NCBI GenBank assembly: GCA_958296075.1
Contig: CATQHW010000001.1
Span: 744,001-808,000, forward strand
Direction: 5' to 3'
Length of the DNA: 64,000 nt
From: an uncultured Spirochaetia bacterium
GTDB lineage: Bacteria > Spirochaetota > Spirochaetia > SZUA-6 > Bin103
Part shown: positions 1-64,000 of the stretch, in pieces
Position numbering within the stretch: the stretch's first letter is position 1
Layout of the letters: each line of letters starts with the position of its first letter
The notes under the pieces: model-generated
Told to the model about the DNA's origin: nothing
Databases searched by the model: none
What the model saw: only the letters and a program-made list of their open reading frames with translations
Translations under genes and position numbers: made by a program

Positions 1-3908
<3,908 letters not shown>

Positions 3909-4096
3909 GGCAACAGCGTATCGCATTTCCGGACAACGACAAAACGATCGATTGCGCGAACTTGGCTTGCAACGACGATCGCTGCGCGCATCGGCTGCCA
4001 GACTTTGCTGCAAGTCGCATCGTAGTACTCTCGGCCGAAGTTATAGGATGCGCGAACCTACCGAGTGATGCGTGTGCGCTCCATCTTCGCGCAAGC
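3909..4096 (-). promoter_or_regulatory. CRISPR leader and array promoter
   Basis: The 188 bp between the last repeat and the cas2 stop contain no gene and are less GC-rich than their surroundings. On the minus strand a TATAAC box (4045-4040) is a reasonable -10 for an array transcript; no convincing -35 stands out. Its position next to cas2 at the repeat end facing the cas operon is that of a type I-C leader, where new spacers are added. Leader function follows from position and orientation; the promoter box is a weaker call. Confidence 0.65.
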
Positions 4097-4387
4097 TCAT
4101 ACGACCATCGGGCCATCCGGATCGTACGATGCTTTCGCACCGACGTGCTCGACCCTCGGCCGCCAGTTGGCACCCAGCCGGTAGAACCGCAGGCTGTCCT
4201 CTCCTTCGTCGATCTCATTGATGAGTCGGGCGCGCAGCGTCGCCCACTGCGCTGGATCGACTTGGCATTCGAATACCGAGTACTGAACCCGTTGCCCGAA
4301 GTCCTGACAAAGACGAGCGACACGCCGAAGACGGCGGCGTCCGGCGGAATCTCCAGTAGCGACATCGTAGGTGACGAGCATCAGCAC
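4097..4387 (-). CDS. cas2: CRISPR-associated endoribonuclease Cas2
   Basis: 96 residues, the normal Cas2 length. It opens MLMLVTYDVATGD, the first beta strand of the ferredoxin fold, with the conserved Asp at position 8, and includes the Q-x-S-V-F-E-C strand. Cas2 forms the core of the Cas1-Cas2 integrase that inserts spacers at the leader. The gene follows cas1 by 9 bp and is the last cas gene before the leader, as in other I-C loci. Confidence 0.97.
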   Translation of the reverse strand: MLMLVTYDVATGDSAGRRRLRRVARLCQDFGQRVQYSVFECQVDPAQWATLRARLINEIDEGEDSLRFYRLGANWRPRVEHVGAKASYDPDGPMVV

Positions 4388-4396
4388 CGCGGCTAC

Positions 4397-5437
4397 CTAC
4401 CGCCAGAGAAACGGGGGATAGCCGTCGAGGTCGCCCCGTAATCGCCGAGCCATCAGCGTGGCTTGTACGAACGGCACCAGGCCGAGTGTCGTCTTTTCCT
4501 TGATAAAAGGATGAATCAGCTCGTCCTTCTTGCGTTCCTGATACGCCACGAGGGTAGCTTTCCGTGCGCCTTCGCGCAGCTTAACCGCACCGCTCATTGC
4601 CGTGTGGAAATCGCGCACCGATAGCTGTCGGCGATTGATCAGGGACAACGCGAGGCGGTCGGCCAGAACAGGCCGTAACTCCTCCATGAGATCGAGCGCC
4701 AAGCTCGGCCGCCCTGGACGCTCTCGATGCAGAAACCCCACTGCGGGATCGAGCCCTACCGACTCCAGCGCCGACCGGCAGTCGTGGACCAGCAGTGTAT
4801 AGAAGAACGAAAGCAGCGCATTCACCGGATCGAGTGGCGGCCTCCGCGAGCGACCGTTGAATGCAAATTCCGGTTCCTTGCTCAGCACAAAATCTCCGAA
4901 TACCTCATAATAGGATCGGGCAGCTTCTCCTTCGATACCACGTAACGTGCCAGTCCGATCTGATCGGGTGCCACGCCGCGCCGCATCGCTCAGACGACGC
5001 TCGCATGCTACGAGCCGCGTACGAACCGCTTCGGGCACTCTGCCGCCATGGTCACGAAGCGCACGGCGGACCACGGTCCGCTGGTTCAGGATCTTGCCGA
5101 TAACCACATTACGGACGATCGAAGCGGTCATGGTTTCGTTGTCGGTGGTCCGGTACTGGTCTCGCCGCAGCAACACGTTGCCGGAGACCGGACCTTCGAT
5201 ACGTGCCAGAAAGCGACCGCTCCGACTCATCAGGGAGATGCATACACCCCGCTCGGCGCAATGCCCCATAAGAGGCGGCGACACGCCGACCGAACCGAAG
5301 CAGACGATGGCGCCGAGCAGGTGCACGGGTATGCGCGCACGTTCTACGCCGTCGGCTTTGACAACGGCGTTCTCGCCATCCTTGTACAACCACGCGTTTT
5401 CGGTAGTCACGTAGAGTGTGTTCAGATGACGGCGCAT
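4397..5437 (-). CDS. cas1: CRISPR-associated integrase Cas1 (type I-C)
   Basis: 346 residues. The opening RRHLNTLYVTTENAWLYKDGE is typical of I-C Cas1. The metal-binding residues are visible: Glu169 in RGIEGEAA, His237 in GFLHRER and the acidic LDLMEELRP segment at 248-256. Cas1 catalyses the two transesterifications that integrate prespacers at the first repeat. It lies 11 bp after cas4 and 9 bp before cas2, so the three form one adaptation cassette; Cas4 probably sets PAM choice and prespacer trimming. No damage is visible. Confidence 0.98.
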   Translation of the reverse strand: MRRHLNTLYVTTENAWLYKDGENAVVKADGVERARIPVHLLGAIVCFGSVGVSPPLMGHCAERGVCISLMSRSGRFLARIEGPVSGNVLLRRDQYRTTDNETMTASIVRNVVIGKILNQRTVVRRALRDHGGRVPEAVRTRLVACERRLSDAARRGTRSDRTGTLRGIEGEAARSYYEVFGDFVLSKEPEFAFNGRSRRPPLDPVNALLSFFYTLLVHDCRSALESVGLDPAVGFLHRERPGRPSLALDLMEELRPVLADRLALSLINRRQLSVRDFHTAMSGAVKLREGARKATLVAYQERKKDELIHPFIKEKTTLGLVPFVQATLMARRLRGDLDGYPPFLWR

Positions 5438-5448
5438 CGACGGTGCCG

Positions 5449-6090
5449 TCAGTTATCGATAGCCCGCAAGAGCCAGCGAGCGACGGTCTGCGGTCGGCGC
5501 GGGTTCTGTGGCTGACAGCCCTGCTTGAGTGAGCAGGCGTTGCACTTCCGCGCTTCGTATTCCGGTGGAGGAGTCACGCTGGCGGCGAGCATCCGGCGCA
5601 CGTCGGCGGCGACTCGTTTCGTCAAAGTCCGTAGCTCGGAGTCAAAACGAACTTCCTTACGCCGACGATCACGTCCGTAGAACAGGGCCCCGACCGGCAC
5701 CGAAGCGCCCAGCATTTCCTCAAGACACAGCGCCTGGGCGCAAAGTTGAACCTCATCGGCGCGATGCGCCTTGGGACGGCCGCGTTTGTACTCGATGGGG
5801 TAAGGGCGAACACGGTCATGAATCTCTACTACATCGGCCACGCCTGAAACGCCAAGTGTAAGCGACCGCAGGGCTACGCTACGTTCTATTCTCACGCTGC
5901 CCCGGCGTTCTCTGCTTCCCGAGTCAGTGCGCTCATGCAGAATCCTGCCCTCCGCGGTGAAGCGGTTCTCGTCCCAGTGCTGCTCGATATGGATCAACGC
6001 GCACTGCCGTGGGCAATAGAGCATGTGCTGCAAAGCGGAAATCGGCGCCAGATCGTCTTCGGCTACGGACTCCCTCTCTCTCAGCGCCAT
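5449..6090 (-). CDS. cas4: CRISPR-associated exonuclease Cas4
   Basis: 213 residues of the RecB-like Cas4 family. Iron-sulfur ligands are Cys26 in MLYCPRQC and a C-terminal cluster Cys183, Cys186 and Cys192; a further cysteine sits at 30. Nuclease residues include Asp86 (GVADVVE), the E-x-K pair at 100-102 (PIEYKRG) and Gln115. Cas4 trims and orients prespacers carrying the right PAM for Cas1-Cas2. It lies between cas7 and cas1 with gaps of 5 and 11 bp, so it is co-transcribed with both. Confidence 0.96.
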   Translation of the reverse strand: MALRERESVAEDDLAPISALQHMLYCPRQCALIHIEQHWDENRFTAEGRILHERTDSGSRERRGSVRIERSVALRSLTLGVSGVADVVEIHDRVRPYPIEYKRGRPKAHRADEVQLCAQALCLEEMLGASVPVGALFYGRDRRRKEVRFDSELRTLTKRVAADVRRMLAASVTPPPEYEARKCNACSLKQGCQPQNPRRPQTVARWLLRAIDN

Positions 6091-6095
6091 TCGAG

Positions 6096-7016
6096 TCAGA
6101 GACGGTCCGCTACTTCGACCTCGCTTGGCAGACCCGCCTGATCGAGATGGACGACGTAGTCCGTGTATACCCGCGCCGGTGGAAGATCGCGGCGCGTGCC
6201 CGGCTCGTGTTCCTTGCCTTCGAACACGCGTTTGACCGTTACCCGTTCGAACAACCTATGCGCCGGCGCATTGCCGAGCGCGCTGCCATGTTTGAATACG
6301 ATCAGACGCCGTGCCACCATCTCGCCGCGCGCCGCCGAACGGTCATGGTCGAACATCTGTTCGAGCGCCGCCCACAGCAGTTTGAGGTCTTCTTCGGAGA
6401 AGCCCGTGCCTTTACCCGCACCGCCCGCAAGGCAGGCGGAGACATAGCCGTGGGCGCGGTAGAGACCATAGGGCACGAGATGCTTGCGCCCCATTTCCCC
6501 TTCCTCCTTGTCCACATCCGTCACGCGCGTAATCGTTTGCTCGAGTGGCACGATCGGTTCCACCGAGCGCGCGAAGGTGAACTGAACCGGGCCTCTCACC
6601 TGACCGGCGTTGGGACCCGTGGACATGACGGCGCCGAACGTTCTGATGTCGAAGTACGTGTCACAGAGCCATTTCTGCAAGGTCGCGATGTTGTCCTGTG
6701 AGCGGGTCTTGGCATCTTTCGTATCCCAGCCTCCACCCTTTTTCCTGTGATCCGGCTGTCCGTTCTCCTTGCATGCCTCCGCGATCAACGGATTCAGTGG
6801 CCGTTTCTCCTGAATGAATATCCGCCGACCTTCCTGATCCAGAAGCTGGATAAAATTGCGCACCTTTCGCTTCAGGCAGACATCGGAGACCAGTCCGTGG
6901 CCCGTCTCCGGATCCATCCGGGGCTGGTTCCCGGCGTCGGGATCACCATTAGGGTTGCCGTTGGTCACGTCGAACAGATACACGAAGTCGTAACGGTTCT
7001 TGATCGTGTTGCTCAT
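6096..7016 (-). CDS. cas7: Cascade backbone protein Cas7 (Csd2, type I-C)
   Basis: 306 residues. It opens NRYDFVYLFDVTNGNPNGDPD, the signature of I-C Cas7, and carries ARSVEPI and the KHLVPYGLYRAHGYVSA region. Several copies coat the crRNA spacer in Cascade. The ATG overlaps the cas8c/cas11 stop by 4 nt (ATGA) and has a GGAGG-type ribosome-binding site just upstream inside cas8c, so translation is probably coupled. The length is normal and no break is seen. Confidence 0.98.
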   Translation of the reverse strand: MSNTIKNRYDFVYLFDVTNGNPNGDPDAGNQPRMDPETGHGLVSDVCLKRKVRNFIQLLDQEGRRIFIQEKRPLNPLIAEACKENGQPDHRKKGGGWDTKDAKTRSQDNIATLQKWLCDTYFDIRTFGAVMSTGPNAGQVRGPVQFTFARSVEPIVPLEQTITRVTDVDKEEGEMGRKHLVPYGLYRAHGYVSACLAGGAGKGTGFSEEDLKLLWAALEQMFDHDRSAARGEMVARRLIVFKHGSALGNAPAHRLFERVTVKRVFEGKEHEPGTRRDLPPARVYTDYVVHLDQAGLPSEVEVADRL

Positions 7017-7432
7017 TCTTCATTCTCCTCCGATGGGACGGACTGATGACGATCATCAGAGTCTGCCTTGGTGTACAAAACTCTCTCCTGATGGTAGTAG
7101 CCTACGAAGAAACGAGCTTGGTCCTGGAACGGAAGGATTGCCGGCAGTTCCTCGTGTCCTGGCAGGAGTTCTATCACGTCCCCGACGGCTCTATTCGCTC
7201 GTGTGCCCGCCCCCTGCTTCTTTCGATCACCCTTGGCAAGACTTGAGCGGTTGTGTTCATAGCCTCGCATCAGTCTCGGAAAGACTAGACGCGGCGTAGC
7301 CGAAGCCGAGCCTGCGTATCTGTCTCGGATGGTCGCGTTACGATCGGTAAGGCTCTTTTCGGCATAGGCATAGATCGCGAAGAGCCGTCCGAGGTTGTAG
7401 GCGACGTTGTCGCTGTCAGTGGCGATACTCAC
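7013..7432 (-). CDS. cas11: Internal small subunit Cas11 translated from within cas8c
   Basis: In-frame GTG at 7432-7430 inside cas8c, preceded by AAAGGAGG at 7448-7441 with an 8-nt gap, the best Shine-Dalgarno sequence in the cas8c frame. It would give 139 residues starting VSIATDSDNVAYNLGRLFAI. Type I-C systems are known to make Cas11 from an internal start near the beginning of the last quarter of cas8c, just before the N-x-A-Y-x-L-G-R-L-F segment, so position and length both fit. Cas11 lines the Cascade belly and is needed for full DNA binding. What is odd here is the CRISPR-repeat copy ending 6 nt before this ribosome-binding site. Confidence 0.82.
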   Translation of the reverse strand: MSIATDSDNVAYNLGRLFAIYAYAEKSLTDRNATIRDRYAGSASATPRLVFPRLMRGYEHNRSSLAKGDRKKQGAGTRANRAVGDVIELLPGHEELPAILPFQDQARFFVGYYHQERVLYTKADSDDRHQSVPSEENEE

Positions 7433-8836
7433 CGGTACGTCCTCCTTTGCAAGTGTTTCAATCCACGCCCCCGCGTGGGAGGTGATGTCTAAGCGATAAT
7501 CACGGGCAAGGCACGCCTTGCAGATCGCCGCGCGACGGCCATTGATGTCTCCATCAGCACGTATGCGCATTATGACGCTCGTCAGCAGTGACTGCGGGTA
7601 GCGGTATCCGGTGAGGATCGAACGCATCAGGGCGCCGCACAACGTAGGGGGGACGTTCTTGGCCTTGCCCTGTACGGCCGTTTCCAGAAGCAGACGCCAA
7701 GCCGCGGGCGGAGTTTGCCAAGGCGTAGGGTCGAGGCGGAGATCATGGAAATGCTCGAGAATCCGTCTGGCGACATCGCCAATCGTTTCTTCGTACCAGA
7801 AACGGATGGATATGCGCGCTGCATTGGGGGCAAGGCCGAGCACATAGAAGCGAGTGTCCTGACGGACGTCCGGTACTACCTCGCTCAGTGGCCGGCCCTT
7901 CTCGAACCGCTTGAGTTTGTCAGCCACCGCCGCGGTCTCTTCGGAATCCGAAGGTGGTTCGGCGAGCATCGCGAACAGATCCTCTGCGGCAGTGGCGTCC
8001 CTGCCGTCTTTGGCCGCTTCAGCCCAGAAGACGGTTGTGGCGTCACCGATCTGCACACGTTGCCGACTGTCCCGCTCCAGGAGCTTATTCAATGCGGTAG
8101 TGTACGCGAAAGCCGCTCGGTCCGACACGGGTGCGTTGGAACCTTGATCCTTTCCGAACGACTTGAACGCGTCAAGATTGAATGACACGATGGCGGCGCC
8201 CGATCCTTGGGCACCCTTGACGCCCTTGACCTTGGGGTGCACCCGCGCGATAGGTGTACGCTCGCCGGAAACGAGGCAGAGCCCGCCGGTGCCGTCTGAT
8301 ACCGACAGGTGGTCGAGCCAGACGCGCCGGGCGGCTGGCCGATCATGAAGGAAGCGCATCTCTCCGTTGAGCAAGAATACGACGTTGGCGTCCAGCATGT
8401 CGCGAGCGTGAGTCAGGGATTCATATTGATCGGGTTGCCATTCATCCAGAAACGAACGGAGCGCTTGCAGGCCGTCATCAGAGACACGTGCGAGCAAGCG
8501 TTCGTGCAACGTCTTGAATGCGGCGTGCTCGCGCTCCGCGGGAACCGGTTGTTCCGTATCGCGGTCGCGCTTCACGCCGAAGACGTATGCCGTCTTGTCC
8601 CACAGGAAATTGGAGGCAACACCCGAAGTGCGCGAAAACGGTCGGGGTACCGGGCGCAGCGATGGCCGCGGCCTCCTGCTCGACGTATCCAGCAGAGATA
8701 CGACGTCGACTGGCTCGCCATCGGGCGTCAGCGCAACCGCATAGGAAATGCGCTCGCGCGAGTAACCGTACTCCGGGGCTTGGCCGTTGGTCACGAGACG
8801 GTCATAGTAGCCGGCGAGCGCCTGCAGGATGCTCAC
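7013..8836 (-). CDS. cas8c: Cascade large subunit Cas8c (Csd1)
   Basis: 607 residues from a GTG that overlaps the cas5 stop by 4 nt (GTGA). The opening SILQALAGYYDRL is the standard Csd1 start; further landmarks are NFLWDKTAYVFGV, IARVHPKVKGVKGAQGSGA, SFNLDAFKSFGKDQGSNAPVS, TALNKLL and FYVLGLAPNAARISIRFW. Cas8c recognises the PAM (TTC in type I-C) and helps recruit Cas3. The last 139 codons double as cas11. Residues about 454-464 are encoded by a CRISPR-repeat-like sequence and look like an insert between the RRAAICKACLARDYR helix and the Cas11 part. A longer frame continues upstream across cas5 but is only the cas5 shadow. Confidence 0.97.
   Translation of the reverse strand: MSILQALAGYYDRLVTNGQAPEYGYSRERISYAVALTPDGEPVDVVSLLDTSSRRPRPSLRPVPRPFSRTSGVASNFLWDKTAYVFGVKRDRDTEQPVPAEREHAAFKTLHERLLARVSDDGLQALRSFLDEWQPDQYESLTHARDMLDANVVFLLNGEMRFLHDRPAARRVWLDHLSVSDGTGGLCLVSGERTPIARVHPKVKGVKGAQGSGAAIVSFNLDAFKSFGKDQGSNAPVSDRAAFAYTTALNKLLERDSRQRVQIGDATTVFWAEAAKDGRDATAAEDLFAMLAEPPSDSEETAAVADKLKRFEKGRPLSEVVPDVRQDTRFYVLGLAPNAARISIRFWYEETIGDVARRILEHFHDLRLDPTPWQTPPAAWRLLLETAVQGKAKNVPPTLCGALMRSILTGYRYPQSLLTSVIMRIRADGDINGRRAAICKACLARDYRLDITSHAGAWIETLAKEDVPVSIATDSDNVAYNLGRLFAIYAYAEKSLTDRNATIRDRYAGSASATPRLVFPRLMRGYEHNRSSLAKGDRKKQGAGTRANRAVGDVIELLPGHEELPAILPFQDQARFFVGYYHQERVLYTKADSDDRHQSVPSEENEE
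7441..7448 (-). promoter_or_regulatory. Strong internal ribosome-binding site for cas11
   Basis: AAAGGAGG on the minus strand, 8 nt before the internal GTG. It lies 6 nt downstream of the embedded CRISPR repeat, so a hairpin formed by the repeat, or a cut within it, would change access to this site. Confidence 0.8.
7455..7486 (-). repeat. CRISPR repeat copy embedded in frame inside cas8c
   Basis: 32 bp in the coding strand of cas8c, identical to the array repeat over its last 20 nt (minus strand: GCGGGGGCG then TGGATTGAAAC) and 27 of 32 overall. The five changes all lie in the 5' arm and loop. The stem keeps most pairing (one G-U wobble, one mismatch). The reading frame passes through it as S-H-A-G-A-W-I-E-T, the same [16 protein letters not shown] peptide the array repeats would encode, so the protein carries a repeat-derived stretch between RRAAICKACLARDYRLD and EDVPVSIA. 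The Cas5 cleavage site and the 11-nt handle are intact. Confidence 0.95.
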
Positions 8837-9504
8837 GCCTTGACCTCCGCGGCGTCCAGCGGCGGTACGTCGATCGCTCCGTCCCGCAACTTGGCACGAA
8901 AGAAGCGCGCAGACATCTCGTCGCGATAGTCGATGTCGTGGAGCATCCAGCCGAGGTCTCGGTCGCGTTGATGGGAAGGCAGGCATGACTTCGGTACCGC
9001 GCCCTCGATCGGTGCGAAATCGGCCGCGAACTCGCGGGTGCCCAGATAGGGGCGATGGAAGCACTGGCCTTTGGCGGAGCGGCGGTTGAACATCGCCAAG
9101 TGTTTGGCCTCGGTGTCGCCAGCCGTCGCGGCCGCGGTGAGGACGAAGTGCGCCTCGATGAGGTAGGCCACGTCGCGCAGCACGGTCGCGGCCCGCTGCT
9201 GGCGGTCGTCCTCGATCAGCGTGCGCACCCCCTCAGCGGTGCCGCGCTTCATAGCCGCGCGGGCCGTCGCTACCGGCATCTTGCTGCCCAGCTCGTTGCG
9301 GCGCAAGGTATCGAAGCGGATGGGCTTCAGGACGTGGATGCGGTCGACCACCCAGCGGATGGCGGGCTTCCAGTGGACCGCTTCGAGGATTCCACGGGCG
9401 GCCGATGGCGTCATCACGTCGTAGGAGACCCGCTCGACCTTCATCTCCGGACGCGTGAAGCACGCATACTCGCCCCAGACGTGCAACTTCACCCCGTACG
9501 CCAT
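8833..9504 (-). CDS. cas5: Cascade subunit and crRNA endonuclease Cas5 (Cas5d/Csd5, type I-C)
   Basis: 223 residues from the ATG at 9504: MAYGVKLHVWGEYACF then TRPEMKVERVSYDVMTPSA, the near-invariant I-C Cas5 start. An upstream GTG in frame (9624) would add 40 residues that overlap hicB and lack family similarity, so I reject it. With no cas6 present, Cas5 is the enzyme that cuts pre-crRNA at the 3' base of the repeat stem and keeps the 11-nt handle. It is therefore also the candidate enzyme for the repeat copy in cas8c and the decayed repeats at 10175-10268. First gene of the cas5-8-7-4-1-2 run; no clear promoter lies just upstream. Confidence 0.97.
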   Translation of the reverse strand: MAYGVKLHVWGEYACFTRPEMKVERVSYDVMTPSAARGILEAVHWKPAIRWVVDRIHVLKPIRFDTLRRNELGSKMPVATARAAMKRGTAEGVRTLIEDDRQQRAATVLRDVAYLIEAHFVLTAAATAGDTEAKHLAMFNRRSAKGQCFHRPYLGTREFAADFAPIEGAVPKSCLPSHQRDRDLGWMLHDIDYRDEMSARFFRAKLRDGAIDVPPLDAAEVKA

Positions 9505-9534
9505 CACATCATCCCACACCCGGCGCAACCGGGG

Positions 9535-9564
9535 CTGGCACACCGAGAGCGTACTTGGTACAAT
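9535..9564 (+). promoter_or_regulatory. Putative promoter for hicB-like gene
   Basis: CTGGCA (9535-9540), an 18-bp gap and TACAAT (9559-9564) on the plus strand, about 50 bp before the chosen hicB start. It points away from cas5 and overlaps the region just upstream of the cas5 ATG, so the two opposing transcription units share this stretch. Confidence 0.5.
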
Positions 9565-9613
9565 GTCTGCATCTGATGGCATGCCCATGCGATCTGAACT
9601 CGCGGAATCCGGC

Positions 9614-9925
9614 ATGAGCCTCACGCTGCGCTGCTACGCCTACCGGTCCGGCCGGAGGTGGGAGGCGATATGCGTTGACCTCGACATCGCGACGTTCGGC
9701 GACTCTCTTGATGAGGTGAAGAGGTCGCTCGCAACAGGTATCGAGTTGCACCTGGAAGGGGTCGAAGAGCTGCCTGCGGAAGAGCAGAGACGTTTTCTGA
9801 CGCGACGGTCCCCGTGGCACGTGCGGGCGAAGCTGGCGTTCACGACATGGCTGAGCCGCCTTCCTCGCAACACTCGCAGATCGCTGCAATTTACGCTTCG
9901 GTCGCGAGTTCCCCTGCATCCTTAA
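9614..9925 (+). CDS. hicB: HicB-like antitoxin-fold protein
   Basis: 103 residues from the ATG at 9614 (in-frame ATGs at 9581 and 9587 are possible). MSLTLRCYAYRSGRRWEAIC and DLDIATFGDSLDEVKRSLATGIELHLEG form the partial RNase H-like fold of HicB antitoxins. The C-terminus (WLSRLPRNTRRSLQFTLRSR) is basic and I see no ribbon-helix-helix or helix-turn-helix. It faces hicA head-on; the two stop codons overlap in TTAA. Normal hicAB pairs are co-directional, so this layout is unusual and lets HicA and the HicB-like protein be controlled separately. Whether it neutralises this HicA is inference. Confidence 0.72.
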   Translation: MSLTLRCYAYRSGRRWEAICVDLDIATFGDSLDEVKRSLATGIELHLEGVEELPAEEQRRFLTRRSPWHVRAKLAFTTWLSRLPRNTRRSLQFTLRSRVPLHP

Positions 9926-10128
9926 CGGAACAGGTCGCGGGACAGGCCGGACTGGCGCCTGATAGCGGCGAGGGTTCCCTTTGGAACGTCGTCGCCGTCC
10001 GCTCCGGCAACGATGACCATCCGCTTCCGTCCGCCGACCACTCCTGTGAAGCGGCGGTGACTGCCCTTCTGGCCAACGAGATGGAGGTCGTTCGTCTCCA
10101 GGAGGCGTATCACGTCGCGGACCTTCAT
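9922..10128 (-). CDS. hicA: HicA family mRNA interferase toxin
   Basis: 68 residues. MKVRDVIRLLETNDLHLVGQ then KGSHRRFTG is the HicA double-stranded-RNA-binding-like fold, with the catalytic His24 in KGSHRRF; the C-terminal VPKGTLAAIRRQSGLS is also typical. HicA enzymes cut mRNA and stop growth. The gene sits between cas3 and cas5, on the same strand as both, 46 nt downstream of the decayed repeat 10175-10209 and about 145 nt downstream of the promoter overlapped by the guide-matched site. No good separate promoter lies directly before it, so it is probably expressed from that promoter as the tail of the pseudo-crRNA transcript. Confidence 0.88.
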   Translation of the reverse strand: MKVRDVIRLLETNDLHLVGQKGSHRRFTGVVGGRKRMVIVAGADGDDVPKGTLAAIRRQSGLSRDLFR

Positions 10129-10174
10129 TGCCGAAATCGATTTCCGTCATCCTTACGGCGCAGGCCAAGTTCAA

Positions 10175-10268
10175 CTGGTAATCCACATCCCCGGCAGAGC
10201 CGGGGCGACACGTCGAGGTCATGTGCACCACGTGCACGTTTCAATCCACACAGCTACCGCCGCCCGAC
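10175..10268 (-). ncRNA. CreA-like guide: degenerate repeat, 28-nt pseudo-spacer, degenerate repeat
   Basis: Read on the minus strand. The first decayed repeat (10268-10238) starts GTCG and ends GTGGATTGAAAC, keeping the Cas5 handle but not the stem. The pseudo-spacer (10237-10210) starts GTGCACGTGGTGCAC. The second decayed repeat (10209-10175) starts GTCGCCCC, has a perfect 7-bp stem (CCCCGGC with GCCGGGG, 3-nt loop) and GTGGATTACCAG, so its handle end has decayed. This matches the known CreA/CreR class of Cascade guides: mini-CRISPRs in cas loci with a short seed match to a nearby promoter. Guide nt 1-5 and 7-11 match 10290-10300 behind a TTC PAM. CreA-like function is inference from architecture plus match. 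Confidence 0.82.
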
Positions 10269-10279
10269 ACTTCATCCGT

Positions 10280-10309
10280 AATCTACTTCGTGCAGGTGGT
10301 AACGGGCAA
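10280..10309 (-). promoter_or_regulatory. Promoter of the cre-hicA unit with embedded Cascade target
   Basis: On the minus strand TTGCCC (10309-10304), an 18-bp gap and TAGATT (10285-10280), with a start expected near 10273, five bases before the first decayed repeat. The plus strand of the gap reads TTC (10287-10289) followed by GTGCAGGTGGT (10290-10300): a type I-C PAM and a protospacer whose first 11 nt match the pseudo-spacer except at position 6, which Cascade does not read. A Cascade footprint from the PAM over about 32 nt would cover the gap and the -35 box. It is entirely intergenic, after the cas3 stop. The boxes are only 4 of 6 matches each. Confidence 0.68.
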
Positions 10310-10319
10310 GTCATTCATG

Positions 10320-12566
10320 TCATACGACGAGCCCCTCGGCGGCACGGTAGGTCGGGTCGTCCCAGGTGAGGCCGACATCAGGTCGATACAGATCAAAGTT
10401 AGACAAGACAACGAATTGCATGCCGAAGTCCGCCTCGCGGACGACCGTCGCGGCGTTGGCGGAGAGCAGCGATCCTCTAGCGGACGGCGGCACAGGCACG
10501 ACGTAGGGCTGCAATCGCCGTGCGATTCGACCGGGGCGTTCCACCCACTTCAGTTCGTCGACCAAACGTTCGGCCGTTTCGTCGTTGCCGTCGGCGCCGC
10601 GGTAGGGAACGATCACCGGCACCATGGGAGTCTCGATCAGCCGGAACTCCTTGGCGATGGTCTCGAAGGGAAAGTCCAGGCTCGTCGCACGCTCACCGAG
10701 CATGCGCAGGATGGCCCTGGTGTCCAACGAAGCGTCGCCGGCGTGCCAGTAGAGCTCCTGGAAGTAACGCTGGATCGCTTCCAGGGACATGGGGTCGTCC
10801 TCGTACCGTCGCATCACGCTGCGGGCCACGTCGGCGGACTGTTCGATTTCCGTAGGGAGCTTGCGCCCGTCGTCGAACACGAACACGTCACCGACGGACG
10901 CGCGGCCCTCGCGGTTGCAGCGTCCGGCAGCCTGGATGATCGACTCCAAGCCGGCCACGGCTCGCCAGACGACCGGAAAGTCCACGTCGACGCCGGCCTC
11001 AATGAGCGACGTCGCGACCAGCCGCACGGGCGCGCCGTCGTTCAGGCGCGCTCTCACCGTTTCGAGCGTCTCGTGGCGGTGGCGCGCGCACATCAAGGTC
11101 GTCAGGTGGCAGGCGCCCTCTGACTTGCACATCGACTCGTACAGCTCCCGCGCGTGCCGGCGAGTGTTGACGATGCACAAGACCTGCCGCTCCGCACTCA
11201 GACGCGCCGCCAAGTGGCGGTCGTCCATCGTCCCCTGTTGGCGTATCCGCGTGCGCTCCAGGGTTCGGTAGAGGCGCTTCGGGTCGGGCGCAAGCTCGCG
11301 CAGATCCTCGAAGCCGCCGTCGAAGCCATCTTTCTGGCCCAGGGCCGGCTGGGTTGCGGTGCAGAGCACGATGCTGGCGCGCCAGTTTCGGGCCAGTTCA
11401 TCAATAGTCGCGGCGCACGGGCGCAGCAACTTCAGCGGCAACGTCTGCGCTTCGTCCAGAATGATCACGCTGTTGGCGATGTTGTGCAGCTTGCGGCAGC
11501 GCGAGGGACGGTTGGAGAACAGGCTCTCGAAGAACTGGACGGCGGTGGTGACGATGATCGGAGCGTCCCAGTTCTCCATCGCCAGACGTAACTTTTCCTT
11601 TGCTTCCCGGTTCTTGATCTGATCTTCGTCGAACGTACTGTGATGCTCGACGACGAAGTCGGCCGCATCGGCATCGTCCCGACGTAGCGCATCCCGGAAC
11701 ACGGAAGCCGTCTGTTCGATGATGCTCATATACGGGATGACGTAAATGACGCGCGCCAGCCCATGATACACCGCGTGGTTCAGGGCGAAGGCGAGAGAAG
11801 TCAGCGTCTTGCCTCCGCCCGTCGGCACGGTCAGCGTGAACAGCCCGGGCGGCTCTGCGGCCCGCTGCCGGGCATGGCCGAGCACCTCCCGGCGCAGCAT
11901 GTTCACGTTGCCAGCCTTGGCGCTTTCGGTAAGGGCGTCGAGATAGGCATCCAGGCGCCCTGACAGTTCACGGAGACCCGGGTGCTGCCCGCGCGGCTTC
12001 TCCTGGTCATCCAGCCTGTCGAAATAGGCTTCGGTGTCCAGAAAGTCGGCATCCACGAGCGCGGAGAACACCATGCGGATGAAGAACGCGGCGCAGAACC
12101 CAAGTGAATCCCTGTCGCGCGGCTTTAGAGACGATCGCGCCGGCGGCTTCGGAGGGGAAATCTGTCCCCGCCATACCGGATCGAGGTGCGGGATCGGTTT
12201 CTGGAGCCGGTCAGCCAATGCGGTGATCTGCTCACCGTTTACGCCGTTGGCAAGGCCGGCATGATGGCCGGCGATGCAGAAGGCCAGCAGCTTGCCGAGC
12301 TTGTCCCCATAACGTTCGATCGCGGCCTTGGCGCCGGCGGTGGAGTGGTCGACGACTCGGCTTCCGCCATCGAGCCGCGTCTGGAACTCCGGCGCATACT
12401 TGCCGAGATCGTGCAGCAGGCCGACCGCACGGCCGATCTCGGCCAGACCTGCGATATCGAGAAACGCTGCTGCCCGCTCCGCGGTATCTTCAAGATGTAC
12501 CGACAACCGATGCCAGTCCCGTCGGTTGGCGGATTCAGCGCTGTGCGCGTAGTAACGTGAGATCAC
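10320..12566 (-). CDS. cas3: CRISPR-associated helicase-nuclease Cas3
   Basis: 748 residues in normal HD-helicase order. The HD nuclease has His52-Asp53 in GLLHDLGKYAPEF and HSTAGAKAA; the SF2 helicase has TVPTGGGKTLTSLAFAL (Walker A), ILDEAQTLPLKLL (motif II), LCTATQPAL (motif III) and AAGRCNREG (motif VI). Cas3 is recruited by target-bound Cascade, then unwinds and degrades the invader. Cas3 is first in I-C operons, but here about 0.8 kb of hicA, cre and hicB separate it from cas5, so Cascade and Cas3 may be expressed independently. Only 45 bp separate its start from the sulfatase gene upstream on the same strand. Confidence 0.98.
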   Translation of the reverse strand: MISRYYAHSAESANRRDWHRLSVHLEDTAERAAAFLDIAGLAEIGRAVGLLHDLGKYAPEFQTRLDGGSRVVDHSTAGAKAAIERYGDKLGKLLAFCIAGHHAGLANGVNGEQITALADRLQKPIPHLDPVWRGQISPPKPPARSSLKPRDRDSLGFCAAFFIRMVFSALVDADFLDTEAYFDRLDDQEKPRGQHPGLRELSGRLDAYLDALTESAKAGNVNMLRREVLGHARQRAAEPPGLFTLTVPTGGGKTLTSLAFALNHAVYHGLARVIYVIPYMSIIEQTASVFRDALRRDDADAADFVVEHHSTFDEDQIKNREAKEKLRLAMENWDAPIIVTTAVQFFESLFSNRPSRCRKLHNIANSVIILDEAQTLPLKLLRPCAATIDELARNWRASIVLCTATQPALGQKDGFDGGFEDLRELAPDPKRLYRTLERTRIRQQGTMDDRHLAARLSAERQVLCIVNTRRHARELYESMCKSEGACHLTTLMCARHRHETLETVRARLNDGAPVRLVATSLIEAGVDVDFPVVWRAVAGLESIIQAAGRCNREGRASVGDVFVFDDGRKLPTEIEQSADVARSVMRRYEDDPMSLEAIQRYFQELYWHAGDASLDTRAILRMLGERATSLDFPFETIAKEFRLIETPMVPVIVPYRGADGNDETAERLVDELKWVERPGRIARRLQPYVVPVPPSARGSLLSANAATVVREADFGMQFVVLSNFDLYRPDVGLTWDDPTYRAAEGLVV

Positions 12567-12611
12567 GGCACCGCTCCGTCGAACCGGTCCACACCCGCGC
12601 GTTGGCCCCGA

Positions 12612-14015
12612 TCAGCCGGGCGGACGCAGCTCCTCCAGGTCGGCCGGCTCCGGGATGATCTGCCCTGACCGACGCCGTTCGGCGGCCGGCTCGATGACCG
12701 GCTCCTTGCCCTCCACGTCACGGATACAGCCCAGCAGTCGCTGCCGCAGCAGGGCGGCCACCTCCTCGTGCGCGGGGTTGCCGGCCAGGTTGCACAGCTC
12801 GTAGCGGTCGGCGCGCAGATCGTAGAGGAACTCCTCGACGTAGCGGTCGGCGGCCGGCGCCTCGCCGCCGTTCAGCCCCGGCGCGCTCACCGAGTACTTC
12901 CAGCGCTTCGTGCGCAGCGCGCGTCCCACCTGCGACTCCGATATCTGCACGAACACCTGATCGGGCCACCGGGGATCGGCCGAACCGCCGCGGATCAGCG
13001 GCAGCGCCGAACGGCCCTGCATCGCCTCCGGCGCCTCGATCCCGGCGGCGTCCAGCAGGGTCGGCGGCAGATCGATCAGGCTCACCAGTTCCTCGACGCG
13101 GCCGCCGCCGTCGAAACCGGGGCCGGCCAGCGCGGCCGGGACGCGGATCGCCGACTCGTGACAGGAGCGCTTGTACTCGCCGTTGCGCGTCTTGAAGTGG
13201 TTGCCGTGGTCGGAGGTGTACAGCACCACCGTATCGTCGGCCAGCCCCAGGCTGCGCAGCGCGTCCAGCACGCGGCCGAACGCCTCGTCCAGCCGCTTGA
13301 CCATGCCGTAGTAGCCCGGCAGGTGCTGCTGCGCCGTGCCGCCGAGCGCGGCCAGATCGGGCGGCGCCCACGCGCCCGTGTACCGCTCCTCGTACCCGTC
13401 GGGAGCGGGATAGTCGTCGCGGTGGTTCTGGTGGTGCGGCTCGATGAAGGAGAGGAACAGAAAGAACGGCCGGTCGCGCGGCCCGCCGTCGCGGCCGTCC
13501 AGGTAGCGGATGGCGGCGTCGGCCAAGGCGTCGACCCGGTAGCCCGGCAACTCCACCGGCCGTTCGTCGCCGTCGTACAGCGTCGTCCGGTAGGCGTCCG
13601 AGGTGTACTCCAGGACGTTGGAAGCCAGCCAGTAGTCGTAGCGGCCGCGGTGCTCCGGCGCCACGGCGCCGATCCGGTCGCGCGGCGCCAAGTGCCACTT
13701 GCCGATGTAGGCGCAGGCGTAGCCGGCGCCGTGGAAGTGATCCGGCAGCGTGGGCAACGCCGGATCGAGGGTGATCGCGTTGCGGAACACCCCGGTCTCC
13801 GTGGCGTACAGACCGGTCTGCAGGCATGAACGGGCCGGCCCGCACACCGGTTGGCACGTGAAGGCGTTGGCGAGGTGCGTGCCGCGCGCGGCGAATCGAT
13901 CGAAGTTGGGGGTCAGGCCGCTGGGGTTGCCGTGGATGCCCGTGGTGTCCCAACGCTGCTGATCGGTGAAGAAGACGACGACATTCGGGGGTCGCGGGCC
14001 GGGGTGCGCGCTCAT
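12612..14015 (-). CDS. Sulfatase (arylsulfatase / choline-sulfatase-like)
   Basis: 467 residues from the ATG at 14015. NVVVFFTDQQRWDTTGIHGN is the metal-binding start of the alkaline-phosphatase-like fold, and Cys58 in CGPAR is the residue converted to formylglycine; YTSDHGNH follows mid-protein. It removes sulfate esters, probably from sulfated polysaccharides, as two deacetylase-like genes and a propeller hydrolase lie next to it in the same direction. No signal peptide is obvious, so it may act in the cytoplasm or be exported another way. Substrate unknown. Confidence 0.92.
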   Translation of the reverse strand: MSAHPGPRPPNVVVFFTDQQRWDTTGIHGNPSGLTPNFDRFAARGTHLANAFTCQPVCGPARSCLQTGLYATETGVFRNAITLDPALPTLPDHFHGAGYACAYIGKWHLAPRDRIGAVAPEHRGRYDYWLASNVLEYTSDAYRTTLYDGDERPVELPGYRVDALADAAIRYLDGRDGGPRDRPFFLFLSFIEPHHQNHRDDYPAPDGYEERYTGAWAPPDLAALGGTAQQHLPGYYGMVKRLDEAFGRVLDALRSLGLADDTVVLYTSDHGNHFKTRNGEYKRSCHESAIRVPAALAGPGFDGGGRVEELVSLIDLPPTLLDAAGIEAPEAMQGRSALPLIRGGSADPRWPDQVFVQISESQVGRALRTKRWKYSVSAPGLNGGEAPAADRYVEEFLYDLRADRYELCNLAGNPAHEEVAALLRQRLLGCIRDVEGKEPVIEPAAERRRSGQIIPEPADLEELRPPG

Positions 14016-14035
14016 GGGCGTCAGGTTCCTCTTGG

Positions 14036-14947
14036 TCAGGCGAAGCGTCGGGCCACATCGTAGCCCTGCGTGCGCTGCGGCGGAATCGGCGGCGCCGGCC
14101 ACAGCAACGCCGGCTGTTCGCGGCAGCGGCGCGCCTCGGCGTCCAGCGTCGACACCTCATGGCCCCGATCACGCGCCACGCGCAGGAGGAGATCGATGCA
14201 GTCGCCTTCGGGGTCCTGGCGGCGGATCATGGTCCACGGATGGAACACGAAGCAGCAGAACGGCAGTCCGGCTTCCTCGGCCGCGTCGAGGGTGCGCCGG
14301 TGCACGCCGAACTCCTCCTGCGGGGTCTCGACCAGGCGCGGCGGGTACGCGAACGGCGACGGCCAGCGCACCGCGTACTGCCGCCCGCGCCCGTAGTCCT
14401 TGACCAGCGCGTCCTGCCAGCCGTGTCCGGGCAACTCCAGGAGGTCGTCGTAGCCGTCGTCCGCATAGGAGAACGGCCCGTGCAGATCGCCGGGCAGCGA
14501 ATCCTCGAAGGCCGACTTGAGGTAGGCGGAACTCCACTCGCACCCCGCGGCGCGCAGGGCGCTCAGGTTCTCCGGGCAGCCGCGAAAGCCGCAGCCGGCC
14601 CCGGAGCGGGGGCGGAAGCCGCGGCAGGGACGGTCGAGCCGGTCGCGGATGGACGCCACCCCGCGCGCGGTCTCTTCGAAGATGAACTCCGGCGTCGGCA
14701 CCGGCAGCGACCACGGGTTCTTGCAGATCAGCCGCGAGTGGCGATAGGTATGGCTGTTGACGTCGTGCAGGTCCGGCGTTTCGTCGAGGATGCGCTTGAG
14801 CGCGGGGCCCTCCTGTCCGTCGGCCAGTTCGCCTACCACGAACAGCGTCATCGGCGCGTCGAAGCGCCGGTGCGCGCGGGTGATCACGCGCAGCGCCGGG
14901 ATGCAGAGGCCCGCTTCCTCGGTGTCGTAGGTGAAGACGACGCGCAT
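14036..14947 (-). CDS. Polysaccharide deacetylase family protein
   Basis: 303 residues from MRVVFTYDTEEAGLCIPALR. The opening TYDTEE replaces the usual TFDDG, and DVNSHTYRHSRL supplies the histidines of the second motif, so a metal-dependent NodB-type fold is likely. FRPRSGAGCGFRGCPENLSALRAAG and FHPWTM are further family-like segments. It would deacetylate or otherwise act on an N-acetylated sugar or related C-N bond. It overlaps the promoter side of a frameshifted paralogue immediately upstream (2 bp gap), so the pair arose by tandem duplication. Confidence 0.75.
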   Translation of the reverse strand: MRVVFTYDTEEAGLCIPALRVITRAHRRFDAPMTLFVVGELADGQEGPALKRILDETPDLHDVNSHTYRHSRLICKNPWSLPVPTPEFIFEETARGVASIRDRLDRPCRGFRPRSGAGCGFRGCPENLSALRAAGCEWSSAYLKSAFEDSLPGDLHGPFSYADDGYDDLLELPGHGWQDALVKDYGRGRQYAVRWPSPFAYPPRLVETPQEEFGVHRRTLDAAEEAGLPFCCFVFHPWTMIRRQDPEGDCIDLLLRVARDRGHEVSTLDAEARRCREQPALLWPAPPIPPQRTQGYDVARRFA

Positions 14948-14949
14948 CG

Positions 14950-15884
14950 TTACGCGAACAGGGTACCCGGGTCGAAGTCGGCCGCCCGGCTCGGCGGCAC
15001 CTCCGGCTCGACGAGCGCCGCGGGACCGGCAGCCGCGAATCGGCCGGCTACGTGGTCGAGGGTGGTCACCGGTAATCCTTCCGCGGCGGCGTGGTCGATC
15101 AGCAGGTCGACGATGCGCGCATCCGGGTCCTGGGACCGGACCGTGGAATCGGCGTCGAACGCCAGGCAGCAGTACGGCACACCCGCATCCCCGGCGGCCG
15201 CGATCGTGGCGCGGTGCACTGCAAGCTCCTCTTCCGGGGTCTCCACCAGTGCGGCCGGATACGCGAACGGGCTGGGCCAGCGGACGATGCGCTGCTGCGC
15301 GCGGCCGGCGTCTCTTGCCGCGCACCGGTGCCTGCGCGCGCCTTGACGGCCCCGTCCGGCCAGCCGTGCGCGGGCAACTCGAGCAGCTCCGGGTACCCAT
15401 CGGCGGCGTAGCGGAACGGACCGCACAGGTCTCCCGGTGCCGAGTCCCCGTAGGTCGACCGCACGTACGCCGAGGACCACCTCAGGCCCGCGGCGCGCAT
15501 CGCCTCCAGGTTCGCCGCGCAGCCGCGAAATCCCGCGCCCGCCCCCTCCGCCGGCCGCACGCCGCTGCAGGGCCGACCGAGCGCCTCCCTGACCGCCTGG
15601 GCGCCGCGCGTGAACTCCTCGGCGATCAGCCGATCGGACGGCTGCGGCATCGACCACGGCACCTTGCGCAGCACGCGGATATGGCGGTAGGTGGCGGTGT
15701 TCACGTCCGCGAGGTCACCGGCGGCGTCGATCGCCGGCAACAGCGCCTCCCGCTCGATCTCCGCGATTCGGCCGGCCACGAAGACGGTGGCCGGCGCCTG
15801 CCGGACGCGGTGCGCGTTCAGGATGGTGGCGAGCTTGCTCACCGCTGCGGCCGTGGCGGCGGTGTAGCTGAGGATCAGCTCCAT
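14950..15884 (-). pseudogene. Frameshifted paralogue of the polysaccharide deacetylase
   Basis: Starts MELILSYTAATAAAVSKLAT at 15884 and follows its neighbour (DVNTATYRHIRVLRK, FRGCAANLEAMRAAGLRWSS, ELPAHGWPDGAVKA) until about 15320. There the matching sequence moves to another frame (IVRWPSPFAYPAALVETPEEEL to the stop at 14950). One small indel therefore breaks the gene in the middle. It may be a true pseudogene or an assembly error; the two halves together give about 310 codons, the paralogue's length. The TYDTEE motif of the neighbour is SYTAAT here, so the first metal site is lost too, which favours real decay. Confidence 0.75.
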
Positions 15885-15903
15885 CCGCGACGACTCCGCC
15901 GCG

Positions 15904-17058
15904 TTACGGGCGCTGCGGCTTGCGCAGCACGGGCTGGTCGCCGCGCCACTCGATCTCGGCGACGTAGATCCCTTCCTCCAGAGTCTTCTCGTCCGCGTAG
16001 GAGCCGCGGTAGCGCAGCACCCCGGCGACGCGGTTCAGCTTGCGGGTGTACTCCTTGCGGTCGGTGGTCAGATAGGTGCGCCCGTCCTGCTCGACGACCT
16101 CGGTGGCGTGGTACGGCCCCATCAGATAGGCGCCGGTGCCCACGTCCCAGGTGTTGCCACGCGCGGCCACGAAGCCGGTCGGCGACGGGCTGACCGAATG
16201 ATGGAGCCCCTCGCCGTAGGTGTAGAACAGGTGCCACATGCCGTCCCGATGCAGCACGAACGGCGACTCGATCCCCATGGTGCCGCGCAGCGACGGCGGC
16301 AAGGCCAGCACCACGCCGTGATCGGCGATCGTCCGCCAGTCGCGGGTGCTGGCCAGCGCGACGCAGGCGTACCCGTGCCGGTCCATGGCGATGTAATACA
16401 GCAGGTAGCGGTCGCCGAAGCGCATCACGTGCGCGTCCTTGCAGGTGGAGCCCTGCTTGCACCACGACGGGGGACCCCATGCGGGATTGCCCTCCGCCCC
16501 GGTCCAGTGCTCCAGGTCCGGCGACCAGACGAGGTTGAAGCCCACGAACGGCGTGCCGTCCGTACCGCCGCCGCGCACCCCGTACAGCAGGCCGTACCGC
16601 CGCGGTCCGTCCCGGTCGAAGGCGAACACCTGCGCGTTGGAGCGGCTGGCCAGGTCGAAGCGGCCCTCCGGCTCGAACAGCAGGGTGTCGCGGTAGCGCA
16701 AGTTGAACAGGTCGGGCCCCACCGCGTGGCCGCAGCCCGGCTCCAGACAGACCCGGTTGGCCCGTTCGTAGTCGCCCGCGCGGTACGCGGCGATCCACGC
16801 CTCGGTGTTCCGCATGTCGCCGGTCACGTAGTACAGGTGCAGGTTCCGGCCGTCGTGAAAGAAGCAGTGGTCGACCTGATAGCTGCCGGCCGGCGGCGCG
16901 TAGGCGTGCACGGTGACTTCGTCGAAGCCCTGCGTGTCGGAGGCGAAGAGCTGCTTGTGCAGGGTCAGGAACCGCTCCTCGAACTCGGCCGGCGTCAGGC
17001 TTATGCCGAACTCGGGATCGAGCGGAACGGTGCCGTCGGGGGCGCGGTCAGCAGTCAT
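15904..17058 (-). CDS. GH43/GH32-like five-bladed propeller glycosidase
   Basis: 384 residues from MTADRAPDGTVPLDPEFGIS. Repeated blades are visible: YQVDHCFFHDGRNLHLYYV, NLVWSPDLEHWTG, KDAHVMRFGDRYLLYYIAMD, GIESPFVLHRDGMWHLFYTYG. D-x-H-x-x-x-F and E-S-P-F are the kinds of catalytic positions used by GH32, GH43 and related families. It probably cleaves or phosphorolyses a sugar linkage. It shares direction with the deacetylase and sulfatase genes (19-bp gap), which suggests one glycan-processing unit. The exact family cannot be fixed by eye. Confidence 0.7.
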   Translation of the reverse strand: MTADRAPDGTVPLDPEFGISLTPAEFEERFLTLHKQLFASDTQGFDEVTVHAYAPPAGSYQVDHCFFHDGRNLHLYYVTGDMRNTEAWIAAYRAGDYERANRVCLEPGCGHAVGPDLFNLRYRDTLLFEPEGRFDLASRSNAQVFAFDRDGPRRYGLLYGVRGGGTDGTPFVGFNLVWSPDLEHWTGAEGNPAWGPPSWCKQGSTCKDAHVMRFGDRYLLYYIAMDRHGYACVALASTRDWRTIADHGVVLALPPSLRGTMGIESPFVLHRDGMWHLFYTYGEGLHHSVSPSPTGFVAARGNTWDVGTGAYLMGPYHATEVVEQDGRTYLTTDRKEYTRKLNRVAGVLRYRGSYADEKTLEEGIYVAEIEWRGDQPVLRKPQRP

Positions 17059-17077
17059 CGGGTCGGGATCGGGCGAG

Positions 17078-19261
17078 CTACCAGCGCACGCCGCGAAGCT
17101 CCAGCTCCTCCGCGCGCAGGCAGGCGACGGTGTGATCGCTGCCCTCCTCGATCGGTTGCAGGGCGGGCACTTCGCTCTTGCAGCGCTCCTCCGCATAGGG
17201 ACAGCGCGTGTGGAAGGGACAGCCGGGCGGCGCGTCGGCGGGATCGGGCACGTCACCCTGCAGGATGATGCGGTCCATCTTGGCGCGCGGGTTGGGCACC
17301 GGCGCGGCCGACAGCAGCGCCTCCGTATACGGGTGCACCGGTTCGCGGAAGATCGCCTCCGTCGTGCCCATCTCCACGATACGGCCCAGGTACATCACCC
17401 CGCAGCGGTCGCTGAAGTGGCGGACGATGCCGAGCTCGTGGGTGATGAACAGGTAGGACAGCCCGTGCTCGTCCTGCAGCTTCTGCATGAGATTGAGAAT
17501 TTGCGCCTTGACCGAGACGTCGAGCGCCGAGGTGGGCTCGTCGGCCAGCAGCAGGCGCGGGTTCATCGTCAGCGCGCGCGCCAGCCCGATGCGCTGGCGC
17601 TGGCCGCCGGAGAACGCGTGCGGATAGCGCCCCATGTGCCGGGCGTCCAGCCCCACGTCCTCCAGCAGCTCCCCGACCCGCTCGCGGAGCCCTTGGCCGT
17701 CGGCGACGCCGAAGTTGCGCAACGGCTCGCCGACGATGTCGATGACCGTGAAGCGGGGATTGAGCGACTGGAACGGGTCCTGAAACAGCATCCGCACCTG
17801 CTGGCGCAGCAGGTTGAGCTGGTTCCGGTCGACGTCGGCGATGTCGAGGACGGCGCCGTCGCGCGCGTGGAAGCGGACGTTGCCGCCGGTGGGATCGACC
17901 GCGCGCACGATGCTGCGCGCCGTGGTCGACTTGCCGCAGCCGCTTTCGCCGACCAGGCTGACCGTCTCGCGTTCGCGGATCTCGAAGCTGATGCCGTCGA
18001 CCGCCTTGATCCAGCCCGCGTGCCGGCGAAAGAACCCCTTGCGGATCGGGAACCAGGTCCGCAGGTCGTCGATGGCGAGCACCGATGCGCCGCCGGCGCC
18101 GCGCGGCTGCTGCGCGGCGCGCCCGCCGGGCGTCTCTTCGCCGTCGCCGTTCTCCGCGGCTCCGGCCGGTTGCGCGGCGGTGCGCCGGTGGCGGCCGATC
18201 GATCCGCTTGCGGCGGCCGGCTCGTCGGTCGCGCCGCCGTCCGGCTCCGCTCCCAGTTCGATCTCTTCCGAGTGGAGGAAGCAGCGGACGACGTGATCGG
18301 TCTCCAGCTCCACCAGGGCCGGCACGTTGCGGTCGCAGACCCCTTCGATGAAGTGGTCGCAGCGGTTGCGGAAGGCGCAGCCGGTGGGACGGGAGTACGG
18401 ATCGGGGACCGTGCCGCGGATGCTGGCCAGCGCGCCGCGCTCGTGCTCGCCGCTCGGCAGCGAGCCGATGAGCGCCTGCGTGTACGGGTGCTTGGGATTC
18501 TCGAACAGCCGCGTGACGGCGGTGCGCTCGACCACCCGGCCCAGGTACATGACCACCACCTCTTCGGCGATCTCGGCGATGACCGCCAAGTCGTGGGTGA
18601 TGAACAGCACCGACATGTCGAAGCGCTGCTGGATGTCGCGCATCAGCTCCAGTACCTGCGCCTGGATGGTCACGTCGATGGCGGTGGTCGGCTCGTCGGC
18701 GATCAGCAGACGAGGATGGTTGATGAGCGCCATGGCGATCATCACGCGCTGCCGCATGCCCCCGGAGAAGTTGAAGATGTAGGAGTCCAGGCGGGTCTCG
18801 GCGCGCGGAATGCCGACGTCGCCCAGCATCTTGACGGCTATGTCGTTGGCCTGCTCCTTGGACATCTCCGGGTGGTGGACCAGCACCGCCTCGCGGAGCT
18901 GGTTGCCCACCGTGTGCAACAGGCTCAGCGCCGCCATCGGCTCCTGGTGGATGTAGGCGATCCGGTTGCCGCGGATCTGCCGCAGCCGCTCCGCCTTGGG
19001 GAGGTAATCGGTGAGGACTTCCGGCTCGGCGCCGTCATCGCCATGCAGGATGACCTGCCCGCCCTCGATCTCGCCCGGCCACGTCTGTATCTGCAGAATC
19101 GACTGCGCCAGCACGCTCTTGCCGCAGCCGCTCTCCCCGACCAGGCCGACCGTCTTGCCCTTGTCGATCGACAGGGAGACCCCGTCCACGGCGCGCACCA
19201 CGCCCGCCTTGGTGCGGAACCACGTGCGCAGGTCGTTGATCTCGAGGAGGGTCTCAGCCAC
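17078..19261 (-). CDS. Fused oligopeptide/dipeptide ABC transporter ATPase (DppD-DppF type)
   Basis: 727 residues holding two complete ABC ATPases. The first (about 1-345) has [27 protein letters not shown] and the family-specific C-terminal GCAFRNRC cysteine segment. A low-complexity Ala/Gly-rich linker (about 345-395) follows. The second (about 395-727) has [33 protein letters not shown] and [15 protein letters not shown]. Usually these are two genes, oppD/dppD and oppF/dppF; here they are joined. It energises peptide or oligosaccharide uptake at the inner membrane. No permease or binding protein of that family lies beside it. Confidence 0.93.
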
Positions 19262-19279
19262 CGATCGTGCTCCGGCCGG

Positions 19280-19831
19280 CTACCAGACGCGCCGCAGATC
19301 CACGGTCACGTCGATCGCGCCTGCCCGGTAGCGAATCGAATCCGCGCGCAGGTCTGATTCCCCGTACCGTTCGCCTTCGAGCAGGAAGCGCTCGATGGCG
19401 TGGTGTTCCGGATTCACCAGCCAGTACTCCGGCACCAAGAATCGCTCGTAGAGTCTTCGCTTTATCTCGCGGTCCTTCGTTGCGCTCGACGGTGAGATGA
19501 TTTCGATCACCAGATCGGGCGGCCCCAGGACGAGGGACGGGGAGATCATCTGCGTGCGCGACTCCTGAATCACGAAGATGTCGGGAACTACGATGTCGTG
19601 GTCGGAGAGGCGCACGTCGGTGGGAGCGTTGAACACGACGCCGGCGCCGGTGAGCTCGATGGCTTCGTAGAGCAGGAACTGCAGGCGCCGGGAGACCGTC
19701 TGATGATAGGTGCTTGGCGAGGCGGCCATGTAGTGCTCTCCGTCGATGATCTCGTGGATGTTGCCGTCATCCGGCAGAAGCAGGTAGTCGTCGTACGTCA
19801 GCTTGACCGGTGACCCGGTGAGCACTCCCAT
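19280..19831 (-). CDS. Uma2 family (DUF820) PD-(D/E)XK nuclease-like protein
   Basis: 183 residues from MGVLTGSPVKLTYDDYLLLP; an in-frame ATG at 19870 would add 13. Markers of the Uma2 family are EIIDGEHYMAASPSTYHQTV, VVPDIFVI, PDLVIEIISPSSATKDREIK and YWLVNPEHHAIERF, with the nuclease-like D-(x)n-E-I-x-S core. The function of these proteins is unsettled; many are mobile single genes and some are linked to transposons or defence. An AT-rich promoter lies upstream. Confidence 0.88.
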   Translation of the reverse strand: MGVLTGSPVKLTYDDYLLLPDDGNIHEIIDGEHYMAASPSTYHQTVSRRLQFLLYEAIELTGAGVVFNAPTDVRLSDHDIVVPDIFVIQESRTQMISPSLVLGPPDLVIEIISPSSATKDREIKRRLYERFLVPEYWLVNPEHHAIERFLLEGERYGESDLRADSIRYRAGAIDVTVDLRRVW

Positions 19832-19904
19832 CAGAGACGCGATGGTAGGAGACGCTGCGGCGAGAGTCAATCCGCCGCGTTACCGCGATCGACACCGCGT
19901 GTGT

Positions 19905-19935
19905 ATCACATATTATACTATCTATACTATGACAA
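19905..19935 (-). promoter_or_regulatory. AT-rich promoter region before the Uma2 gene
   Basis: A sharp AT island in GC-rich DNA. The minus strand contains a perfect TATAAT (19917-19912) and a TTGTCA further upstream (19934-19929), though their spacing is only about 12 bp. The plus strand shows a direct repeat TATACTAT, c, TATACTAT (19915-19931), which could be an operator. Confidence 0.5.
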
Positions 19936-20016
19936 TCGTATGACCATGCTCAACTTTCGGGTCGCCGATCAGGACGCGGCAGCCGGCAGGTGGGCCGCAC
20001 GGCTGGCGGAAGCGTG

Positions 20017-20526
20017 TCAGACGGTGCGCGATTCGTTCGACTGCTGAGAACGCCGGCGCAGGGAGCGCCCGAGCAGAAGCGCTGCGGCTGCCGCCGCCAT
20101 CAGCACGGGAACCGTGATCACGGCCGGCGTCAGGCTGCCCGGCTCGACATCCAGGGCGACCAGCACGGCGAACACCGCCTGCACCACGCTGCCGCCGCCC
20201 AGCGCCACGCCCAGCGCCATGGCCGAGCGGGAGTAGACCGTGCCGAACCGATGCGACCACACGTAACGGAAGGAGACCCACACCGCATAGGCCCAGCCGC
20301 CGGCCAGCGCGATCATGATCAGTGATCCGGACGCCGACCGCCGGGTGGTCACGCGGGTCGCCGCCTCGCCGGTGGACTCGACCGCCGCGAACACCACCGG
20401 GCTCACCATGTCGAACAGCAGCACGAAGAAATAGGTGGCGGTCAGCGCGACCACCGGCGCCAGGATGCGACCGGCGATGCGCTCGTTGCGCGCCGCGGGT
20501 GCGCGCGGGCGCGGAACCTCCTGCAC
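20017..20526 (-). CDS. Small integral membrane protein, unknown function
   Basis: 169 residues with about four hydrophobic segments: ILAPVVALTATYFFVLLFD, SLIMIALAGGWAYAVWVSF, SAMALGVALGGGSVVQAVFAVLV and TPAVITVPVLMAAAAAALLLG. The N-terminus is basic and Pro/Arg-rich and the C-terminus is polar. I do not recognise the family. It is divergent from the enolase-superfamily gene, which starts 104 bp away. Confidence 0.6.
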   Translation of the reverse strand: MQEVPRPRAPAARNERIAGRILAPVVALTATYFFVLLFDMVSPVVFAAVESTGEAATRVTTRRSASGSLIMIALAGGWAYAVWVSFRYVWSHRFGTVYSRSAMALGVALGGGSVVQAVFAVLVALDVEPGSLTPAVITVPVLMAAAAAALLLGRSLRRRSQQSNESRTV

Positions 20527-20630
20527 CGCGGCAGTGTATTCCAGGCACGGCGGCCGTAACCACCAAGCGCAGGCACGGCTCGCTTGCCCCGCCGCGGCGG
20601 GAGGACGATGCTCTGCCCGGAGGCTCGGCG

Positions 20631-21770
20631 ATGAAGATAAGCGGCATCTCCACCCACGTCACGGTCCTGGAGGAGCGCTCGCGCGCGTTCGTGAAGGTAC
20701 AGACCGATCGGGGCATCCACGGCTGGGGCGAGGCGTACTCCACCGGTCCCGACCGGAGCGTGGCGCCGATCGCCGACTACCTGTTCCGGCTCGCCGGCGG
20801 CGAGGACCCGCGGCGCATCGAGTACCTGATGATGAAGCTCCACCAGCAATTCCGGTTCCCGCCGGGCGGCGTTGGGCTGGCGGCGATCTCCGCATTCGAT
20901 CAGGCGCTCTGGGACATCGCCGGCAAGGAGGCCGGGCTGCCCGTCTACCGGCTGCTTGGCGGCGCCGCGCGCGACCGCGTGCGCGTATACCACGCGATCA
21001 AGGGGCAGGACGGTGAGCAGGCGGCCGAACGCGCGCGCCGGTTGCACGACGAATGGGGATTCACGGCGTTCAAGACCAGCCCCTATCTGCTCGACCCGGA
21101 GGCGGACCGGTGGGGACGCGTCTGCGCCGCCGCCGCGCGCTACTTCCAGGAGCTGCGCGAACACACGCCCGATGACTGGGAGTTCGCCTTCGATCCGCAC
21201 GCGCGCATCCTGGAGCCGGTACGGGCGCTGCAGCTTGCCAACGCGCTGGCGCCCTTCGATCCGTACTTCTACGAAGAGCCGCTGCGGCCCGAGCACATCC
21301 CCGCCTGGCAGCGGCTGCGCGCGCAGATGCAGGTACCGCTGGCCACCGGCGAGTGCCTCTACGGCCGCTTCGAGTTCCTGAGCCTGCTGGCCGCGCAGGG
21401 CGCCGACATCATCCAGCCGGACGTGTGCATCTGCGGAGGGCTGCTGGAGATGCGCAAGATCGCGGCCATAGCCGAGGCGCACTACGTGACCGTCGCCCCG
21501 CACAACCCCATGGGACCGCTGGCGACCGCCGTGAACGCCCACTTCGCGCTCGCCACCCCCAACTTCAAGGTCCTGGAGTACGTCTTGCCGAGCCAGCAGA
21601 CGCGCCGCCGCTTCGACGGGGTGCTGCTGCCGGAGGACGGATACCTGCGCGTGAGCGACCGCCCCGGCTTCGGCATCGAACTGGACGAAGACGCGATCCG
21701 GGACGACCGGTACCGGCACTGGGAGCGCCACGCCCCGGCCCGCCCGGACGGGTCGACCGGCTACGTCTGA
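20631..21770 (+). CDS. Enolase-superfamily sugar-acid dehydratase (mandelate racemase/MLE type)
   Basis: 379 residues from MKISGISTHVTVLEERSRAF. The three metal ligands are on barrel strands in FAFDPHARI, FYEEPLRPE and LATGECLYG, and the general-base His is in APHNPMGPLATA. This pattern is closest to galactonate/gluconate-type dehydratases, which dehydrate an acid sugar to a 2-keto-3-deoxy acid. A GGAG-like site precedes the ATG. Nearby hydrolase, dehydrogenase and sugar-transport genes fit sugar-acid catabolism. Exact substrate is not readable. Confidence 0.88.
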   Translation: MKISGISTHVTVLEERSRAFVKVQTDRGIHGWGEAYSTGPDRSVAPIADYLFRLAGGEDPRRIEYLMMKLHQQFRFPPGGVGLAAISAFDQALWDIAGKEAGLPVYRLLGGAARDRVRVYHAIKGQDGEQAAERARRLHDEWGFTAFKTSPYLLDPEADRWGRVCAAAARYFQELREHTPDDWEFAFDPHARILEPVRALQLANALAPFDPYFYEEPLRPEHIPAWQRLRAQMQVPLATGECLYGRFEFLSLLAAQGADIIQPDVCICGGLLEMRKIAAIAEAHYVTVAPHNPMGPLATAVNAHFALATPNFKVLEYVLPSQQTRRRFDGVLLPEDGYLRVSDRPGFGIELDEDAIRDDRYRHWERHAPARPDGSTGYV

Positions 21771-21794
21771 ACCGCCGGCCGCGGCATCGCGCGG

Positions 21795-23501
21795 TCAGCG
21801 CGGCGCCAGGCGCAGGCTGCGCAGGCGGTTGAGCGCCGCCGCGATCTCGAAGCGCCGGGCGTACGCCCGGTCGCCAAACCCGGATTCGGCCAGCGCTTCC
21901 AGGCCGCCGGCCCGGAGCTCGGCATCGAGCGCCGCCAGGATCGCCGGCAGATCGCGCCGGCCGTCGCACAGCCCGCGCGCGATCCGCAGCAACGCGTCGC
22001 CGATCGTCCGGCACTGCGCCGGGTCGACGATCTGATATTGCAGGCTGACGTCGATCTCTTCGCTCCCGAATTCGATCGACCGGGTCCCGACCGCGCGTAC
22101 CCGCTCAGGCCGCCGCCCGCGACGAGGGTCCAGGCCGTCCGGCAGGGGGACCCGCCGCGCGGCAGGCGGCCAGTCGTCGGGCGCGCGCGGCGCCGCCTCG
22201 CCCAGCGGCCGGGCTGCCGCGACCTCGCGCGCCCGATCCGTGACATCGTGCGGCTGGTAGGCGTCCATCTGAATGACGCAATCGGCGACGTCCAGGTAGT
22301 CGCCGGCGCCGCCCACCACCAGCACCGACGACACGGAACCGGTTTCCCAGAGCTGGCGCACGCGGTCGATGTACGGGGTGATCGGCTCGCGGTCGCCGGG
22401 GACCAGGCGGCGCATGCGCGCGTCGCGGATCATGAAGTTGGTCGCGGCCGTGTCCTCATCGATCAGCAGACCGGTCGCCCCGGCCTCCAACGCCTCGACG
22501 ATCGCCGCCGCCTGCGAGGTGCTGCCCGAGGCGTCGTCGCTGTCGAAGCGATGCGTCTCCCGCCCCAGCGGCAGGCCGCGGATGAACGGCGTCAGGCAGG
22601 CGCCGCGCACCGCGCGGCCGTCCTCGGCGCGCACGGTCACCAATTCCCCCGCCGCCACGCACCGCTCGCGCCCGTCGCCGGGCGGGTGGTCGTAGATGCC
22701 CAGGGCGAGCGCCTGCAACAGCGTCGACTTGCCGTGATAGCCGCCGCCCACGATCAGGGTGACGCCGGCGCGGACCCCCAGCCCGCGCAGCGTTCCGGCG
22801 TGCGGCGCGCGCAGCTCCACGGCCAGGGCGTCGGGAACGCGCAGCGGCAGCGCGTCCCGCAGCGGGCGCGCATCGACGCCGCTGCGGCGTGGCAGCACGC
22901 TTCCTTCGGCCAGAAACGCGATCAGCCCGCGCTCGCCGAGCTCCGAGCGCAGCGCCACCTGGTCCTCCACGACCTGCACGTGGGCGCGCAGCGCGCCGAG
23001 ATCGAGCCCGTCGGCCACGGCGCGGATCGCGGCATGCAGATCACGGACCAGGAGGTCCGCCGCGGCTCGGCCGAGGATCCGGCGCCCTGCCGCCGGCAGC
23101 CCGGCGTACAGGCGCACCCGGACGCTGCCGTCCGCGTCGACCACGACGCCGGTTCGCTCCAGCACCTCCTGGCCGGCGGGGCTGATCTCCAGCAACCCGC
23201 TCGTGCCGCTCCCCGCACCGCGCGAGAACCGGGACAGCGCAGGATGCAGCGCCCGTTGCAGGTAGTCGGCGGTCGCGCGGCGCGCGTCCCGGCCGCTCCG
23301 GGCCCAGTCGGGCAACCCCATCAGCGCAGCGGGAAGGTCGACGCGCAGTCGGCTCGGCGCCGCGAACGGATCGCCCTGCACGTGGTCGAAGCGCAGCGCG
23401 CATCTTCCCAGCGGATAGCGACGGCCGCGCAGGTCCCGGTACTGGCCGTACGGCCGGCCGTCGATCCGGATCAGGTCCCGCGTCAGGATGTCGTCACCCA
23501 T
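21795..23501 (-). CDS. Predicted ATPase of the ABC class (COG3044 type)
   Basis: 568 residues. Walker A is GGGYHGKSTLLQAL, followed by RFDSDDASGSTSQAAAIVEALEAGA and the Walker B-like LLIDEDTAATNFMIRDARM. PITPYIDRVRQLWE and SVLVVGGAGDYLDVAD are the hallmark C-terminal segments of this soluble ABC-class family. There are no membrane parts. A nucleic-acid role is likely by analogy with relatives that bind RNA, but its job in bacteria is not established. The 3' end faces the dehydratase gene; its start overlaps the Ldh-family stop. Confidence 0.87.
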   Translation of the reverse strand: MGDDILTRDLIRIDGRPYGQYRDLRGRRYPLGRCALRFDHVQGDPFAAPSRLRVDLPAALMGLPDWARSGRDARRATADYLQRALHPALSRFSRGAGSGTSGLLEISPAGQEVLERTGVVVDADGSVRVRLYAGLPAAGRRILGRAAADLLVRDLHAAIRAVADGLDLGALRAHVQVVEDQVALRSELGERGLIAFLAEGSVLPRRSGVDARPLRDALPLRVPDALAVELRAPHAGTLRGLGVRAGVTLIVGGGYHGKSTLLQALALGIYDHPPGDGRERCVAAGELVTVRAEDGRAVRGACLTPFIRGLPLGRETHRFDSDDASGSTSQAAAIVEALEAGATGLLIDEDTAATNFMIRDARMRRLVPGDREPITPYIDRVRQLWETGSVSSVLVVGGAGDYLDVADCVIQMDAYQPHDVTDRAREVAAARPLGEAAPRAPDDWPPAARRVPLPDGLDPRRGRRPERVRAVGTRSIEFGSEEIDVSLQYQIVDPAQCRTIGDALLRIARGLCDGRRDLPAILAALDAELRAGGLEALAESGFGDRAYARRFEIAAALNRLRSLRLAPR

Positions 23502-24603
23502 CCCGGGATTTCAGACCATTCCTTGCCGGAGCACCGCCCAGCAGCGCTTCCACCTCAGCGGCAAGGCCGACCAGGTCGCGCAGGCCGGCGACGGTGGCGC
23601 CGCGCAGCGGCACGCCGTTCTGCAGCGCGTCGCGCTCCCGCTCGTGCTCGATGTCGCCCGGCAGATAGATGCGCTCCACGCCCGGCGCCTGCCGCGCGCC
23701 GCGTACCTGCCGGGCCAAACGCGCCATGCGCTCCTTGAACTCGGCCAGCGGCAGCAGCGGCTCGATATCCACGGCGATGAAGCTGTGCGCCTGGTCGCTG
23801 CGCCCCGCCGGGTCGCTCACCCAGTCGCGCATCTCCGCCATGATCGCGGCGCCGCCCAGCACGCCGGTCAGGCACTCGATCAGCAGCGCCAGCCCGGAAC
23901 CCTTGTAGCCGCCGAACGGGACCAGCGAGCCGCCTTGCCGCACTGCGGCCGGATCGGTCGAGGGCGCCCCGCCGGCATCGAGCGCCCAGCCCTCCGGGAT
24001 CGATCGTCCTTCGCGCGCCGCGATCGCCAGCTTGGTGCCGGCCACCGCGCTCATGGCGATGTCGAGGTAGACCGCCCGATCGCCGGCTCCCGGCACGGCG
24101 CAGGCCAGCGGGTTGTTGCCGACCGTTCGGCCGGCCCCGCCGGCGACCGCCATCGTCGGGTCGGCGTTGGTCATCGCCACGCCGGCCATGCCGGCGTCGG
24201 CCGCCATCTTGGCGTAGTAGCCGGCGGCGGCGAAGTTGTTGCCGTCCCGCGCTACCACGAATGCCACGCCGTACCGCCGCGCCCGCTCGATCGCCAGTTC
24301 CATGGCGCGGTAGGCGACGAGCGGGCCGAGTCCCGCATCGCCGTTCAGCACCAGCGTCGCGCCCACGTCGCGTTCGATGGCGATGCGCGGCGCGGCGGTC
24401 ATGCCGCCGGCCTGGATATGCCGGATGTACGGCGCGAGCAGGGCGACGCCGTGGCTGATGCCGCGCATCTCGTTCGCCACCATCACCCGGGCCACGACCG
24501 CAGCGTCCCGGTCCGGCACCCCGGCGGCGCGCAACGCGCGAGCGCCCAGCTCCCGAAGGGCGGCTTCGGGGACGCGCGGGGCGCCGTCGATACCGCCGTT
24601 CAT
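23494..24603 (-). CDS. Ldh family oxidoreductase (malate/L-lactate/ureidoglycolate dehydrogenase type)
   Basis: 369 residues from MNGGIDGAPRVPEAALRELG; the ATG overlaps the upstream gene's stop by 4 nt. Family markers: GISHGVALLAPYIRHIQAGG, NGDAGLGPLVAYRAME, GVAFVVARDGNNFAAAGYYA, GVAMTNADPTMAVAGG, GNNPLACAVPG and PFGGYKGSGLALLIE. These NAD(P)-dependent enzymes reduce 2-keto acids or oxidise 2-hydroxy acids. With a sugar-acid dehydratase 1.7 kb away it may handle keto-acids from sugar breakdown. It is in a tight run with the ABC-class ATPase and the large glycan enzyme. Confidence 0.88.
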   Translation of the reverse strand: MNGGIDGAPRVPEAALRELGARALRAAGVPDRDAAVVARVMVANEMRGISHGVALLAPYIRHIQAGGMTAAPRIAIERDVGATLVLNGDAGLGPLVAYRAMELAIERARRYGVAFVVARDGNNFAAAGYYAKMAADAGMAGVAMTNADPTMAVAGGAGRTVGNNPLACAVPGAGDRAVYLDIAMSAVAGTKLAIAAREGRSIPEGWALDAGGAPSTDPAAVRQGGSLVPFGGYKGSGLALLIECLTGVLGGAAIMAEMRDWVSDPAGRSDQAHSFIAVDIEPLLPLAEFKERMARLARQVRGARQAPGVERIYLPGDIEHERERDALQNGVPLRGATVAGLRDLVGLAAEVEALLGGAPARNGLKSRDG

Positions 24604-27600
24604 GGCGCGTGCGGCCGGGCAAGGTAGGCCAACAGCGAAGGGACGTAGCGGGTCTGGCTGGCCCAGTCCTTGCCGAAGCCGGAGTGATCGGCTTCCGGGG
24701 AGGCGGATGGCAGATCGCCCAGATCGCGCATGCCGCGCTCCACGATCTCCCGCAACTCGGCGTCGCCGGTGAGGGCGTGCGCGTAGGCCAGACCCTCGAT
24801 CACCTGCCGGGTGAACACCGGTTGCGGGCCGCCGCCGCGGCGCAGGCACGGCGTGTAGCGGAAGTGGCCGCTATCGGCGTCGTAGGTGCGGCGGAGCAAC
24901 CAGCGCACCCCTCCCCGGATCGCTGCCGAGACCCGCTCGTCGCCAGTCAGCTCGTGATAGCGGCGCAGCCCCGACAGCAGCACGCCGACCATGAAGCCGG
25001 CCTCGCCCCGCTCGCGCGGCGGCTCGCAGCCGCAGTGGCCCTCCTTGAGCACGCGCTCCCAGCCGCCGCCCGGCTCCTGCCGCTCCAGCACGCGGGCGAC
25101 GATCAACGCGGCGGCGTTGAGGTAGCGGGGCGAGGCGCTCATCCGCGCCAGCGCGGTGAGGTGGATCAGGTGCCAGCCGCATTCGCGGCAGTTGGCGAAG
25201 TCGTAGTGCTGGATGCCGCCGCCGAAGTCCTTCAGGCCGGCGCCGAGCAGCCAGCCCGCGGTGCGGTCGAGCGACTCGCGCGCGTTCTCGTCGCCGGTCA
25301 GCAGGTAATGGAGCGCCGGCCCCTCCACCCAGGTGTGCGACGGCACGCTGCTGGAGCCGCCCATCTTGCTGCGGAACCAGGGCGGCAGGTAGCCGCCGGC
25401 ATGGCCGGGCATGTGCGTGTACTGCGCGCCGACCTGATCGGCGTCGGCCGACGAGTTGATGGTGTCGACGTCGGTCAGGTGCCGCGCCGCTTCGGCGCCG
25501 AGGCTGGACCAGCGCGGATCGCCGCCGCGCAGGAACTCGCTGTAGTGCGCGAACGGCGGGTCGTACTCATTGTTGCCCCACGACCAGGCGCTCTCTCCGT
25601 ACCAGTCGCCGAAGTTCACCCATCCGTACTGGCGGTGGATGTCTCGGTCGGCGATCCACTGCTCGTAGCCGCCGTCCATGGCGCGCTCGTAGCGCTCGAG
25701 CAGCCCGGTATCCTTGGCGGCCAGCGGGCCGAGCACGCCGCAGCCGTTGAGCCAGTCGAGCGCAGGACGCACCGCCGGAGGCTCCTCGAACCAGGCGAGC
25801 AGCGCGTCGTTGCGCGGCCCGCAGGCCAGCAGCAGCTCGCTGGTGAGCGCCATGCCCGCCTTGAGCAGATAGCCGTCGTCGCGGAGCCAGAAGTAGATGC
25901 GGTGCCAGCTCTCCTCGTCGGCGGGCCGCGCGGCGCCGCCGGGCGCCGGCAGCAGCTCCACCGCGATCTCGCCTCCGGTGACCCGTACGGCGCGCGGCCA
26001 GGTCTGCCAGAAACGCCGCAGCGCCACGGTGAGGGTCTCCGCGTCCGGGTTCCCCGGTTCGGCGGCGGCGCTGACCGTGACGTGGCCGGGAACGCGGCCT
26101 GGCACCTCGCGCGCAGCGCCACCGTCTTCGACGCGGTATCCCTGATCGTGATCGTGGATCAGACGCATCTCGCCGGCCGCCGGGACCGCGGCGCCGCCGG
26201 CCGGCCCGTCCGACCAGTGGACGCGGCGCCAGCGCGCCGGGTCGTTGCCGGCGCGGCGGATCGCCAGCGACGCGCCGCGCACCGCCAGCAACGTCGCCTG
26301 CTCCCCGTCGGTGCCGGCGATCGCTCCGCGCACGGTGGCGGCCGCCGCGGGAATGGCATCGACGGCGCCGCCGGCCGCCGGCGGCAGGTGCGGGGAGCTG
26401 ACCTGCAGGCGGTGCACGACGCGCACCGCCTGCAGTCCGCGGTAGACGTGCACGCGGACGGTACTGACCAGGTGCGCGACCCCGTCGTGGTCGAGATGCC
26501 CGAAGCGGTAGCGGATCACGGCGCGCTGCCACCCCTGCTCCTCGAGACAGAGGTCGTAGACCGGCCCCTGGCGGAGCTCCACGCCGCTGCCCAGGGTGAG
26601 CGCCGCGCGGCTGCCGGCGTGCGCCGCGCGCCACGGTCCGCCGCCGGCGCGGGTCTCGATCGCCGGCAACGGCTCGCCCGCGCCGGCGGTGACCCGCACG
26701 CGCAGCGAGTCGCCGGTCACCGACACCCCGCTCTCCCCGGCCGCGCAGCGCAGACCGCCGGCGGCCGCCGCAGCGCCGGACGCCGGGGCAAGGGTCACCG
26801 TCCCGGCGAGCCGGGCCTCCGGCGCGGCCGCCTGCGGCAGGCCGCCGTCGACGAGCACCCAACTCGCCGATCCGTCGGGCCAGAAGCCGTGCGGCCGGCA
26901 CTGCACCCGCGCCGCCGCGCCCTGAGCTTCCCAGCGGCCCTCGACGGCTCCCGTCAAGCGGCCGCGCGGCACCGGCACGCCGAAGGTGACCGGCAGCCCG
27001 CGCAGCTCAGCGCCCGCCAGATTGCAGAGTTCCACCGGCACGGAAACCGTCCCGGCGGCCGCCGCGGCGCCCTCCGCTGCCGTGACGCCTGCCGGCTCGC
27101 CGGCCACGGCTACGTCAGCGGTCTCCTGCCGCCCGCCGGCTTCGGTGGCGCGGACCCGCGCCCGGTACCCGGCCGCAGGCGGCGCCGGCAACCCGGTCAC
27201 GCCGATGGAGTGCAGGCTCAGCAGGCTCTCCTCCTCCGCGGCGGCGACCGTTTCCCCGGTGTCGGCGCGCGTAACCGCCACGCCGCAGCGGGTCACGGGC
27301 CAGGTGGTGGCATCGACGGCCATCGCGAACGAGCCGTCGGGGCTCCGCCGCAGGCGCGCCGTCAGCCGGTCGATGCGCGGCCGGTAGCAGGTCGGCTCCG
27401 GCCGTTCCCTGAGCAGCACCACGCGCTCCAGCCGATACGACGCATCACCGGTACCGGTGATGCGCAGCACCTCCATCTCCCCCATGAACTCGACGGCGCG
27501 GTCCAGCACGTAGAGGTGGCGCCGGTTGTCGTGCCGGAACGGCGCCATGCAGCCGACCGGATCGGCTCCCAGGGTCACCTCCAGCCGGCAGTCGAAGCCG

Positions 27601-27887
27601 TGCTCGTCGTACATCACCACGCCGACGAAGCGCCGGCCGGTATGGTCGCTGGCGCCGTCGAGGGTGTCCCAGAAACGATGCCTCAAGGTGGCCGGCAGGC
27701 CGGCGCGAGCGAAGCTGCGCGGCCGGTAGACGCTGCGGTAGGGATACGTGCCGGTCAGCCCGATGTCGGGCACCAGGCCGTCCAGATTCTCGGCGGCATC
27801 GGCGCGAAAGCTCACGGTGTCGGGCGCCGCGGTCAGCGCGTCGATCCGCTCCGGCTCGGCTATGTCTATGGGCGGCAGTCGGTCCAT
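24600..27887 (-). CDS. Large PcRGLX/YetA-like glycan-active enzyme
   Basis: 1095 residues. The middle segment VELCNLAGAELRGLPVTFGV then PVPRGRLTGAVEG resembles the N-terminal RIFT-barrel domain of PcRGLX/YetA-type rhamnogalacturonan lyases. Residues about 700-1090 look like an alpha/alpha toroid (QYGWVNFGDWYGESAWSWGNNEY, HTWVEGPALHYLLTGDENARE, HLIHLTALARMSASPRYLNAA). The first 170 residues are a separate beta domain. No signal peptide is seen. Likely a polysaccharide lyase or hydrolase acting on imported or surface glycans. Specificity is unknown. Confidence 0.65.
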   Translation of the reverse strand: MDRLPPIDIAEPERIDALTAAPDTVSFRADAAENLDGLVPDIGLTGTYPYRSVYRPRSFARAGLPATLRHRFWDTLDGASDHTGRRFVGVVMYDEHGFDCRLEVTLGADPVGCMAPFRHDNRRHLYVLDRAVEFMGEMEVLRITGTGDASYRLERVVLLRERPEPTCYRPRIDRLTARLRRSPDGSFAMAVDATTWPVTRCGVAVTRADTGETVAAAEEESLLSLHSIGVTGLPAPPAAGYRARVRATEAGGRQETADVAVAGEPAGVTAAEGAAAAAGTVSVPVELCNLAGAELRGLPVTFGVPVPRGRLTGAVEGRWEAQGAAARVQCRPHGFWPDGSASWVLVDGGLPQAAAPEARLAGTVTLAPASGAAAAAGGLRCAAGESGVSVTGDSLRVRVTAGAGEPLPAIETRAGGGPWRAAHAGSRAALTLGSGVELRQGPVYDLCLEEQGWQRAVIRYRFGHLDHDGVAHLVSTVRVHVYRGLQAVRVVHRLQVSSPHLPPAAGGAVDAIPAAAATVRGAIAGTDGEQATLLAVRGASLAIRRAGNDPARWRRVHWSDGPAGGAAVPAAGEMRLIHDHDQGYRVEDGGAAREVPGRVPGHVTVSAAAEPGNPDAETLTVALRRFWQTWPRAVRVTGGEIAVELLPAPGGAARPADEESWHRIYFWLRDDGYLLKAGMALTSELLLACGPRNDALLAWFEEPPAVRPALDWLNGCGVLGPLAAKDTGLLERYERAMDGGYEQWIADRDIHRQYGWVNFGDWYGESAWSWGNNEYDPPFAHYSEFLRGGDPRWSSLGAEAARHLTDVDTINSSADADQVGAQYTHMPGHAGGYLPPWFRSKMGGSSSVPSHTWVEGPALHYLLTGDENARESLDRTAGWLLGAGLKDFGGGIQHYDFANCRECGWHLIHLTALARMSASPRYLNAAALIVARVLERQEPGGGWERVLKEGHCGCEPPRERGEAGFMVGVLLSGLRRYHELTGDERVSAAIRGGVRWLLRRTYDADSGHFRYTPCLRRGGGPQPVFTRQVIEGLAYAHALTGDAELREIVERGMRDLGDLPSASPEADHSGFGKDWASQTRYVPSLLAYLARPHAP

Positions 27888-27988
27888 GTCGTTCCTCGCA
27901 ATCTACCGGACACAGGCGGCGGCGCCCTCCCGGTCGGTTCCTGTCCCCAACGGTAGACGCGGCGGGCGCCCTGCGCCACCGTATCGCC

Positions 27989-28906
27989 ATGGGTACCGGG
28001 AACGGCTTCGAGATACGGCGCGCGGGCACCGCTGATGCGCTCGGCAACATGGTCATGGAGACCGCGACCGGCCGCCTGCTCGGCGGGGTCGGCCACAACG
28101 ACCTGCGCGCCTGGTGCTTTCCGCTCAACACCCCGCGCGGACTCGGCGTGGCGCAGGAGTACCCGTTCGATCACGCCTTCCACAACGGCGTGTTCGTGGC
28201 GCAGGCGCGGGTGGTATGCGGCGGCGTGCTCTCCAACTTCTGGGTGGTGCATCCCGACTGGCGCTCCCCGGACTCGCACGTCTACAACCACCTGGGCCAT
28301 ATCCGCTATCGGGACCGGGCTCACGTCACGCCGCTGGCATCAGGCTACCGGTTCACCTATCGCTCCACCTGGACCGGATCGGACGGCAGGCCGGTGCTGG
28401 ACGAGGCGCGCCACTTCGACCTCTACGCCGCCGGCGACGCGACCGTCTGCGACGTCACCTCCGGCAAGACCGCCGCCTACGGCGACCTGCTCTTCGAGGC
28501 CAACAAGCACGGCTCCCTGGGGGTGCGCGTCCAGCCGCAGCTCCTGCCGCCGTTCGGGGGCGAAATCGTTGCCGGCAAGGGAGCGGAGATCTACCGCGGC
28601 CTCGCCGACGAGGTGGCGTTCGGCAAGGAACGCGACTTCGTAGCGTACGAGGCGGATCCCGCCGGCCTCGATCGCTTCGGCGTCTGCATGATGATCCTGA
28701 ACGACAGCGCCAGCGACCGCCGCACCGGGCCCTGGTTCATTCGCGACTACGGGCTGGCGATGTTCAACGCGACCATGGTCGACGACGTGGCGGTCGCCGA
28801 GGGGGAGACCTGGGAAGCGGCGTTGCGCGTCGTCGCGTATGACGGGGCGGTCTCCGTCGATCGCGCCCGCGCCTGGGCGGCCGCCGGACGCGCGGCGGCG
28901 GCGTGA
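27989..28906 (+). CDS. PmoA-like (DUF6807) family protein
   Basis: 305 residues. Landmarks are PFDHAFHNGVFVAQARVVCG, NFWVVHPDWRSP, HVYNHLGHIRYRD and GPWFIRDYGLAMFNATM. This His-rich beta protein resembles the PmoA-like DUF6807 family, common in sugar-catabolic operons and not a true methane monooxygenase subunit. It is divergent from the large glycan enzyme (101 bp between starts) and followed by the MetE-like gene 34 bp later. The role is unknown. Confidence 0.55.
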   Translation: MGTGNGFEIRRAGTADALGNMVMETATGRLLGGVGHNDLRAWCFPLNTPRGLGVAQEYPFDHAFHNGVFVAQARVVCGGVLSNFWVVHPDWRSPDSHVYNHLGHIRYRDRAHVTPLASGYRFTYRSTWTGSDGRPVLDEARHFDLYAAGDATVCDVTSGKTAAYGDLLFEANKHGSLGVRVQPQLLPPFGGEIVAGKGAEIYRGLADEVAFGKERDFVAYEADPAGLDRFGVCMMILNDSASDRRTGPWFIRDYGLAMFNATMVDDVAVAEGETWEAALRVVAYDGAVSVDRARAWAAAGRAAAA

Positions 28907-28940
28907 GCCCGGCGCACGCGGCGCGCACCGGCGGCGACCA

Positions 28941-29939
28941 GTGACCACCACCGTCGTCGGCAGCTATCCCGTTCCCGAGTGGCTGAAGCGGAGCTCGGAC
29001 GAGGAGGCGCTGGGGGACGCCCTGACGGTGGTGATCGACGCCCAGCGGCGCGCCGGCATCGAGCTGATCGGCGACGGCGAGCTGGGCCGCTGGGACCTGG
29101 AGCGGCGCGCGCCGGGCGGGATGGTGGAGCGGTTCGTCCGGCCCCTGGACGGGGTGAGCGCGGCGCTGACGCGCGGCCAACTCGACGCGTACCGTGCGCG
29201 CGCCGACATGGCGTTCCGCAGCGCGCCGCCCGGCATCGTGGTGGGGCCGCTCGGCGACGGGCGCCTCGACCTGAAACGGGACTGGGAACGCGCCCGCGCC
29301 CGCACCGGCGCGCCGCTCAAGTTCACCGTGTCGAGCCCCTACCTCATAGCCAAGACTGTGGCCGACGCCCATTACGGCGACCTGGAGTCGCTGGCGACGG
29401 CGTTCGCCGAGCTGCTGGCCGGCCAACTCGCCGGCATCGACGCCGCCGTGGTGCAGGTCGACGAACCGAACCTGCCGGGTTCGCCCGCCGACGGCGCGCT
29501 CGCCGCGGCGGCCATCAACCGGCTGCTGGAGGGGGTCGAGCGCGGCGCGGAGCGGGCGGTCCATCTCTGCTTCGGCAACTACGGGGGCCAGACGCTTCAG
29601 CGCGGTGACTATGGCCGGCTGATCGACTTCATGAACGCGCTGCGCTGCGACCACCTGGTGCTGGAGACCACCCGCCGCGCGCCGGCGGAGATCGACCGCC
29701 TGCGCGGCGTGAGCGCCGACATCCGCCTGGGGCTGGGGGTGATCGACGTCAAGGACCTGCAGGTCGAGACGCCGGACCTGGTCGCGCGGCGCATCGAGGC
29801 GCTGGCGCGGACCGTCGGCGCCGAGCGCATAGCCTATCTCCATCCCGACTGCGGCCTGCGGATGCTGCCGCGCCCGGTGGCGGACGGCAAGCTGCGGGCG
29901 CTGGCCGCCGGCCGCGACCGCTACCTGGGCAGAGGCTGA
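28941..29939 (+). CDS. MetE-like cobalamin-independent methyltransferase domain protein
   Basis: 332 residues from the GTG at 28941: TTTVVGSYPVPEWLKRSSDE. Zinc-ligand candidates are HLCFGN and HPDCGLRML, with VDEPNLPG as the core acidic segment. This matches stand-alone proteins similar to the catalytic C-terminal half of methionine synthase MetE. They transfer methyl groups between small thiols or other carriers. The N-terminal MetE half is absent, as is usual for this subfamily. Last gene before the sugar importer. Confidence 0.82.
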   Translation: MTTTVVGSYPVPEWLKRSSDEEALGDALTVVIDAQRRAGIELIGDGELGRWDLERRAPGGMVERFVRPLDGVSAALTRGQLDAYRARADMAFRSAPPGIVVGPLGDGRLDLKRDWERARARTGAPLKFTVSSPYLIAKTVADAHYGDLESLATAFAELLAGQLAGIDAAVVQVDEPNLPGSPADGALAAAAINRLLEGVERGAERAVHLCFGNYGGQTLQRGDYGRLIDFMNALRCDHLVLETTRRAPAEIDRLRGVSADIRLGLGVIDVKDLQVETPDLVARRIEALARTVGAERIAYLHPDCGLRMLPRPVADGKLRALAAGRDRYLGRG

Positions 29940-29960
29940 CCGGCCGGCCGCCGGGCGGCA

Positions 29961-29990
29961 TTGACAGGCGGCGCGCGATCGACCCACCAT
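29961..29990 (+). promoter_or_regulatory. Promoter of the solute-binding protein operon
   Basis: A consensus TTGACA at 29961-29966 and a weak CACCAT at 29985-29990 (18-bp gap), about 45 bp before the start codon, which has an AAGGGGG ribosome-binding site at 30020-30026. The same TTGACAGGnGGCGCG string recurs at 44881 before another gene. Confidence 0.5.
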
Positions 29991-30034
29991 CCCCGGCAAT
30001 CACCAACTCAACACCTCACAAGGGGGATTCACCT

Positions 30035-31753
30035 ATGAGAAAGCTGACCGGCATCGCCGGCATAGCGCTCGCGCTGCTGACGGCGCTGAGCATGACGGCA
30101 TGGGCCGCCGGCACCGAAGAGGGCGCCATGTCCGGCGAGCAGATGATGATCGCCGATCCGAGCTGGACCACCGACACCAGCCCGATCACGTTGACGTTCT
30201 TCTTCGACGGGATGGCAGGCAGCGACAGCAACCTCAACGAACACTACGGCGACGACGAGGTCACCTCCGTGTTCGTGGAGGATACCGGCGTCGACTTCGA
30301 CATGATCTTCGCGCCCGACAGCGATCAGACCATGCTCAACGTGCTGATCGCCTCCGGCGACCTGCCGGACATGATTCGGATGAGCCACAACCTGCAGCAG
30401 GCCACCCAGCTCGTGCAGCGCGGCTTGGTGTGGGACCTGGACGAACTGAGCCAGACCTACGCGCCCAAGTACATGGACAACTGGGACAGCCGCATCCGCC
30501 TCTACTACCGGATGCACTTCGACGACATGGGCTTCTACTTCCATCCCGCCTACTACGTGACGGACAAGCAGATCGAGAGCCCGTTCCTGCTCAAGGCGAT
30601 GCAGGGCGTAACGGTGCTCAAGGAAGTGTACGAACACCTCGGCTCGCCGCCGATCGAGAACACCGACGACTACATCGACCTGCTGCGCCGGGTGAAGCAG
30701 GAGTTCCCGGAGCTGACGCCCGTGCAGTCACTGCGCGGCCCGTCCCCGGACAAGGACGGCAACCCCCGCCTGGTGGAGCGGTCGCTGCCGCTGGGCGGCC
30801 TCAACCAGCGTTTCTTCAAGCAGGACGACGGCACGTGGATCAAGTACTGGGAGCACCCGGACTTCGTGAAGGTGCTGCAGTTCGCCAACACCCTGTTCAA
30901 CGAGCAGCTCATCGCGCGCACGGAGTTCACGGACAAGCAGCCGCAGCTCTGGGGCAACGTGCTCACCAACGTGTTCTCCGAGCTGAACGAAGACGCCGAC
31001 AATGCCTCCGGCTTCCACAACAACCCCACGTTCATCGAGGCCCGCAAGCCGTTGGCCGAAAAGCTCGGCGTCGAGAACGTGCGTTTCTGGATGCTGCCGG
31101 CGTTCACGATCGAGCCGCACATGAAGTACGAAGTCGACGACCTGCGCGGCGGCGTCGGCGGCAGCGGCACGATGATCACCAAGCAGGCCGAGCGGCCCGA
31201 TCGGGCGGTCCAGTGGCTGGACTACCTGGCCCAGGATCTGACCCAGAAGCGCATCATCTACGGGATCGAGGGAGTCCATTCCGATCCGAACACCGTGGAT
31301 GGCTGGGATATCCCGTTGATCAAGCAGTACTACCGGGACCTCGGGGCAGAGCAGCCGATGCAGGTCTTCCGCGCCAAGTACGGACTGGGCGCAGCGATGT
31401 ATCCGTTCCGCGACAAGTACTGGGGCGAGGCGCAGGGCTTCCTGTTCATCGACGACATCGGCAAGCAGATCTACCAGACCGCGTTCGCCAACTACACGGA
31501 CCTGTCCTGGAACCGTGGCGTGGACAACTACACGGTCGGCTCCGAGGCGGAGAAGGTCGCCGCGACCATCAAGGACTACTACAGCACCCAGATCTTCGAG
31601 ATCATCTCCGGTCCGGGGGATGAGGTGCAGGCGCGCTACGACGAGATGCTGGCCACCATGCGCGAGCTGGGGCTGGACGTGCTCAACGCCTGGTACACCG
31701 AAGTGCTGGAAGGACGCGACGCGCGCGTCGCGAAGTACAGCGTCGGCCTGTAG
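30035..31753 (+). CDS. Extracellular solute-binding protein, sugar ABC importer
   Basis: 572 residues. A signal peptide (MRKLTGIAGIALALLTALSM then TAWAAGTEEG) has no lipobox Cys, so cleavage after AWA and a periplasmic product are likely. The rest resembles large binding proteins of LplA type (LDELSQTYAPKYMDNWDSRI, RAVQWLDYLAQDL). It hands oligosaccharides to the two permeases that follow. No ATPase gene is in the cluster, so a shared MsmK/UgpC-like ATPase encoded elsewhere probably powers it. Confidence 0.9.
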   Translation: MRKLTGIAGIALALLTALSMTAWAAGTEEGAMSGEQMMIADPSWTTDTSPITLTFFFDGMAGSDSNLNEHYGDDEVTSVFVEDTGVDFDMIFAPDSDQTMLNVLIASGDLPDMIRMSHNLQQATQLVQRGLVWDLDELSQTYAPKYMDNWDSRIRLYYRMHFDDMGFYFHPAYYVTDKQIESPFLLKAMQGVTVLKEVYEHLGSPPIENTDDYIDLLRRVKQEFPELTPVQSLRGPSPDKDGNPRLVERSLPLGGLNQRFFKQDDGTWIKYWEHPDFVKVLQFANTLFNEQLIARTEFTDKQPQLWGNVLTNVFSELNEDADNASGFHNNPTFIEARKPLAEKLGVENVRFWMLPAFTIEPHMKYEVDDLRGGVGGSGTMITKQAERPDRAVQWLDYLAQDLTQKRIIYGIEGVHSDPNTVDGWDIPLIKQYYRDLGAEQPMQVFRAKYGLGAAMYPFRDKYWGEAQGFLFIDDIGKQIYQTAFANYTDLSWNRGVDNYTVGSEAEKVAATIKDYYSTQIFEIISGPGDEVQARYDEMLATMRELGLDVLNAWYTEVLEGRDARVAKYSVGL

Positions 31754-31777
31754 GGTCCGACTCACTTACGAACCCGC

Positions 31778-31814
31778 GAGGGGCGGCGCTGCGCGGCGCG
31801 TGACGCCGCCCCTC
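31778..31814 (+). terminator. Strong hairpin between binding-protein and permease genes
   Basis: Perfect 11-bp stem GAGGGGCGGCG (31778-31788) with CGCCGCCCCTC (31804-31814) around a 15-nt loop, and no T-run after it. In importer operons such intergenic hairpins usually stabilise or partly terminate the binding-protein message so that more of it than permease is made. Confidence 0.7.
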
Positions 31815-31834
31815 TCACTCCCCGGCATGGCGCG

Positions 31835-32806
31835 ATGAGCGAACTCACCCAGCGGACCGTGGCCAGCCCGCTCACGCGCAGGCGGCGATGGGCCGACCGC
31901 GGCATCCACATGCTGCACCTGATGATCCTGCCGTCGTTGCTGGCCACCATCCTCTTCAACTACCTGCCGCTGTACGGGATCGTCATCGCCTTCAAGCGCT
32001 ACGACGTGTTTACCGGCATCTGGGCGAGTCCGTGGGCTTTCAACAACGGCTTCGAGCACTTCATCGACTTCTTCAAGGCGCCCAACTTCACCCTGGTCCT
32101 GCGCAACACCCTGGTCATTTCGGTGCTCAAGCTGGGTCTGCTGTCGCTGCCGCCGGTGGCGCTGGCCTTGATGCTCAACGAGGTGTCGCACCGCGGCTTC
32201 AAGAAAACGGCGCAGACCGTATCGTATCTCCCGCACTTCATCTCCTGGGTGGTGGTGGGCGGCATGATGTACAACTTCCTGCGACCTACGCCGAACTCGC
32301 CGTTCAACGCCCTGCTGCTCTCACTGGGCTTGGTGAACGAGCCGGTAGATCTGATCGCCGACAGGAACTTCTTCTGGCCGCTGCTGGTCCTGTCCGACTT
32401 CTGGAAGGAGGTCGGTTGGGGGTCGATCATCTACCTGGCGGTGATCGCCGGCATCGACCAGGAGATGTACGAAGCGTGCGAGATCGATGGTGGCGGGCGC
32501 TGGATCAAGGCGATCCACATCACTTGGCCGCATCTGCTCGGCACCTTCATGATCCTGTTGATCCTGCGGTGCTCGCAGATCATGCAGGGCACCGGCGACA
32601 CGTTCGATCAGGTGTTCGTGCTCGGCAACCAGTTCAACCGATCGGTATCGGACATCTTCGATACGCTGATCCTGCGGGTCGGACTGGAGCATGGCCGCTA
32701 CTCGTACGCGACCGCCGCGGGCTTGTTCAAGTCGGTGATCAATCTGGCAATCCTGATCACGGTCAACAAGCTCAGCAGGCGGCTGACCGGCAGGGGGTTG
32801 TTCTGA
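31835..32806 (+). CDS. Sugar ABC transporter permease, LplB type
   Basis: 323 residues with six membrane segments (for example LHLMILPSLLATILFNYLPL and TLVISVLKLGLLSLPPVALA). YEACEIDGGGRWIKAIHITW then P is the EAA loop that docks the ATPase. IAFKRYDVFTGIWASPW is typical of the LplB branch, which imports complex polysaccharide fragments. The stop is separated from the next permease start by a single base, so the two are translated together. Confidence 0.92.
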   Translation: MSELTQRTVASPLTRRRRWADRGIHMLHLMILPSLLATILFNYLPLYGIVIAFKRYDVFTGIWASPWAFNNGFEHFIDFFKAPNFTLVLRNTLVISVLKLGLLSLPPVALALMLNEVSHRGFKKTAQTVSYLPHFISWVVVGGMMYNFLRPTPNSPFNALLLSLGLVNEPVDLIADRNFFWPLLVLSDFWKEVGWGSIIYLAVIAGIDQEMYEACEIDGGGRWIKAIHITWPHLLGTFMILLILRCSQIMQGTGDTFDQVFVLGNQFNRSVSDIFDTLILRVGLEHGRYSYATAAGLFKSVINLAILITVNKLSRRLTGRGLF

Positions 32807-32807
32807 T

Positions 32808-33722
32808 ATGGACGACAGAGCGCAACCGGGCCTGTTGTCGCACCATCGGCGAGCCACGCCGGCGATGTATCTGGGCATCTACGCGCCGCTCGTGCTGCTC
32901 AGCATCTCCATCGTCTATCCGTTCTACTACTACCTGATCAACTCGGTGAATACCGAACTCATCAAGGGCACACCCTCGTTTCTGCTGCCCGGCAACTACA
33001 CGCTCAAGAACTATCAGGTGATCGTCGCCAACGATCGCATGTTCACCGCGTTCGTGATGTCGACGCTCCGCACCGTGATAGGCACCGTGTTCACGGTGTT
33101 CAACTGCGCCATGTGCGCGTTTGCCCTGCGCAAGCCCAACCTGCCGTTCCGCAACGTCTATCTGGTGCTGTTCGCCATTCCGCTGTTCTTCTCCGGCGGC
33201 CTGATTCCGATCTACCTGAACTTCCGGTTCCTCGGGCTGCTGGACAACTTTCTGGTCTACATCCTGCCGAACCTGTTCTCGTTCTTCTACGTCATCATCA
33301 TGATGACCAGCTTCAACGACCTGCCGGTCTCGCTGGAGGATTCGGCCCGCATCGACGGCGCCGGCTACCTGCGCATCTTCCTGCGCATCTACTTCCCCAT
33401 CTCGCTGCCGATGATCGCCGCCATCGCGCTGTTCGCCGGCGTCGCGCAGTGGAACTCCTGGTTCGACACGGTGTACTTCACGCGCTCGGAAGAACTGGAG
33501 ACGCTGCAGGCGGTCCTGCTGCGCATCATCAAGCAGAGCAGCCTGGGCAGCTTCGTGCAGGAAATGGCGGCCCTGCAGGATGAGACCATGCACAACTATC
33601 TCAATCCCGAGGGCGTGCAGTTCGCCACCATGCTGGTCACGGTCATCCCGATCGTGATGGTCTATCCGTTCCTGCAGCGCTACTTCATCAAGGGAATCCT
33701 GATCGGCTCCATCAAGGGATAG
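32808..33722 (+). CDS. Sugar ABC transporter permease, YtcP type
   Basis: 304 residues, six membrane segments, EAA loop LEDSARIDGAGYLRIFLRIY. INSVNTELIKGTPSFLLPGN and NPEGVQFATMLVTVIPIVMV, ending QRYFIKGILIGSIKG, are typical of the YtcP branch that pairs with LplB. It is the last transporter gene; the FG-GAP protein starts 10 bp later. Confidence 0.92.
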   Translation: MDDRAQPGLLSHHRRATPAMYLGIYAPLVLLSISIVYPFYYYLINSVNTELIKGTPSFLLPGNYTLKNYQVIVANDRMFTAFVMSTLRTVIGTVFTVFNCAMCAFALRKPNLPFRNVYLVLFAIPLFFSGGLIPIYLNFRFLGLLDNFLVYILPNLFSFFYVIIMMTSFNDLPVSLEDSARIDGAGYLRIFLRIYFPISLPMIAAIALFAGVAQWNSWFDTVYFTRSEELETLQAVLLRIIKQSSLGSFVQEMAALQDETMHNYLNPEGVQFATMLVTVIPIVMVYPFLQRYFIKGILIGSIKG

Positions 33723-33732
33723 GGCCGCCGCC

Positions 33733-35463
33733 ATGACCCGGAACGCGACGACGGCCGCGCAGACGATCGGATCGTGGCAGACGATCGGATCGTGGCGGAC
33801 GATCGGATCGTGGCGCCGCGCCGTGCTGGCGGGGACCGCCCTCGCGGCGGCGGCGGCGGCGGCGCCGGCGGCGGCGCAGACCTTCGTCGACGTGACGGAC
33901 GCCGCCGGCATCGACTACGTGCAGTTTCGACGTGCGGGCGACACCCCCGCCGCCATGCAGAGCTATACGACCGGCGGGGTGGCCGCCGGCGACTACGACG
34001 GCGACGGACTGGTCGATCTCTACGTCACCCGTCTGGACGACAGCGATATCCTGTACCGGAACCGCGGCGACGGCGCGTTCCAGGACGTCACCGGCGCCGC
34101 CTTCGGCCCCGCTCACCTGGCCGGCGTGCAGTCCAACGGCGCCGCCTGGGGCGACATCGACAACGACGGCGACCTGGACCTGTACGTGACCAGCCTCTTC
34201 TCGCACCGCTTTCACCTGTTCGTGAACGACGGCGCCGGCTCGTTCTCCGAAGAGGCGGTGGCGCGCGGCGCGGCCATCGAGGGTGAAGACCTGCACTTCG
34301 GGTTCAGCGCGGCGTTCGGGGACTACGACCTGGACGGCTACCTCGACCTCCACACTACGGAGTGGCGGTTCCTGCGCCAGATGACCGCCGGCGCGCAGAG
34401 CAACGCGCGCCTGCTGCGCAACCGCGGGGCGGAGGCGCCGGGCCGGTTCCATGACGTGACCCGCCGCGCCGGCGTCTCCCAGCATCGCATCATCTCGGTC
34501 AATCCGCTGGCCGAGGGCCAGACGCTCACGTCGACCTTTGCCCTGCTGGACGACGATCTCTATCCCGAGCTGGTGATCGCCGGCGACCACGACACCAGCC
34601 AGCTCTATTGGAACCGGGGCGACGGGCGCTTCGTCAACGGCACCGCGCGGGCGCGGGTCGGCACCGACGAGTACGGCATGGGCTCGGCCGTGGGCGACTT
34701 CGACGGCGACGGCGACCTGGACTGGTTCGTGAGCGCCATCTACGAGGAAGGCGTGCCGTATCGCGACGGCAACCGCCTGTACCGCAACCTGGGCGGCGGC
34801 GTCTTCGAGGACGTGACGGACGCGGCGGGGGTGCGGGACGGATCGTGGGGATGGGGCACCACCTTCCTGGACTACGACAACGACGGCGACCTCGACCTGG
34901 TGCTGGCCACCGGCGTGGACTACGCCGGCGACGTCCCCTACACCGCCAATACCGGCGGCTTCGCCGACGACCCGATGAGGCTGTGGCGCAACGACGGCGG
35001 CGGCCGGTTCACCGAGGTGGCGCAACAGGAGGGGCTTGTGGCCACCGGCGTCGGCACCGGGCTGGCGGTGTTCGACCTGGAGCCCGACGGCGACCTGGAC
35101 CTCTTCGTGGTGCACAACAGCGGCCGTCCGGTGCTGTACCGCAACGAGACCAACCGGCCGGGAACCGCCGGGCCGAACCGCTGGCTGCAGCTCCGCTTGC
35201 AGGGCGCGGCCGCCAACCGGCAGGGGATCGGCGCGCGCATCACCGTGACCCCGCGCGCGACCGAGCCGGAGCGGCGCCTGGTGCGGGTGCTGGGCGGCGG
35301 CAGCAACTACCTGGGCCAGAACGAGGCGATCGTCCACCTCGGCCTGGGACCCGACCTGGAGCACGCCGCCGCCGTGGAGATCGAGTGGCCGGGCGGCGCC
35401 CGCCAGACCCTGACCGAGGTCGCCGCAAACCGGCGGGTGCCGGTCGCCGAGCCGGCGCCGTGA
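33733..35463 (+). CDS. Secreted FG-GAP/VCBS repeat protein with ASPIC/UnbV domain (CRTAC1-like)
   Basis: 576 residues. The start is unusual: three copies of (Q/R)TIGSW before the signal-like segment VLAGTALAAAAAAAPAAAQ. Then come propeller repeats with calcium-binding D-x-D-G-D loops (GDYDGDGLVDLYV, GDIDNDGDLDLYV, GDFDGDGDLDWFV, DYDNDGDLDLVLA) and a C-terminal ASPIC/UnbV domain (NRWLQLRLQG, HLGLG, EIEWPGGARQTL). Such proteins are extracellular and may bind glycans or other cells. It sits just after the sugar importer and may be read from it. Confidence 0.88.
   Translation: MTRNATTAAQTIGSWQTIGSWRTIGSWRRAVLAGTALAAAAAAAPAAAQTFVDVTDAAGIDYVQFRRAGDTPAAMQSYTTGGVAAGDYDGDGLVDLYVTRLDDSDILYRNRGDGAFQDVTGAAFGPAHLAGVQSNGAAWGDIDNDGDLDLYVTSLFSHRFHLFVNDGAGSFSEEAVARGAAIEGEDLHFGFSAAFGDYDLDGYLDLHTTEWRFLRQMTAGAQSNARLLRNRGAEAPGRFHDVTRRAGVSQHRIISVNPLAEGQTLTSTFALLDDDLYPELVIAGDHDTSQLYWNRGDGRFVNGTARARVGTDEYGMGSAVGDFDGDGDLDWFVSAIYEEGVPYRDGNRLYRNLGGGVFEDVTDAAGVRDGSWGWGTTFLDYDNDGDLDLVLATGVDYAGDVPYTANTGGFADDPMRLWRNDGGGRFTEVAQQEGLVATGVGTGLAVFDLEPDGDLDLFVVHNSGRPVLYRNETNRPGTAGPNRWLQLRLQGAAANRQGIGARITVTPRATEPERRLVRVLGGGSNYLGQNEAIVHLGLGPDLEHAAAVEIEWPGGARQTLTEVAANRRVPVAEPAP
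33760..33813 (+). repeat. 18-bp tandem triplication inside a reading frame
   Basis: Three copies of an 18-mer, CAGACGATCGGATCGTGG, the third with one change, encoding (Q/R)TIGSW three times at the N-terminus of the FG-GAP protein. The core CGATCG is palindromic. Copy-number change keeps the frame, so the N-terminal length can vary without breaking the gene. Confidence 0.95.
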
Positions 35464-35493
35464 CCGGCCGGCGGCGGACCGGCCGGCCGCGCC

Positions 35494-36294
35494 TCACGAC
35501 CCCGTACTCTGGTAGCGCCTGATGCCGGCGTTCCACAGCGCTACGCCGAGCACCAGCGTCACCACCGCCACCACCGGGCCGCCGTAGCGCAGCACGGGCG
35601 CGAACGTCCCGGCGCCGCTCCGGTCCAGGAACAGATGCGCCGGGTAGAAGTTGATGAACGCGAACGGCACCACGGTCAGCAGGAGCTGGATCGCCTTGGG
35701 GTAGACCGTGATCGGATAGCGGATGAACTCCGCGAACGTGAAGAATATCCGCTGGCCCATCGAGCCGGCGCGAATGAACCGGAAGCTGAGCGTGCCGATC
35801 ATGATGATCACGCCGCTCAGGATCATCACGCCACACACCAGCGTGACGATCAGCCAGACCACGTCCGCCGCTCCCAGAGAGATGCCCAACTCGCGCAGGC
35901 TGACGAACAGGACGACCAGGCCGATGATGATGTTGCTGAACCAGATATGGTTGAACTTCATCAGGATGACGTGCACCAGCGTGGGGATCGGTTTGGTCAG
36001 GACGTTGTCGAACTTGCCGTCGCGGACCAGGTGCTCGACGGTCAGCAGCGGCGAGCGGATGAACACCCCGCACGCGCCCCAACTGATCTGGTACAGCGCG
36101 ACCAGTAACATCACCTCGAACCAGGTCCAGCCGTTGATCACCTGGAACCGGCTCATGATGATCCACACCGCCGCATAGCCGGCGACGTTGTGGATGACGA
36201 GCGTCAGGAAGTCGAGCCAGAAGTTGAGACGGTACTCCATCAAGCCCTTGAGGATGACCGCCACGAAGGTTCCGTAGAGTCGGAGCAACCGCAC
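35494..36294 (-). CDS. ABC-2 family exporter permease (DUF990-like), second subunit
   Basis: 266 residues from the GTG at 36294 (VRLLRLYGTFVAVILKGLME). Six membrane segments are visible, e.g. IIIGLVVLFVSLREL and VVWLIVTLVCGVMILSGVII, and VRDGKFDNVLTKPIPTLVHV is the typical cytoplasmic loop of this family. It forms the exporter with the next permease and the ATPase, in one minus-strand run with 4- and 16-bp gaps. Substrate unknown. Confidence 0.85.
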   Translation of the reverse strand: MRLLRLYGTFVAVILKGLMEYRLNFWLDFLTLVIHNVAGYAAVWIIMSRFQVINGWTWFEVMLLVALYQISWGACGVFIRSPLLTVEHLVRDGKFDNVLTKPIPTLVHVILMKFNHIWFSNIIIGLVVLFVSLRELGISLGAADVVWLIVTLVCGVMILSGVIIMIGTLSFRFIRAGSMGQRIFFTFAEFIRYPITVYPKAIQLLLTVVPFAFINFYPAHLFLDRSGAGTFAPVLRYGGPVVAVVTLVLGVALWNAGIRRYQSTGS

Positions 36295-36298
36295 GATC

Positions 36299-37111
36299 TC
36301 ACCCGCCCTGCACGACGACCTTGCGTATGCCGGCCAGCCACAGGACGCGCTGCGCGACCAGCAGACCGGCGATCCACAACCACTGATGCGCCAGCAGCAC
36401 ACCCGCCTGAGCCGGCGCGATCTTTCCCAGCCAGACCGCCGACGGGGCGAAGTAGAGGAGCCGGAACGGCAGATACTCGGAGACCGCCGCCAACCAGTCC
36501 GGGAAGAACCACAACGGGATGATGGAGCCCGAGAACAGGGCGACCATCATGTACAGCAGCGAGCCGAGCTGCCACACCGACGTGTGCCAGAAGCCGACCA
36601 GCCCGAGCAGATACGACATGAGAAAGAGCAGCAACGCGGCGCCGGGCACCAGCGCCAGACTCAGCAGGCCGGCCGCCGCCGTCGGCGGCCGCTGTACGCC
36701 CACGATGGCGATGACCACGACCACCATCGGCACCATCTGCACGACGAACCGGTAGAGCGACTCGCCCCATACGGTGGCCAGGTGGTAGAGCAGGTGGCTG
36801 ATCGGCCGGATGAAGTCGATGGCGATCTCGCCGCTCTTGATGCGCTGATCGATCCGCTCGATCACGTACGCGTCGACCAGGTACGAGAGCGCCGTGGTCA
36901 ACACCACGTAGGTCGCCATCTCCCGCAGCGACACGGCGCCGAAGGCAGTCTGCACGGCGTCGCGCCCCGCGTACAGCGCCCGCCAGATCGCGAGCTGTAT
37001 GAAGATGAAGACGACGTTGCTTGCCATGCCCAGCAACGTGTTGAACCGGTACGCGACGTGCGAGGTCGCTTCGTTGACCAGCAGGTGCCAGTAGATGCGC
37101 AGGCGAGACAT
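36299..37111 (-). CDS. ABC-2 family exporter permease, first subunit
   Basis: 270 residues, six membrane segments, opening MSRLRIYWHLLVNEATSHVA. RIKSGEIAIDFIRPISHLLY is the loop matching that of its partner, and LFSGSIIPLWFFPDWLAAVS is typical of this daunorubicin-type permease family. Probably forms a heterodimer with its downstream neighbour. Confidence 0.86.
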   Translation of the reverse strand: MSRLRIYWHLLVNEATSHVAYRFNTLLGMASNVVFIFIQLAIWRALYAGRDAVQTAFGAVSLREMATYVVLTTALSYLVDAYVIERIDQRIKSGEIAIDFIRPISHLLYHLATVWGESLYRFVVQMVPMVVVVIAIVGVQRPPTAAAGLLSLALVPGAALLLFLMSYLLGLVGFWHTSVWQLGSLLYMMVALFSGSIIPLWFFPDWLAAVSEYLPFRLLYFAPSAVWLGKIAPAQAGVLLAHQWLWIAGLLVAQRVLWLAGIRKVVVQGG

Positions 37112-37127
37112 CGACGCGCCGGCCGGC

Positions 37128-38147
37128 CTACAGACTCGCGTACAGGTTGCGGATCACATGCTCGATTTCCGGCTCCTCGACGGAGAAGTCGCGCACCTCG
37201 TTACCCCGCAGCAGCTCGCCGACGATCGCCGCCGCCGTCGCGCGCGCCGGGTCGAAGGTGATCGTCACCGTGCCGTCGCTCACCGCCACGCTCTTCGCTC
37301 CCGCCGCTTCCAGCCGCGCCCGATCCCGGACCTCACCCCGCACGTCGGCGGCGATCACGCTGTCGGCGGCATAGCGGCGCTTCAGCGCGTCAAGCTCGCC
37401 GTCGTACATGATGGCGCCCTTGTCGATGACGATCACCCGGTCGCACAACTTCTCGATGTCACCCATGTCGTGGGTGGTGAGGATGACCGTCTTGCCGTGC
37501 GTTCGACTGATCTCGCGGATGAACCGCCGTATCTGCTCCTTCGCCACGACGTCGAGCCCGATGGTCGGTTCGTCCAGGAAGAGAAAGTCGGGGTCGTGCA
37601 GCATCGCGCAGCAGAAGTCGGCGCGCATGCGTTGCCCCAGGCTGAGCTGCCGGACCGCGACGTCGGCGAACTCGTCGATCGCCAGCATGTCCTGAAAGCG
37701 GGCCAGCGTCCGCTCGTAGTCGGGCAGCGGGATGCCGTACATGTGGCGCATCACCTTGAAGGTGTCCGCGACCGGAATATCCCACCAGAGCTGCGTGCGC
37801 TGGCCGAACACGACGCCGATGTTGCGGGCGTTGGCCATGCGCTTGCGGTGCGGGACGATGCCGCCCACGGAGACCTCGCCGCTGGTCGGCACCAGGATGC
37901 CGACCAGCATCTTGATGGTGGTCGACTTGCCGGCGCCGTTGGGGCCGATGTAGCCGACCACCTCGCCCGGTTCGATCTCGAAGGAGACGCGGTCGACCGC
38001 GGTGAGCACGTCGTACGCCGGCGCGAACAGCCCGCGCACCGCGCCGCCCAGGCCCGGCCGGCGGCGCTGGCGCTTGAACTCGCGGGTAAGGCCGCGCACG
38101 CGGATGCCCGCGCGCCGGTCGTTCACGCCGCTGACGCGATCGAACAT
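37128..38147 (-). CDS. ABC exporter ATPase (ABC-2 type)
   Basis: 339 residues: Walker A GPNGAGKSTTIKML, signature LSLGQRMRADFCCAMLHDPD, Walker B LFLDEPTIGLD, switch TTHDM. GVVFGQRTQLWWDIPV is a marker of the subfamily that pairs with DUF990-type permeases. The C-terminal about 80 residues form the accessory domain. First gene of the exporter run, 12 bp after the PhyH stop. Confidence 0.92.
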   Translation of the reverse strand: MFDRVSGVNDRRAGIRVRGLTREFKRQRRRPGLGGAVRGLFAPAYDVLTAVDRVSFEIEPGEVVGYIGPNGAGKSTTIKMLVGILVPTSGEVSVGGIVPHRKRMANARNIGVVFGQRTQLWWDIPVADTFKVMRHMYGIPLPDYERTLARFQDMLAIDEFADVAVRQLSLGQRMRADFCCAMLHDPDFLFLDEPTIGLDVVAKEQIRRFIREISRTHGKTVILTTHDMGDIEKLCDRVIVIDKGAIMYDGELDALKRRYAADSVIAADVRGEVRDRARLEAAGAKSVAVSDGTVTITFDPARATAAAIVGELLRGNEVRDFSVEEPEIEHVIRNLYASL

Positions 38148-38159
38148 GGGGGCCGGCGT

Positions 38160-39014
38160 CTACCGGCGATCCAACCCGGCCGGAACCCCGTACGGGCGGC
38201 CCACCATCGCATGGCCGTCCGAGTTGATCACCGGCCATCCCTGGCCGCCCAGCACGCGAAAATCGCCGGCCTTGCCGCACAGCCAGCAGAACATCTCCGC
38301 GTTGTCGACGGTGTCGCGATGCTGCTGCCGGTAGGTGAGCGGCCCGCCGAATCCGTAGTCGGCGGTCGCGAAGTCGAACCCCTCTTCGCGGAGCCAGTCC
38401 CGCCGCGGCGGCGCCGTGCGGAAGTAGTTGTACTTCAGATTGTTACGCACGCCGGAGCCGGTCGCCTCGCTGCGCCGATGCCAGATCGAATAGACGGTGA
38501 GAAAGATCGTGCCGGCCGGCGCGCTGGTGTAGACCGACCCCCTGATGCTGCCGTAATGGCCCATGTAGTTCTGCGGGAGCTGTCCCATGGTGTAGAGGAA
38601 GTGGGAGCCGGGCAGCACCTCGGTCGGCCCCAGCGCCCGCGGCACGTCCTGCGGGTAGTAGAAGACCTGCAGATAATTGAGCGCCGGCCCGTGCGGGGAG
38701 TTGCCGTCGCGGTGCCAGAACTGACGCGGCGACGGACAGGTGACGCGGTGGTTGCTCACCAGGATCGGCAGGCCGAAGTGCCGGCCGAGCAGCGACCGCA
38801 CCGCGCCGGCCGCATCGCGCTGCAGAATGACCTCGTCCACGAACCAGTCCTGATGGAGGATGTCGCTCGGTTCCTTGTCGCCGGTCTCCAGGTACTCCAC
38901 GGTCCGCCGGTTGACGTCGTCGCCGACGACCGCTTCCAGCATCAGGAAGCCCTTCTTGCAGAACTCCAGCACCTGGGAGTCGGTCAGGGTCGGATCGCAG
39001 TCATGCCGTCTCAT
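38160..39014 (-). CDS. Phytanoyl-CoA dioxygenase (PhyH) family protein, first copy of a paired module
   Basis: 284 residues from MRRHDCDPTLTDSQVLEFCK; the ATG overlaps the upstream gene's stop by 4 nt. Fe(II) ligand candidates are the H-x-D of FWHRDGNSPHG and a distal His in SIWHRR. ALGPTEVLPGSHFLYTMGQL is the usual segment after the first motif. These 2-oxoglutarate enzymes hydroxylate small molecules. It is coupled to the 129-residue DDWPY protein; the same gene pair recurs at 44916-46104. Confidence 0.85.
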   Translation of the reverse strand: MRRHDCDPTLTDSQVLEFCKKGFLMLEAVVGDDVNRRTVEYLETGDKEPSDILHQDWFVDEVILQRDAAGAVRSLLGRHFGLPILVSNHRVTCPSPRQFWHRDGNSPHGPALNYLQVFYYPQDVPRALGPTEVLPGSHFLYTMGQLPQNYMGHYGSIRGSVYTSAPAGTIFLTVYSIWHRRSEATGSGVRNNLKYNYFRTAPPRRDWLREEGFDFATADYGFGGPLTYRQQHRDTVDNAEMFCWLCGKAGDFRVLGGQGWPVINSDGHAMVGRPYGVPAGLDRR

Positions 39015-39400
39015 GTCGCCTCGCTCCACTTCTCCAGGATGAACTCGCAGCCTAGTCCGTAGGTGCGCCGGTCGTCGAGGAGGATCGCCATCTCCGGAAA
39101 CTTGACGATCCGCCATCCGTCCGCCATCGCCTCGGCCACCGTCTGATACGGCCAGTCGTCCGCATCCTCGGGGCCGTCGCTGAGCCGGCCGCCGGCGAAG
39201 ATGCTCATGCCGATCACCCGGCTGGTCACCGAGGTCTGCTCGGCCTGCAGATAGAGCAGCTCCTGCCGGCCGCCTGGCTGCGGGGCCGCCGGCAGGCGGT
39301 CGGCCAGCTCGGCGATGCGCCGCAGACTCTCTTCACGGAGCGCGTTGCGCCGCAACTCGCCGGCGCACACCTCCACCTGTCGCTTGATCTCGTCTCTCAT
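39011..39400 (-). CDS. Conserved small protein of the DDWPY/PhyH module, copy 1
   Basis: 129 residues. Its C-terminal half (DADDWPYQTVAEAMADGWRI and VKFPEMAILLDDRRTYGLG then CEFILEKW) matches the protein at 44916-45314 almost motif for motif; the N-terminal half is helical and polar. No membrane segment or known domain is visible. In both places it lies immediately 5' of a PhyH gene, which suggests it works with the oxygenase, for example as a partner or substrate-presenting protein. I do not recognise the family. Confidence 0.8.
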   Translation of the reverse strand: MRDEIKRQVEVCAGELRRNALREESLRRIAELADRLPAAPQPGGRQELLYLQAEQTSVTSRVIGMSIFAGGRLSDGPEDADDWPYQTVAEAMADGWRIVKFPEMAILLDDRRTYGLGCEFILEKWSEAT

Positions 39401-39423
39401 CTTCGGCTACCTCCCGGTGCTGT

Positions 39424-41595
39424 TCATGGCGCCGCCGAGGGCTGGGTCAGGGCGGCGGGCGGCTCCAGCGGCAGGTCGATCACCATCTCCGTGAACCGCC
39501 CGGGTTCGCTTTCGACCTGGATCGTCCCGCCGTGCTGCCGCACGATGTCGGCGGACATCGCCAGACCCAGCCCGGTCCCCTTGCCGGCCGGCTTCGTGGT
39601 GAAGAACGGCGTGAATATCTTCTCCACGATCTCCGGCGGCATACCGCCGGCGTTGTCCCTGATGCGGATCACGGCTCGCGCGGCCTCGCGCCTGCTGGAG
39701 ATACACAGGACCGGCGCATACGGGCGGCCGTCCTGCTCCTTCCCCCCGCCGCCGCGGCGCTTCTCGTCGGTGGCGTCGCAGGCGTTCGCCACCATGTTCA
39801 GGAAGACCCGGCCCAGATCCTGGGGGATCACCGCCAGCTCCCCCATCTGCGGGTCGAGGTCGAACTGCACGTCGAGCTGAAACTCCGGGTCGGTGGCGCG
39901 TGCGCTGTGGTAGGCGAGCCGCACGTACTCCTCCAGCAGGCCGTTGATCTCGACCTTCTGCACGTCGGCGGAATGGCGGCCCATCATGAGCATGTCGCGC
40001 ACGATGCGGTTGGCGCGGTCGCCGTGGGAGCGGATGCGTTCGAGATTCGCGACCAGATCGCCGGTGATCTCCGCCAGCAGTGAGCGCTGCTCGTCGTCGA
40101 GCTTCTCGCCGACCTCTCCGAGCACCTCCTGCAGCTCTTCGATCATCTCTTCGGAGGCCTCTGAGAAGTTCTTCACGAAGTTCAACGGGTTGCGTATCTC
40201 GTGCGCGACGCCGGCGGTCAGCTCGCCGAGGGCGGCCAGCTTCTCGCGCATCACGATCTGGTCCTGCGCGCGGCTCAGATCTTCGAGCGCGGCCTCGAGC
40301 TGGTCGTTCTTGCCCTTCAGCTCCTCGGCCAGGAGTTCCACCAGGTTCAAGCGCTGCACTTCCAGGGCATGACGGCGGAACACCTCCAGCGCGGCAGCCA
40401 TGTCGGCCACCTCGTCGCGCCCGCCGATCTCCACGCGCGCCTCCAGGTCGCCGCCGGCCATGCGCCGCATCCACCCCGACAGCAGCCCCAGCCGGCGCAG
40501 CAGGACCCGGCCCACGAAGAGCCAGGCGATCAGCCCGGCGCCGGCGAGGCTGACGCCGCTGATCGCCAAGAGCAGGGTGCGCGCGGTCATGATCGCCTGC
40601 GTCGATGCCTGCGTCGCGTTCTGCGTGCGGCGGTTCGCGGCGGCGACCAGCTCGTCGATCACGGCCACCAGCTCCACCGCCAGGTCGCGGTTGCGCGCCA
40701 GCAGGTCCCGCTGGCTCCCGGCCAGCCGGAGCTCCTGCGCGCGCAGATCGAAGCCGCTCTCCTTGCTCAGTCCCAGCGCCGTCAGGCGGGCAAAGATCGG
40801 CGCCACCGCGGCACGCAGCGCGGATTCCTCCAGCGTCGCCAGGCTCCGTTCGATACGCCCCGCGGCCGACTCGAATCGCTCCCGCAGCGGCTCGATCGCC
40901 AAGGCATCCTGGAGATTGAACGCGCTCGCCAGAAGCTCCGAGGCGATGCTGCCGTCCGCCTGCAGGTCGGCCAGCCGGCGGTAGCGGCCCAGCTCCCGCT
41001 CCGACAGGTGCTCCGCGCGCGGCGCCGGCGGTTCGCCGAGGGTCCGGTAGCCGGTGATGGTATAGAAGAGCTGATCGTCGATCGCCGGGACCACCAGCTC
41101 CTCCAGGCCGCTGCGCAACGCCGCCAGCTCGGCGCGCAGCGCGGCGCTCCGCTCGTTCAGCGGGAACAGCTCCGTCATGCCGCTGCGGATCGCCTCGATG
41201 TTGGCGAGCAGCAGGTCGGTATGGGCGCGAACGCTGGCGATGCTCGCTTCGCCGGCGCCCGCCTGTTGCAGCGCGTCGAGCTCGCCCTGCAGCGCGTCGC
41301 GGGTTTCCGTGATGCGGGAGGCGACGCCGGCCAGTTCCGCAGGCGTCGACGCGGTGGTCAGCCGCGGCGCGACCGCCACCAGGTTGCCGGCGGTCCGAGC
41401 GACTCCGAACGCGGCCACCAGCTCGGGAACGCTTCCTTCGTTCACCCTCCGCTGCACGCTGGCGACGCGGTCGAAGAAGAACCAGCCGACCAGGCTGGCC
41501 GCCACGGTGAGGGCCACCGCGCCGCCGATTCCCAGCGAGAACTGACCCGACAGGCGAAAGCGGTAACGCAGCAGCCGCTGCAGGCGCTTTCTCAT
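39424..41595 (-). CDS. Membrane sensor histidine kinase
   Basis: 723 residues from MRKRLQRLLRYRFRLSGQFS. Membrane helix at about 18-38, a roughly 290-residue helical extracytoplasmic region, a second helix (LLLAISGVSLAGAGLIAWLF), HAMP (LLSGWMRRMAGGDLEARVEI), coiled coil, dimerisation domain with phospho-His in GVAHEIRNPLNFVKNF, and ATPase lobes (NACDAT, DNAGGMPPE, GTGLGLAMS). Together with the receiver-phosphatase and binding lipoprotein genes just upstream it makes a signalling operon; the lipoprotein probably presents a ligand to the sensor. Confidence 0.93.
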   Translation of the reverse strand: MRKRLQRLLRYRFRLSGQFSLGIGGAVALTVAASLVGWFFFDRVASVQRRVNEGSVPELVAAFGVARTAGNLVAVAPRLTTASTPAELAGVASRITETRDALQGELDALQQAGAGEASIASVRAHTDLLLANIEAIRSGMTELFPLNERSAALRAELAALRSGLEELVVPAIDDQLFYTITGYRTLGEPPAPRAEHLSERELGRYRRLADLQADGSIASELLASAFNLQDALAIEPLRERFESAAGRIERSLATLEESALRAAVAPIFARLTALGLSKESGFDLRAQELRLAGSQRDLLARNRDLAVELVAVIDELVAAANRRTQNATQASTQAIMTARTLLLAISGVSLAGAGLIAWLFVGRVLLRRLGLLSGWMRRMAGGDLEARVEIGGRDEVADMAAALEVFRRHALEVQRLNLVELLAEELKGKNDQLEAALEDLSRAQDQIVMREKLAALGELTAGVAHEIRNPLNFVKNFSEASEEMIEELQEVLGEVGEKLDDEQRSLLAEITGDLVANLERIRSHGDRANRIVRDMLMMGRHSADVQKVEINGLLEEYVRLAYHSARATDPEFQLDVQFDLDPQMGELAVIPQDLGRVFLNMVANACDATDEKRRGGGGKEQDGRPYAPVLCISSRREAARAVIRIRDNAGGMPPEIVEKIFTPFFTTKPAGKGTGLGLAMSADIVRQHGGTIQVESEPGRFTEMVIDLPLEPPAALTQPSAAP

Positions 41596-41644
41596 GCCTG
41601 CGCGATCCGCGTACGCGCTTCCGGCGGCCCGGCGTCCAAAGCGA

Positions 41645-42949
41645 TTACCGTCGCGGCGCAACGCCGCCGCGCAGCGTGGCGGCGGGCCGGTATGCGCCGT
41701 CCGGCCCGATCCGGGTCAGGAATACGGCATCGGAGCCCTGGTTGTCGGCGTCGCCATAGCGCAACTCGAAGCCGTCGATGTCGATCACCTCGCGTCCGCG
41801 CAGGCTGCCCAGGAAGCAGTCCCGCGTCACTTCCGGCCCGCAGCCGGCGACCCCGGCTACCGCCAGACGGCCCGCCAAGTAGCCCTCGAAGGAGACGAAG
41901 CCGGGCGCCGCCTCCGCGTCATAGGCTGCCAGGGCGCGCAGATAGGCGCCGGCCACCGGCAGGGAGTCGCCGTCCGACGGGAACGGCACCACCTGCGTGA
42001 CGTACACGCCCTCGCCGGCCGCGCCGAGCTCTTCCGCCAGGGCGTTGCTGCCCACGAACGAGACGGTCAGGAAGGTGGGGGTCAGACCCACGTGCCGCGC
42101 CCAGGTGATCAACGCCGCCACCGGCCGATAGGCGCCGATCATGATCACCGCCTGCGGATCGCCCTGCCACAGGTCGAGGAGGGCGGTCTTCACGGCCGTC
42201 GTGTTGCGCGGGTAGAGCCCGATCGACACCGGCGCCATGCCGCGCCGGTCGAGCGCCAGACGGGCTCCCCGGTAACCGGCGCGGCCGAACGAGTCGTCCT
42301 GGTAGAGCACCGCGATGCGGGTGACGCCCAAATCCTCGGTCAACCGCGCGACCATCTTCTCGGTCTCCTGGTAGTAGGAGGCGCGCAGGTTGAGCACGTT
42401 GCGCCACTTCGGGTCGCGCAGGAATTCGGCGCCGGTGAACGGCGCGACGTAGGGAACGCCCGCCGCGGCGGCGACCGGCGCGGCGGAACGCGAGGTCGGC
42501 GTGCCGACCGCTCCGATCAACGCGAACACCCGATCCTCTTCGATCAGGCGGAAGGTGTTGGCGATCGCCGCCTCCGGCTCGTAGGCGTCATCGCGGGAGA
42601 CCAGCGCCAGCCGCCGGCCGTGGACGCCGCCGCCGCTGTTGGCTTCGTGAAACGCCGCCTCGATGCCGAGCCGCATGTTGCGGCCCAGTGCGCGGGCCGG
42701 ACCGCTGAAGGCGGCGGACTGGCCGAACAGGACGCGCTCGGCGGACACGCCCGGCGCCGGAGCGTCGGCCGGTGGGGCGTCGTCCGCCGTCGCCGGCGGG
42801 GCGGCGCTCCCCTCCGCCGCGGCGGCCGCGGGCGCGGCGCCGGCCGAACGATCCTGAACGCCGGTGCACGACAGCAAGCCCGCCAGCAGCACGGTACCGG
42901 CGAGGGCGGCGCCGGGCTTCGCCACGGTCCGGTTGCGCCCGGCGCTCAC
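41645..42949 (-). CDS. Periplasmic-binding lipoprotein, branched-chain amino-acid (LivJ) fold
   Basis: 434 residues. Signal peptide with lipobox LLAGLLSC, an Ala/Pro-rich linker (about 30-68), then a type I binding fold: ERVLFGQSAAFSGPARALGR, VFALIGAVGTPTSRSAAPVA, VTRIAVLYQDDSFGRAGYRG. There is no ABC permease or ATPase nearby; it lies between a response regulator and a histidine kinase, so it probably senses rather than imports an amino acid or small anion. The start overlaps the upstream stop by 4 nt. Confidence 0.9.
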   Translation of the reverse strand: MSAGRNRTVAKPGAALAGTVLLAGLLSCTGVQDRSAGAAPAAAAAEGSAAPPATADDAPPADAPAPGVSAERVLFGQSAAFSGPARALGRNMRLGIEAAFHEANSGGGVHGRRLALVSRDDAYEPEAAIANTFRLIEEDRVFALIGAVGTPTSRSAAPVAAAAGVPYVAPFTGAEFLRDPKWRNVLNLRASYYQETEKMVARLTEDLGVTRIAVLYQDDSFGRAGYRGARLALDRRGMAPVSIGLYPRNTTAVKTALLDLWQGDPQAVIMIGAYRPVAALITWARHVGLTPTFLTVSFVGSNALAEELGAAGEGVYVTQVVPFPSDGDSLPVAGAYLRALAAYDAEAAPGFVSFEGYLAGRLAVAGVAGCGPEVTRDCFLGSLRGREVIDIDGFELRYGDADNQGSDAVFLTRIGPDGAYRPAATLRGGVAPRR

Positions 42950-44121
42950 GTCCCGGATCGGCCGCGGGAGAGCGCCAGGCAGGTGACGTCATCCGACCGC
43001 GGCGTGTCGCCGGCGAACGCGCGCACGGCGTCGAACACCGCCCGGCTGGCCGCGCGGCTGTCGACCGGCGGGGAGCCGGCGAAGATCGCGCGCAGGCGCT
43101 CCATTCCAAACTCCTCCTTGGCGCCGTTCATCGCCTCGGTCACCCCGTCGGTGTACAGGACCAGGGTGGAACCGGGATCGATGCTGACGCAGTGCTGGCC
43201 GTACTGAAACTCCGGCGCCACGCCGAGGGCGATCCCGTCGGTCAGCGGCAGCAACTCGGAGCTGCCGTCGACCTGCACCAGCAGTGGCGAGTTGTGACCG
43301 CCGTTGGCGTACGTGAGCTTGCCGTTCGCCGGGTCGTAGATCGCGTACAGGACCGTGACGAACATCGACGCCTCGTTGTCCTCGTTGAGCAGATCGTTCA
43401 CCTCGCGCAGCACCTCGCCCGGTTCGGAAAGGCCTACGGCCGCACCTTTCAACAGGGTGCGCGTCGACATCATGAACAGCGATGCCGGTACGCCCTTGTC
43501 CGAGACGTCGGCGATCGCCAAGCCGATGCGGCCGTTTTCCAGCGGCACGACGTCGAAGAAGTCGCCGCCCACGGCGCGCGCCGGCTCCATCTGGCCGAAG
43601 AGCCGGAAGTCCGGACCCTCCGGGAACCGGGTGGGAAGAATCGACTGCTGCATCTTGCTCGCCAGGTCGAGCTCGTTCTGCAGGGCGACCAGCTTGTCCC
43701 GCGACGCCAGCGCTTCCCGCCACTCGGCCAAGTGGCGCAGCGTGCGGTCGATGGTGACGCGGAGATCCTCGAAGTCGAGCGGTTTGGTGACGAAGTCGAA
43801 CGCCCCCCGATTCATCGCGGTGCGGATGTTCTCCATGTCGCCGTAGGCCGACACGATGACGCAGCGCACGTTGGGGTCGACCTTGGGGATCTGCTGCAGC
43901 AGGGTCAGACCGTCCATCTGCGGCATGTTGATGTCGGACAGCACGATGTCGATGTCCGCTTCCTGGCGGAGCCGATCGAGCGCCTCGACGCCGTTCTGCG
44001 CGAACACCAACTCGTAACGGCCGGCCCGGACGTCGCGCCGCATGCGCTGCCGCATCAGCGGCTCGACGTCCGGCTCGTCGTCGACGACGAGTATCTTGTG
44101 AGGCTGTTGCACGGGACTCAT
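42946..44121 (-). CDS. Response regulator fused to a PP2C/SpoIIE phosphatase
   Basis: 391 residues. Receiver domain (about 8-130): acidic pair in VVDDEP, phospho-Asp63 in LSDINMPQMDG, Lys in VTKPLDF. A short coiled coil (about 130-160) joins it to an RsbU/SpoIIE-type phosphatase: AVGGDFFDVVPL, IADVSDKGVPASLFM, YANGGHNSPLL, LYTDGVTEAMN. It likely dephosphorylates an anti-sigma antagonist when phosphorylated by the kinase two genes on. No RsbV/RsbW pair is present here. Confidence 0.94.
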   Translation of the reverse strand: MSPVQQPHKILVVDDEPDVEPLMRQRMRRDVRAGRYELVFAQNGVEALDRLRQEADIDIVLSDINMPQMDGLTLLQQIPKVDPNVRCVIVSAYGDMENIRTAMNRGAFDFVTKPLDFEDLRVTIDRTLRHLAEWREALASRDKLVALQNELDLASKMQQSILPTRFPEGPDFRLFGQMEPARAVGGDFFDVVPLENGRIGLAIADVSDKGVPASLFMMSTRTLLKGAAVGLSEPGEVLREVNDLLNEDNEASMFVTVLYAIYDPANGKLTYANGGHNSPLLVQVDGSSELLPLTDGIALGVAPEFQYGQHCVSIDPGSTLVLYTDGVTEAMNGAKEEFGMERLRAIFAGSPPVDSRAASRAVFDAVRAFAGDTPRSDDVTCLALSRGRSGT

Positions 44122-44222
44122 CGACGACCGGAAGTCGGCGCCGTCGTCACGCGCCCGCGCCGCACGCCGCGGAGCCGGCGGAAGCGGTCAGGGACGCGCA
44201 ATGCTCGTCATGATCGGGCTCG

Positions 44223-44720
44223 TCATGATCGGCTCCAGGAGCAATCGGAATGGACCACCACCCGGTCGCCTTCCAGGTACTCCGCCTGGTAGGAGCAACT
44301 TCCCGTTATCCCTGCGTATCGGCCGGTGCCGCCCAGCAGCTCCCACGTCCCTTCGCCGCCGCCGACCGCCACGGTGCCCTGCTTCCGAACGGCGTACGTG
44401 TAGAGCATGCCGTCCGCCGCGTCGCCGAACAGGCACGGCGCATCAAGGTCCAGGCCGCCGGCGTGACTCCGGGAGAAGACCACGCAGTCCGAAACGATGT
44501 TCGCACCGGCGACGAACGGTCCGCCACTACTCTCGATGACCGTCATCGTCCCATTCAGCGGCCCGCCGACGAAGGTCTCTCCTTCATGCTCGATCGTGAC
44601 GTACTCATGGTGATAGCTGCTGACCGAACGGTAGGTTCCGCTCTCCTGTGCAGTAGCCGTCCAGGCCGCCGCCAGCGCCGCGGCGGCCAACGCGACGATC
44701 ACCGTCTTCCGTAGACTCAT
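44223..44720 (-). CDS. Secreted small beta-barrel-like protein
   Basis: 165 residues from MSLRKTVIVALAAAALAAAW, a clear signal peptide cleaved near TATA-QES. The mature part has two candidate disulfide pairs and ends with GGTGRYAGITGSCSYQAEYL, like the closing strand of allene-oxide-cyclase-type barrels. Function unknown; the gene stands alone. Confidence 0.6.
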   Translation of the reverse strand: MSLRKTVIVALAAAALAAAWTATAQESGTYRSVSSYHHEYVTIEHEGETFVGGPLNGTMTVIESSGGPFVAGANIVSDCVVFSRSHAGGLDLDAPCLFGDAADGMLYTYAVRKQGTVAVGGGEGTWELLGGTGRYAGITGSCSYQAEYLEGDRVVVHSDCSWSRS

Positions 44721-44880
44721 GTCGTTCCTCCATTCGATCGGGCCGTCCGCCCGATCTTTTCTCCGTGCGATTGTCGCCGATCCGGCGAGCGTTCGCAAAC
44801 GGCGGCAGGCAATGGACCGCCGGCACCGGAGTGCGCCAGCCGGCTGGGAACTCCACCCGACCGGCCGCACTCCGGCGCTA

Positions 44881-44915
44881 TTGACAGGAGGCGCGACAGG
44901 AAGCAGCGTGCGTCC
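44881..44915 (+). promoter_or_regulatory. TTGACA-type promoter element before the DDWPY gene copy 2
   Basis: TTGACA at 44881-44886 followed by GGAGGCGCG, the same string (one change) as at 29961. No good -10 box is visible before the ATG at 44916. Confidence 0.35.
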
Positions 44916-45314
44916 ATGGACACGGACGAACTGGCCGGCGAGCTGCAGGAGTGCGTTCGGCTCATGGAGGCGGGCCGATTGTCGGTCGAGCGGCTGCGCG
45001 CGTGCGCGGACGCCGCCCGCGCGCAGGCCGGCAACCGGCAGCGCCAACGCCAGGACATCCTCTACCTGTGGACCCTGTTCTCCTCGGTCACATCCAAGGT
45101 CAACGGCATGGCCTTGATCGAGGACGGCGTGGTGAAGCCGTGCCCGGAGGCCCCCGACGACTGGCCCTACCGGAGCGTGTTGGAGGCCATGAACGACGGA
45201 TGGCGGATCATCAGCTTCCCGAACATGGCGTTGTTGATGGATGACTCGAAGACCTACGGCCTGGGCAACGAGTTCATCCTGGAAAAGCTGCGCAACGCGT
45301 CGCCCGCCGAGTAG
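44916..45314 (+). CDS. Conserved small protein of the DDWPY/PhyH module, copy 2
   Basis: 132 residues. EAPDDWPYRSVLEAMNDGWR and IISFPNMALLMDDSKTYGLG then NEFILEKL parallel the protein at 39011-39400, with the same helical N-terminal half and a shared T-S-x-V-x-x-x-A-type strand before the motif. It lies 4 bp before a PhyH gene, as in copy 1, though the two PhyH proteins are only distantly alike. Function unknown. Confidence 0.82.
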   Translation: MDTDELAGELQECVRLMEAGRLSVERLRACADAARAQAGNRQRQRQDILYLWTLFSSVTSKVNGMALIEDGVVKPCPEAPDDWPYRSVLEAMNDGWRIISFPNMALLMDDSKTYGLGNEFILEKLRNASPAE

Positions 45315-45318
45315 ATCG

Positions 45319-46104
45319 ATGGCCGCGCTCACCGGCGAGCAGCTCGACCGGTTCCACGCCGGCGGCTACCTGCTGCTCGGCGCGCTGTTGAGCGCCGCGG
45401 AGTTGGAGTCGCTCCGCCGCCGCGCCGACGACCTGACCGCCGGTCGCGTGCCTGCGGGTCGCGTCGGCTTCCAGCTCGACGAGCGGTGGCGCCGGACGGC
45501 CGGCGACGCCACCGGCTATGCGTACGCCGGCCCGTCCGACGGCTACCGCAAGATCGGCGGACTGGAGTGGGACCCGGTGTTCTACCCCGTGATCACCGGC
45601 GCAGCCATGCTGGACGTGATCGGGCAGCTCGTCCCGCGGCCGCTGGCGATCCATCGCGCCATGATCCTGATGAAGCCCGCGCACGGCGGCACCGCGCTGA
45701 GCTGGCATCAAGACACCGGAGCCGGCTTCCCGGTGCCCGGCACCCCCTACTTCACGATCTGGACCGCGCTCGACGATGCCGGTCCCGATAACGGGGCGAT
45801 GTACGTCCTGCCCGGCAGCCAGCACTTCGACGCCGACGGTCTGCCGTGGCAGGAGGTAACGGCCCGCGCCCGCGCGGCCGCCCAGGAAGGCGACCGCGAG
45901 CGTGTGGTCCTGACCGCCGCGGCCGGCGAGTCCTATCTGCTCAATCCGCGCGTGCTGCACGGTTCCGACCCCAACCCGACCGGCCGCCGGCGGCGGGCCC
46001 TGAACGTGATCTACATGCCGGCCGGCGCGCCGATCACCCCGCAGCCGGACGGCAGGCAGAACGACGAGCGCCGCCGCATCGAGGAGACGGCGGCCGCCGG
46101 GTAG
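45319..46104 (+). CDS. Phytanoyl-CoA dioxygenase (PhyH) family protein, second copy of a paired module
   Basis: 261 residues from MAALTGEQLDRFHAGGYLLL. Iron ligands: H-Q-D in LSWHQDTGAGFPV and His in RVLHGSDPN; the 2-oxoglutarate Arg is likely in the following RRRRALNV. DNGAMYVLPGSQHFD is the standard PhyH segment. It is probably co-translated with the DDWPY protein. Substrate unknown. Confidence 0.9.
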   Translation: MAALTGEQLDRFHAGGYLLLGALLSAAELESLRRRADDLTAGRVPAGRVGFQLDERWRRTAGDATGYAYAGPSDGYRKIGGLEWDPVFYPVITGAAMLDVIGQLVPRPLAIHRAMILMKPAHGGTALSWHQDTGAGFPVPGTPYFTIWTALDDAGPDNGAMYVLPGSQHFDADGLPWQEVTARARAAAQEGDRERVVLTAAAGESYLLNPRVLHGSDPNPTGRRRRALNVIYMPAGAPITPQPDGRQNDERRRIEETAAAG

Positions 46105-46120
46105 CCGTAGTCAACTGCGA

Positions 46121-46755
46121 TTATACCAAGCTGCCTTCATACAGCGCCTGCTCCTGCAGCGGGTCGATCGATGCCGTGGGCTCATCGAGCAGCATGGTGT
46201 CGTATGCGCGATATAGGCCGCGCGCGATCGCCACCCGCTGCCACTGGCCTCCCGACAGGTCGGTCGTTCCGAATTCGCGCGACAACACGCTTGTCATCGC
46301 CATGAATCTGCTGAGCGCGTAGACGACGACGCCGAATCCTCCGATGTCGATGCTACCGTTGGCGAGCAAAATTGCAGCCAGCGCGAAGCAGCCTCCATAT
46401 CCGAGCAGGACAAGAACATTGAGCGCCATCTCGTATCCGCCCACACGAAGGCTCTCTCGCCAGCGCTCGGCGTTGAAACGGTGAATCACCGTGCGATACC
46501 GCTGCAGAAATCGAAAACGAAATGAGGATGACGACCGGATACAGAAAACCGAGCAGCATCCCCACCGCTCCCTGCATTCCCGACCTTGCCAACTCCAAAC
46601 CTTCGTGGGCATCGAGCGTCTCGAAGTCGACGAGTTCCAGGCGCGCCGCTTTCTCGTTCATCGTCTCGGTGATGGCTTCGAGCGCCTTGTCGGAGAAATA
46701 GCCGACGATGAGGTCGCCGATCATGTAGAGAAAATCTCGGAACAGAATCGCCGCT
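46121..46755 (-). pseudogene. Remnant of an ABC exporter (fused permease-ATPase)
   Basis: Two frames carry pieces of one gene: membrane-domain sequence LYMIGDLIVGYFSDKALEAI and GAVGMLLGFLYPVVILISF, then, in the other frame, RFLQRYRTVIHRFNAERW and the ATPase end DLSGGQWQRVAIARGLYRAY with LLDEPTASIDPLQE. The first part of the ATPase, including Walker A, is missing, and a frameshift lies near 46510. The 5' end stops where the broken sulfatase copy begins. Confidence 0.85.
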
Positions 46756-47345
46756 CCGACCAGCAGGCGCGCTCCACCCTCGCCGCCTACGGCAACGACC
46801 GCATCCGGGTGCCACGCATGAACGCGCTGGCCGAGCGCAGCACCGTCTTTCACCGCGCCTACTGCGCGCAACCGGTGTGCGGTCCGGCGCGCGCCGCGCT
46901 CTTCAGCGGCACCTACCCGCACCGCAACGGCCAGATCACGCTGGACCGGCATCCCATGCACGACCACGTCCCGTGCCTGACCGACCTGCTCGACGACCGC
47001 TGGGCCTGCGGGTTCTTCGGCCGCAGCGGCCACCATCGCTACGCGGGCGGACCGGCGCCGCGCGCCGGCGGCATCGAGACGAGCTCGACTTCGACGACGG
47101 CGCGCCGGCGGCGGTGCTGCGCGCGCACGGCCTGACGCCGCAGGACGGCGTCCGCTTCGGCAAGCAGGATCGCCCCTTCATCCCCGAGCATCTGGGCGGC
47201 CCGGCCAACATCGCCACCAAGGCGTGCGACTTCATTCGCCGGCACCGCCGCCGGCCGTTCGCCCTCACGCTCTGCTTCTACGAGCCGCACGACCCGCTGT
47301 CGGGACCGCTGAACGACTTGCACCCCTTCGAACAGGTGACCCTGC
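46756..47345 (+). pseudogene. Truncated copy of the sulfatase at 50176-51603
   Basis: Nearly identical to 50209-50796, with a few substitutions and a 2-bp insertion in the GGIDELD codons (GGIETSSTS here) that breaks the frame. It lacks the first 10 or so codons and ends abruptly after the codons for FEQVTL. The sequence that should follow reappears at 49405-49486. High identity means a recent duplication. Confidence 0.93.
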
Positions 47346-47373
47346 GGGCGATGCGAGTCCGTATCTCCACAGT

Positions 47374-47413
47374 GTAAGCCATGGCTGACATTCATATGTT
47401 AGCTATGGCTTAC
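47374..47413. promoter_or_regulatory. Operator-like inverted repeat before the XRE repressor remnant
   Basis: GTAAGCCATGGCT (47374-47386) and AGCTATGGCTTAC (47401-47413) pair over 12 of 13 bases around a 14-bp gap. A TTGTCA (47414-47419) and TATTCT (47435-47440) follow, so a dimeric repressor bound here could block its own promoter; the ATG at 47447 lies about where transcription would start. Confidence 0.7.
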
Positions 47414-47446
47414 TTGTCAAGCACGTGTTGTTGATATTCTGCGCGA

Positions 47447-47932
47447 ATGGTTGGAGAACGCATGGCTCGGGCGCGGAGAGGCGCCCGGCTGAAGCAGGTC
47501 GAACTCGCAGCGGCGATGGGAGAGGGCGTGGGTCGATCGATGATCTCGATGATCGAGACCGGACGCCTCCTACCGTCCTTCTCACGCGCGATCGAGGCCG
47601 CCACGGCGCTCGACGTGTCCCTCGACTACTTGGCCGGCCTCACCGACGACCCCGAGCCGGCATCGCTGCGCAGGCGTCAAATCGGTCGCCAGCGACCGAT
47701 TTGACGCCTGCCGGACGGCTGCTCGATCCTGCTCGACCGCCTGCGCCGCTCACCGCGCGCTGGCCGCATCTACGTGGTGCGCACCAGCGACGAGGGCGTC
47801 ATCGTCAAGCGCTCACACCGCGCCGGCGGCCGCTGGACCCTGCGCAGCGACCACCCGGCATGGCCGCCGAGGCCCTGGCCGCCCGGCGCCGAGATCATCG
47901 GCGAGGTACGCTGGATGGCCCGCACACTCTGA
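47447..47932 (+). pseudogene. Decayed phage-type XRE-S24 repressor
   Basis: The first 85 codons encode a helix-turn-helix domain (MVGERMARARRGARLKQVEL, SMISMIETGRLLPSF). A TGA at 47702-47704 stops it, but the same frame continues with LPDGCSILLDRLRRSPRAGR, IYVVRTSDEGVIVKRSHRAG, then GRWTLRSDHPAWPPRPWPPG and AEIIGEVRWMARTL, the C-terminal part of a LexA/CI-like S24 peptidase domain. The middle with the catalytic Ser is missing, so an internal deletion plus stop left a free DNA-binding domain that may still bind the operator. Confidence 0.8.
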
Positions 47933-47945
47933 ACGGAGGGATGAG

Positions 47946-48337
47946 ATGGCGTTGGTGAAGTGCCCCGATTGTCGCGCTGAGGTGAGCGACACTGCCGCGA
48001 GTTGCATCAGATGCGGACGCGCGTCCCGTGAGCCGAACATGCTTGGTCGGCTCACGAAGGGATCTTCCTCCTCTTCAACGGCGCGATGGCAGCGTGGGCT
48101 GTGGTGGAGATGGGGTTTGGCGGGGTGATGATGCCCTGGGCGGCCGGATCGGTCATCCTCGGCATGCTCGCGCTGGTGACCCAAGGGCCACAGCGCGAGC
48201 TGGGCGGAGCGAGGAAGAAGGCAAACGCCGAAGAGGACGTGATGTCGCGCGTGATAGCGCGACGGCATGCCCGTGGCGAGGGCTTGATCGGCAAACCTGA
48301 GAGGCGCGAGAGAGAACCGAAGGTCGATGAACCCTGA
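47946..48337 (+). pseudogene. Zinc-ribbon membrane protein, frameshifted
   Basis: Good ribosome-binding site (GGAGGGATGAG). MALVKCPDCRAEVSDTAASC then IRCG is a four-Cys zinc ribbon. Near 48057 the coding signal moves to another frame, GIFLLFNGAMAAWAVVEMGF and WAAGSVILGMLALVTQG, two membrane helices with a basic tail. A small indel explains it; the intact gene would be a zinc-ribbon plus two-helix protein of about 130 residues. Function unknown; found in phage-like surroundings. Confidence 0.6.
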
Positions 48338-48401
48338 TCAGAGGCCGACGTTCACCGCGATGCCCAAGGCCATATCTCTTCCTTGTCCAAGACAGACCCT
48401 C

Positions 48402-48638
48402 TTATTCACCGTCAGCGGCTTCCACTACCTTGGGGTCGACCGGCCGGTTGAAGTCCGGCATCCCATCTGAGCCCATGCGGTAGTACTCGCCGCTGGCCCA
48501 GTACACCACCTTGGTGCCGTCCGTGAGTTTGGTGATGATCAGGTCGTACGTCGCGCCCGACGGATCCTTCCGCAGTTCGCTGAGGGGCCGAAGCTGCCGC
48601 CCGTCGTAATCGCTGCCTACTCGGTCCTCGTCAGCCAT
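48402..48638 (-). CDS. Small hypothetical protein
   Basis: 78 residues: MADEDRVGSDYDGRQLRPLS then TYDLIITKLTDGTKVVYWAS. Acidic, soluble, unknown. Its start overlaps the end of the HEVGH protein by 22 bp, so the two are probably one transcription unit of the phage-like element. Confidence 0.5.
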   Translation of the reverse strand: MADEDRVGSDYDGRQLRPLSELRKDPSGATYDLIITKLTDGTKVVYWASGEYYRMGSDGMPDFNRPVDPKVVEAADGE

Positions 48639-49393
48639 CCCTGCGCCTCGAACAGATCGTCCATCGCCTCGGCGATGGGGGCGAACTCGTCATAGCCCCA
48701 GTGCCTGAGCCGTTCATCCAGGTGATCAGAGTGCAGGTAGTGGCGGAGCTGCGCAAGCATCTGATGATCGCGACTGCGCCACGCGACCCACTGCGAGTAT
48801 GCGCGGGCGAACACCTCGTGCGGTGACTGGAGGTGGCTCCGCTTTGCGCCGCTGAGGTCGTGCGCGATGGCCGTGAACGTGGGCGAGTCCCAGGTGGCGC
48901 GCAGCAGCCGCCGCATCTCCTCCGTCTCCTGGAGATTGGACTGCATGCCGCGTCCGGGGAGTCCGCTGATGTCGATGATGTGGCCGACCTCGTGCGCGAC
49001 AGTCAGTTCGGGGTGCCGGGCATTGGCCGCCACGCCCATCTCGGTCGGCCTGCCATCCGGTGCGCGGTCGAGCCGTCCGTGCGTGCGCGCGTTCGCGCGA
49101 TCGCGGACCACATCTATCGACGGCATGGCGCCGGCGCCGTGGAGCCGGTCGATGGCGTCGAGGCCGTCGCGGACGCGGCGACCGAGGTCGCCGCGAATGC
49201 GCACGTGCAGCGCGTCCGTCACCCGCGCCGTGTCAGGAGCGGGGCTGACGGTGCGCGCCAACCGCTCGTCCTTGAGCGCAAACTGCTGCGCGAGCTGCTC
49301 AGCGCGCCCGACGCCGGGGTTGCGTTCAAAGCCGGGGTCGATGCCCGCCACGCCGCGGTAGGTCCGCCTGGTGTGCTCGTTGCGATAGGTCAT
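48617..49393 (-). CDS. Phage-like putative metalloprotease-fold protein (HEVGH)
   Basis: 258 residues from MTYRNEHTRRTYRGVAGIDP. The helix motif HEVGH in ELTVAHEVGHIIDISGLPGR is a zinc-metallopeptidase signature, followed by acidic residues. SPHEVFARAYSQWVAWRSRD resembles the end of phage-encoded polyvalent or head-associated metallopeptidase-like domains. The longer open frame that begins in the antisense of the sulfatase fragment is an artefact of the junction at about 49405. Activity is inference from one motif. Confidence 0.6.
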   Translation of the reverse strand: MTYRNEHTRRTYRGVAGIDPGFERNPGVGRAEQLAQQFALKDERLARTVSPAPDTARVTDALHVRIRGDLGRRVRDGLDAIDRLHGAGAMPSIDVVRDRANARTHGRLDRAPDGRPTEMGVAANARHPELTVAHEVGHIIDISGLPGRGMQSNLQETEEMRRLLRATWDSPTFTAIAHDLSGAKRSHLQSPHEVFARAYSQWVAWRSRDHQMLAQLRHYLHSDHLDERLRHWGYDEFAPIAEAMDDLFEAQGWLTRTE

Positions 49394-49404
49394 CTCGCGC
49401 AGCC

Positions 49405-49486
49405 GGACAACTGGACGCATCCTCCGGCCCCCGATCAGCCGCGCAAGGCGCTGCTGGAGCACCGGTGCGTGCTGCATCGCGGACGG
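49405..49486 (+). pseudogene. Second fragment of the broken sulfatase copy
   Basis: Matches 50798-50878 of the intact sulfatase (codons for DNWAHPPAPDQPRKALLEHR then CVLHRG) with a couple of changes. It continues exactly where the fragment at 46756-47345 stops, about 2.06 kb away, so a foreign segment interrupts the copy. Sulfatase sequence then ends again at an integrase fragment. Confidence 0.9.
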
Positions 49487-49718
49487 TGGCGTGGAGGTGG
49501 TCGAGGTAGTCGGCTACGTCGGCGGCGGTAGTCGGCAGCACGGCGCGCCCGTGCTGGATCGCCCAAGCGTTCTAGGAGCGGTACTGCCGGCGAGTGTTGG
49601 GCGCCAGCGTTTCGAGCGCGGCGACTGCGCGGCGCTGCTGGTCGGCCGTGGTGGCGAGGTCGCCCGTCGTCCCGGCCGGAGCCGGAGCGGTGGTCGTGGT
49701 GGCGAGCGCGGCCGTCAT
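49487..49718 (-). pseudogene. Tyrosine recombinase N-terminal fragment
   Basis: Translating the minus strand from the ATG at 49718 gives a Thr/Ala-rich start, ADQQRRAVAALETLAPNTRR then QYRS, a TAG stop near 49573, and in the same frame NAWAIQHGRAVLPTTAADVA then DYLDHLHA. This is the SAM-like core-binding domain of phage/XerC-type integrases. The catalytic domain is absent: the fragment ends at the sulfatase piece. Nonsense mutation and truncation make it a remnant. Confidence 0.72.
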
Positions 49719-49927
49719 GCTGCGCCCCGGTCGGCATCGCGCCGGTCGGCGAGCAAGACCGATTGCAGGGTGTCGATCATGCCTTCGACGCGGGCGATGC
49801 GCTGTTCGACGCCCGCGAACCGGTCGGCGAGCCTGTCCATGCTGGCGCGAACGCCGGCGATCTGGACGGTGACAAGCCCGCCCAAGCTGACGGCGGCGGC
49901 GATGATGGCGATGAGCTCGGCTGACAT
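49715..49927 (-). CDS. Small membrane-anchored coiled-coil protein, phage-like
   Basis: 70 residues from MSAELIAIIAAAVSLGGLVT, one membrane helix, then a heptad-like MDRLADRFAGVEQRIARVEG. A GGAGG site precedes the ATG. The stop overlaps the integrase-fragment start by 4 nt. Small helix plus coiled-coil proteins are common beside phage integrases; function unknown. Confidence 0.55.
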   Translation of the reverse strand: MSAELIAIIAAAVSLGGLVTVQIAGVRASMDRLADRFAGVEQRIARVEGMIDTLQSVLLADRRDADRGAA

Positions 49928-50033
49928 GGCGTCCTCCTGAGCGGCCGGAGTGGTCTGGTCGGTGCCGGCCGCTTGCATCATAGCTACGTATAATATCGTA
50001 TATCGGACAGCACCACGTTCTCGCGCAACATCA

Positions 50034-50081
50034 GTCGATGCTACCGTTGGCGAGCAAGTATTGCAGCCAGCGCGAACGGCA
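50034..50081. repeat. 48-bp copy of the ABC-exporter remnant
   Basis: TCGATGCTACCGTTGGCGAG and the following ATTGCAGCCAGCGCGAA match 46347-46388 inside the exporter remnant, with a small gap. It lies about 95 bp before the intact sulfatase, so both sulfatase copies are preceded by sequence from the same exporter gene. Confidence 0.85.
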
Positions 50082-50175
50082 TTCAGTTGTAGTACGTCCG
50101 AGCGCTCACTTCAAGTCTGGCGTCCCCGGCCGGCCACCCTCGACGGATACCGCTTTCCCAACCGAAGATCGGGCT

Positions 50176-51603
50176 ATGACCTTGACGCCGAATTTGCTGC
50201 TGGTCGTCACCGACCAGCAGGCGCGCTCCACCCTCGCCGCCTACGGCAACGACCGCATCCGGGTGCCGCGCATGAACGCGCTGGCCGAGCGCAGCACCGT
50301 CTTTCACCGCGCCTACTGCGCGCAACCGGTGTGCGGTCCGGCGCGCGCCGCGCTCTTCAGCGGCACCTACCCGCACCGCAACGGCCAGATCACGCTGGAC
50401 CGGCATCCCATGCACGACCACGTCCCGTGCCTGACCGACCTGCTCGACGACCGCTGGGCCTGCGGGTTCTTCGGCCGCAGCGGCCACCATCGCTACGCGG
50501 GCGGACCGGCGCCGCGCGCCGGCGGCATCGACGAGCTCGACTTCGACGACGGCGCGCCGGCGGCGGTGCTGCGCGCGCACGGCCTGACGCCGCAGGACGG
50601 CGTCCGCTTCGGCAAGCGGGACCGCCCCTTCATCCCCGAGCATCTGGGCGGCCCGGCCAACATCGCCACCAAGGCGTGCGACTTCATTCGCCGGCACCGC
50701 CACCGGCCGTTCGCCCTCACGCTCTGCTTCTACGAGCCGCACGACCCGCTGTCGGGACCGTTGAACGACTTGCACCCCTTCGAACAGGTGACCCTGCCGG
50801 ACAACTGGGCGCATCCTCCGGCCCCCGATCAGCCGCGCAAGGCGCTGCTGGAGCACCGGTGCGTGCTGCATCGCGGCAAGGACGGCATCGCGCTGCGATC
50901 CGAGCAGGCGTGGCGGCTGCTGATCCAGCGCTACTGGGGGCTCTGCGCGCAGGTCGACCGCGCCCTGGGACGGGTGTTCGATCAGCTCGACGCCGCCGGC
51001 GTGAACGGCGACACGCTGGTCATCTTCACCGCCGATCACGGCGAGCTGGCCGGCAGCCACCGGCTGTTCGGCAAGAACCTGATGTTCGAGGAGTCGATCG
51101 GCGTGCCGCTGCTGATCAGCCGGCCCGGGCAGCGCGGCGCGCGGCGCGTGCGCACGCCGGTGAACCACGTGGATATCGTGCCGACCGTGCTGGAGGAGTT
51201 GGGCATCGCCGCGCCCGACCACCTGCAGGGTACCTCGCTCACGCCGTGGCTGGACGGCGCCGAGCCGCCGGCGCGGCCCGCGTTCGTCGAGTGGACGGGC
51301 ATCAACTACCTGGTCCACGACGAGCTGCGACGCGACCCGCTGCCCGGCTACCTCGCCCAGGTCACCACGCGCGAAGCCGGGCTCGCCGATCTGGCGGACA
51401 CCGTGCGCTGCGTCATCGCCCCGGATGGGTGGAAGTTCTGCCTGAGCGCCGCCGGCCAACACGAGCTGTACGATCTGAACGCCGACCCGGGCGAGACCGT
51501 CAACCTCGCCTTCCGCCCGGAACACGCCGCGCGTCGCCGCATCCTGACCGCGCGCATCCGCGACTGGCAGCGCGCCACCGGTGACACTATGCTGCCGGCA
51601 TGA
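50176..51603 (+). CDS. Sulfatase, intact parent of the broken copy
   Basis: 475 residues from MTLTPNLLLVVTDQQARSTL. Cys53 in CGPAR is the formylglycine site; FTADHGELAGSHRLFGKNLM holds the second metal-site segment and NHVDIVPTVLEELGI the usual C-terminal marker. It hydrolyses sulfate esters. The stop overlaps the next gene's start (ATGA), so an oxidoreductase is translationally coupled, as in carbohydrate-sulfate catabolic clusters. It is unlike the sulfatase at 12612 except in core motifs. Confidence 0.93.
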   Translation: MTLTPNLLLVVTDQQARSTLAAYGNDRIRVPRMNALAERSTVFHRAYCAQPVCGPARAALFSGTYPHRNGQITLDRHPMHDHVPCLTDLLDDRWACGFFGRSGHHRYAGGPAPRAGGIDELDFDDGAPAAVLRAHGLTPQDGVRFGKRDRPFIPEHLGGPANIATKACDFIRRHRHRPFALTLCFYEPHDPLSGPLNDLHPFEQVTLPDNWAHPPAPDQPRKALLEHRCVLHRGKDGIALRSEQAWRLLIQRYWGLCAQVDRALGRVFDQLDAAGVNGDTLVIFTADHGELAGSHRLFGKNLMFEESIGVPLLISRPGQRGARRVRTPVNHVDIVPTVLEELGIAAPDHLQGTSLTPWLDGAEPPARPAFVEWTGINYLVHDELRRDPLPGYLAQVTTREAGLADLADTVRCVIAPDGWKFCLSAAGQHELYDLNADPGETVNLAFRPEHAARRRILTARIRDWQRATGDTMLPA

Positions 51604-52592
51604 GCAGTCCTCCGGTTCGCTTCGCACAGTTCGGCGTCGGCCACTCGCACGCGGCCGGCAAGGCGCAAGTGATGGCCGACAGCCCCGACGTGGAGTTGAT
51701 CGGCGTATGGGAGCCGGACGCCGAGCGGCGCGCGGCGGCCGGCGAGCAGGCCGCGTACGCGGGCGTGCGCTGGCTGGACGATGCCGATGAGGCGCTGTCC
51801 GACCCGGCGGTGGCGGCGGTTGCGGTGGAAGGGGACGTATTCCAGAGCGTCGCGTGGGCGCAGCGCGCGGTCGGCGCCGGCAAGCACGTGTGGCTGGACA
51901 AGCCGGCCGGCATCGACATGGAAGCGTTCCGGCAGGTGGTAGAGACCGCCCGCGAGCGCAACCTGCTGGTCCAGCTCGGCTACATGTTCCGCTACAACCC
52001 GGGCGCGCGGTTCCTGCTCGACTGGGCGCTCTCCGGACGGTTGGGAGATATCCACGCCGTGCAGGGGCACATCTCGCTGACCGGAACCCAGTCCGCGCGG
52101 GCCAAGCTGGCGCCGCTTCCCGGCGGGCCGGCGTACGAGATCCTGTGCCACGTGATCGATCTGGTGGTGGCGCTGCTCGGGCGGCCGCGGCACGTCACCG
52201 GCATCCTGCGCGATCACGCCACATCGCTCGCCGGCGCCGTGAACAACACGGCCGTGATCCTGGAGTACCCGCGGGCGCTGGCGTTGCTGCAGTCGACCGC
52301 CTTCGAGGTCGACCACGGCGCCCGGCGGCTGGAGGTGCACGGCACGCGCGGCTCGGTTGCGCTCGGACCCATCGAGCCGCCGTCGGTGCGGCTGACCCTG
52401 GACGCGGACCGCGACGGGTTCCGCAAGGGGCCGCAGGAGGTCGAGGTGGCGGACGAGCCGCGCTACGTGGGCAGCCTGCGGGCGATCGTCGGGGTGATCC
52501 GCGGCGAGCGCGCTCCCGACCGCTCGCACGACCATGAGTTGGCGGTGCAGGAGACGATCCTGCGCGCCGTGCACGTGCTGCCCGAGAAATAG
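51600..52592 (+). CDS. Gfo/Idh/MocA family oxidoreductase
   Basis: 330 residues. MSSPPVRFAQFGVGHSHAAG is the nucleotide-binding start and GKHVWLDKPAGIDMEAFRQV is the conserved E/D-K-P motif (DKP here). The C-terminal alpha/beta domain has HVIDLVVALLGRP, the position of the family's catalytic His. NAD(P)-dependent sugar or inositol dehydrogenase. Coupled to the sulfatase, it probably acts on the desulfated sugar. Confidence 0.92.
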   Translation: MSSPPVRFAQFGVGHSHAAGKAQVMADSPDVELIGVWEPDAERRAAAGEQAAYAGVRWLDDADEALSDPAVAAVAVEGDVFQSVAWAQRAVGAGKHVWLDKPAGIDMEAFRQVVETARERNLLVQLGYMFRYNPGARFLLDWALSGRLGDIHAVQGHISLTGTQSARAKLAPLPGGPAYEILCHVIDLVVALLGRPRHVTGILRDHATSLAGAVNNTAVILEYPRALALLQSTAFEVDHGARRLEVHGTRGSVALGPIEPPSVRLTLDADRDGFRKGPQEVEVADEPRYVGSLRAIVGVIRGERAPDRSHDHELAVQETILRAVHVLPEK

Positions 52593-52627
52593 TTCGGGGA
52601 GCAGGCCGGCTGCGCCGGTGTGCGACG

Positions 52628-53494
52628 ATGGACTTGATGTCGGCGGCCGATGAGATCGCCGCGGCGGTCGGCTCGGCGTTGGAGCGCTTTCCGAAGCTGA
52701 CGTTCGCCGTTCTGTTCGGATCGGCGGCCGCCGGCCGGCTGCGGCCGGATTCGGACGTCGACGTGGCGGTCTACGGGGCATCGAGCGGAAGGCTCGAAAT
52801 CGAGCAGGAACGGGAGATCGACCGGGAGACCGAAATCCAGATCGCCCTTGAGCGAGCGACGCAGCGCAACGTGGAACTGCTGGTACTGAACCGGGCGCCG
52901 GCGACGGTGTGCGCCGCGGCGCTCACGACCGGGCGGACGGTCCTGATGAGGGACCGGGCGTTCTACACGCGCTATCTGCTCGCAGTCACCTCGGTAGCGA
53001 CCGACTTCCTGCAGACCGAACGCGAGTACCGCGCGATACGCGGCCGCAGCCGGTCGCTTTCGCCGGTCGACCGAAGCCGGCTCGAACGGATCGTGGACTT
53101 CATCGACACCGAGATGGAGGACCGCGAGCGCTTCCGCGGGATCACGCAGCAGCGCTATCGATCCGACCGCGACCTCCGGCGCAATCTCGAGCGGTGGGTA
53201 GAGACGCTGATCAGCGCCGCGCTCGACATCGGCAAGGTGGTGCTGTCCGCCGGCGGCCGGCCGGTTCCGTACACCTACGGTCAGATCCTCGCGGAGTTGG
53301 AAACGGTGCCCGGCTTCACCGGACTGGCCGGACGCCTGCAGCCGCTGGCAGCGCTGCGCAATCTATTGGCGCACGAGTACCTTGACCTGCGCTTCGGCCG
53401 CGTGGCGCGATTCGTGGCAGAAGGAGCGCCAGCCGTCGGCGAGCTTGCGCGGCTCGCTCGCGCATGGACCCGCCAGGACGAGTCCGGACCGTAG
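52628..53494 (+). CDS. MNT-HEPN fusion protein (MntA-HepT type toxin-antitoxin in one chain)
   Basis: 288 residues. N-terminal minimal nucleotidyltransferase: Gly31-Ser32 and the Asp43-x-Asp45 pair in GSAAAGRLRPDSDVDVAVYG match G-S-x10-D-x-D. C-terminal HEPN domain: RIVDFIDTEMEDRERFRGIT with RNLLAHEYLD, the R-x4-H RNase motif and the Tyr modified in HepT. In MntA-HepT pairs the transferase AMPylates the HEPN toxin near that Tyr and silences it. Here both parts are one polypeptide, which would allow modification in cis. It converges with the Res gene. Confidence 0.87.
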   Translation: MDLMSAADEIAAAVGSALERFPKLTFAVLFGSAAAGRLRPDSDVDVAVYGASSGRLEIEQEREIDRETEIQIALERATQRNVELLVLNRAPATVCAAALTTGRTVLMRDRAFYTRYLLAVTSVATDFLQTEREYRAIRGRSRSLSPVDRSRLERIVDFIDTEMEDRERFRGITQQRYRSDRDLRRNLERWVETLISAALDIGKVVLSAGGRPVPYTYGQILAELETVPGFTGLAGRLQPLAALRNLLAHEYLDLRFGRVARFVAEGAPAVGELARLARAWTRQDESGP

Positions 53495-53506
53495 ACCGGC
53501 GGCGGC

Positions 53507-53584
53507 CACGTCCACGCACCCGGTCGTGAAGTCGAAATCGTCGACGGACGTGGCGGAGGGCGCGAATGAGGCCGGCGTCGTCAC
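53507..53584 (-). pseudogene. 5' fragment of a PhyH gene
   Basis: Minus-strand MTTPASFAPSATSVDDFDFT and TGCVDVAA match the start of the PhyH gene at 59109-60020 (MTPASFAPSATSVDGFDFTA, GRVDVAA). The rest is missing: the sequence runs into the tail of the MNT-HEPN gene. Part of a 180-bp direct repeat shared with 59942-60125. Confidence 0.85.
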
Positions 53585-55281
53585 ATGCGGTCTATCGTAC
53601 CGTGTAGGTGCCCTGCGCGTTCGCCAGCGCTTGGGGGAATTCGGCTTCGTCGAAGATCAGCCGGAAGGTGCCCTTCACGGGGCCGTCACGGACCTGCATC
53701 CGGCCCACGTTGAAGGCCTGCTCAAGCGTTTTCAGCACCTTGCGCTTGTAGACGGTGTCCGGGTTGTCACGCAGGTGTTCGCCCTTGGTCTCGAACACCA
53801 GCAGGTGCGGCTTGCCGGCGCTCGCACCCGCCATGGCGATGAAATCGGGATAGATGCGCTCCCGCCGCCAGCCGCGCAGGTGGTACTCGCCCTGCTGGCG
53901 TACGGCCACCCGGTGCCACCAGCGCAGCGCCTTCTGTTCGTCCAGGTAGTACGCGAAGCGCCGCTCCAGCTCGCTGTCGAACTGGCGTTCGAATACCGGC
54001 TCGAACAGATTGAGCTGCACCGGTTGGCCGAGCCGCTGCAGGCTCCGGTCGGACTCCGCCACCGGCAGCTCGTAGCTCTCGCGCATCCGGTAGCGGGGTA
54101 CGCCGGCGTCCAGATCGAAGCGGATCTCCGATTGCAACAGTTTGTCGTTGAACACCCGTTCCGCCATCCGTTCCACGCCGTCGATCACCGCTTCCCGCAG
54201 CGCATAGGCGAGATGGGACCGGCGGTCGTAGATGCCGGCTCCCTCCGCGCCCGTGTCCCGTAGTCGTTCCAGCAGGCGGCCGGCGATGCCGGCGGCGTGC
54301 CACGGGTTGGGCACCACATCGGCCAACCGGCGCACGAAGTAGGACAGTCGCACGCTCTTGTCGACCGGGAGGTCCCAGGATGCTCCCGGCGCGGCAACCG
54401 CCGCGCCCGCGCCTGCGCCGACGTCCACGGTCGCCGTCTCCCGCCGGGCGGCGACCGGCAGCGAGTCGGCCGGGTCCGGCGGTTCGATCCGCTCCCAGGC
54501 GATGGCCGGCAGGATGTCGCGATGGTAGTCGAGGTGGCGCCAGCCGGCGCCGTCCCGGTGCAGCACCTTGGGCAGGAAGATGTCGGTGCCGCGGAACCGG
54601 TCCCGTCGCCGCACCTCCACGAGTTGCAACTCGCCGCCGCTCGCCGTCACCTCGTCGCCGAGGCCGGTCAGCCCCTCCTGTTCCAGCCCCTGCTTGATCT
54701 GCTGCACTGCGGCGGCCACGTCCATGTTCAGGCAATGGACCGCGCACCGATCCAGCCGCTCCCGCCCGGTGCGGCGCGCGTGCGGCTGGCGCATGACCCG
54801 CCCCACCAACTGGGTGAGCGCGCGCTGCGCCCGCGTCGTGTCCAGCATCACCAGCAGGTAGGCGAACGAACAGTCCCATCCCTCCATCAGCGCCGCGCGG
54901 GTGATGATCCAGCGCACCGGCGAGTACTCGGAGAGCAGGTCCTCCTTCCCCAGCTCGTCGTTCTCGGCGGATTTCACCCGCACCGCGTCGCCGGGAACGC
55001 CGAGGTTGCGGGTCAGGTACTCGCGCACGTCTTCGGCGTGGATGCGTTCGCCGTCGCGCTGATCCTTGCCGGTGCGCTCCACCCGCACCACGGCGATCGG
55101 CCGGATGTAGCGCCCCTCGCTCATCTGCAGCGACTCCGCTTCGACGCGCAGCCGGTCCAGTTCCTCGGCCGCCTCGCCGAGCACGTGCTGCCATTCGGCG
55201 TTGGTGAACGACTCCACCCGCACCGGCAGCTTGATCATCTCCTCCTGCTTCAGATCGACGCCGGAGATGTCGACCAGCAGG

Positions 55282-55620
55282 TTGCTGATCTCCGACCTCC
55301 TCCAAGCCGCTCAGCGAAGGATCAAGGAACAGAACGCTCTGATCGAGAAGCTCCAGCAAGAGCTCGAAGAGTTTGGGGTTGGGCACAAAAAAGGAGCCAT
55401 GCCAGAAGCATGGCCCCTCTCAGACGTGCTCGATCGACTATTGGAAGCCCACGAGACTTCCACCTACGCCAACCTGACGCAGTACCTACACCGTCATCGC
55501 TTCGGCTCCCACACAGGCGGACAGGGAACCGCTCCCAAGAAGAAGATGTCGGCCAACGAAGTCGGCCACTACCTCATGCGCCGCCGGAGCGGTCCTCGGA
55601 AGCACGTCAACCAAGGTTGA
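55282..55620 (+). CDS. Unknown coiled-coil protein inside the Res insertion
   Basis: About 112 residues if it starts at the TTG at 55282; the true start is uncertain because the frame is open into antisense Res. DLLQAAQRRIKEQNALIEKL then QQELEEFG is a strong coiled coil. PEAWPLSDVLDRLLEAHETS and MSANEVGHYLMRRRSGPRKH follow. An ATG at the codon for MPEAWPL is an alternative start. Lower GC than the flanks. Convergent with and overlapping by 14 bp the second insert gene. Not recognised. Confidence 0.45.
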   Translation: MLISDLLQAAQRRIKEQNALIEKLQQELEEFGVGHKKGAMPEAWPLSDVLDRLLEAHETSTYANLTQYLHRHRFGSHTGGQGTAPKKKMSANEVGHYLMRRRSGPRKHVNQG

Positions 55621-56035
55621 GGAAGTCCGGAATCATCTCGATGAGCTTCTCAGCTCCCTTCCCGGCAAGCCTCGGAAGCACATCGAACGAAAGCTTCTTT
55701 CCCCCCTTCTCCGAGAAGTTTTTCCGAACCACTGACACGATGCGGATTCCGTAACTGGGGAACTCGATCCCCTGGTCCGTAATCGCTGTTGACACGATCT
55801 CGTAACCGTCACTCGTCGCTTCGCTCAGGATTCTCGCATGATGGTCACTTGCCCGCACCATCTTGGCCTTCTTCTTCTTCAGATACTCGTAGTCGATGAA
55901 AGTCTTCGTGCCTTCCTCAGAGATTGTGAACTGCTGATTCACAGTATCTATGATGATAGGCTTACCGTCTTCTCCGACCAAGTGATCGAAGCTGTCTATG
56001 ACTCTGACATCTGACGACACTACCGTCTCGCTCAT
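55607..56035 (-). CDS. Unknown low-GC protein inside the Res insertion
   Basis: 142 residues from the ATG at 56035, chosen because AAGGGG precedes it by 6 nt. MSETVVSSDVRVIDSFDHLV, then TFIDYEYLKKKKAKMVRASD and SDGYEIVSTAITDQGIEFPS, ending IEMIPDFLNLG. GC content is near 50 percent, far below the surrounding Res gene, so it came from elsewhere. No catalytic motif is visible. Its partner is the convergent coiled-coil gene. Confidence 0.7.
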   Translation of the reverse strand: MSETVVSSDVRVIDSFDHLVGEDGKPIIIDTVNQQFTISEEGTKTFIDYEYLKKKKAKMVRASDHHARILSEATSDGYEIVSTAITDQGIEFPSYGIRIVSVVRKNFSEKGGKKLSFDVLPRLAGKGAEKLIEMIPDFLNLG

Positions 56036-56998
56036 CGTATTCCCCTTCATTTGCAAGCACCCCGCTTGCTCATCCAGAATTGACGTCACACCTCTCTGAT
56101 GTGACCGCGCACCACGCGGAGATTCTACTACATGCTGCGGTTCGGGGTGGCCGACAACTCGATCACCAGACTCGGGTCCAGGCGGTTGATCGAGCGCACG
56201 AACTCCTGCGCCGCGGCCGCCTTGCCGTACGCCTTGTGAGCTTCGTCCAGCACCACCACCGGACGCAGCAGCTTGAACACGTTGAACAGACTGTGCTTGA
56301 CCGGACCGCCCTCCGAGGTGCATTCCAGGTCCGGGTAGTCGTGCAGCAGACGGCCGTCGCCAAGCACGTCGTCGCTGTCGGGAAACAGCGTCGGGTAGCG
56401 CCCCGAGTCGCGGAACATGCGCAGGAACTCCTTGCCCTTCTGACGGTTGGCGGCCGGCAGCATGAGCAGCATCACGCACAGGTAGTGGGCGACGTCGGCG
56501 GCGGTAAACGGGTCGTCCTTCTCCAACATCTTGACGCGCCCGCCGCTGGCCCGCTCCAGCATCTGGCGGTACGGATGTTCGCGGTTATAGAGCGCGATCC
56601 TGGTCTGCTGATAGATGGCGCGGGTGGGGGTGATCCACAGGGTGAGGCCGGCGGGCCGGTTCAGCCGTTCCAGCGCCGCCGCGGCGAGCAGCGTCTTGCC
56701 GTCGCCGGTGGGCACCTTGAAGCAGGCGTGCGGGATGGGAAAGCCGGCATCCGCGGTGCGCTCGGCGTAGTTCCCGCTGCCGCCGGCGACGCCGCCGGCC
56801 TGCGCCAGCTTCCCCCACGCCGACTTGGGGTAGTTGCGCAGGTCTGCGGGAACGTCCACCCCCGCCTGCCGCAGCGCTTCGGTCCCGGCGGCGGACTCCC
56901 GGCGCGCCTCGCCGAGAGCGGCCAACCAGCGGCTGAACGCTTCCAGCGCGCGCGTCTGATATTCCTTCAGTTCCATCTTCTTGCGCCGCGTTTCCCGG

Positions 56999-57127
56999 TC
57001 ATTCCACCCGGCTGGACAACTCGTAGGGGAGCTGGCAGAAGGTGATGCCCCAGGCCGACAGTTCGCGCTGGCCGATGTACTTGGCGGCGGCGAACACCAC
57101 CGCCTTGCGGTAACAAAGCGGTGCGAG
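56999..57127 (-). pseudogene. Short C-terminal remnant before Res, possibly of a methylase
   Basis: Minus-strand codons YRKAVVFAAAKYIGQRELSA then WGITFCQLPYELSSRVE lead to a stop 22 bp before the Res start. A conserved-looking end directly upstream of Res suggests the tail of its former partner, perhaps the Mod methylase, but I cannot confirm the family. The upstream side is cut off at a fucosidase fragment. Confidence 0.35.
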
Positions 57128-57130
57128 CGG

Positions 57131-57186
57131 CCGGCCGGTCAACCGCATGACCGACACGGTGATGGTGATCCGCCTCGACTTCGCCA
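57131..57186 (+). pseudogene. 56-bp fragment of the fucosidase 3' end
   Basis: Codons for PVNRMTDTVMVIRLDFA match 62381-62436 in the GH29 gene with three substitutions. Only this piece is present, joined to the Res-side remnant on its left and the 57.2-57.8 kb gene region on its right. Confidence 0.9.
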
Positions 57187-57258
57187 GCGCCGACCACAGG
57201 CCGGCGTCAGCTTGCACGCAGAAGCGTGTATCGTCATACTACTCGCGGATGTTCCCGA

Positions 57259-57801
57259 ATGATTGAGCATAACAGCGAAACCCTGATTACCTCGCCAGTC
57301 CGGTCTCTTGAGCCAAGCAGAGGGCAGCCCTCGCTCCGCGTTTATCAACCTCCGCCAAGAATCGAGGCTAATTTCAACGCTCGCGATCCCAATTCATCCG
57401 AAGGATATTCTCAGACTGAGATTGAAGTGGGCCGTCCGTATGTTCAGCAGGATATTCCGCTTCCGCAGCCGCGCAGCAGCTTTCGCACGCTCCAAGCCTG
57501 GGAAGGAGTCGTTACCGCCGTGGGAGGACAATCCTTCTCGGTCAAGCTCATGGATTTGTCTGGTGATGGACCGGACGAAGAAGCCGAAATCGACTCTGAA
57601 GACGTAAGCGCTGATGAACGAGCGCTCATAACGGTCGGAGCGGTCTTTCTATTACACGTCGGCTACGCGACCAGCGAGGGCGGGCAACGTAGCCGGACTT
57701 CGATTCTGCGGTTTCGACGCCTCTCCGTATGGACCGACGCGGAGCTGTCAAGCGCCAGGAAAACTGCTCAGGAGCAGGCAGACACGATACGTTGGAAGTA
57801 G
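57259..57801 (+). CDS. Hypothetical protein, lower-GC accessory gene
   Basis: 180 residues from MIEHNSETLITSPVRSLEPS; an upstream in-frame ATG at 57226 is possible. After a disordered polar start, SFRTLQAWEGVVTAVGGQSF then SVKLMDLSGDGPDEEAEIDS and LITVGAVFLLHVGYATSEGG look like a small beta-barrel with an acidic loop. Codon use is AT-richer than the neighbours, a sign of transfer. Not recognised. Confidence 0.6.
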   Translation: MIEHNSETLITSPVRSLEPSRGQPSLRVYQPPPRIEANFNARDPNSSEGYSQTEIEVGRPYVQQDIPLPQPRSSFRTLQAWEGVVTAVGGQSFSVKLMDLSGDGPDEEAEIDSEDVSADERALITVGAVFLLHVGYATSEGGQRSRTSILRFRRLSVWTDAELSSARKTAQEQADTIRWK

Positions 57802-57875
57802 CACCACCTGATCCGAACGAGTTCGAGTTTACGCATCCCGGCTTCGCATGACTCCGGAGAGAACGCACGCGCGAT

Positions 57876-59027
57876 CTACCGAATCGACTTCGCCAGATGC
57901 GGTATCATCGCCGCCGGCAGTACGGTGATCCGGTCGTCCAGCGGGTAGGTCTCGTCACCCGGATACAGAACCCAGAGGTGGTCCAGCCCCAGGTCGGCCA
58001 GCGCGACATGCATCGAACGCGTTACGCCGGGTGCGTCGGCGAGCTTGCACTCGAACCCGTGGCGCTTGCCGCGGCGTTCGATCAACAGGTCGAGTTCGGC
58101 GCCGCCGTGCGTGGCCCAGTAGTGGGCGTGGCCGGCGTCCAGCGCGGCGAGCACCTGTTCGATCGCGAATCCTTCGAATGACGCGCCGACCTTGGGATGG
58201 CCGGCAAGCTCATCCTCCTCGGTCACGCCCAGCAGCGTGTGCAACAATCCAGTGTCGCGCAGATAGACCTTCGGCGCCTTCACCTGCCGTTTCTTGAGGT
58301 TCGCGAACCACGGCGGCAGCACCCGCACCATGAACACGCCGGCGAGAATGTCCAGGTAGCGACGCGCCGTCGCTTGCGTAGCGCCGATCGACCGGGCGAA
58401 CTCCGCGCCGTTCCAGACTTGGCCGTGATAGTGGGCGATCATGGTCCAGAAGCGGCGCAGCGTCTCCGCCGGGACCGAGATGCCGAGCTGCGGGATGTCC
58501 CGCTCCAGGAAGGTGCGCACGAAGTTGTCGCGCCACAGCGCCGACGCCGCCCGGTCGGGAGCCAGATAGGCGCGCGGAAAGCCCCCGCGCAGCCAGAGCT
58601 CGCGCCATGCCGCGCTCCCCACCTCGCCCAACTCGAATCCGCCAAGATCGACCAGCCCCACGCGCCCGGCAAGCGATTCGGAGACGCCCTTCACCAGCGC
58701 CGGCGAGGCGCTGCCGAGCAGCAGGAAGCGCGCCTGGTTGTGCGGCCGGTCCACCAGCACGCGCAACGTCTCGAAGAGCGCCGGGATGCGTTGGACTTCG
58801 TCGATCACGACCAGGTCCGTGAGGCGTCCGAGGGTCTGCTCGGGCGCCGTCAGACGCCGGCGGTCGACGACGGCCTCCAGATCGAAGTACGTGCTGCGCG
58901 GCGCTTGCGCCGCCAAGTGGCGGGCGAGCGTGGTCTTCCCGCACTGCCGCGGGCCGGTCAGAGCGACGATCGGATGAACCGAGAACGCGGCGCGGACGCG
59001 GGCGACCGGGCCGGGCCGGGAGATCAT
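57876..59027 (-). CDS. AAA ATPase with DUF4143 domain
   Basis: 383 residues from MISRPGPVARVRAAFSVHPI; an in-frame ATG at 59063 would start inside the palindrome. Walker A LTGPRQCGKTTLARHLA, Walker B VVIDEVQRIP, sensor LLGSASP, then DUF4143 (YLRDTGLLHTLLGV, FEGFAIEQVLAALDAG, GGAELDLLIERRGKRHGFEC), which includes a nuclease-like E-x-D...E-x-K pattern. These ATPases are frequent in accessory DNA; their role is unknown, with defence or toxin-antitoxin links suspected. A perfect inverted repeat lies before the start. Confidence 0.9.
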   Translation of the reverse strand: MISRPGPVARVRAAFSVHPIVALTGPRQCGKTTLARHLAAQAPRSTYFDLEAVVDRRRLTAPEQTLGRLTDLVVIDEVQRIPALFETLRVLVDRPHNQARFLLLGSASPALVKGVSESLAGRVGLVDLGGFELGEVGSAAWRELWLRGGFPRAYLAPDRAASALWRDNFVRTFLERDIPQLGISVPAETLRRFWTMIAHYHGQVWNGAEFARSIGATQATARRYLDILAGVFMVRVLPPWFANLKKRQVKAPKVYLRDTGLLHTLLGVTEEDELAGHPKVGASFEGFAIEQVLAALDAGHAHYWATHGGAELDLLIERRGKRHGFECKLADAPGVTRSMHVALADLGLDHLWVLYPGDETYPLDDRITVLPAAMIPHLAKSIR

Positions 59028-59042
59028 CAGCCCAAGGATGTT

Positions 59043-59079
59043 CCTTGAAAATCGATAGGTCAACTACCGATTTTCAAGG
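59043..59079. promoter_or_regulatory. Perfect inverted repeat before the DUF4143 ATPase
   Basis: CCTTGAAAATCG (59043-59054) and CGATTTTCAAGG (59068-59079) around 13 bp, AT-rich in a GC-rich setting. It could be an operator for a dimeric regulator or the ATPase itself, or an RNA hairpin in the leader. The lack of a T-run argues against a simple terminator. Confidence 0.7.
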
Positions 59080-59108
59080 ATGTCTGGCCGAGCTCCTCTC
59101 CCTTGGGT

Positions 59109-60020
59109 TCACGGCCGGCTGTGGTAGCGGCGGATGCCGCGCACCATCAAGCCCCAGTCCTCCTCGGTCTTTTCGGTGATCGGCGCCCGTTCGGCGCGCT
59201 GCCGGTCGGCGACGTTGGCCACGTCGATCACGCAGAAGTCATCCGCGCGGCGATAGCGCTGGATGAACACCGGCCGCGGCCGATCCGAGCGGTTGTCCGG
59301 CGAGCCGTGGATCGTGCAGGTGTGAAAGATCACCGCATCGCCGGCCCGGCCCTCCACCGGCACGGCCCGCTCCCACCAGACCGGATCGTCGAGCGCGAAG
59401 CCGGCCCAGCGGTCATCCTGATGCCGGATCAGCCCCAGCCTGTGCGAACCCGGCACCACGAACAGCGGCGCGTTGCCCCTGTCGACGTCGACCGCGTAGC
59501 TGAGCACCGCCGTCGGGCTCTGCAGTCGGTGCTCGAAGTAGTAGCCGTCCTGATGCAGCGACTTGGGCACCCCGGTCCGGGGCTGCTTGTAGACGCACTG
59601 GCCCCACTTCCACAGCTCGATGTCGTGTCCGATCAGCGCCGCCAGCAGCTCCAACAGCTCCGGGTTGACCAGCGAACGCAGGAAGGCTCCCGAGATCATG
59701 GCGTTGAGGCGCAACGTGTTGACCACCATGCGGCCCGGATCGCCGGGGTCGGGATTGAACAGCGTGCCGTCCGGCGTCATCACCGCGTTGGCGTGATGCT
59801 TCGCAGCGGCCGCCTCCGGGAGCAACGCCTGGCTCTGTTCCAGGATCGCCTCCATGTCCTGCAGCAGGTCGGGCACGTACGCGCTCGACAACCCGCGGAC
59901 CACCACGGCGCCGTGCCGGCGATACGCCGCCGCCATGGCGGCCACGTCCACGCGCCCGGCCGTGAAGTCGAAGCCGTCGACGGACGTGGCGGAGGGCGCG
60001 AATGAGGCCGGCGTCATCAT
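59109..60020 (-). CDS. Phytanoyl-CoA dioxygenase (PhyH) family protein, third in window
   Basis: 303 residues from MMTPASFAPSATSVDGFDFT (ATGs at 60020 and 60017). Iron ligands: H-x-D in SLHQDGYYFEHR and the distal His in FHTCTIHGSPDN; the following RSDRPRPVFIQRYR carries the 2-oxoglutarate Arg. Complete, unlike the copy of its 5' end at 53507. Upstream sequence is a Res tail fragment, so the gene was once directly downstream of a Res gene. Confidence 0.88.
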   Translation of the reverse strand: MMTPASFAPSATSVDGFDFTAGRVDVAAMAAAYRRHGAVVVRGLSSAYVPDLLQDMEAILEQSQALLPEAAAAKHHANAVMTPDGTLFNPDPGDPGRMVVNTLRLNAMISGAFLRSLVNPELLELLAALIGHDIELWKWGQCVYKQPRTGVPKSLHQDGYYFEHRLQSPTAVLSYAVDVDRGNAPLFVVPGSHRLGLIRHQDDRWAGFALDDPVWWERAVPVEGRAGDAVIFHTCTIHGSPDNRSDRPRPVFIQRYRRADDFCVIDVANVADRQRAERAPITEKTEEDWGLMVRGIRRYHSRP

Positions 60021-60125
60021 ATGCGGTCTATCGTACCGTATAGGTGTCCCGCGCGTTCGCGAGCGCATGGGAAACTCGGCTTCGTTGAAGATCAGCCGGA
60101 AGGTGCCCTTCGCGGAGCCGTCACG
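60021..60125 (-). pseudogene. 3' fragment of a second Res gene
   Basis: Minus-strand KGTFRLIFNEAEFPMRSRTR parallels KGTFRLIFDEAEFPQALANA at the end of the Res gene. Only the last 25 or so codons remain, decayed. With the adjoining PhyH start it forms the right copy of the 180-bp direct repeat. Confidence 0.82.
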
Positions 60126-60372
60126 GATCCTGCTACCTGCGGCCACGCCGGGATCGCGTACAGCAGGCGACAGCGAGGCGCCTTGAGCCGTTCGTGGTTC
60201 TGCGGCATCCTGGGGCGCGGACGGCTCGACAGCATGCCGCATCACCGACGATCCCTCAAAGGCCGTAGGACCCACCCAACCCAGTACGGACTCGGCCCGC
60301 GCGGCGACCATGTGATCGGCCGCGTCGCTTGGTCCGGCCCGCCGCGAGCTTCAGCACGATCGGAGGAGGAGG
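60126..60372. other. Gene-free stretch before the Panacea gene
   Basis: 247 bp with no coding signal I trust. A purine-rich GGAGGAGGATG site (about 60361-60375) directly precedes the Panacea ATG. No clear promoter boxes are visible. Confidence 0.5.
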
Positions 60373-60855
60373 ATGACCACAAGCAAGGAGCGCGTGAGCG
60401 CGGCGACCGAGAGTAGCCCCGCCACACAGGTCGCCGAGCAGATTCTGTGGCTGCGCCGCGACATCGAAACGACGCCGATGCATCTGCTCAAGCTGACCTT
60501 CCTGTCCCATGGCTGGACGTTGGGTCTGACCGGCCGGGCGCTCGTCTACGATGCCGTAGAGGCATGGCGGTACGGCCCGGTGATTCCGAACATCTACCAT
60601 CGTTACAAGTCGTTCGGTGGGGACGCCGTTACCGCTGAGCCGATCGATCGAACCGACCGATTCAGCGACACTCAGCAGAGCCTGATCGAGGAAGTCGTCG
60701 AGGCGTACCGTAGCTATACCGCTCTCGACCTGTCCGAAATCACGCATCGATCAGGAACGCCGTGGGAAATCGTATATCGAACCTATGGTGAGGGAGCGAT
60801 TATCCCCAACGAGCTGATACGCGACTACTACCGTGAGCTCGCGAAGTCCGCTTAG
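60373..60855 (+). CDS. Panacea-domain (DUF4065/SocA-like) antitoxin PanA
   Basis: 160 residues. The Panacea domain runs from about 18 to 155: QVAEQILWLRRDIETTPMHL, LKLTFLSHGWTLGLTGRALV, EAWRYGPVIPNIYHRYKSFG and GTPWEIVYRTYGEGAIIPNE. Panacea proteins are general antitoxins that neutralise very different toxins encoded beside them. The gene overlaps by 23 bp a small membrane-protein gene, the layout of a panAT pair. Strong ribosome-binding site. Confidence 0.88.
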   Translation: MTTSKERVSAATESSPATQVAEQILWLRRDIETTPMHLLKLTFLSHGWTLGLTGRALVYDAVEAWRYGPVIPNIYHRYKSFGGDAVTAEPIDRTDRFSDTQQSLIEEVVEAYRSYTALDLSEITHRSGTPWEIVYRTYGEGAIIPNELIRDYYRELAKSA

Positions 60856-61105
60856 GGGGAAAGTCCAGCCGGAGCAGCCCGGCAGGACCGACGCCTCGAA
60901 TGCCGAGTTAAGTGCCCTGATAAATCGGCAGCTCGATTCTCACCATGCGATCGACAAGCGGGTGGCGGTGTTGGAAGCCGAATTGAAGCACCTCGCGACC
61001 AAGAACGAGGTCTCCAAGGCAAAGCTTTGGGCGGCAACCGGCGGACTCACGGCGCTGGTGTCACTGGCGCTCGTCGTCCTGGGGTATCTGCGGCTATTAC
61101 GGTGA
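60833..61105 (+). CDS. Small coiled-coil membrane protein, candidate PanT toxin
   Basis: 90 residues from a GTG inside the end of panA. A polar N-terminus, a coiled coil (LINRQLDSHHAIDKRVAVLE then AELKHLATKNEVSKAK) and one C-terminal membrane helix (LTALVSLALVVLGYLRLL). Membrane-active toxins are one class neutralised by Panacea antitoxins. Toxicity here is inference from overlap and topology; similar helix plus coiled-coil proteins occur as phage accessory proteins. Confidence 0.6.
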   Translation: MSSRSPLRGKVQPEQPGRTDASNAELSALINRQLDSHHAIDKRVAVLEAELKHLATKNEVSKAKLWAATGGLTALVSLALVVLGYLRLLR

Positions 61106-61187
61106 GCACGGCAGGGAATGGGTCATGCCCGGTGTGCGCAGATCAGAACCGGTCGATCATAGTAGGATGCCCGCGAGGGAGGACGCC

Positions 61188-62453
61188 GTGATCAGACCAT
61201 TCGGCGACGGACGCGATCGCTACTTCACGGAACGGCTGGGGTTGTTCGTCCACTGGGGGCTGTACGCGATCCCGGCGTGGCACGAACAGATCCTTTGGCG
61301 GTCGGACATGCGGCGGCGCGACTACGAACGGCTCGTGCATCGCTTCAACCCGGAGCGGTTCGATCCGGACGAGTGGCTGGCCGCGGCGGAGAACGCCGGC
61401 ATGAGCTTCGTCGTGATCACCACCAAGCACCACGACGGCTTCTGCCTGTGGGACACCAGGCTGACCGACTACTCGGTGATGAGCACCCCGTACGGCCGGG
61501 ACATCCTGGCCGAGCTGGCCGCCGCGTGCGCGCGGCGCGGCATCGCCCTCGGCTTCTACTACTCCTGCCCCGACTGGCACCATCCGCACTATCCCAACCT
61601 GGGGCGCCATCACGAGATGTTCGGGCCGCGCCGCGGCGACCGACCGGACTTGGCCGCCTATTGGGAGTTCGTCCGCGGTCAGGTGCGGGAGCTCTGCACC
61701 AACTACGGGCCGCTGCGCGACTTCTTCTGGGACGTGAACGTGGCCGAGCACCACGATCCGAGCCTGAACGAGATGGTGCGCGAGCTGCAGCCCGGCATCC
61801 TGATCAACGACCGCGGTCCGGGACCGGGCGACTACGGCACCCCGGAGCGGCACGTGCCGGACGCGCGCGAGTTCGACGCGCCGACGCAGGCCGTGCAGGC
61901 GCTCGGCCGCGAGAGCTGGGGCTATCGAGCCGATGAGGACTACTACAGCGACCGCTACGTCATCGAGAGCATCGACCGCGTGCTGGCGATGGGCGGCGAC
62001 TACATCCTCAACGTCGGCCCCAAGGCCGACGGCAGCCTGCCGGAAGAGAACGTGCGCACGCTCGCTGCGGTCGGCGACTGGTACCGCCGCGTCCGGGAGG
62101 CGTTCGACGGCGCCGTTCCGGCCTCGACCATGATCGACGACGACGCGATCGGCATGGACGGCGGCCCGCGCGTGCACCGCGACAGCATGCTGGTCACGCG
62201 CACGGGCAACACGTTGTACGTCCACCTGCCGGCGGCGCCGCAGAGCACCGGCCTGATTCTCAAGCCGCTGCGGGTCGCCCCCGAACGGGCGACGCTGCTC
62301 AACGACGGCAGCGAGCTGCGCGCCGCCGTGGAGACGACGCCGTGGCACTGGCAGGAGCCGCCCTACCTGCGCCTGAGCGGCCTGCCGGTCAACCGCATGA
62401 CCGACACCGTGATGGTGATCCGCCTGGACTTCGCCGACGAAGTGGTCGAGTAG
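61188..62453 (+). CDS. Alpha-L-fucosidase, GH29 family
   Basis: 421 residues from the GTG at 61188, chosen for the GGGAGG site 5 nt upstream; an ATG at 61167 is possible. RLGLFVHWGLYAIPAWHEQ, FVVITTKHHDGFCLWDT, GIALGFYYSCPDWHHPHYP and GGDYILNVGPKADG are classic GH29 barrel strands. The nucleophile Asp is expected in DFFWDVN. The C-terminal part is a beta-sandwich. It releases fucose, matching the sulfatases if the diet is sulfated fucans. A 56-bp piece of its 3' end is duplicated at 57131. Confidence 0.93.
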   Translation: MIRPFGDGRDRYFTERLGLFVHWGLYAIPAWHEQILWRSDMRRRDYERLVHRFNPERFDPDEWLAAAENAGMSFVVITTKHHDGFCLWDTRLTDYSVMSTPYGRDILAELAAACARRGIALGFYYSCPDWHHPHYPNLGRHHEMFGPRRGDRPDLAAYWEFVRGQVRELCTNYGPLRDFFWDVNVAEHHDPSLNEMVRELQPGILINDRGPGPGDYGTPERHVPDAREFDAPTQAVQALGRESWGYRADEDYYSDRYVIESIDRVLAMGGDYILNVGPKADGSLPEENVRTLAAVGDWYRRVREAFDGAVPASTMIDDDAIGMDGGPRVHRDSMLVTRTGNTLYVHLPAAPQSTGLILKPLRVAPERATLLNDGSELRAAVETTPWHWQEPPYLRLSGLPVNRMTDTVMVIRLDFADEVVE

Positions 62454-62460
62454 GAGGCGG

Positions 62461-63357
62461 TTATCCGAGCCGGCTCACGTCGAGCGCGCACGGGCCGCGG
62501 TCGTTGCGGCCGAGCGTGAACTCGACCATCTCTCCTGTCTGCAGTTCGTTGAAATCGCCGTTACCCATCGAGGTGTAATGAAAGAACAGGTTGTCGCCGC
62601 CGGAGTCGGGAGTGATGAAGCCGTAGCCTTCCTTGATGGTCTGTATCACCCCTTCCTGCCGCTCGTCCGATACCACCGTCGGCCGTGCGGGACGCGCCAC
62701 GGCCGGCGGCGTGGAAGCGACGAAGAGGTTGTTCACTATCTGGTGGTTGGCGCGCGATCGATCGTCGATGATGCGGTCCATCATCACCGCGTAGGTCACC
62801 TCATTGAGCAGTAACTGAGACGTTCGGGTCTCCCGTTCCAGACCGTTGTCGTCGCTGACCTTGAAATCCCATGCCGTCACCATGGTCCGCGCGCCGAGCG
62901 CGTTCAACTTGCGGACCAACGGCACGTAGTCGCCGTCTCCGGCGACCAGGACGACCACGTTGAACTGCTTGTAGACGGCGAGCTCGAACGCTTCGAGAGC
63001 CAGCCATACGTCGATCCCCTTCTCGCCGCGCGCCGAGGTCGGCAGGAAGTGAGTCGTCACTCCCTCGCTGATCAGGACATCCTCGAAGACCCGTTCACCG
63101 TACAGGGCGTCCCGCTCCTGCGCGTCGGCGGCGGAAGCCCTGCCCCGGAAGTAGTGGGCATCCACGATCCGGCAGTAGCGGGCGTCGGCCTGCTCGTTCT
63201 TGGCGACTTCGTCGCGTATGAAGTCGTGCAGGCCGGAGATGCTGATGCGCGCCTTGCGCCGGTGATCGTAGCAGTAGTAATTGCTCACGTGCGAAAAGAA
63301 ACTTCCGTCGTAGAACACGCCGATTCGCGTAAGTTTGGCTTCCGGTATATGTTGCAC
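62461..63357 (-). CDS. NYN-domain ribonuclease fused to a cold-shock domain
   Basis: 298 residues. NYN/LabA (PIN-like) domain 1-200: Asp17 in GVFYDGSFF, Asp116 in KGIDVWLALEAFE, and Asp141/Asp143 in LVAGDGDYVPLVRKL are the metal-binding acids. Cold-shock domain about 235-298: GVIQTIKEGYGFITPDSGGD then NLFFHYTSM, with the RNP1-like GYGFI and RNP2-like LFFHY. The fusion gives a nuclease with its own single-strand RNA-binding module. It converges with the fucosidase gene (7-bp gap). It could act in RNA turnover or defence. Confidence 0.88.
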   Translation of the reverse strand: MQHIPEAKLTRIGVFYDGSFFSHVSNYYCYDHRRKARISISGLHDFIRDEVAKNEQADARYCRIVDAHYFRGRASAADAQERDALYGERVFEDVLISEGVTTHFLPTSARGEKGIDVWLALEAFELAVYKQFNVVVLVAGDGDYVPLVRKLNALGARTMVTAWDFKVSDDNGLERETRTSQLLLNEVTYAVMMDRIIDDRSRANHQIVNNLFVASTPPAVARPARPTVVSDERQEGVIQTIKEGYGFITPDSGGDNLFFHYTSMGNGDFNELQTGEMVEFTLGRNDRGPCALDVSRLG

Positions 63358-63506
63358 GGTATCTACCTCCTATCGGTGGAATGACATGGCGACGGTCGGT
63401 GATGACGAATGGCTGTCGCGCTGATCCGGCGCCGGCAAATGCCGCCGGCACCGCAAGGTAAACTTGCCTCCTCTCCGCCCGATCGTCAAGCACCGGCGCC
63501 GAGCGG

Positions 63507-64000
63507 TCAGCGGGCGTAGATCGCGTACAGTTGCGCGTCCTCCGGGCGGATGCCGGCGAAGGTCACCTGCAGCCGCAACGGGCCGGCGCCGGTAGGGACG
63601 GGGCTCCTCCACCGGATCGGCTCGCGCAGCCCGGCGACCGGCGCGGCCTCCTGCCGACTTCTCTGACCGGGCACCAGGTCCTCCTCGCCTTCCGCCGCTC
63701 CTTCCAGCGCGGTCAGCACGGCGGCGCCGGCGCCGCTGAAGCCCGGCAGCGGATGGAAGCCATCGTCCAGCAGCTCGAAGCGCAGCTCGGCGTGCGGACC
63801 GAGCCCGCCGACGTTGGCGCTGAACTCGGTGGCGCCGGCCAGCGGGCAGGTCACCAGATGGCCGCCGTCGCCGCGCATCGCCTCGAAATAGCCGATCCGG
63901 TCGCGATTCCAGGAGGCCAGCCGCACCTGCACCGGCAGGCTGCCCCAGTTCTCGTACCACAGCAGGGTCTTGTCGCCCCAGTTGACCATGCCCTGGCCGT
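63507..64000 (-). CDS. Partial glycan-type protein, C-terminal end only
   Basis: The gene enters from beyond the right edge; the visible end covers about 160 residues. DKTLLWYENWGSLPVQVRLA, SWNRDRIGYFEAMRGDGGHL, PLRLQVTFAGIRPEDAQLYA then IYAR. The RDRIGYFEAM segment and the terminal beta-sandwich resemble the ends of GH32/43-like proteins with a concanavalin-type domain. The full family cannot be decided from this part. Confidence 0.5.
   Translation of the reverse strand, partial: GQGMVNWGDKTLLWYENWGSLPVQVRLASWNRDRIGYFEAMRGDGGHLVTCPLAGATEFSANVGGLGPHAELRFELLDDGFHPLPGFSGAGAAVLTALEGAAEGEEDLVPGQRSRQEAAPVAGLREPIRWRSPVPTGAGPLRLQVTFAGIRPEDAQLYAIYAR

Follow-up and report, generated by a model that had tools for sequence, protein, structure and literature searches.

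A CreA-like mini-CRISPR guide aimed beside hicA in a type I-C cas locus: a candidate for Cascade control of a protein toxin

A toxin gene inside a type I-C cas locus

Why would a single toxin need both a protein antitoxin and an RNA-guided one? This question is raised by a hicA gene that lies beside a putative Cascade guide in the window analyzed here, by which we mean the whole 64,000-nucleotide stretch from an uncultured Spirochaetia bacterium. The minus strand of the window carries a full and intact type I-C set in the order cas3, an insert, cas5c, cas8c, cas7, cas4, cas1, and cas2, followed by the array. cas3 (Cas3c; 10320 to 12566; PADLOC Cas3c, E = 3e-223) encodes the Cas3 HD and helicase domains recognized by Pfam/NCBIfam, and cas5c (8833 to 9507; PADLOC Cas5c, E = 4e-76) encodes what we take to be the pre-crRNA processing nuclease of this type. 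These are accompanied by cas8c (7013 to 9064; TIGR01863, E = 4e-155), whose annotated start is probably too far upstream, cas7 (6096 to 7016; TIGR02589), cas4 (5449 to 6090; TIGR00372), cas1 (4397 to 5437; TIGR03640), and cas2 (4097 to 4387; PADLOC Cas2c, E = 1e-42). The array, on the same strand (1 to 3950), consists of 58 repeats, GTCGCCCCCCGTGCGGGGGCGTGGATTGAAAC, separated by spacers of 31 to 42 nt. Duplicated or near-identical spacers occur at 2369 to 2435 and 2503 to 2569, and again at 3056 to 3085 and 3599 to 3628.

The insert in the cas3-cas5 gap comprises a mini-CRISPR (10268 to 10178), hicA (10128 to 9922, minus strand), and a hicB-like gene (9614 to 9925, plus strand), with 190 bp between the end of cas3 and hicA. 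Since none of the 29 other I-C loci from the window's phylum carries this cassette, and cas3 directly abuts cas5 in most of them, the arrangement cas3-psiCRISPR-hicA-hicB-cas5 represents an insertion.

The hicA product, a 68-amino-acid protein of the mRNA-interferase toxin family (Pfam HicA_toxin PF07927, E = 2.4e-13), carries the motif GSH(24)RRF with the catalytic-type histidine that characterizes the dsRBD-like HicA toxins of HicAB modules, and a profile search matched it to the solved HicA structures 4c26 and 6g26. The hicB-like gene, which was missing from the first-pass annotation, encodes 103 amino acids and is convergent with hicA, which it overlaps by 4 bp. Its product had no match in a Pfam search and has no recognizable DNA-binding domain. 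The HicB antitoxins of type II modules have a partial RNase H fold; HicB3 and HicB-like antitoxins were among the top matches of the structural model made for this protein (pLDDT 78), a weak likeness with E values above 0.1. Based on this fold match, synteny, and the conservation of the partner in relatives, the gene probably encodes a protein antitoxin, so the outcome would depend on the HicA:HicB ratio. A promoter scan of the plus strand found one sigma70-like site ahead of the hicB-like gene, CTGGCA-18-TACAAT with a TG extension (9535 to 9564), relative to 0.3 expected.

In more distant relatives (L016, L047, L048, L055, and L056), hicA and hicB are co-directional. The pair in the window (9614 to 10128) and the one in L005 (5001 to 5515) belong to one subfamily in which hicA and hicB converge and overlap; since the latter has no cas genes nearby, such a pair can exist without CRISPR. 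A search of plasmids for HicA and HicB returned none, and the corresponding searches of viral contigs returned only eight distant loci, including two HicB loci with hicA but no cas match. Cas5 was not found in viral contigs.

The decayed mini-CRISPR and its target

The first-pass annotation had described two decayed I-C repeats around a 28-nt pseudo-spacer in the cas3-hicA gap, and comparison with the array repeat bore this out, with the coordinates and the seed arithmetic correct to within 1 nt. The first repeat on the minus strand, psiR1 (GTCGGGCGGCGGTAGCTGTGTGGATTGAAAC; 10268 to 10238), ends in the 5' handle TGGATTGAAAC, which is identical to the array repeat at all 11 positions, whereas the remainder matches at 11/21 positions and forms a weak hairpin. 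The pseudo-spacer psiS follows on the same strand (GTGCACGTGGTGCACATGACCTCGACGT; 10237 to 10210), and the guide read from the end of psiR1 begins with GTGCACGTGGTGCACATG. The second repeat, psiR2 (GTCGCCCCGGCTCTGCCGGGGATGTGGATTAC; 10209 to 10178, minus strand), has decayed at its other end: its 5' part retains 16 of 21 positions and the stem (3' handle), with a hairpin of -13.8 kcal/mol, whereas its tail retains 3 of 11 and has lost the GAAAC end. With 21 identical positions of about 31, psiR1 and psiR2 lack the near-identity of repeats in ordinary arrays or mini-arrays. The repeats of creA genes decay in the same asymmetric manner, with psiR1 keeping the handle and psiR2 keeping the stem (PMC8501985). 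Such asymmetry would be expected to yield one guide rather than two.

The plus strand located 53 bp upstream of the guide reads TTC-GTGCAGGTGGTAACG. Within this stretch, the TTC (10287 to 10289) is followed by the seed target GTGCAGGTGGT (10290 to 10300), the plus strand being the non-target strand. As the first-pass annotation had claimed, the guide matches behind TTC at 10/10 positions when positions 1 to 5 and 7 to 11 are counted, with mismatches at positions 6 and 12; pairing after position 12 is random (3/16 matches). TTC is the PAM expected for type I-C, and the same trinucleotide flanks the targets of all four further I-C circuits with a 10/10 seed that are described below. When the spacers of the array were searched against phages for a PAM, no convincing protospacers were obtained, so the assignment of TTC rests on those circuits and on general knowledge. 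The pattern of pairing is that of CreA in Haloarcula, for which mutations demonstrated that pairing at positions 1 to 5 and 7 to 11 is sufficient; known CreA guides require precisely those ten bases, and changes at positions 6 and 12 are tolerated (PMC8501985).

The exact string TTC+GTGCANGTGGT occurs once in the 4.05-Mb genome, at the target itself. A further 20 sites have one mismatch; divided among the 39 single changes that can be made, they give an expectation of ~0.5 exact sites genome-wide and a chance of ~2.4e-5 (~0.5 x 190/4.05e6) of finding one in the 190-bp gap. The second-best site behind TTC within the window reaches 8/10, and when the 50-bp upstream region was put through 20,000 dinucleotide shuffles, 10/10 with TTC was never reached.

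The first-pass annotation had placed this target within a promoter, TTGCCC-18-TAGATT (10280 to 10309, minus strand), and had proposed that hicA is silenced through it. The guide and a target beside hicA stand, but the promoter has no statistical support: its score of 8/12 was also reached by about a third of shuffled sequences, and a promoter scanner made no call there. Since scores of this size are common among shuffles, we dropped the promoter as independent evidence.

Related designs in other I-C loci

For unbiased detection, we surveyed 56 I-C loci: 26 gammaproteobacterial ones and 30 of the window's phylum, the window among them. The survey looked for any handle-like 12-mer that is followed by a guide whose seed matches, at 10/10 positions, a site behind TTC no more than 500 bp away. 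Five loci matched: the window and four gammaproteobacterial loci (L102, L104, L108, and L109). In contrast, nine controls using shifted guides or other 12-mers each gave 0 or 1 match. The circuits of L102, L104, and L108 are sited in the cas3-cas5 gap, as in the window.

The targets of L102 and L104 overlie the TTGACA -35 element of a near-consensus promoter, TTGACA-16-TATACT, ahead of an open reading frame (ORF) of 50 to 51 amino acids, which is followed by the mini-CRISPR and then by cas5. The two small proteins have a C-terminal hydrophobic segment and are 43% identical to each other; they are candidates for a CRISPR-repressed membrane toxin family. The psiR1-psiS-psiR2 unit stands directly before cas5 in both loci (L102, 1149 to 1500; L104, 1125 to 1490; cas5-forward).

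A second group of small hydrophobic ORFs, which share the motif ELR...T.L...RF, lies beside mini-CRISPR guides in L108 (1224 to 1500), L113 (1190 to 1480), and L118 (1137 to 1490). The seed match is 10/10 in L108 and 9/10 behind TTC in L113 and L118. The strand of these ORFs relative to cas5 varies, and those of L108 and L113 run away from it. In L109 (G724), a 10/10 circuit lies upstream of cas5, with its target just upstream of a TTGACA-18-TATACT promoter. None of the small ORFs accompanying these circuits reaches a curated Pfam cutoff. Two further loci with a 10/10 seed and a mismatch at position 6, L085 (~1255 to 1350; PAM TTT) and L125 (~2464 to 2600; PAM GTT), were excluded from the survey count on account of their PAMs; they possibly reflect other PAM preferences or chance.

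The strongest support for a functional circuit comes from the recurrence of one design whose guides and toxin-like genes are unrelated and whose usual site is the cas3-cas5 gap. Together with the seed at positions 1 to 5 and 7 to 11, the TTC, and the CreA-type decay of the repeats, this recurrence makes the earlier proposal of a CreA-like guide aimed beside hicA a well-supported one.

The cassette itself, cas3-psiCRISPR-hicA-hicB(antisense)-cas5, was found twice more, in L006/L007 (a gammaproteobacterial metagenome-assembled genome [MAG] contig) and in L128/L131 (genome G1138). Their Cas5 proteins are 72 to 78% and their Cas3 proteins 65 to 73% identical to those of the window, and L006 and L128 have repeat relics at the same place. 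The psiR1 handle of L006 is kept at 13 of 14 positions and lies 115 bp ahead of hicA, relative to 110 bp in the window. The L006 guide has no 9/10 or 10/10 target behind TTC on its 9-kb contig, nor did shifting the guide by -4 to +5 or allowing variant PAMs reveal one. We discounted apparent stops in the Cas8c of L006, as the N-terminal stretch where they occur is probably non-coding. The guide seed of L128, GTGCACATGGT, is identical to that of the window at 10 of 11 positions, and the handle and target have eroded. In L128/L131 (L131, 9235 to 12992), cas5 is interrupted by an in-frame stop and cas3 by a frameshift, which may also be assembly errors; an eroded guide combined with broken cas genes is consistent with a guard model without proving it.

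The first-pass annotation had suggested asking whether guide and promoter co-vary in related loci. When this check was run on L006 and L128/L131, neither had a complete guide-target pair, which leaves conservation of the circuit without support, even though the element itself is common to all of them. Among the carriers of the cassette, only the window has the complete circuit.

Repression by Cascade and comparison with known systems

These data are best explained by a model in which the type I-C Cascade represses HicA by means of a CreA-type guide and HicB probably serves as a second lock; we give this reading a probability of about 0.6. Transcription on the cas strand, from a presumed start, would produce a psiR1-psiS-psiR2 RNA, from which Cas5c would release a crRNA-like guide of the CreA type. 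This guide would bring Cascade (Cas5c-Cas8c-Cas7) to the seed target upstream of psiR1, where seed-only pairing would block transcription into psiS-hicA without cleavage by Cas3. If Cascade were lost or inhibited, hicA would be derepressed and its presumably toxic product made. The hicB-like antitoxin, whose gene points toward hicA and has a promoter-like site of its own, would act as the second lock by neutralizing HicA. The earlier claim that loss of Cascade would free HicA overlooked this partner; we retain the step as part of the model. We count against the model that HicB could neutralize HicA without Cascade, that the candidate promoter is at chance level, that the circuits of L006 and L128/L131 are incomplete, and that L005 has the convergent pair without cas genes.

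An unlikely alternative is that the guide is a CreR-like autoregulator that lets Cascade tune cas5-cas8c-cas7, with hicA as a passenger or incidental client. A scan of the minus strand between hicA and cas5 found no sigma70-like promoter, so cas5 may be read from the targeted region, and the mini-CRISPR of L102 and L104 is placed between the targeted promoter and cas5, right next to the latter; moreover, CreR is known from types I-B, I-E, and V-A. However, the first gene after the mini-CRISPR is hicA, small ORFs resembling toxins are also found with the remaining I-C circuits, and the L108/L113 ORF points away from cas5. The CreR-like and toxin-guard roles can also coexist.

It is rather improbable that the window holds a relic, namely, a decayed CreA module that once regulated hicA and has left HicB alone in control of HicA. 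The incomplete circuits of both relatives and the weak-looking candidate promoter would fit this history, but the window has its cas genes, handle, seed, PAM, and target all intact together, and a neutral 13-base PAM-plus-seed match would erode fast.

Slightly less probable still is that the GTGCA-x-GTGGT blocks form an inverted repeat that acts independently of Cascade, either as a protein operator or as a hairpin in a cas3 read-through mRNA. Target and guide are indeed inverted and pair in the folded read-through RNA, and psiS contains the palindromes GTGCAC and CACGTG. An inverted repeat nevertheless predicts neither the TTC PAM, nor the mismatch at position 6, nor a block that starts exactly at the end of the handle; furthermore, the combination of handle, seed, and TTC is seen again, on unrelated sequences, in L102, L104, L108, and L109, and the hicB-like protein lacks a DNA-binding domain. 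That a leftover two-repeat mini-array should carry a spacer matching nearby DNA by accident is scarcely credible, for although mini-arrays and orphan repeats exist, the genome-wide count (~2e-5 for the match), the shuffles, and the controls of the I-C survey led us to reject a chance match, and the design recurs in other I-C loci.

Beyond the proposed Cascade repression of hicA in the window, we suggest more tentatively, at a little under even odds, that the I-C cas3-cas5 gap harbors a general, modular anti-anti-CRISPR device. The protein toxins repressed by its CreA-type guide would be exchangeable, being HicA in the window and small membrane proteins in several Gammaproteobacteria, and the HicA version would be double-locked by Cascade and convergent HicB and released only by combined loss or Acr attack. 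If so, toxins annotated as ordinary toxin-antitoxin (TA) components or hypothetical proteins would be guarded by Cascade, and the cas3-cas5 gap would be a place to seek Acr-triggered suicide modules. A recent review raises the question of whether guards like CreTA and CrePA occur beyond the CRISPR types and toxins already known (PMC12737573). The window and the other I-C circuits supply specific type I-C candidates: on the one hand a textbook mRNA interferase, on the other two groups of small membrane proteins.

The first-pass suggestion that a protein toxin under such control would be new is too strong, since CrePA and a translated CreT of Citrobacter rodentium have already been published. 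The searchable literature, outside which the primary papers Li 2021 and Shu 2025 lie, yielded no type I-C CreA or CreR and no CRISPR-HicA example. Provisionally, the novelty lies in the identity of the guarded toxin, HicA, and in the type of the host system, I-C.

Among known arrangements, conventional type II HicAB modules share with the window the HicA family, the GSH motif, and a HicB-like partner. They differ in that hicA and hicB form one operon, whereas in the window the genes are convergent, the hicB-like product has no recognizable DNA-binding domain, and the pair sits inside a cas operon behind a mini-CRISPR. CreR resembles the window in having a degenerate mini-CRISPR guide with a partial match in a cas locus, there to a promoter and here to a candidate one, but it regulates cas genes without a toxin, whereas the nearest gene here is hicA. 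The available portion of the report on the type I-E CreT of C. rodentium describes a translated, Cascade-repressed toxin by cas3 with its target beside the toxin promoter (PMC12055562). Unlike hicA, it is a 96-bp ORF without homologues, and that portion makes no mention of a protein antitoxin.

In CrePA (Shu et al. 2025, as reviewed in PMC12737573), a crRNA-like guide and the CRISPR effector repress the gene for a protein toxin, CreP, which is described as having a KilA-N domain and acting on FtsZ; anti-CRISPR proteins induce the system. The window likewise has a protein toxin beside a guide, but HicA_toxin is the only domain found in it, and a HicB-like partner accompanies it; since it lacks KilA-N, the module is not the CrePA described. 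The haloarchaeal type I-B CreTA, a toxin-antitoxin RNA pair marked by Cascade-dependent repression and by toxicity once Cascade is lost, is similar in having two diverged, degenerate repeats around a pseudo-spacer inside the cas locus, with the asymmetry of psiR1 handle and psiR2 stem that is seen in the window and also in L102/L104, and in having a guide that pairs at positions 1 to 5 and 7 to 11 with a TTC-flanked site beside the toxin. The PAM-flanked site that CreTA has at its toxin promoter is represented in the window by the seed and TTC, together with a candidate promoter at chance level. In the CreTA of H. hubeiense, as may be the case here, the guide and the toxin may share one self-repressed promoter. 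CreTA, however, uses Cas6 and an RNA toxin that sequesters a rare tRNA, whereas the window pairs Cas5c of type I-C with a protein mRNA interferase and a protein antitoxin; because its toxin is a protein, the module is not CreTA by definition. By analogy, it would work like CreTA and CrePA.
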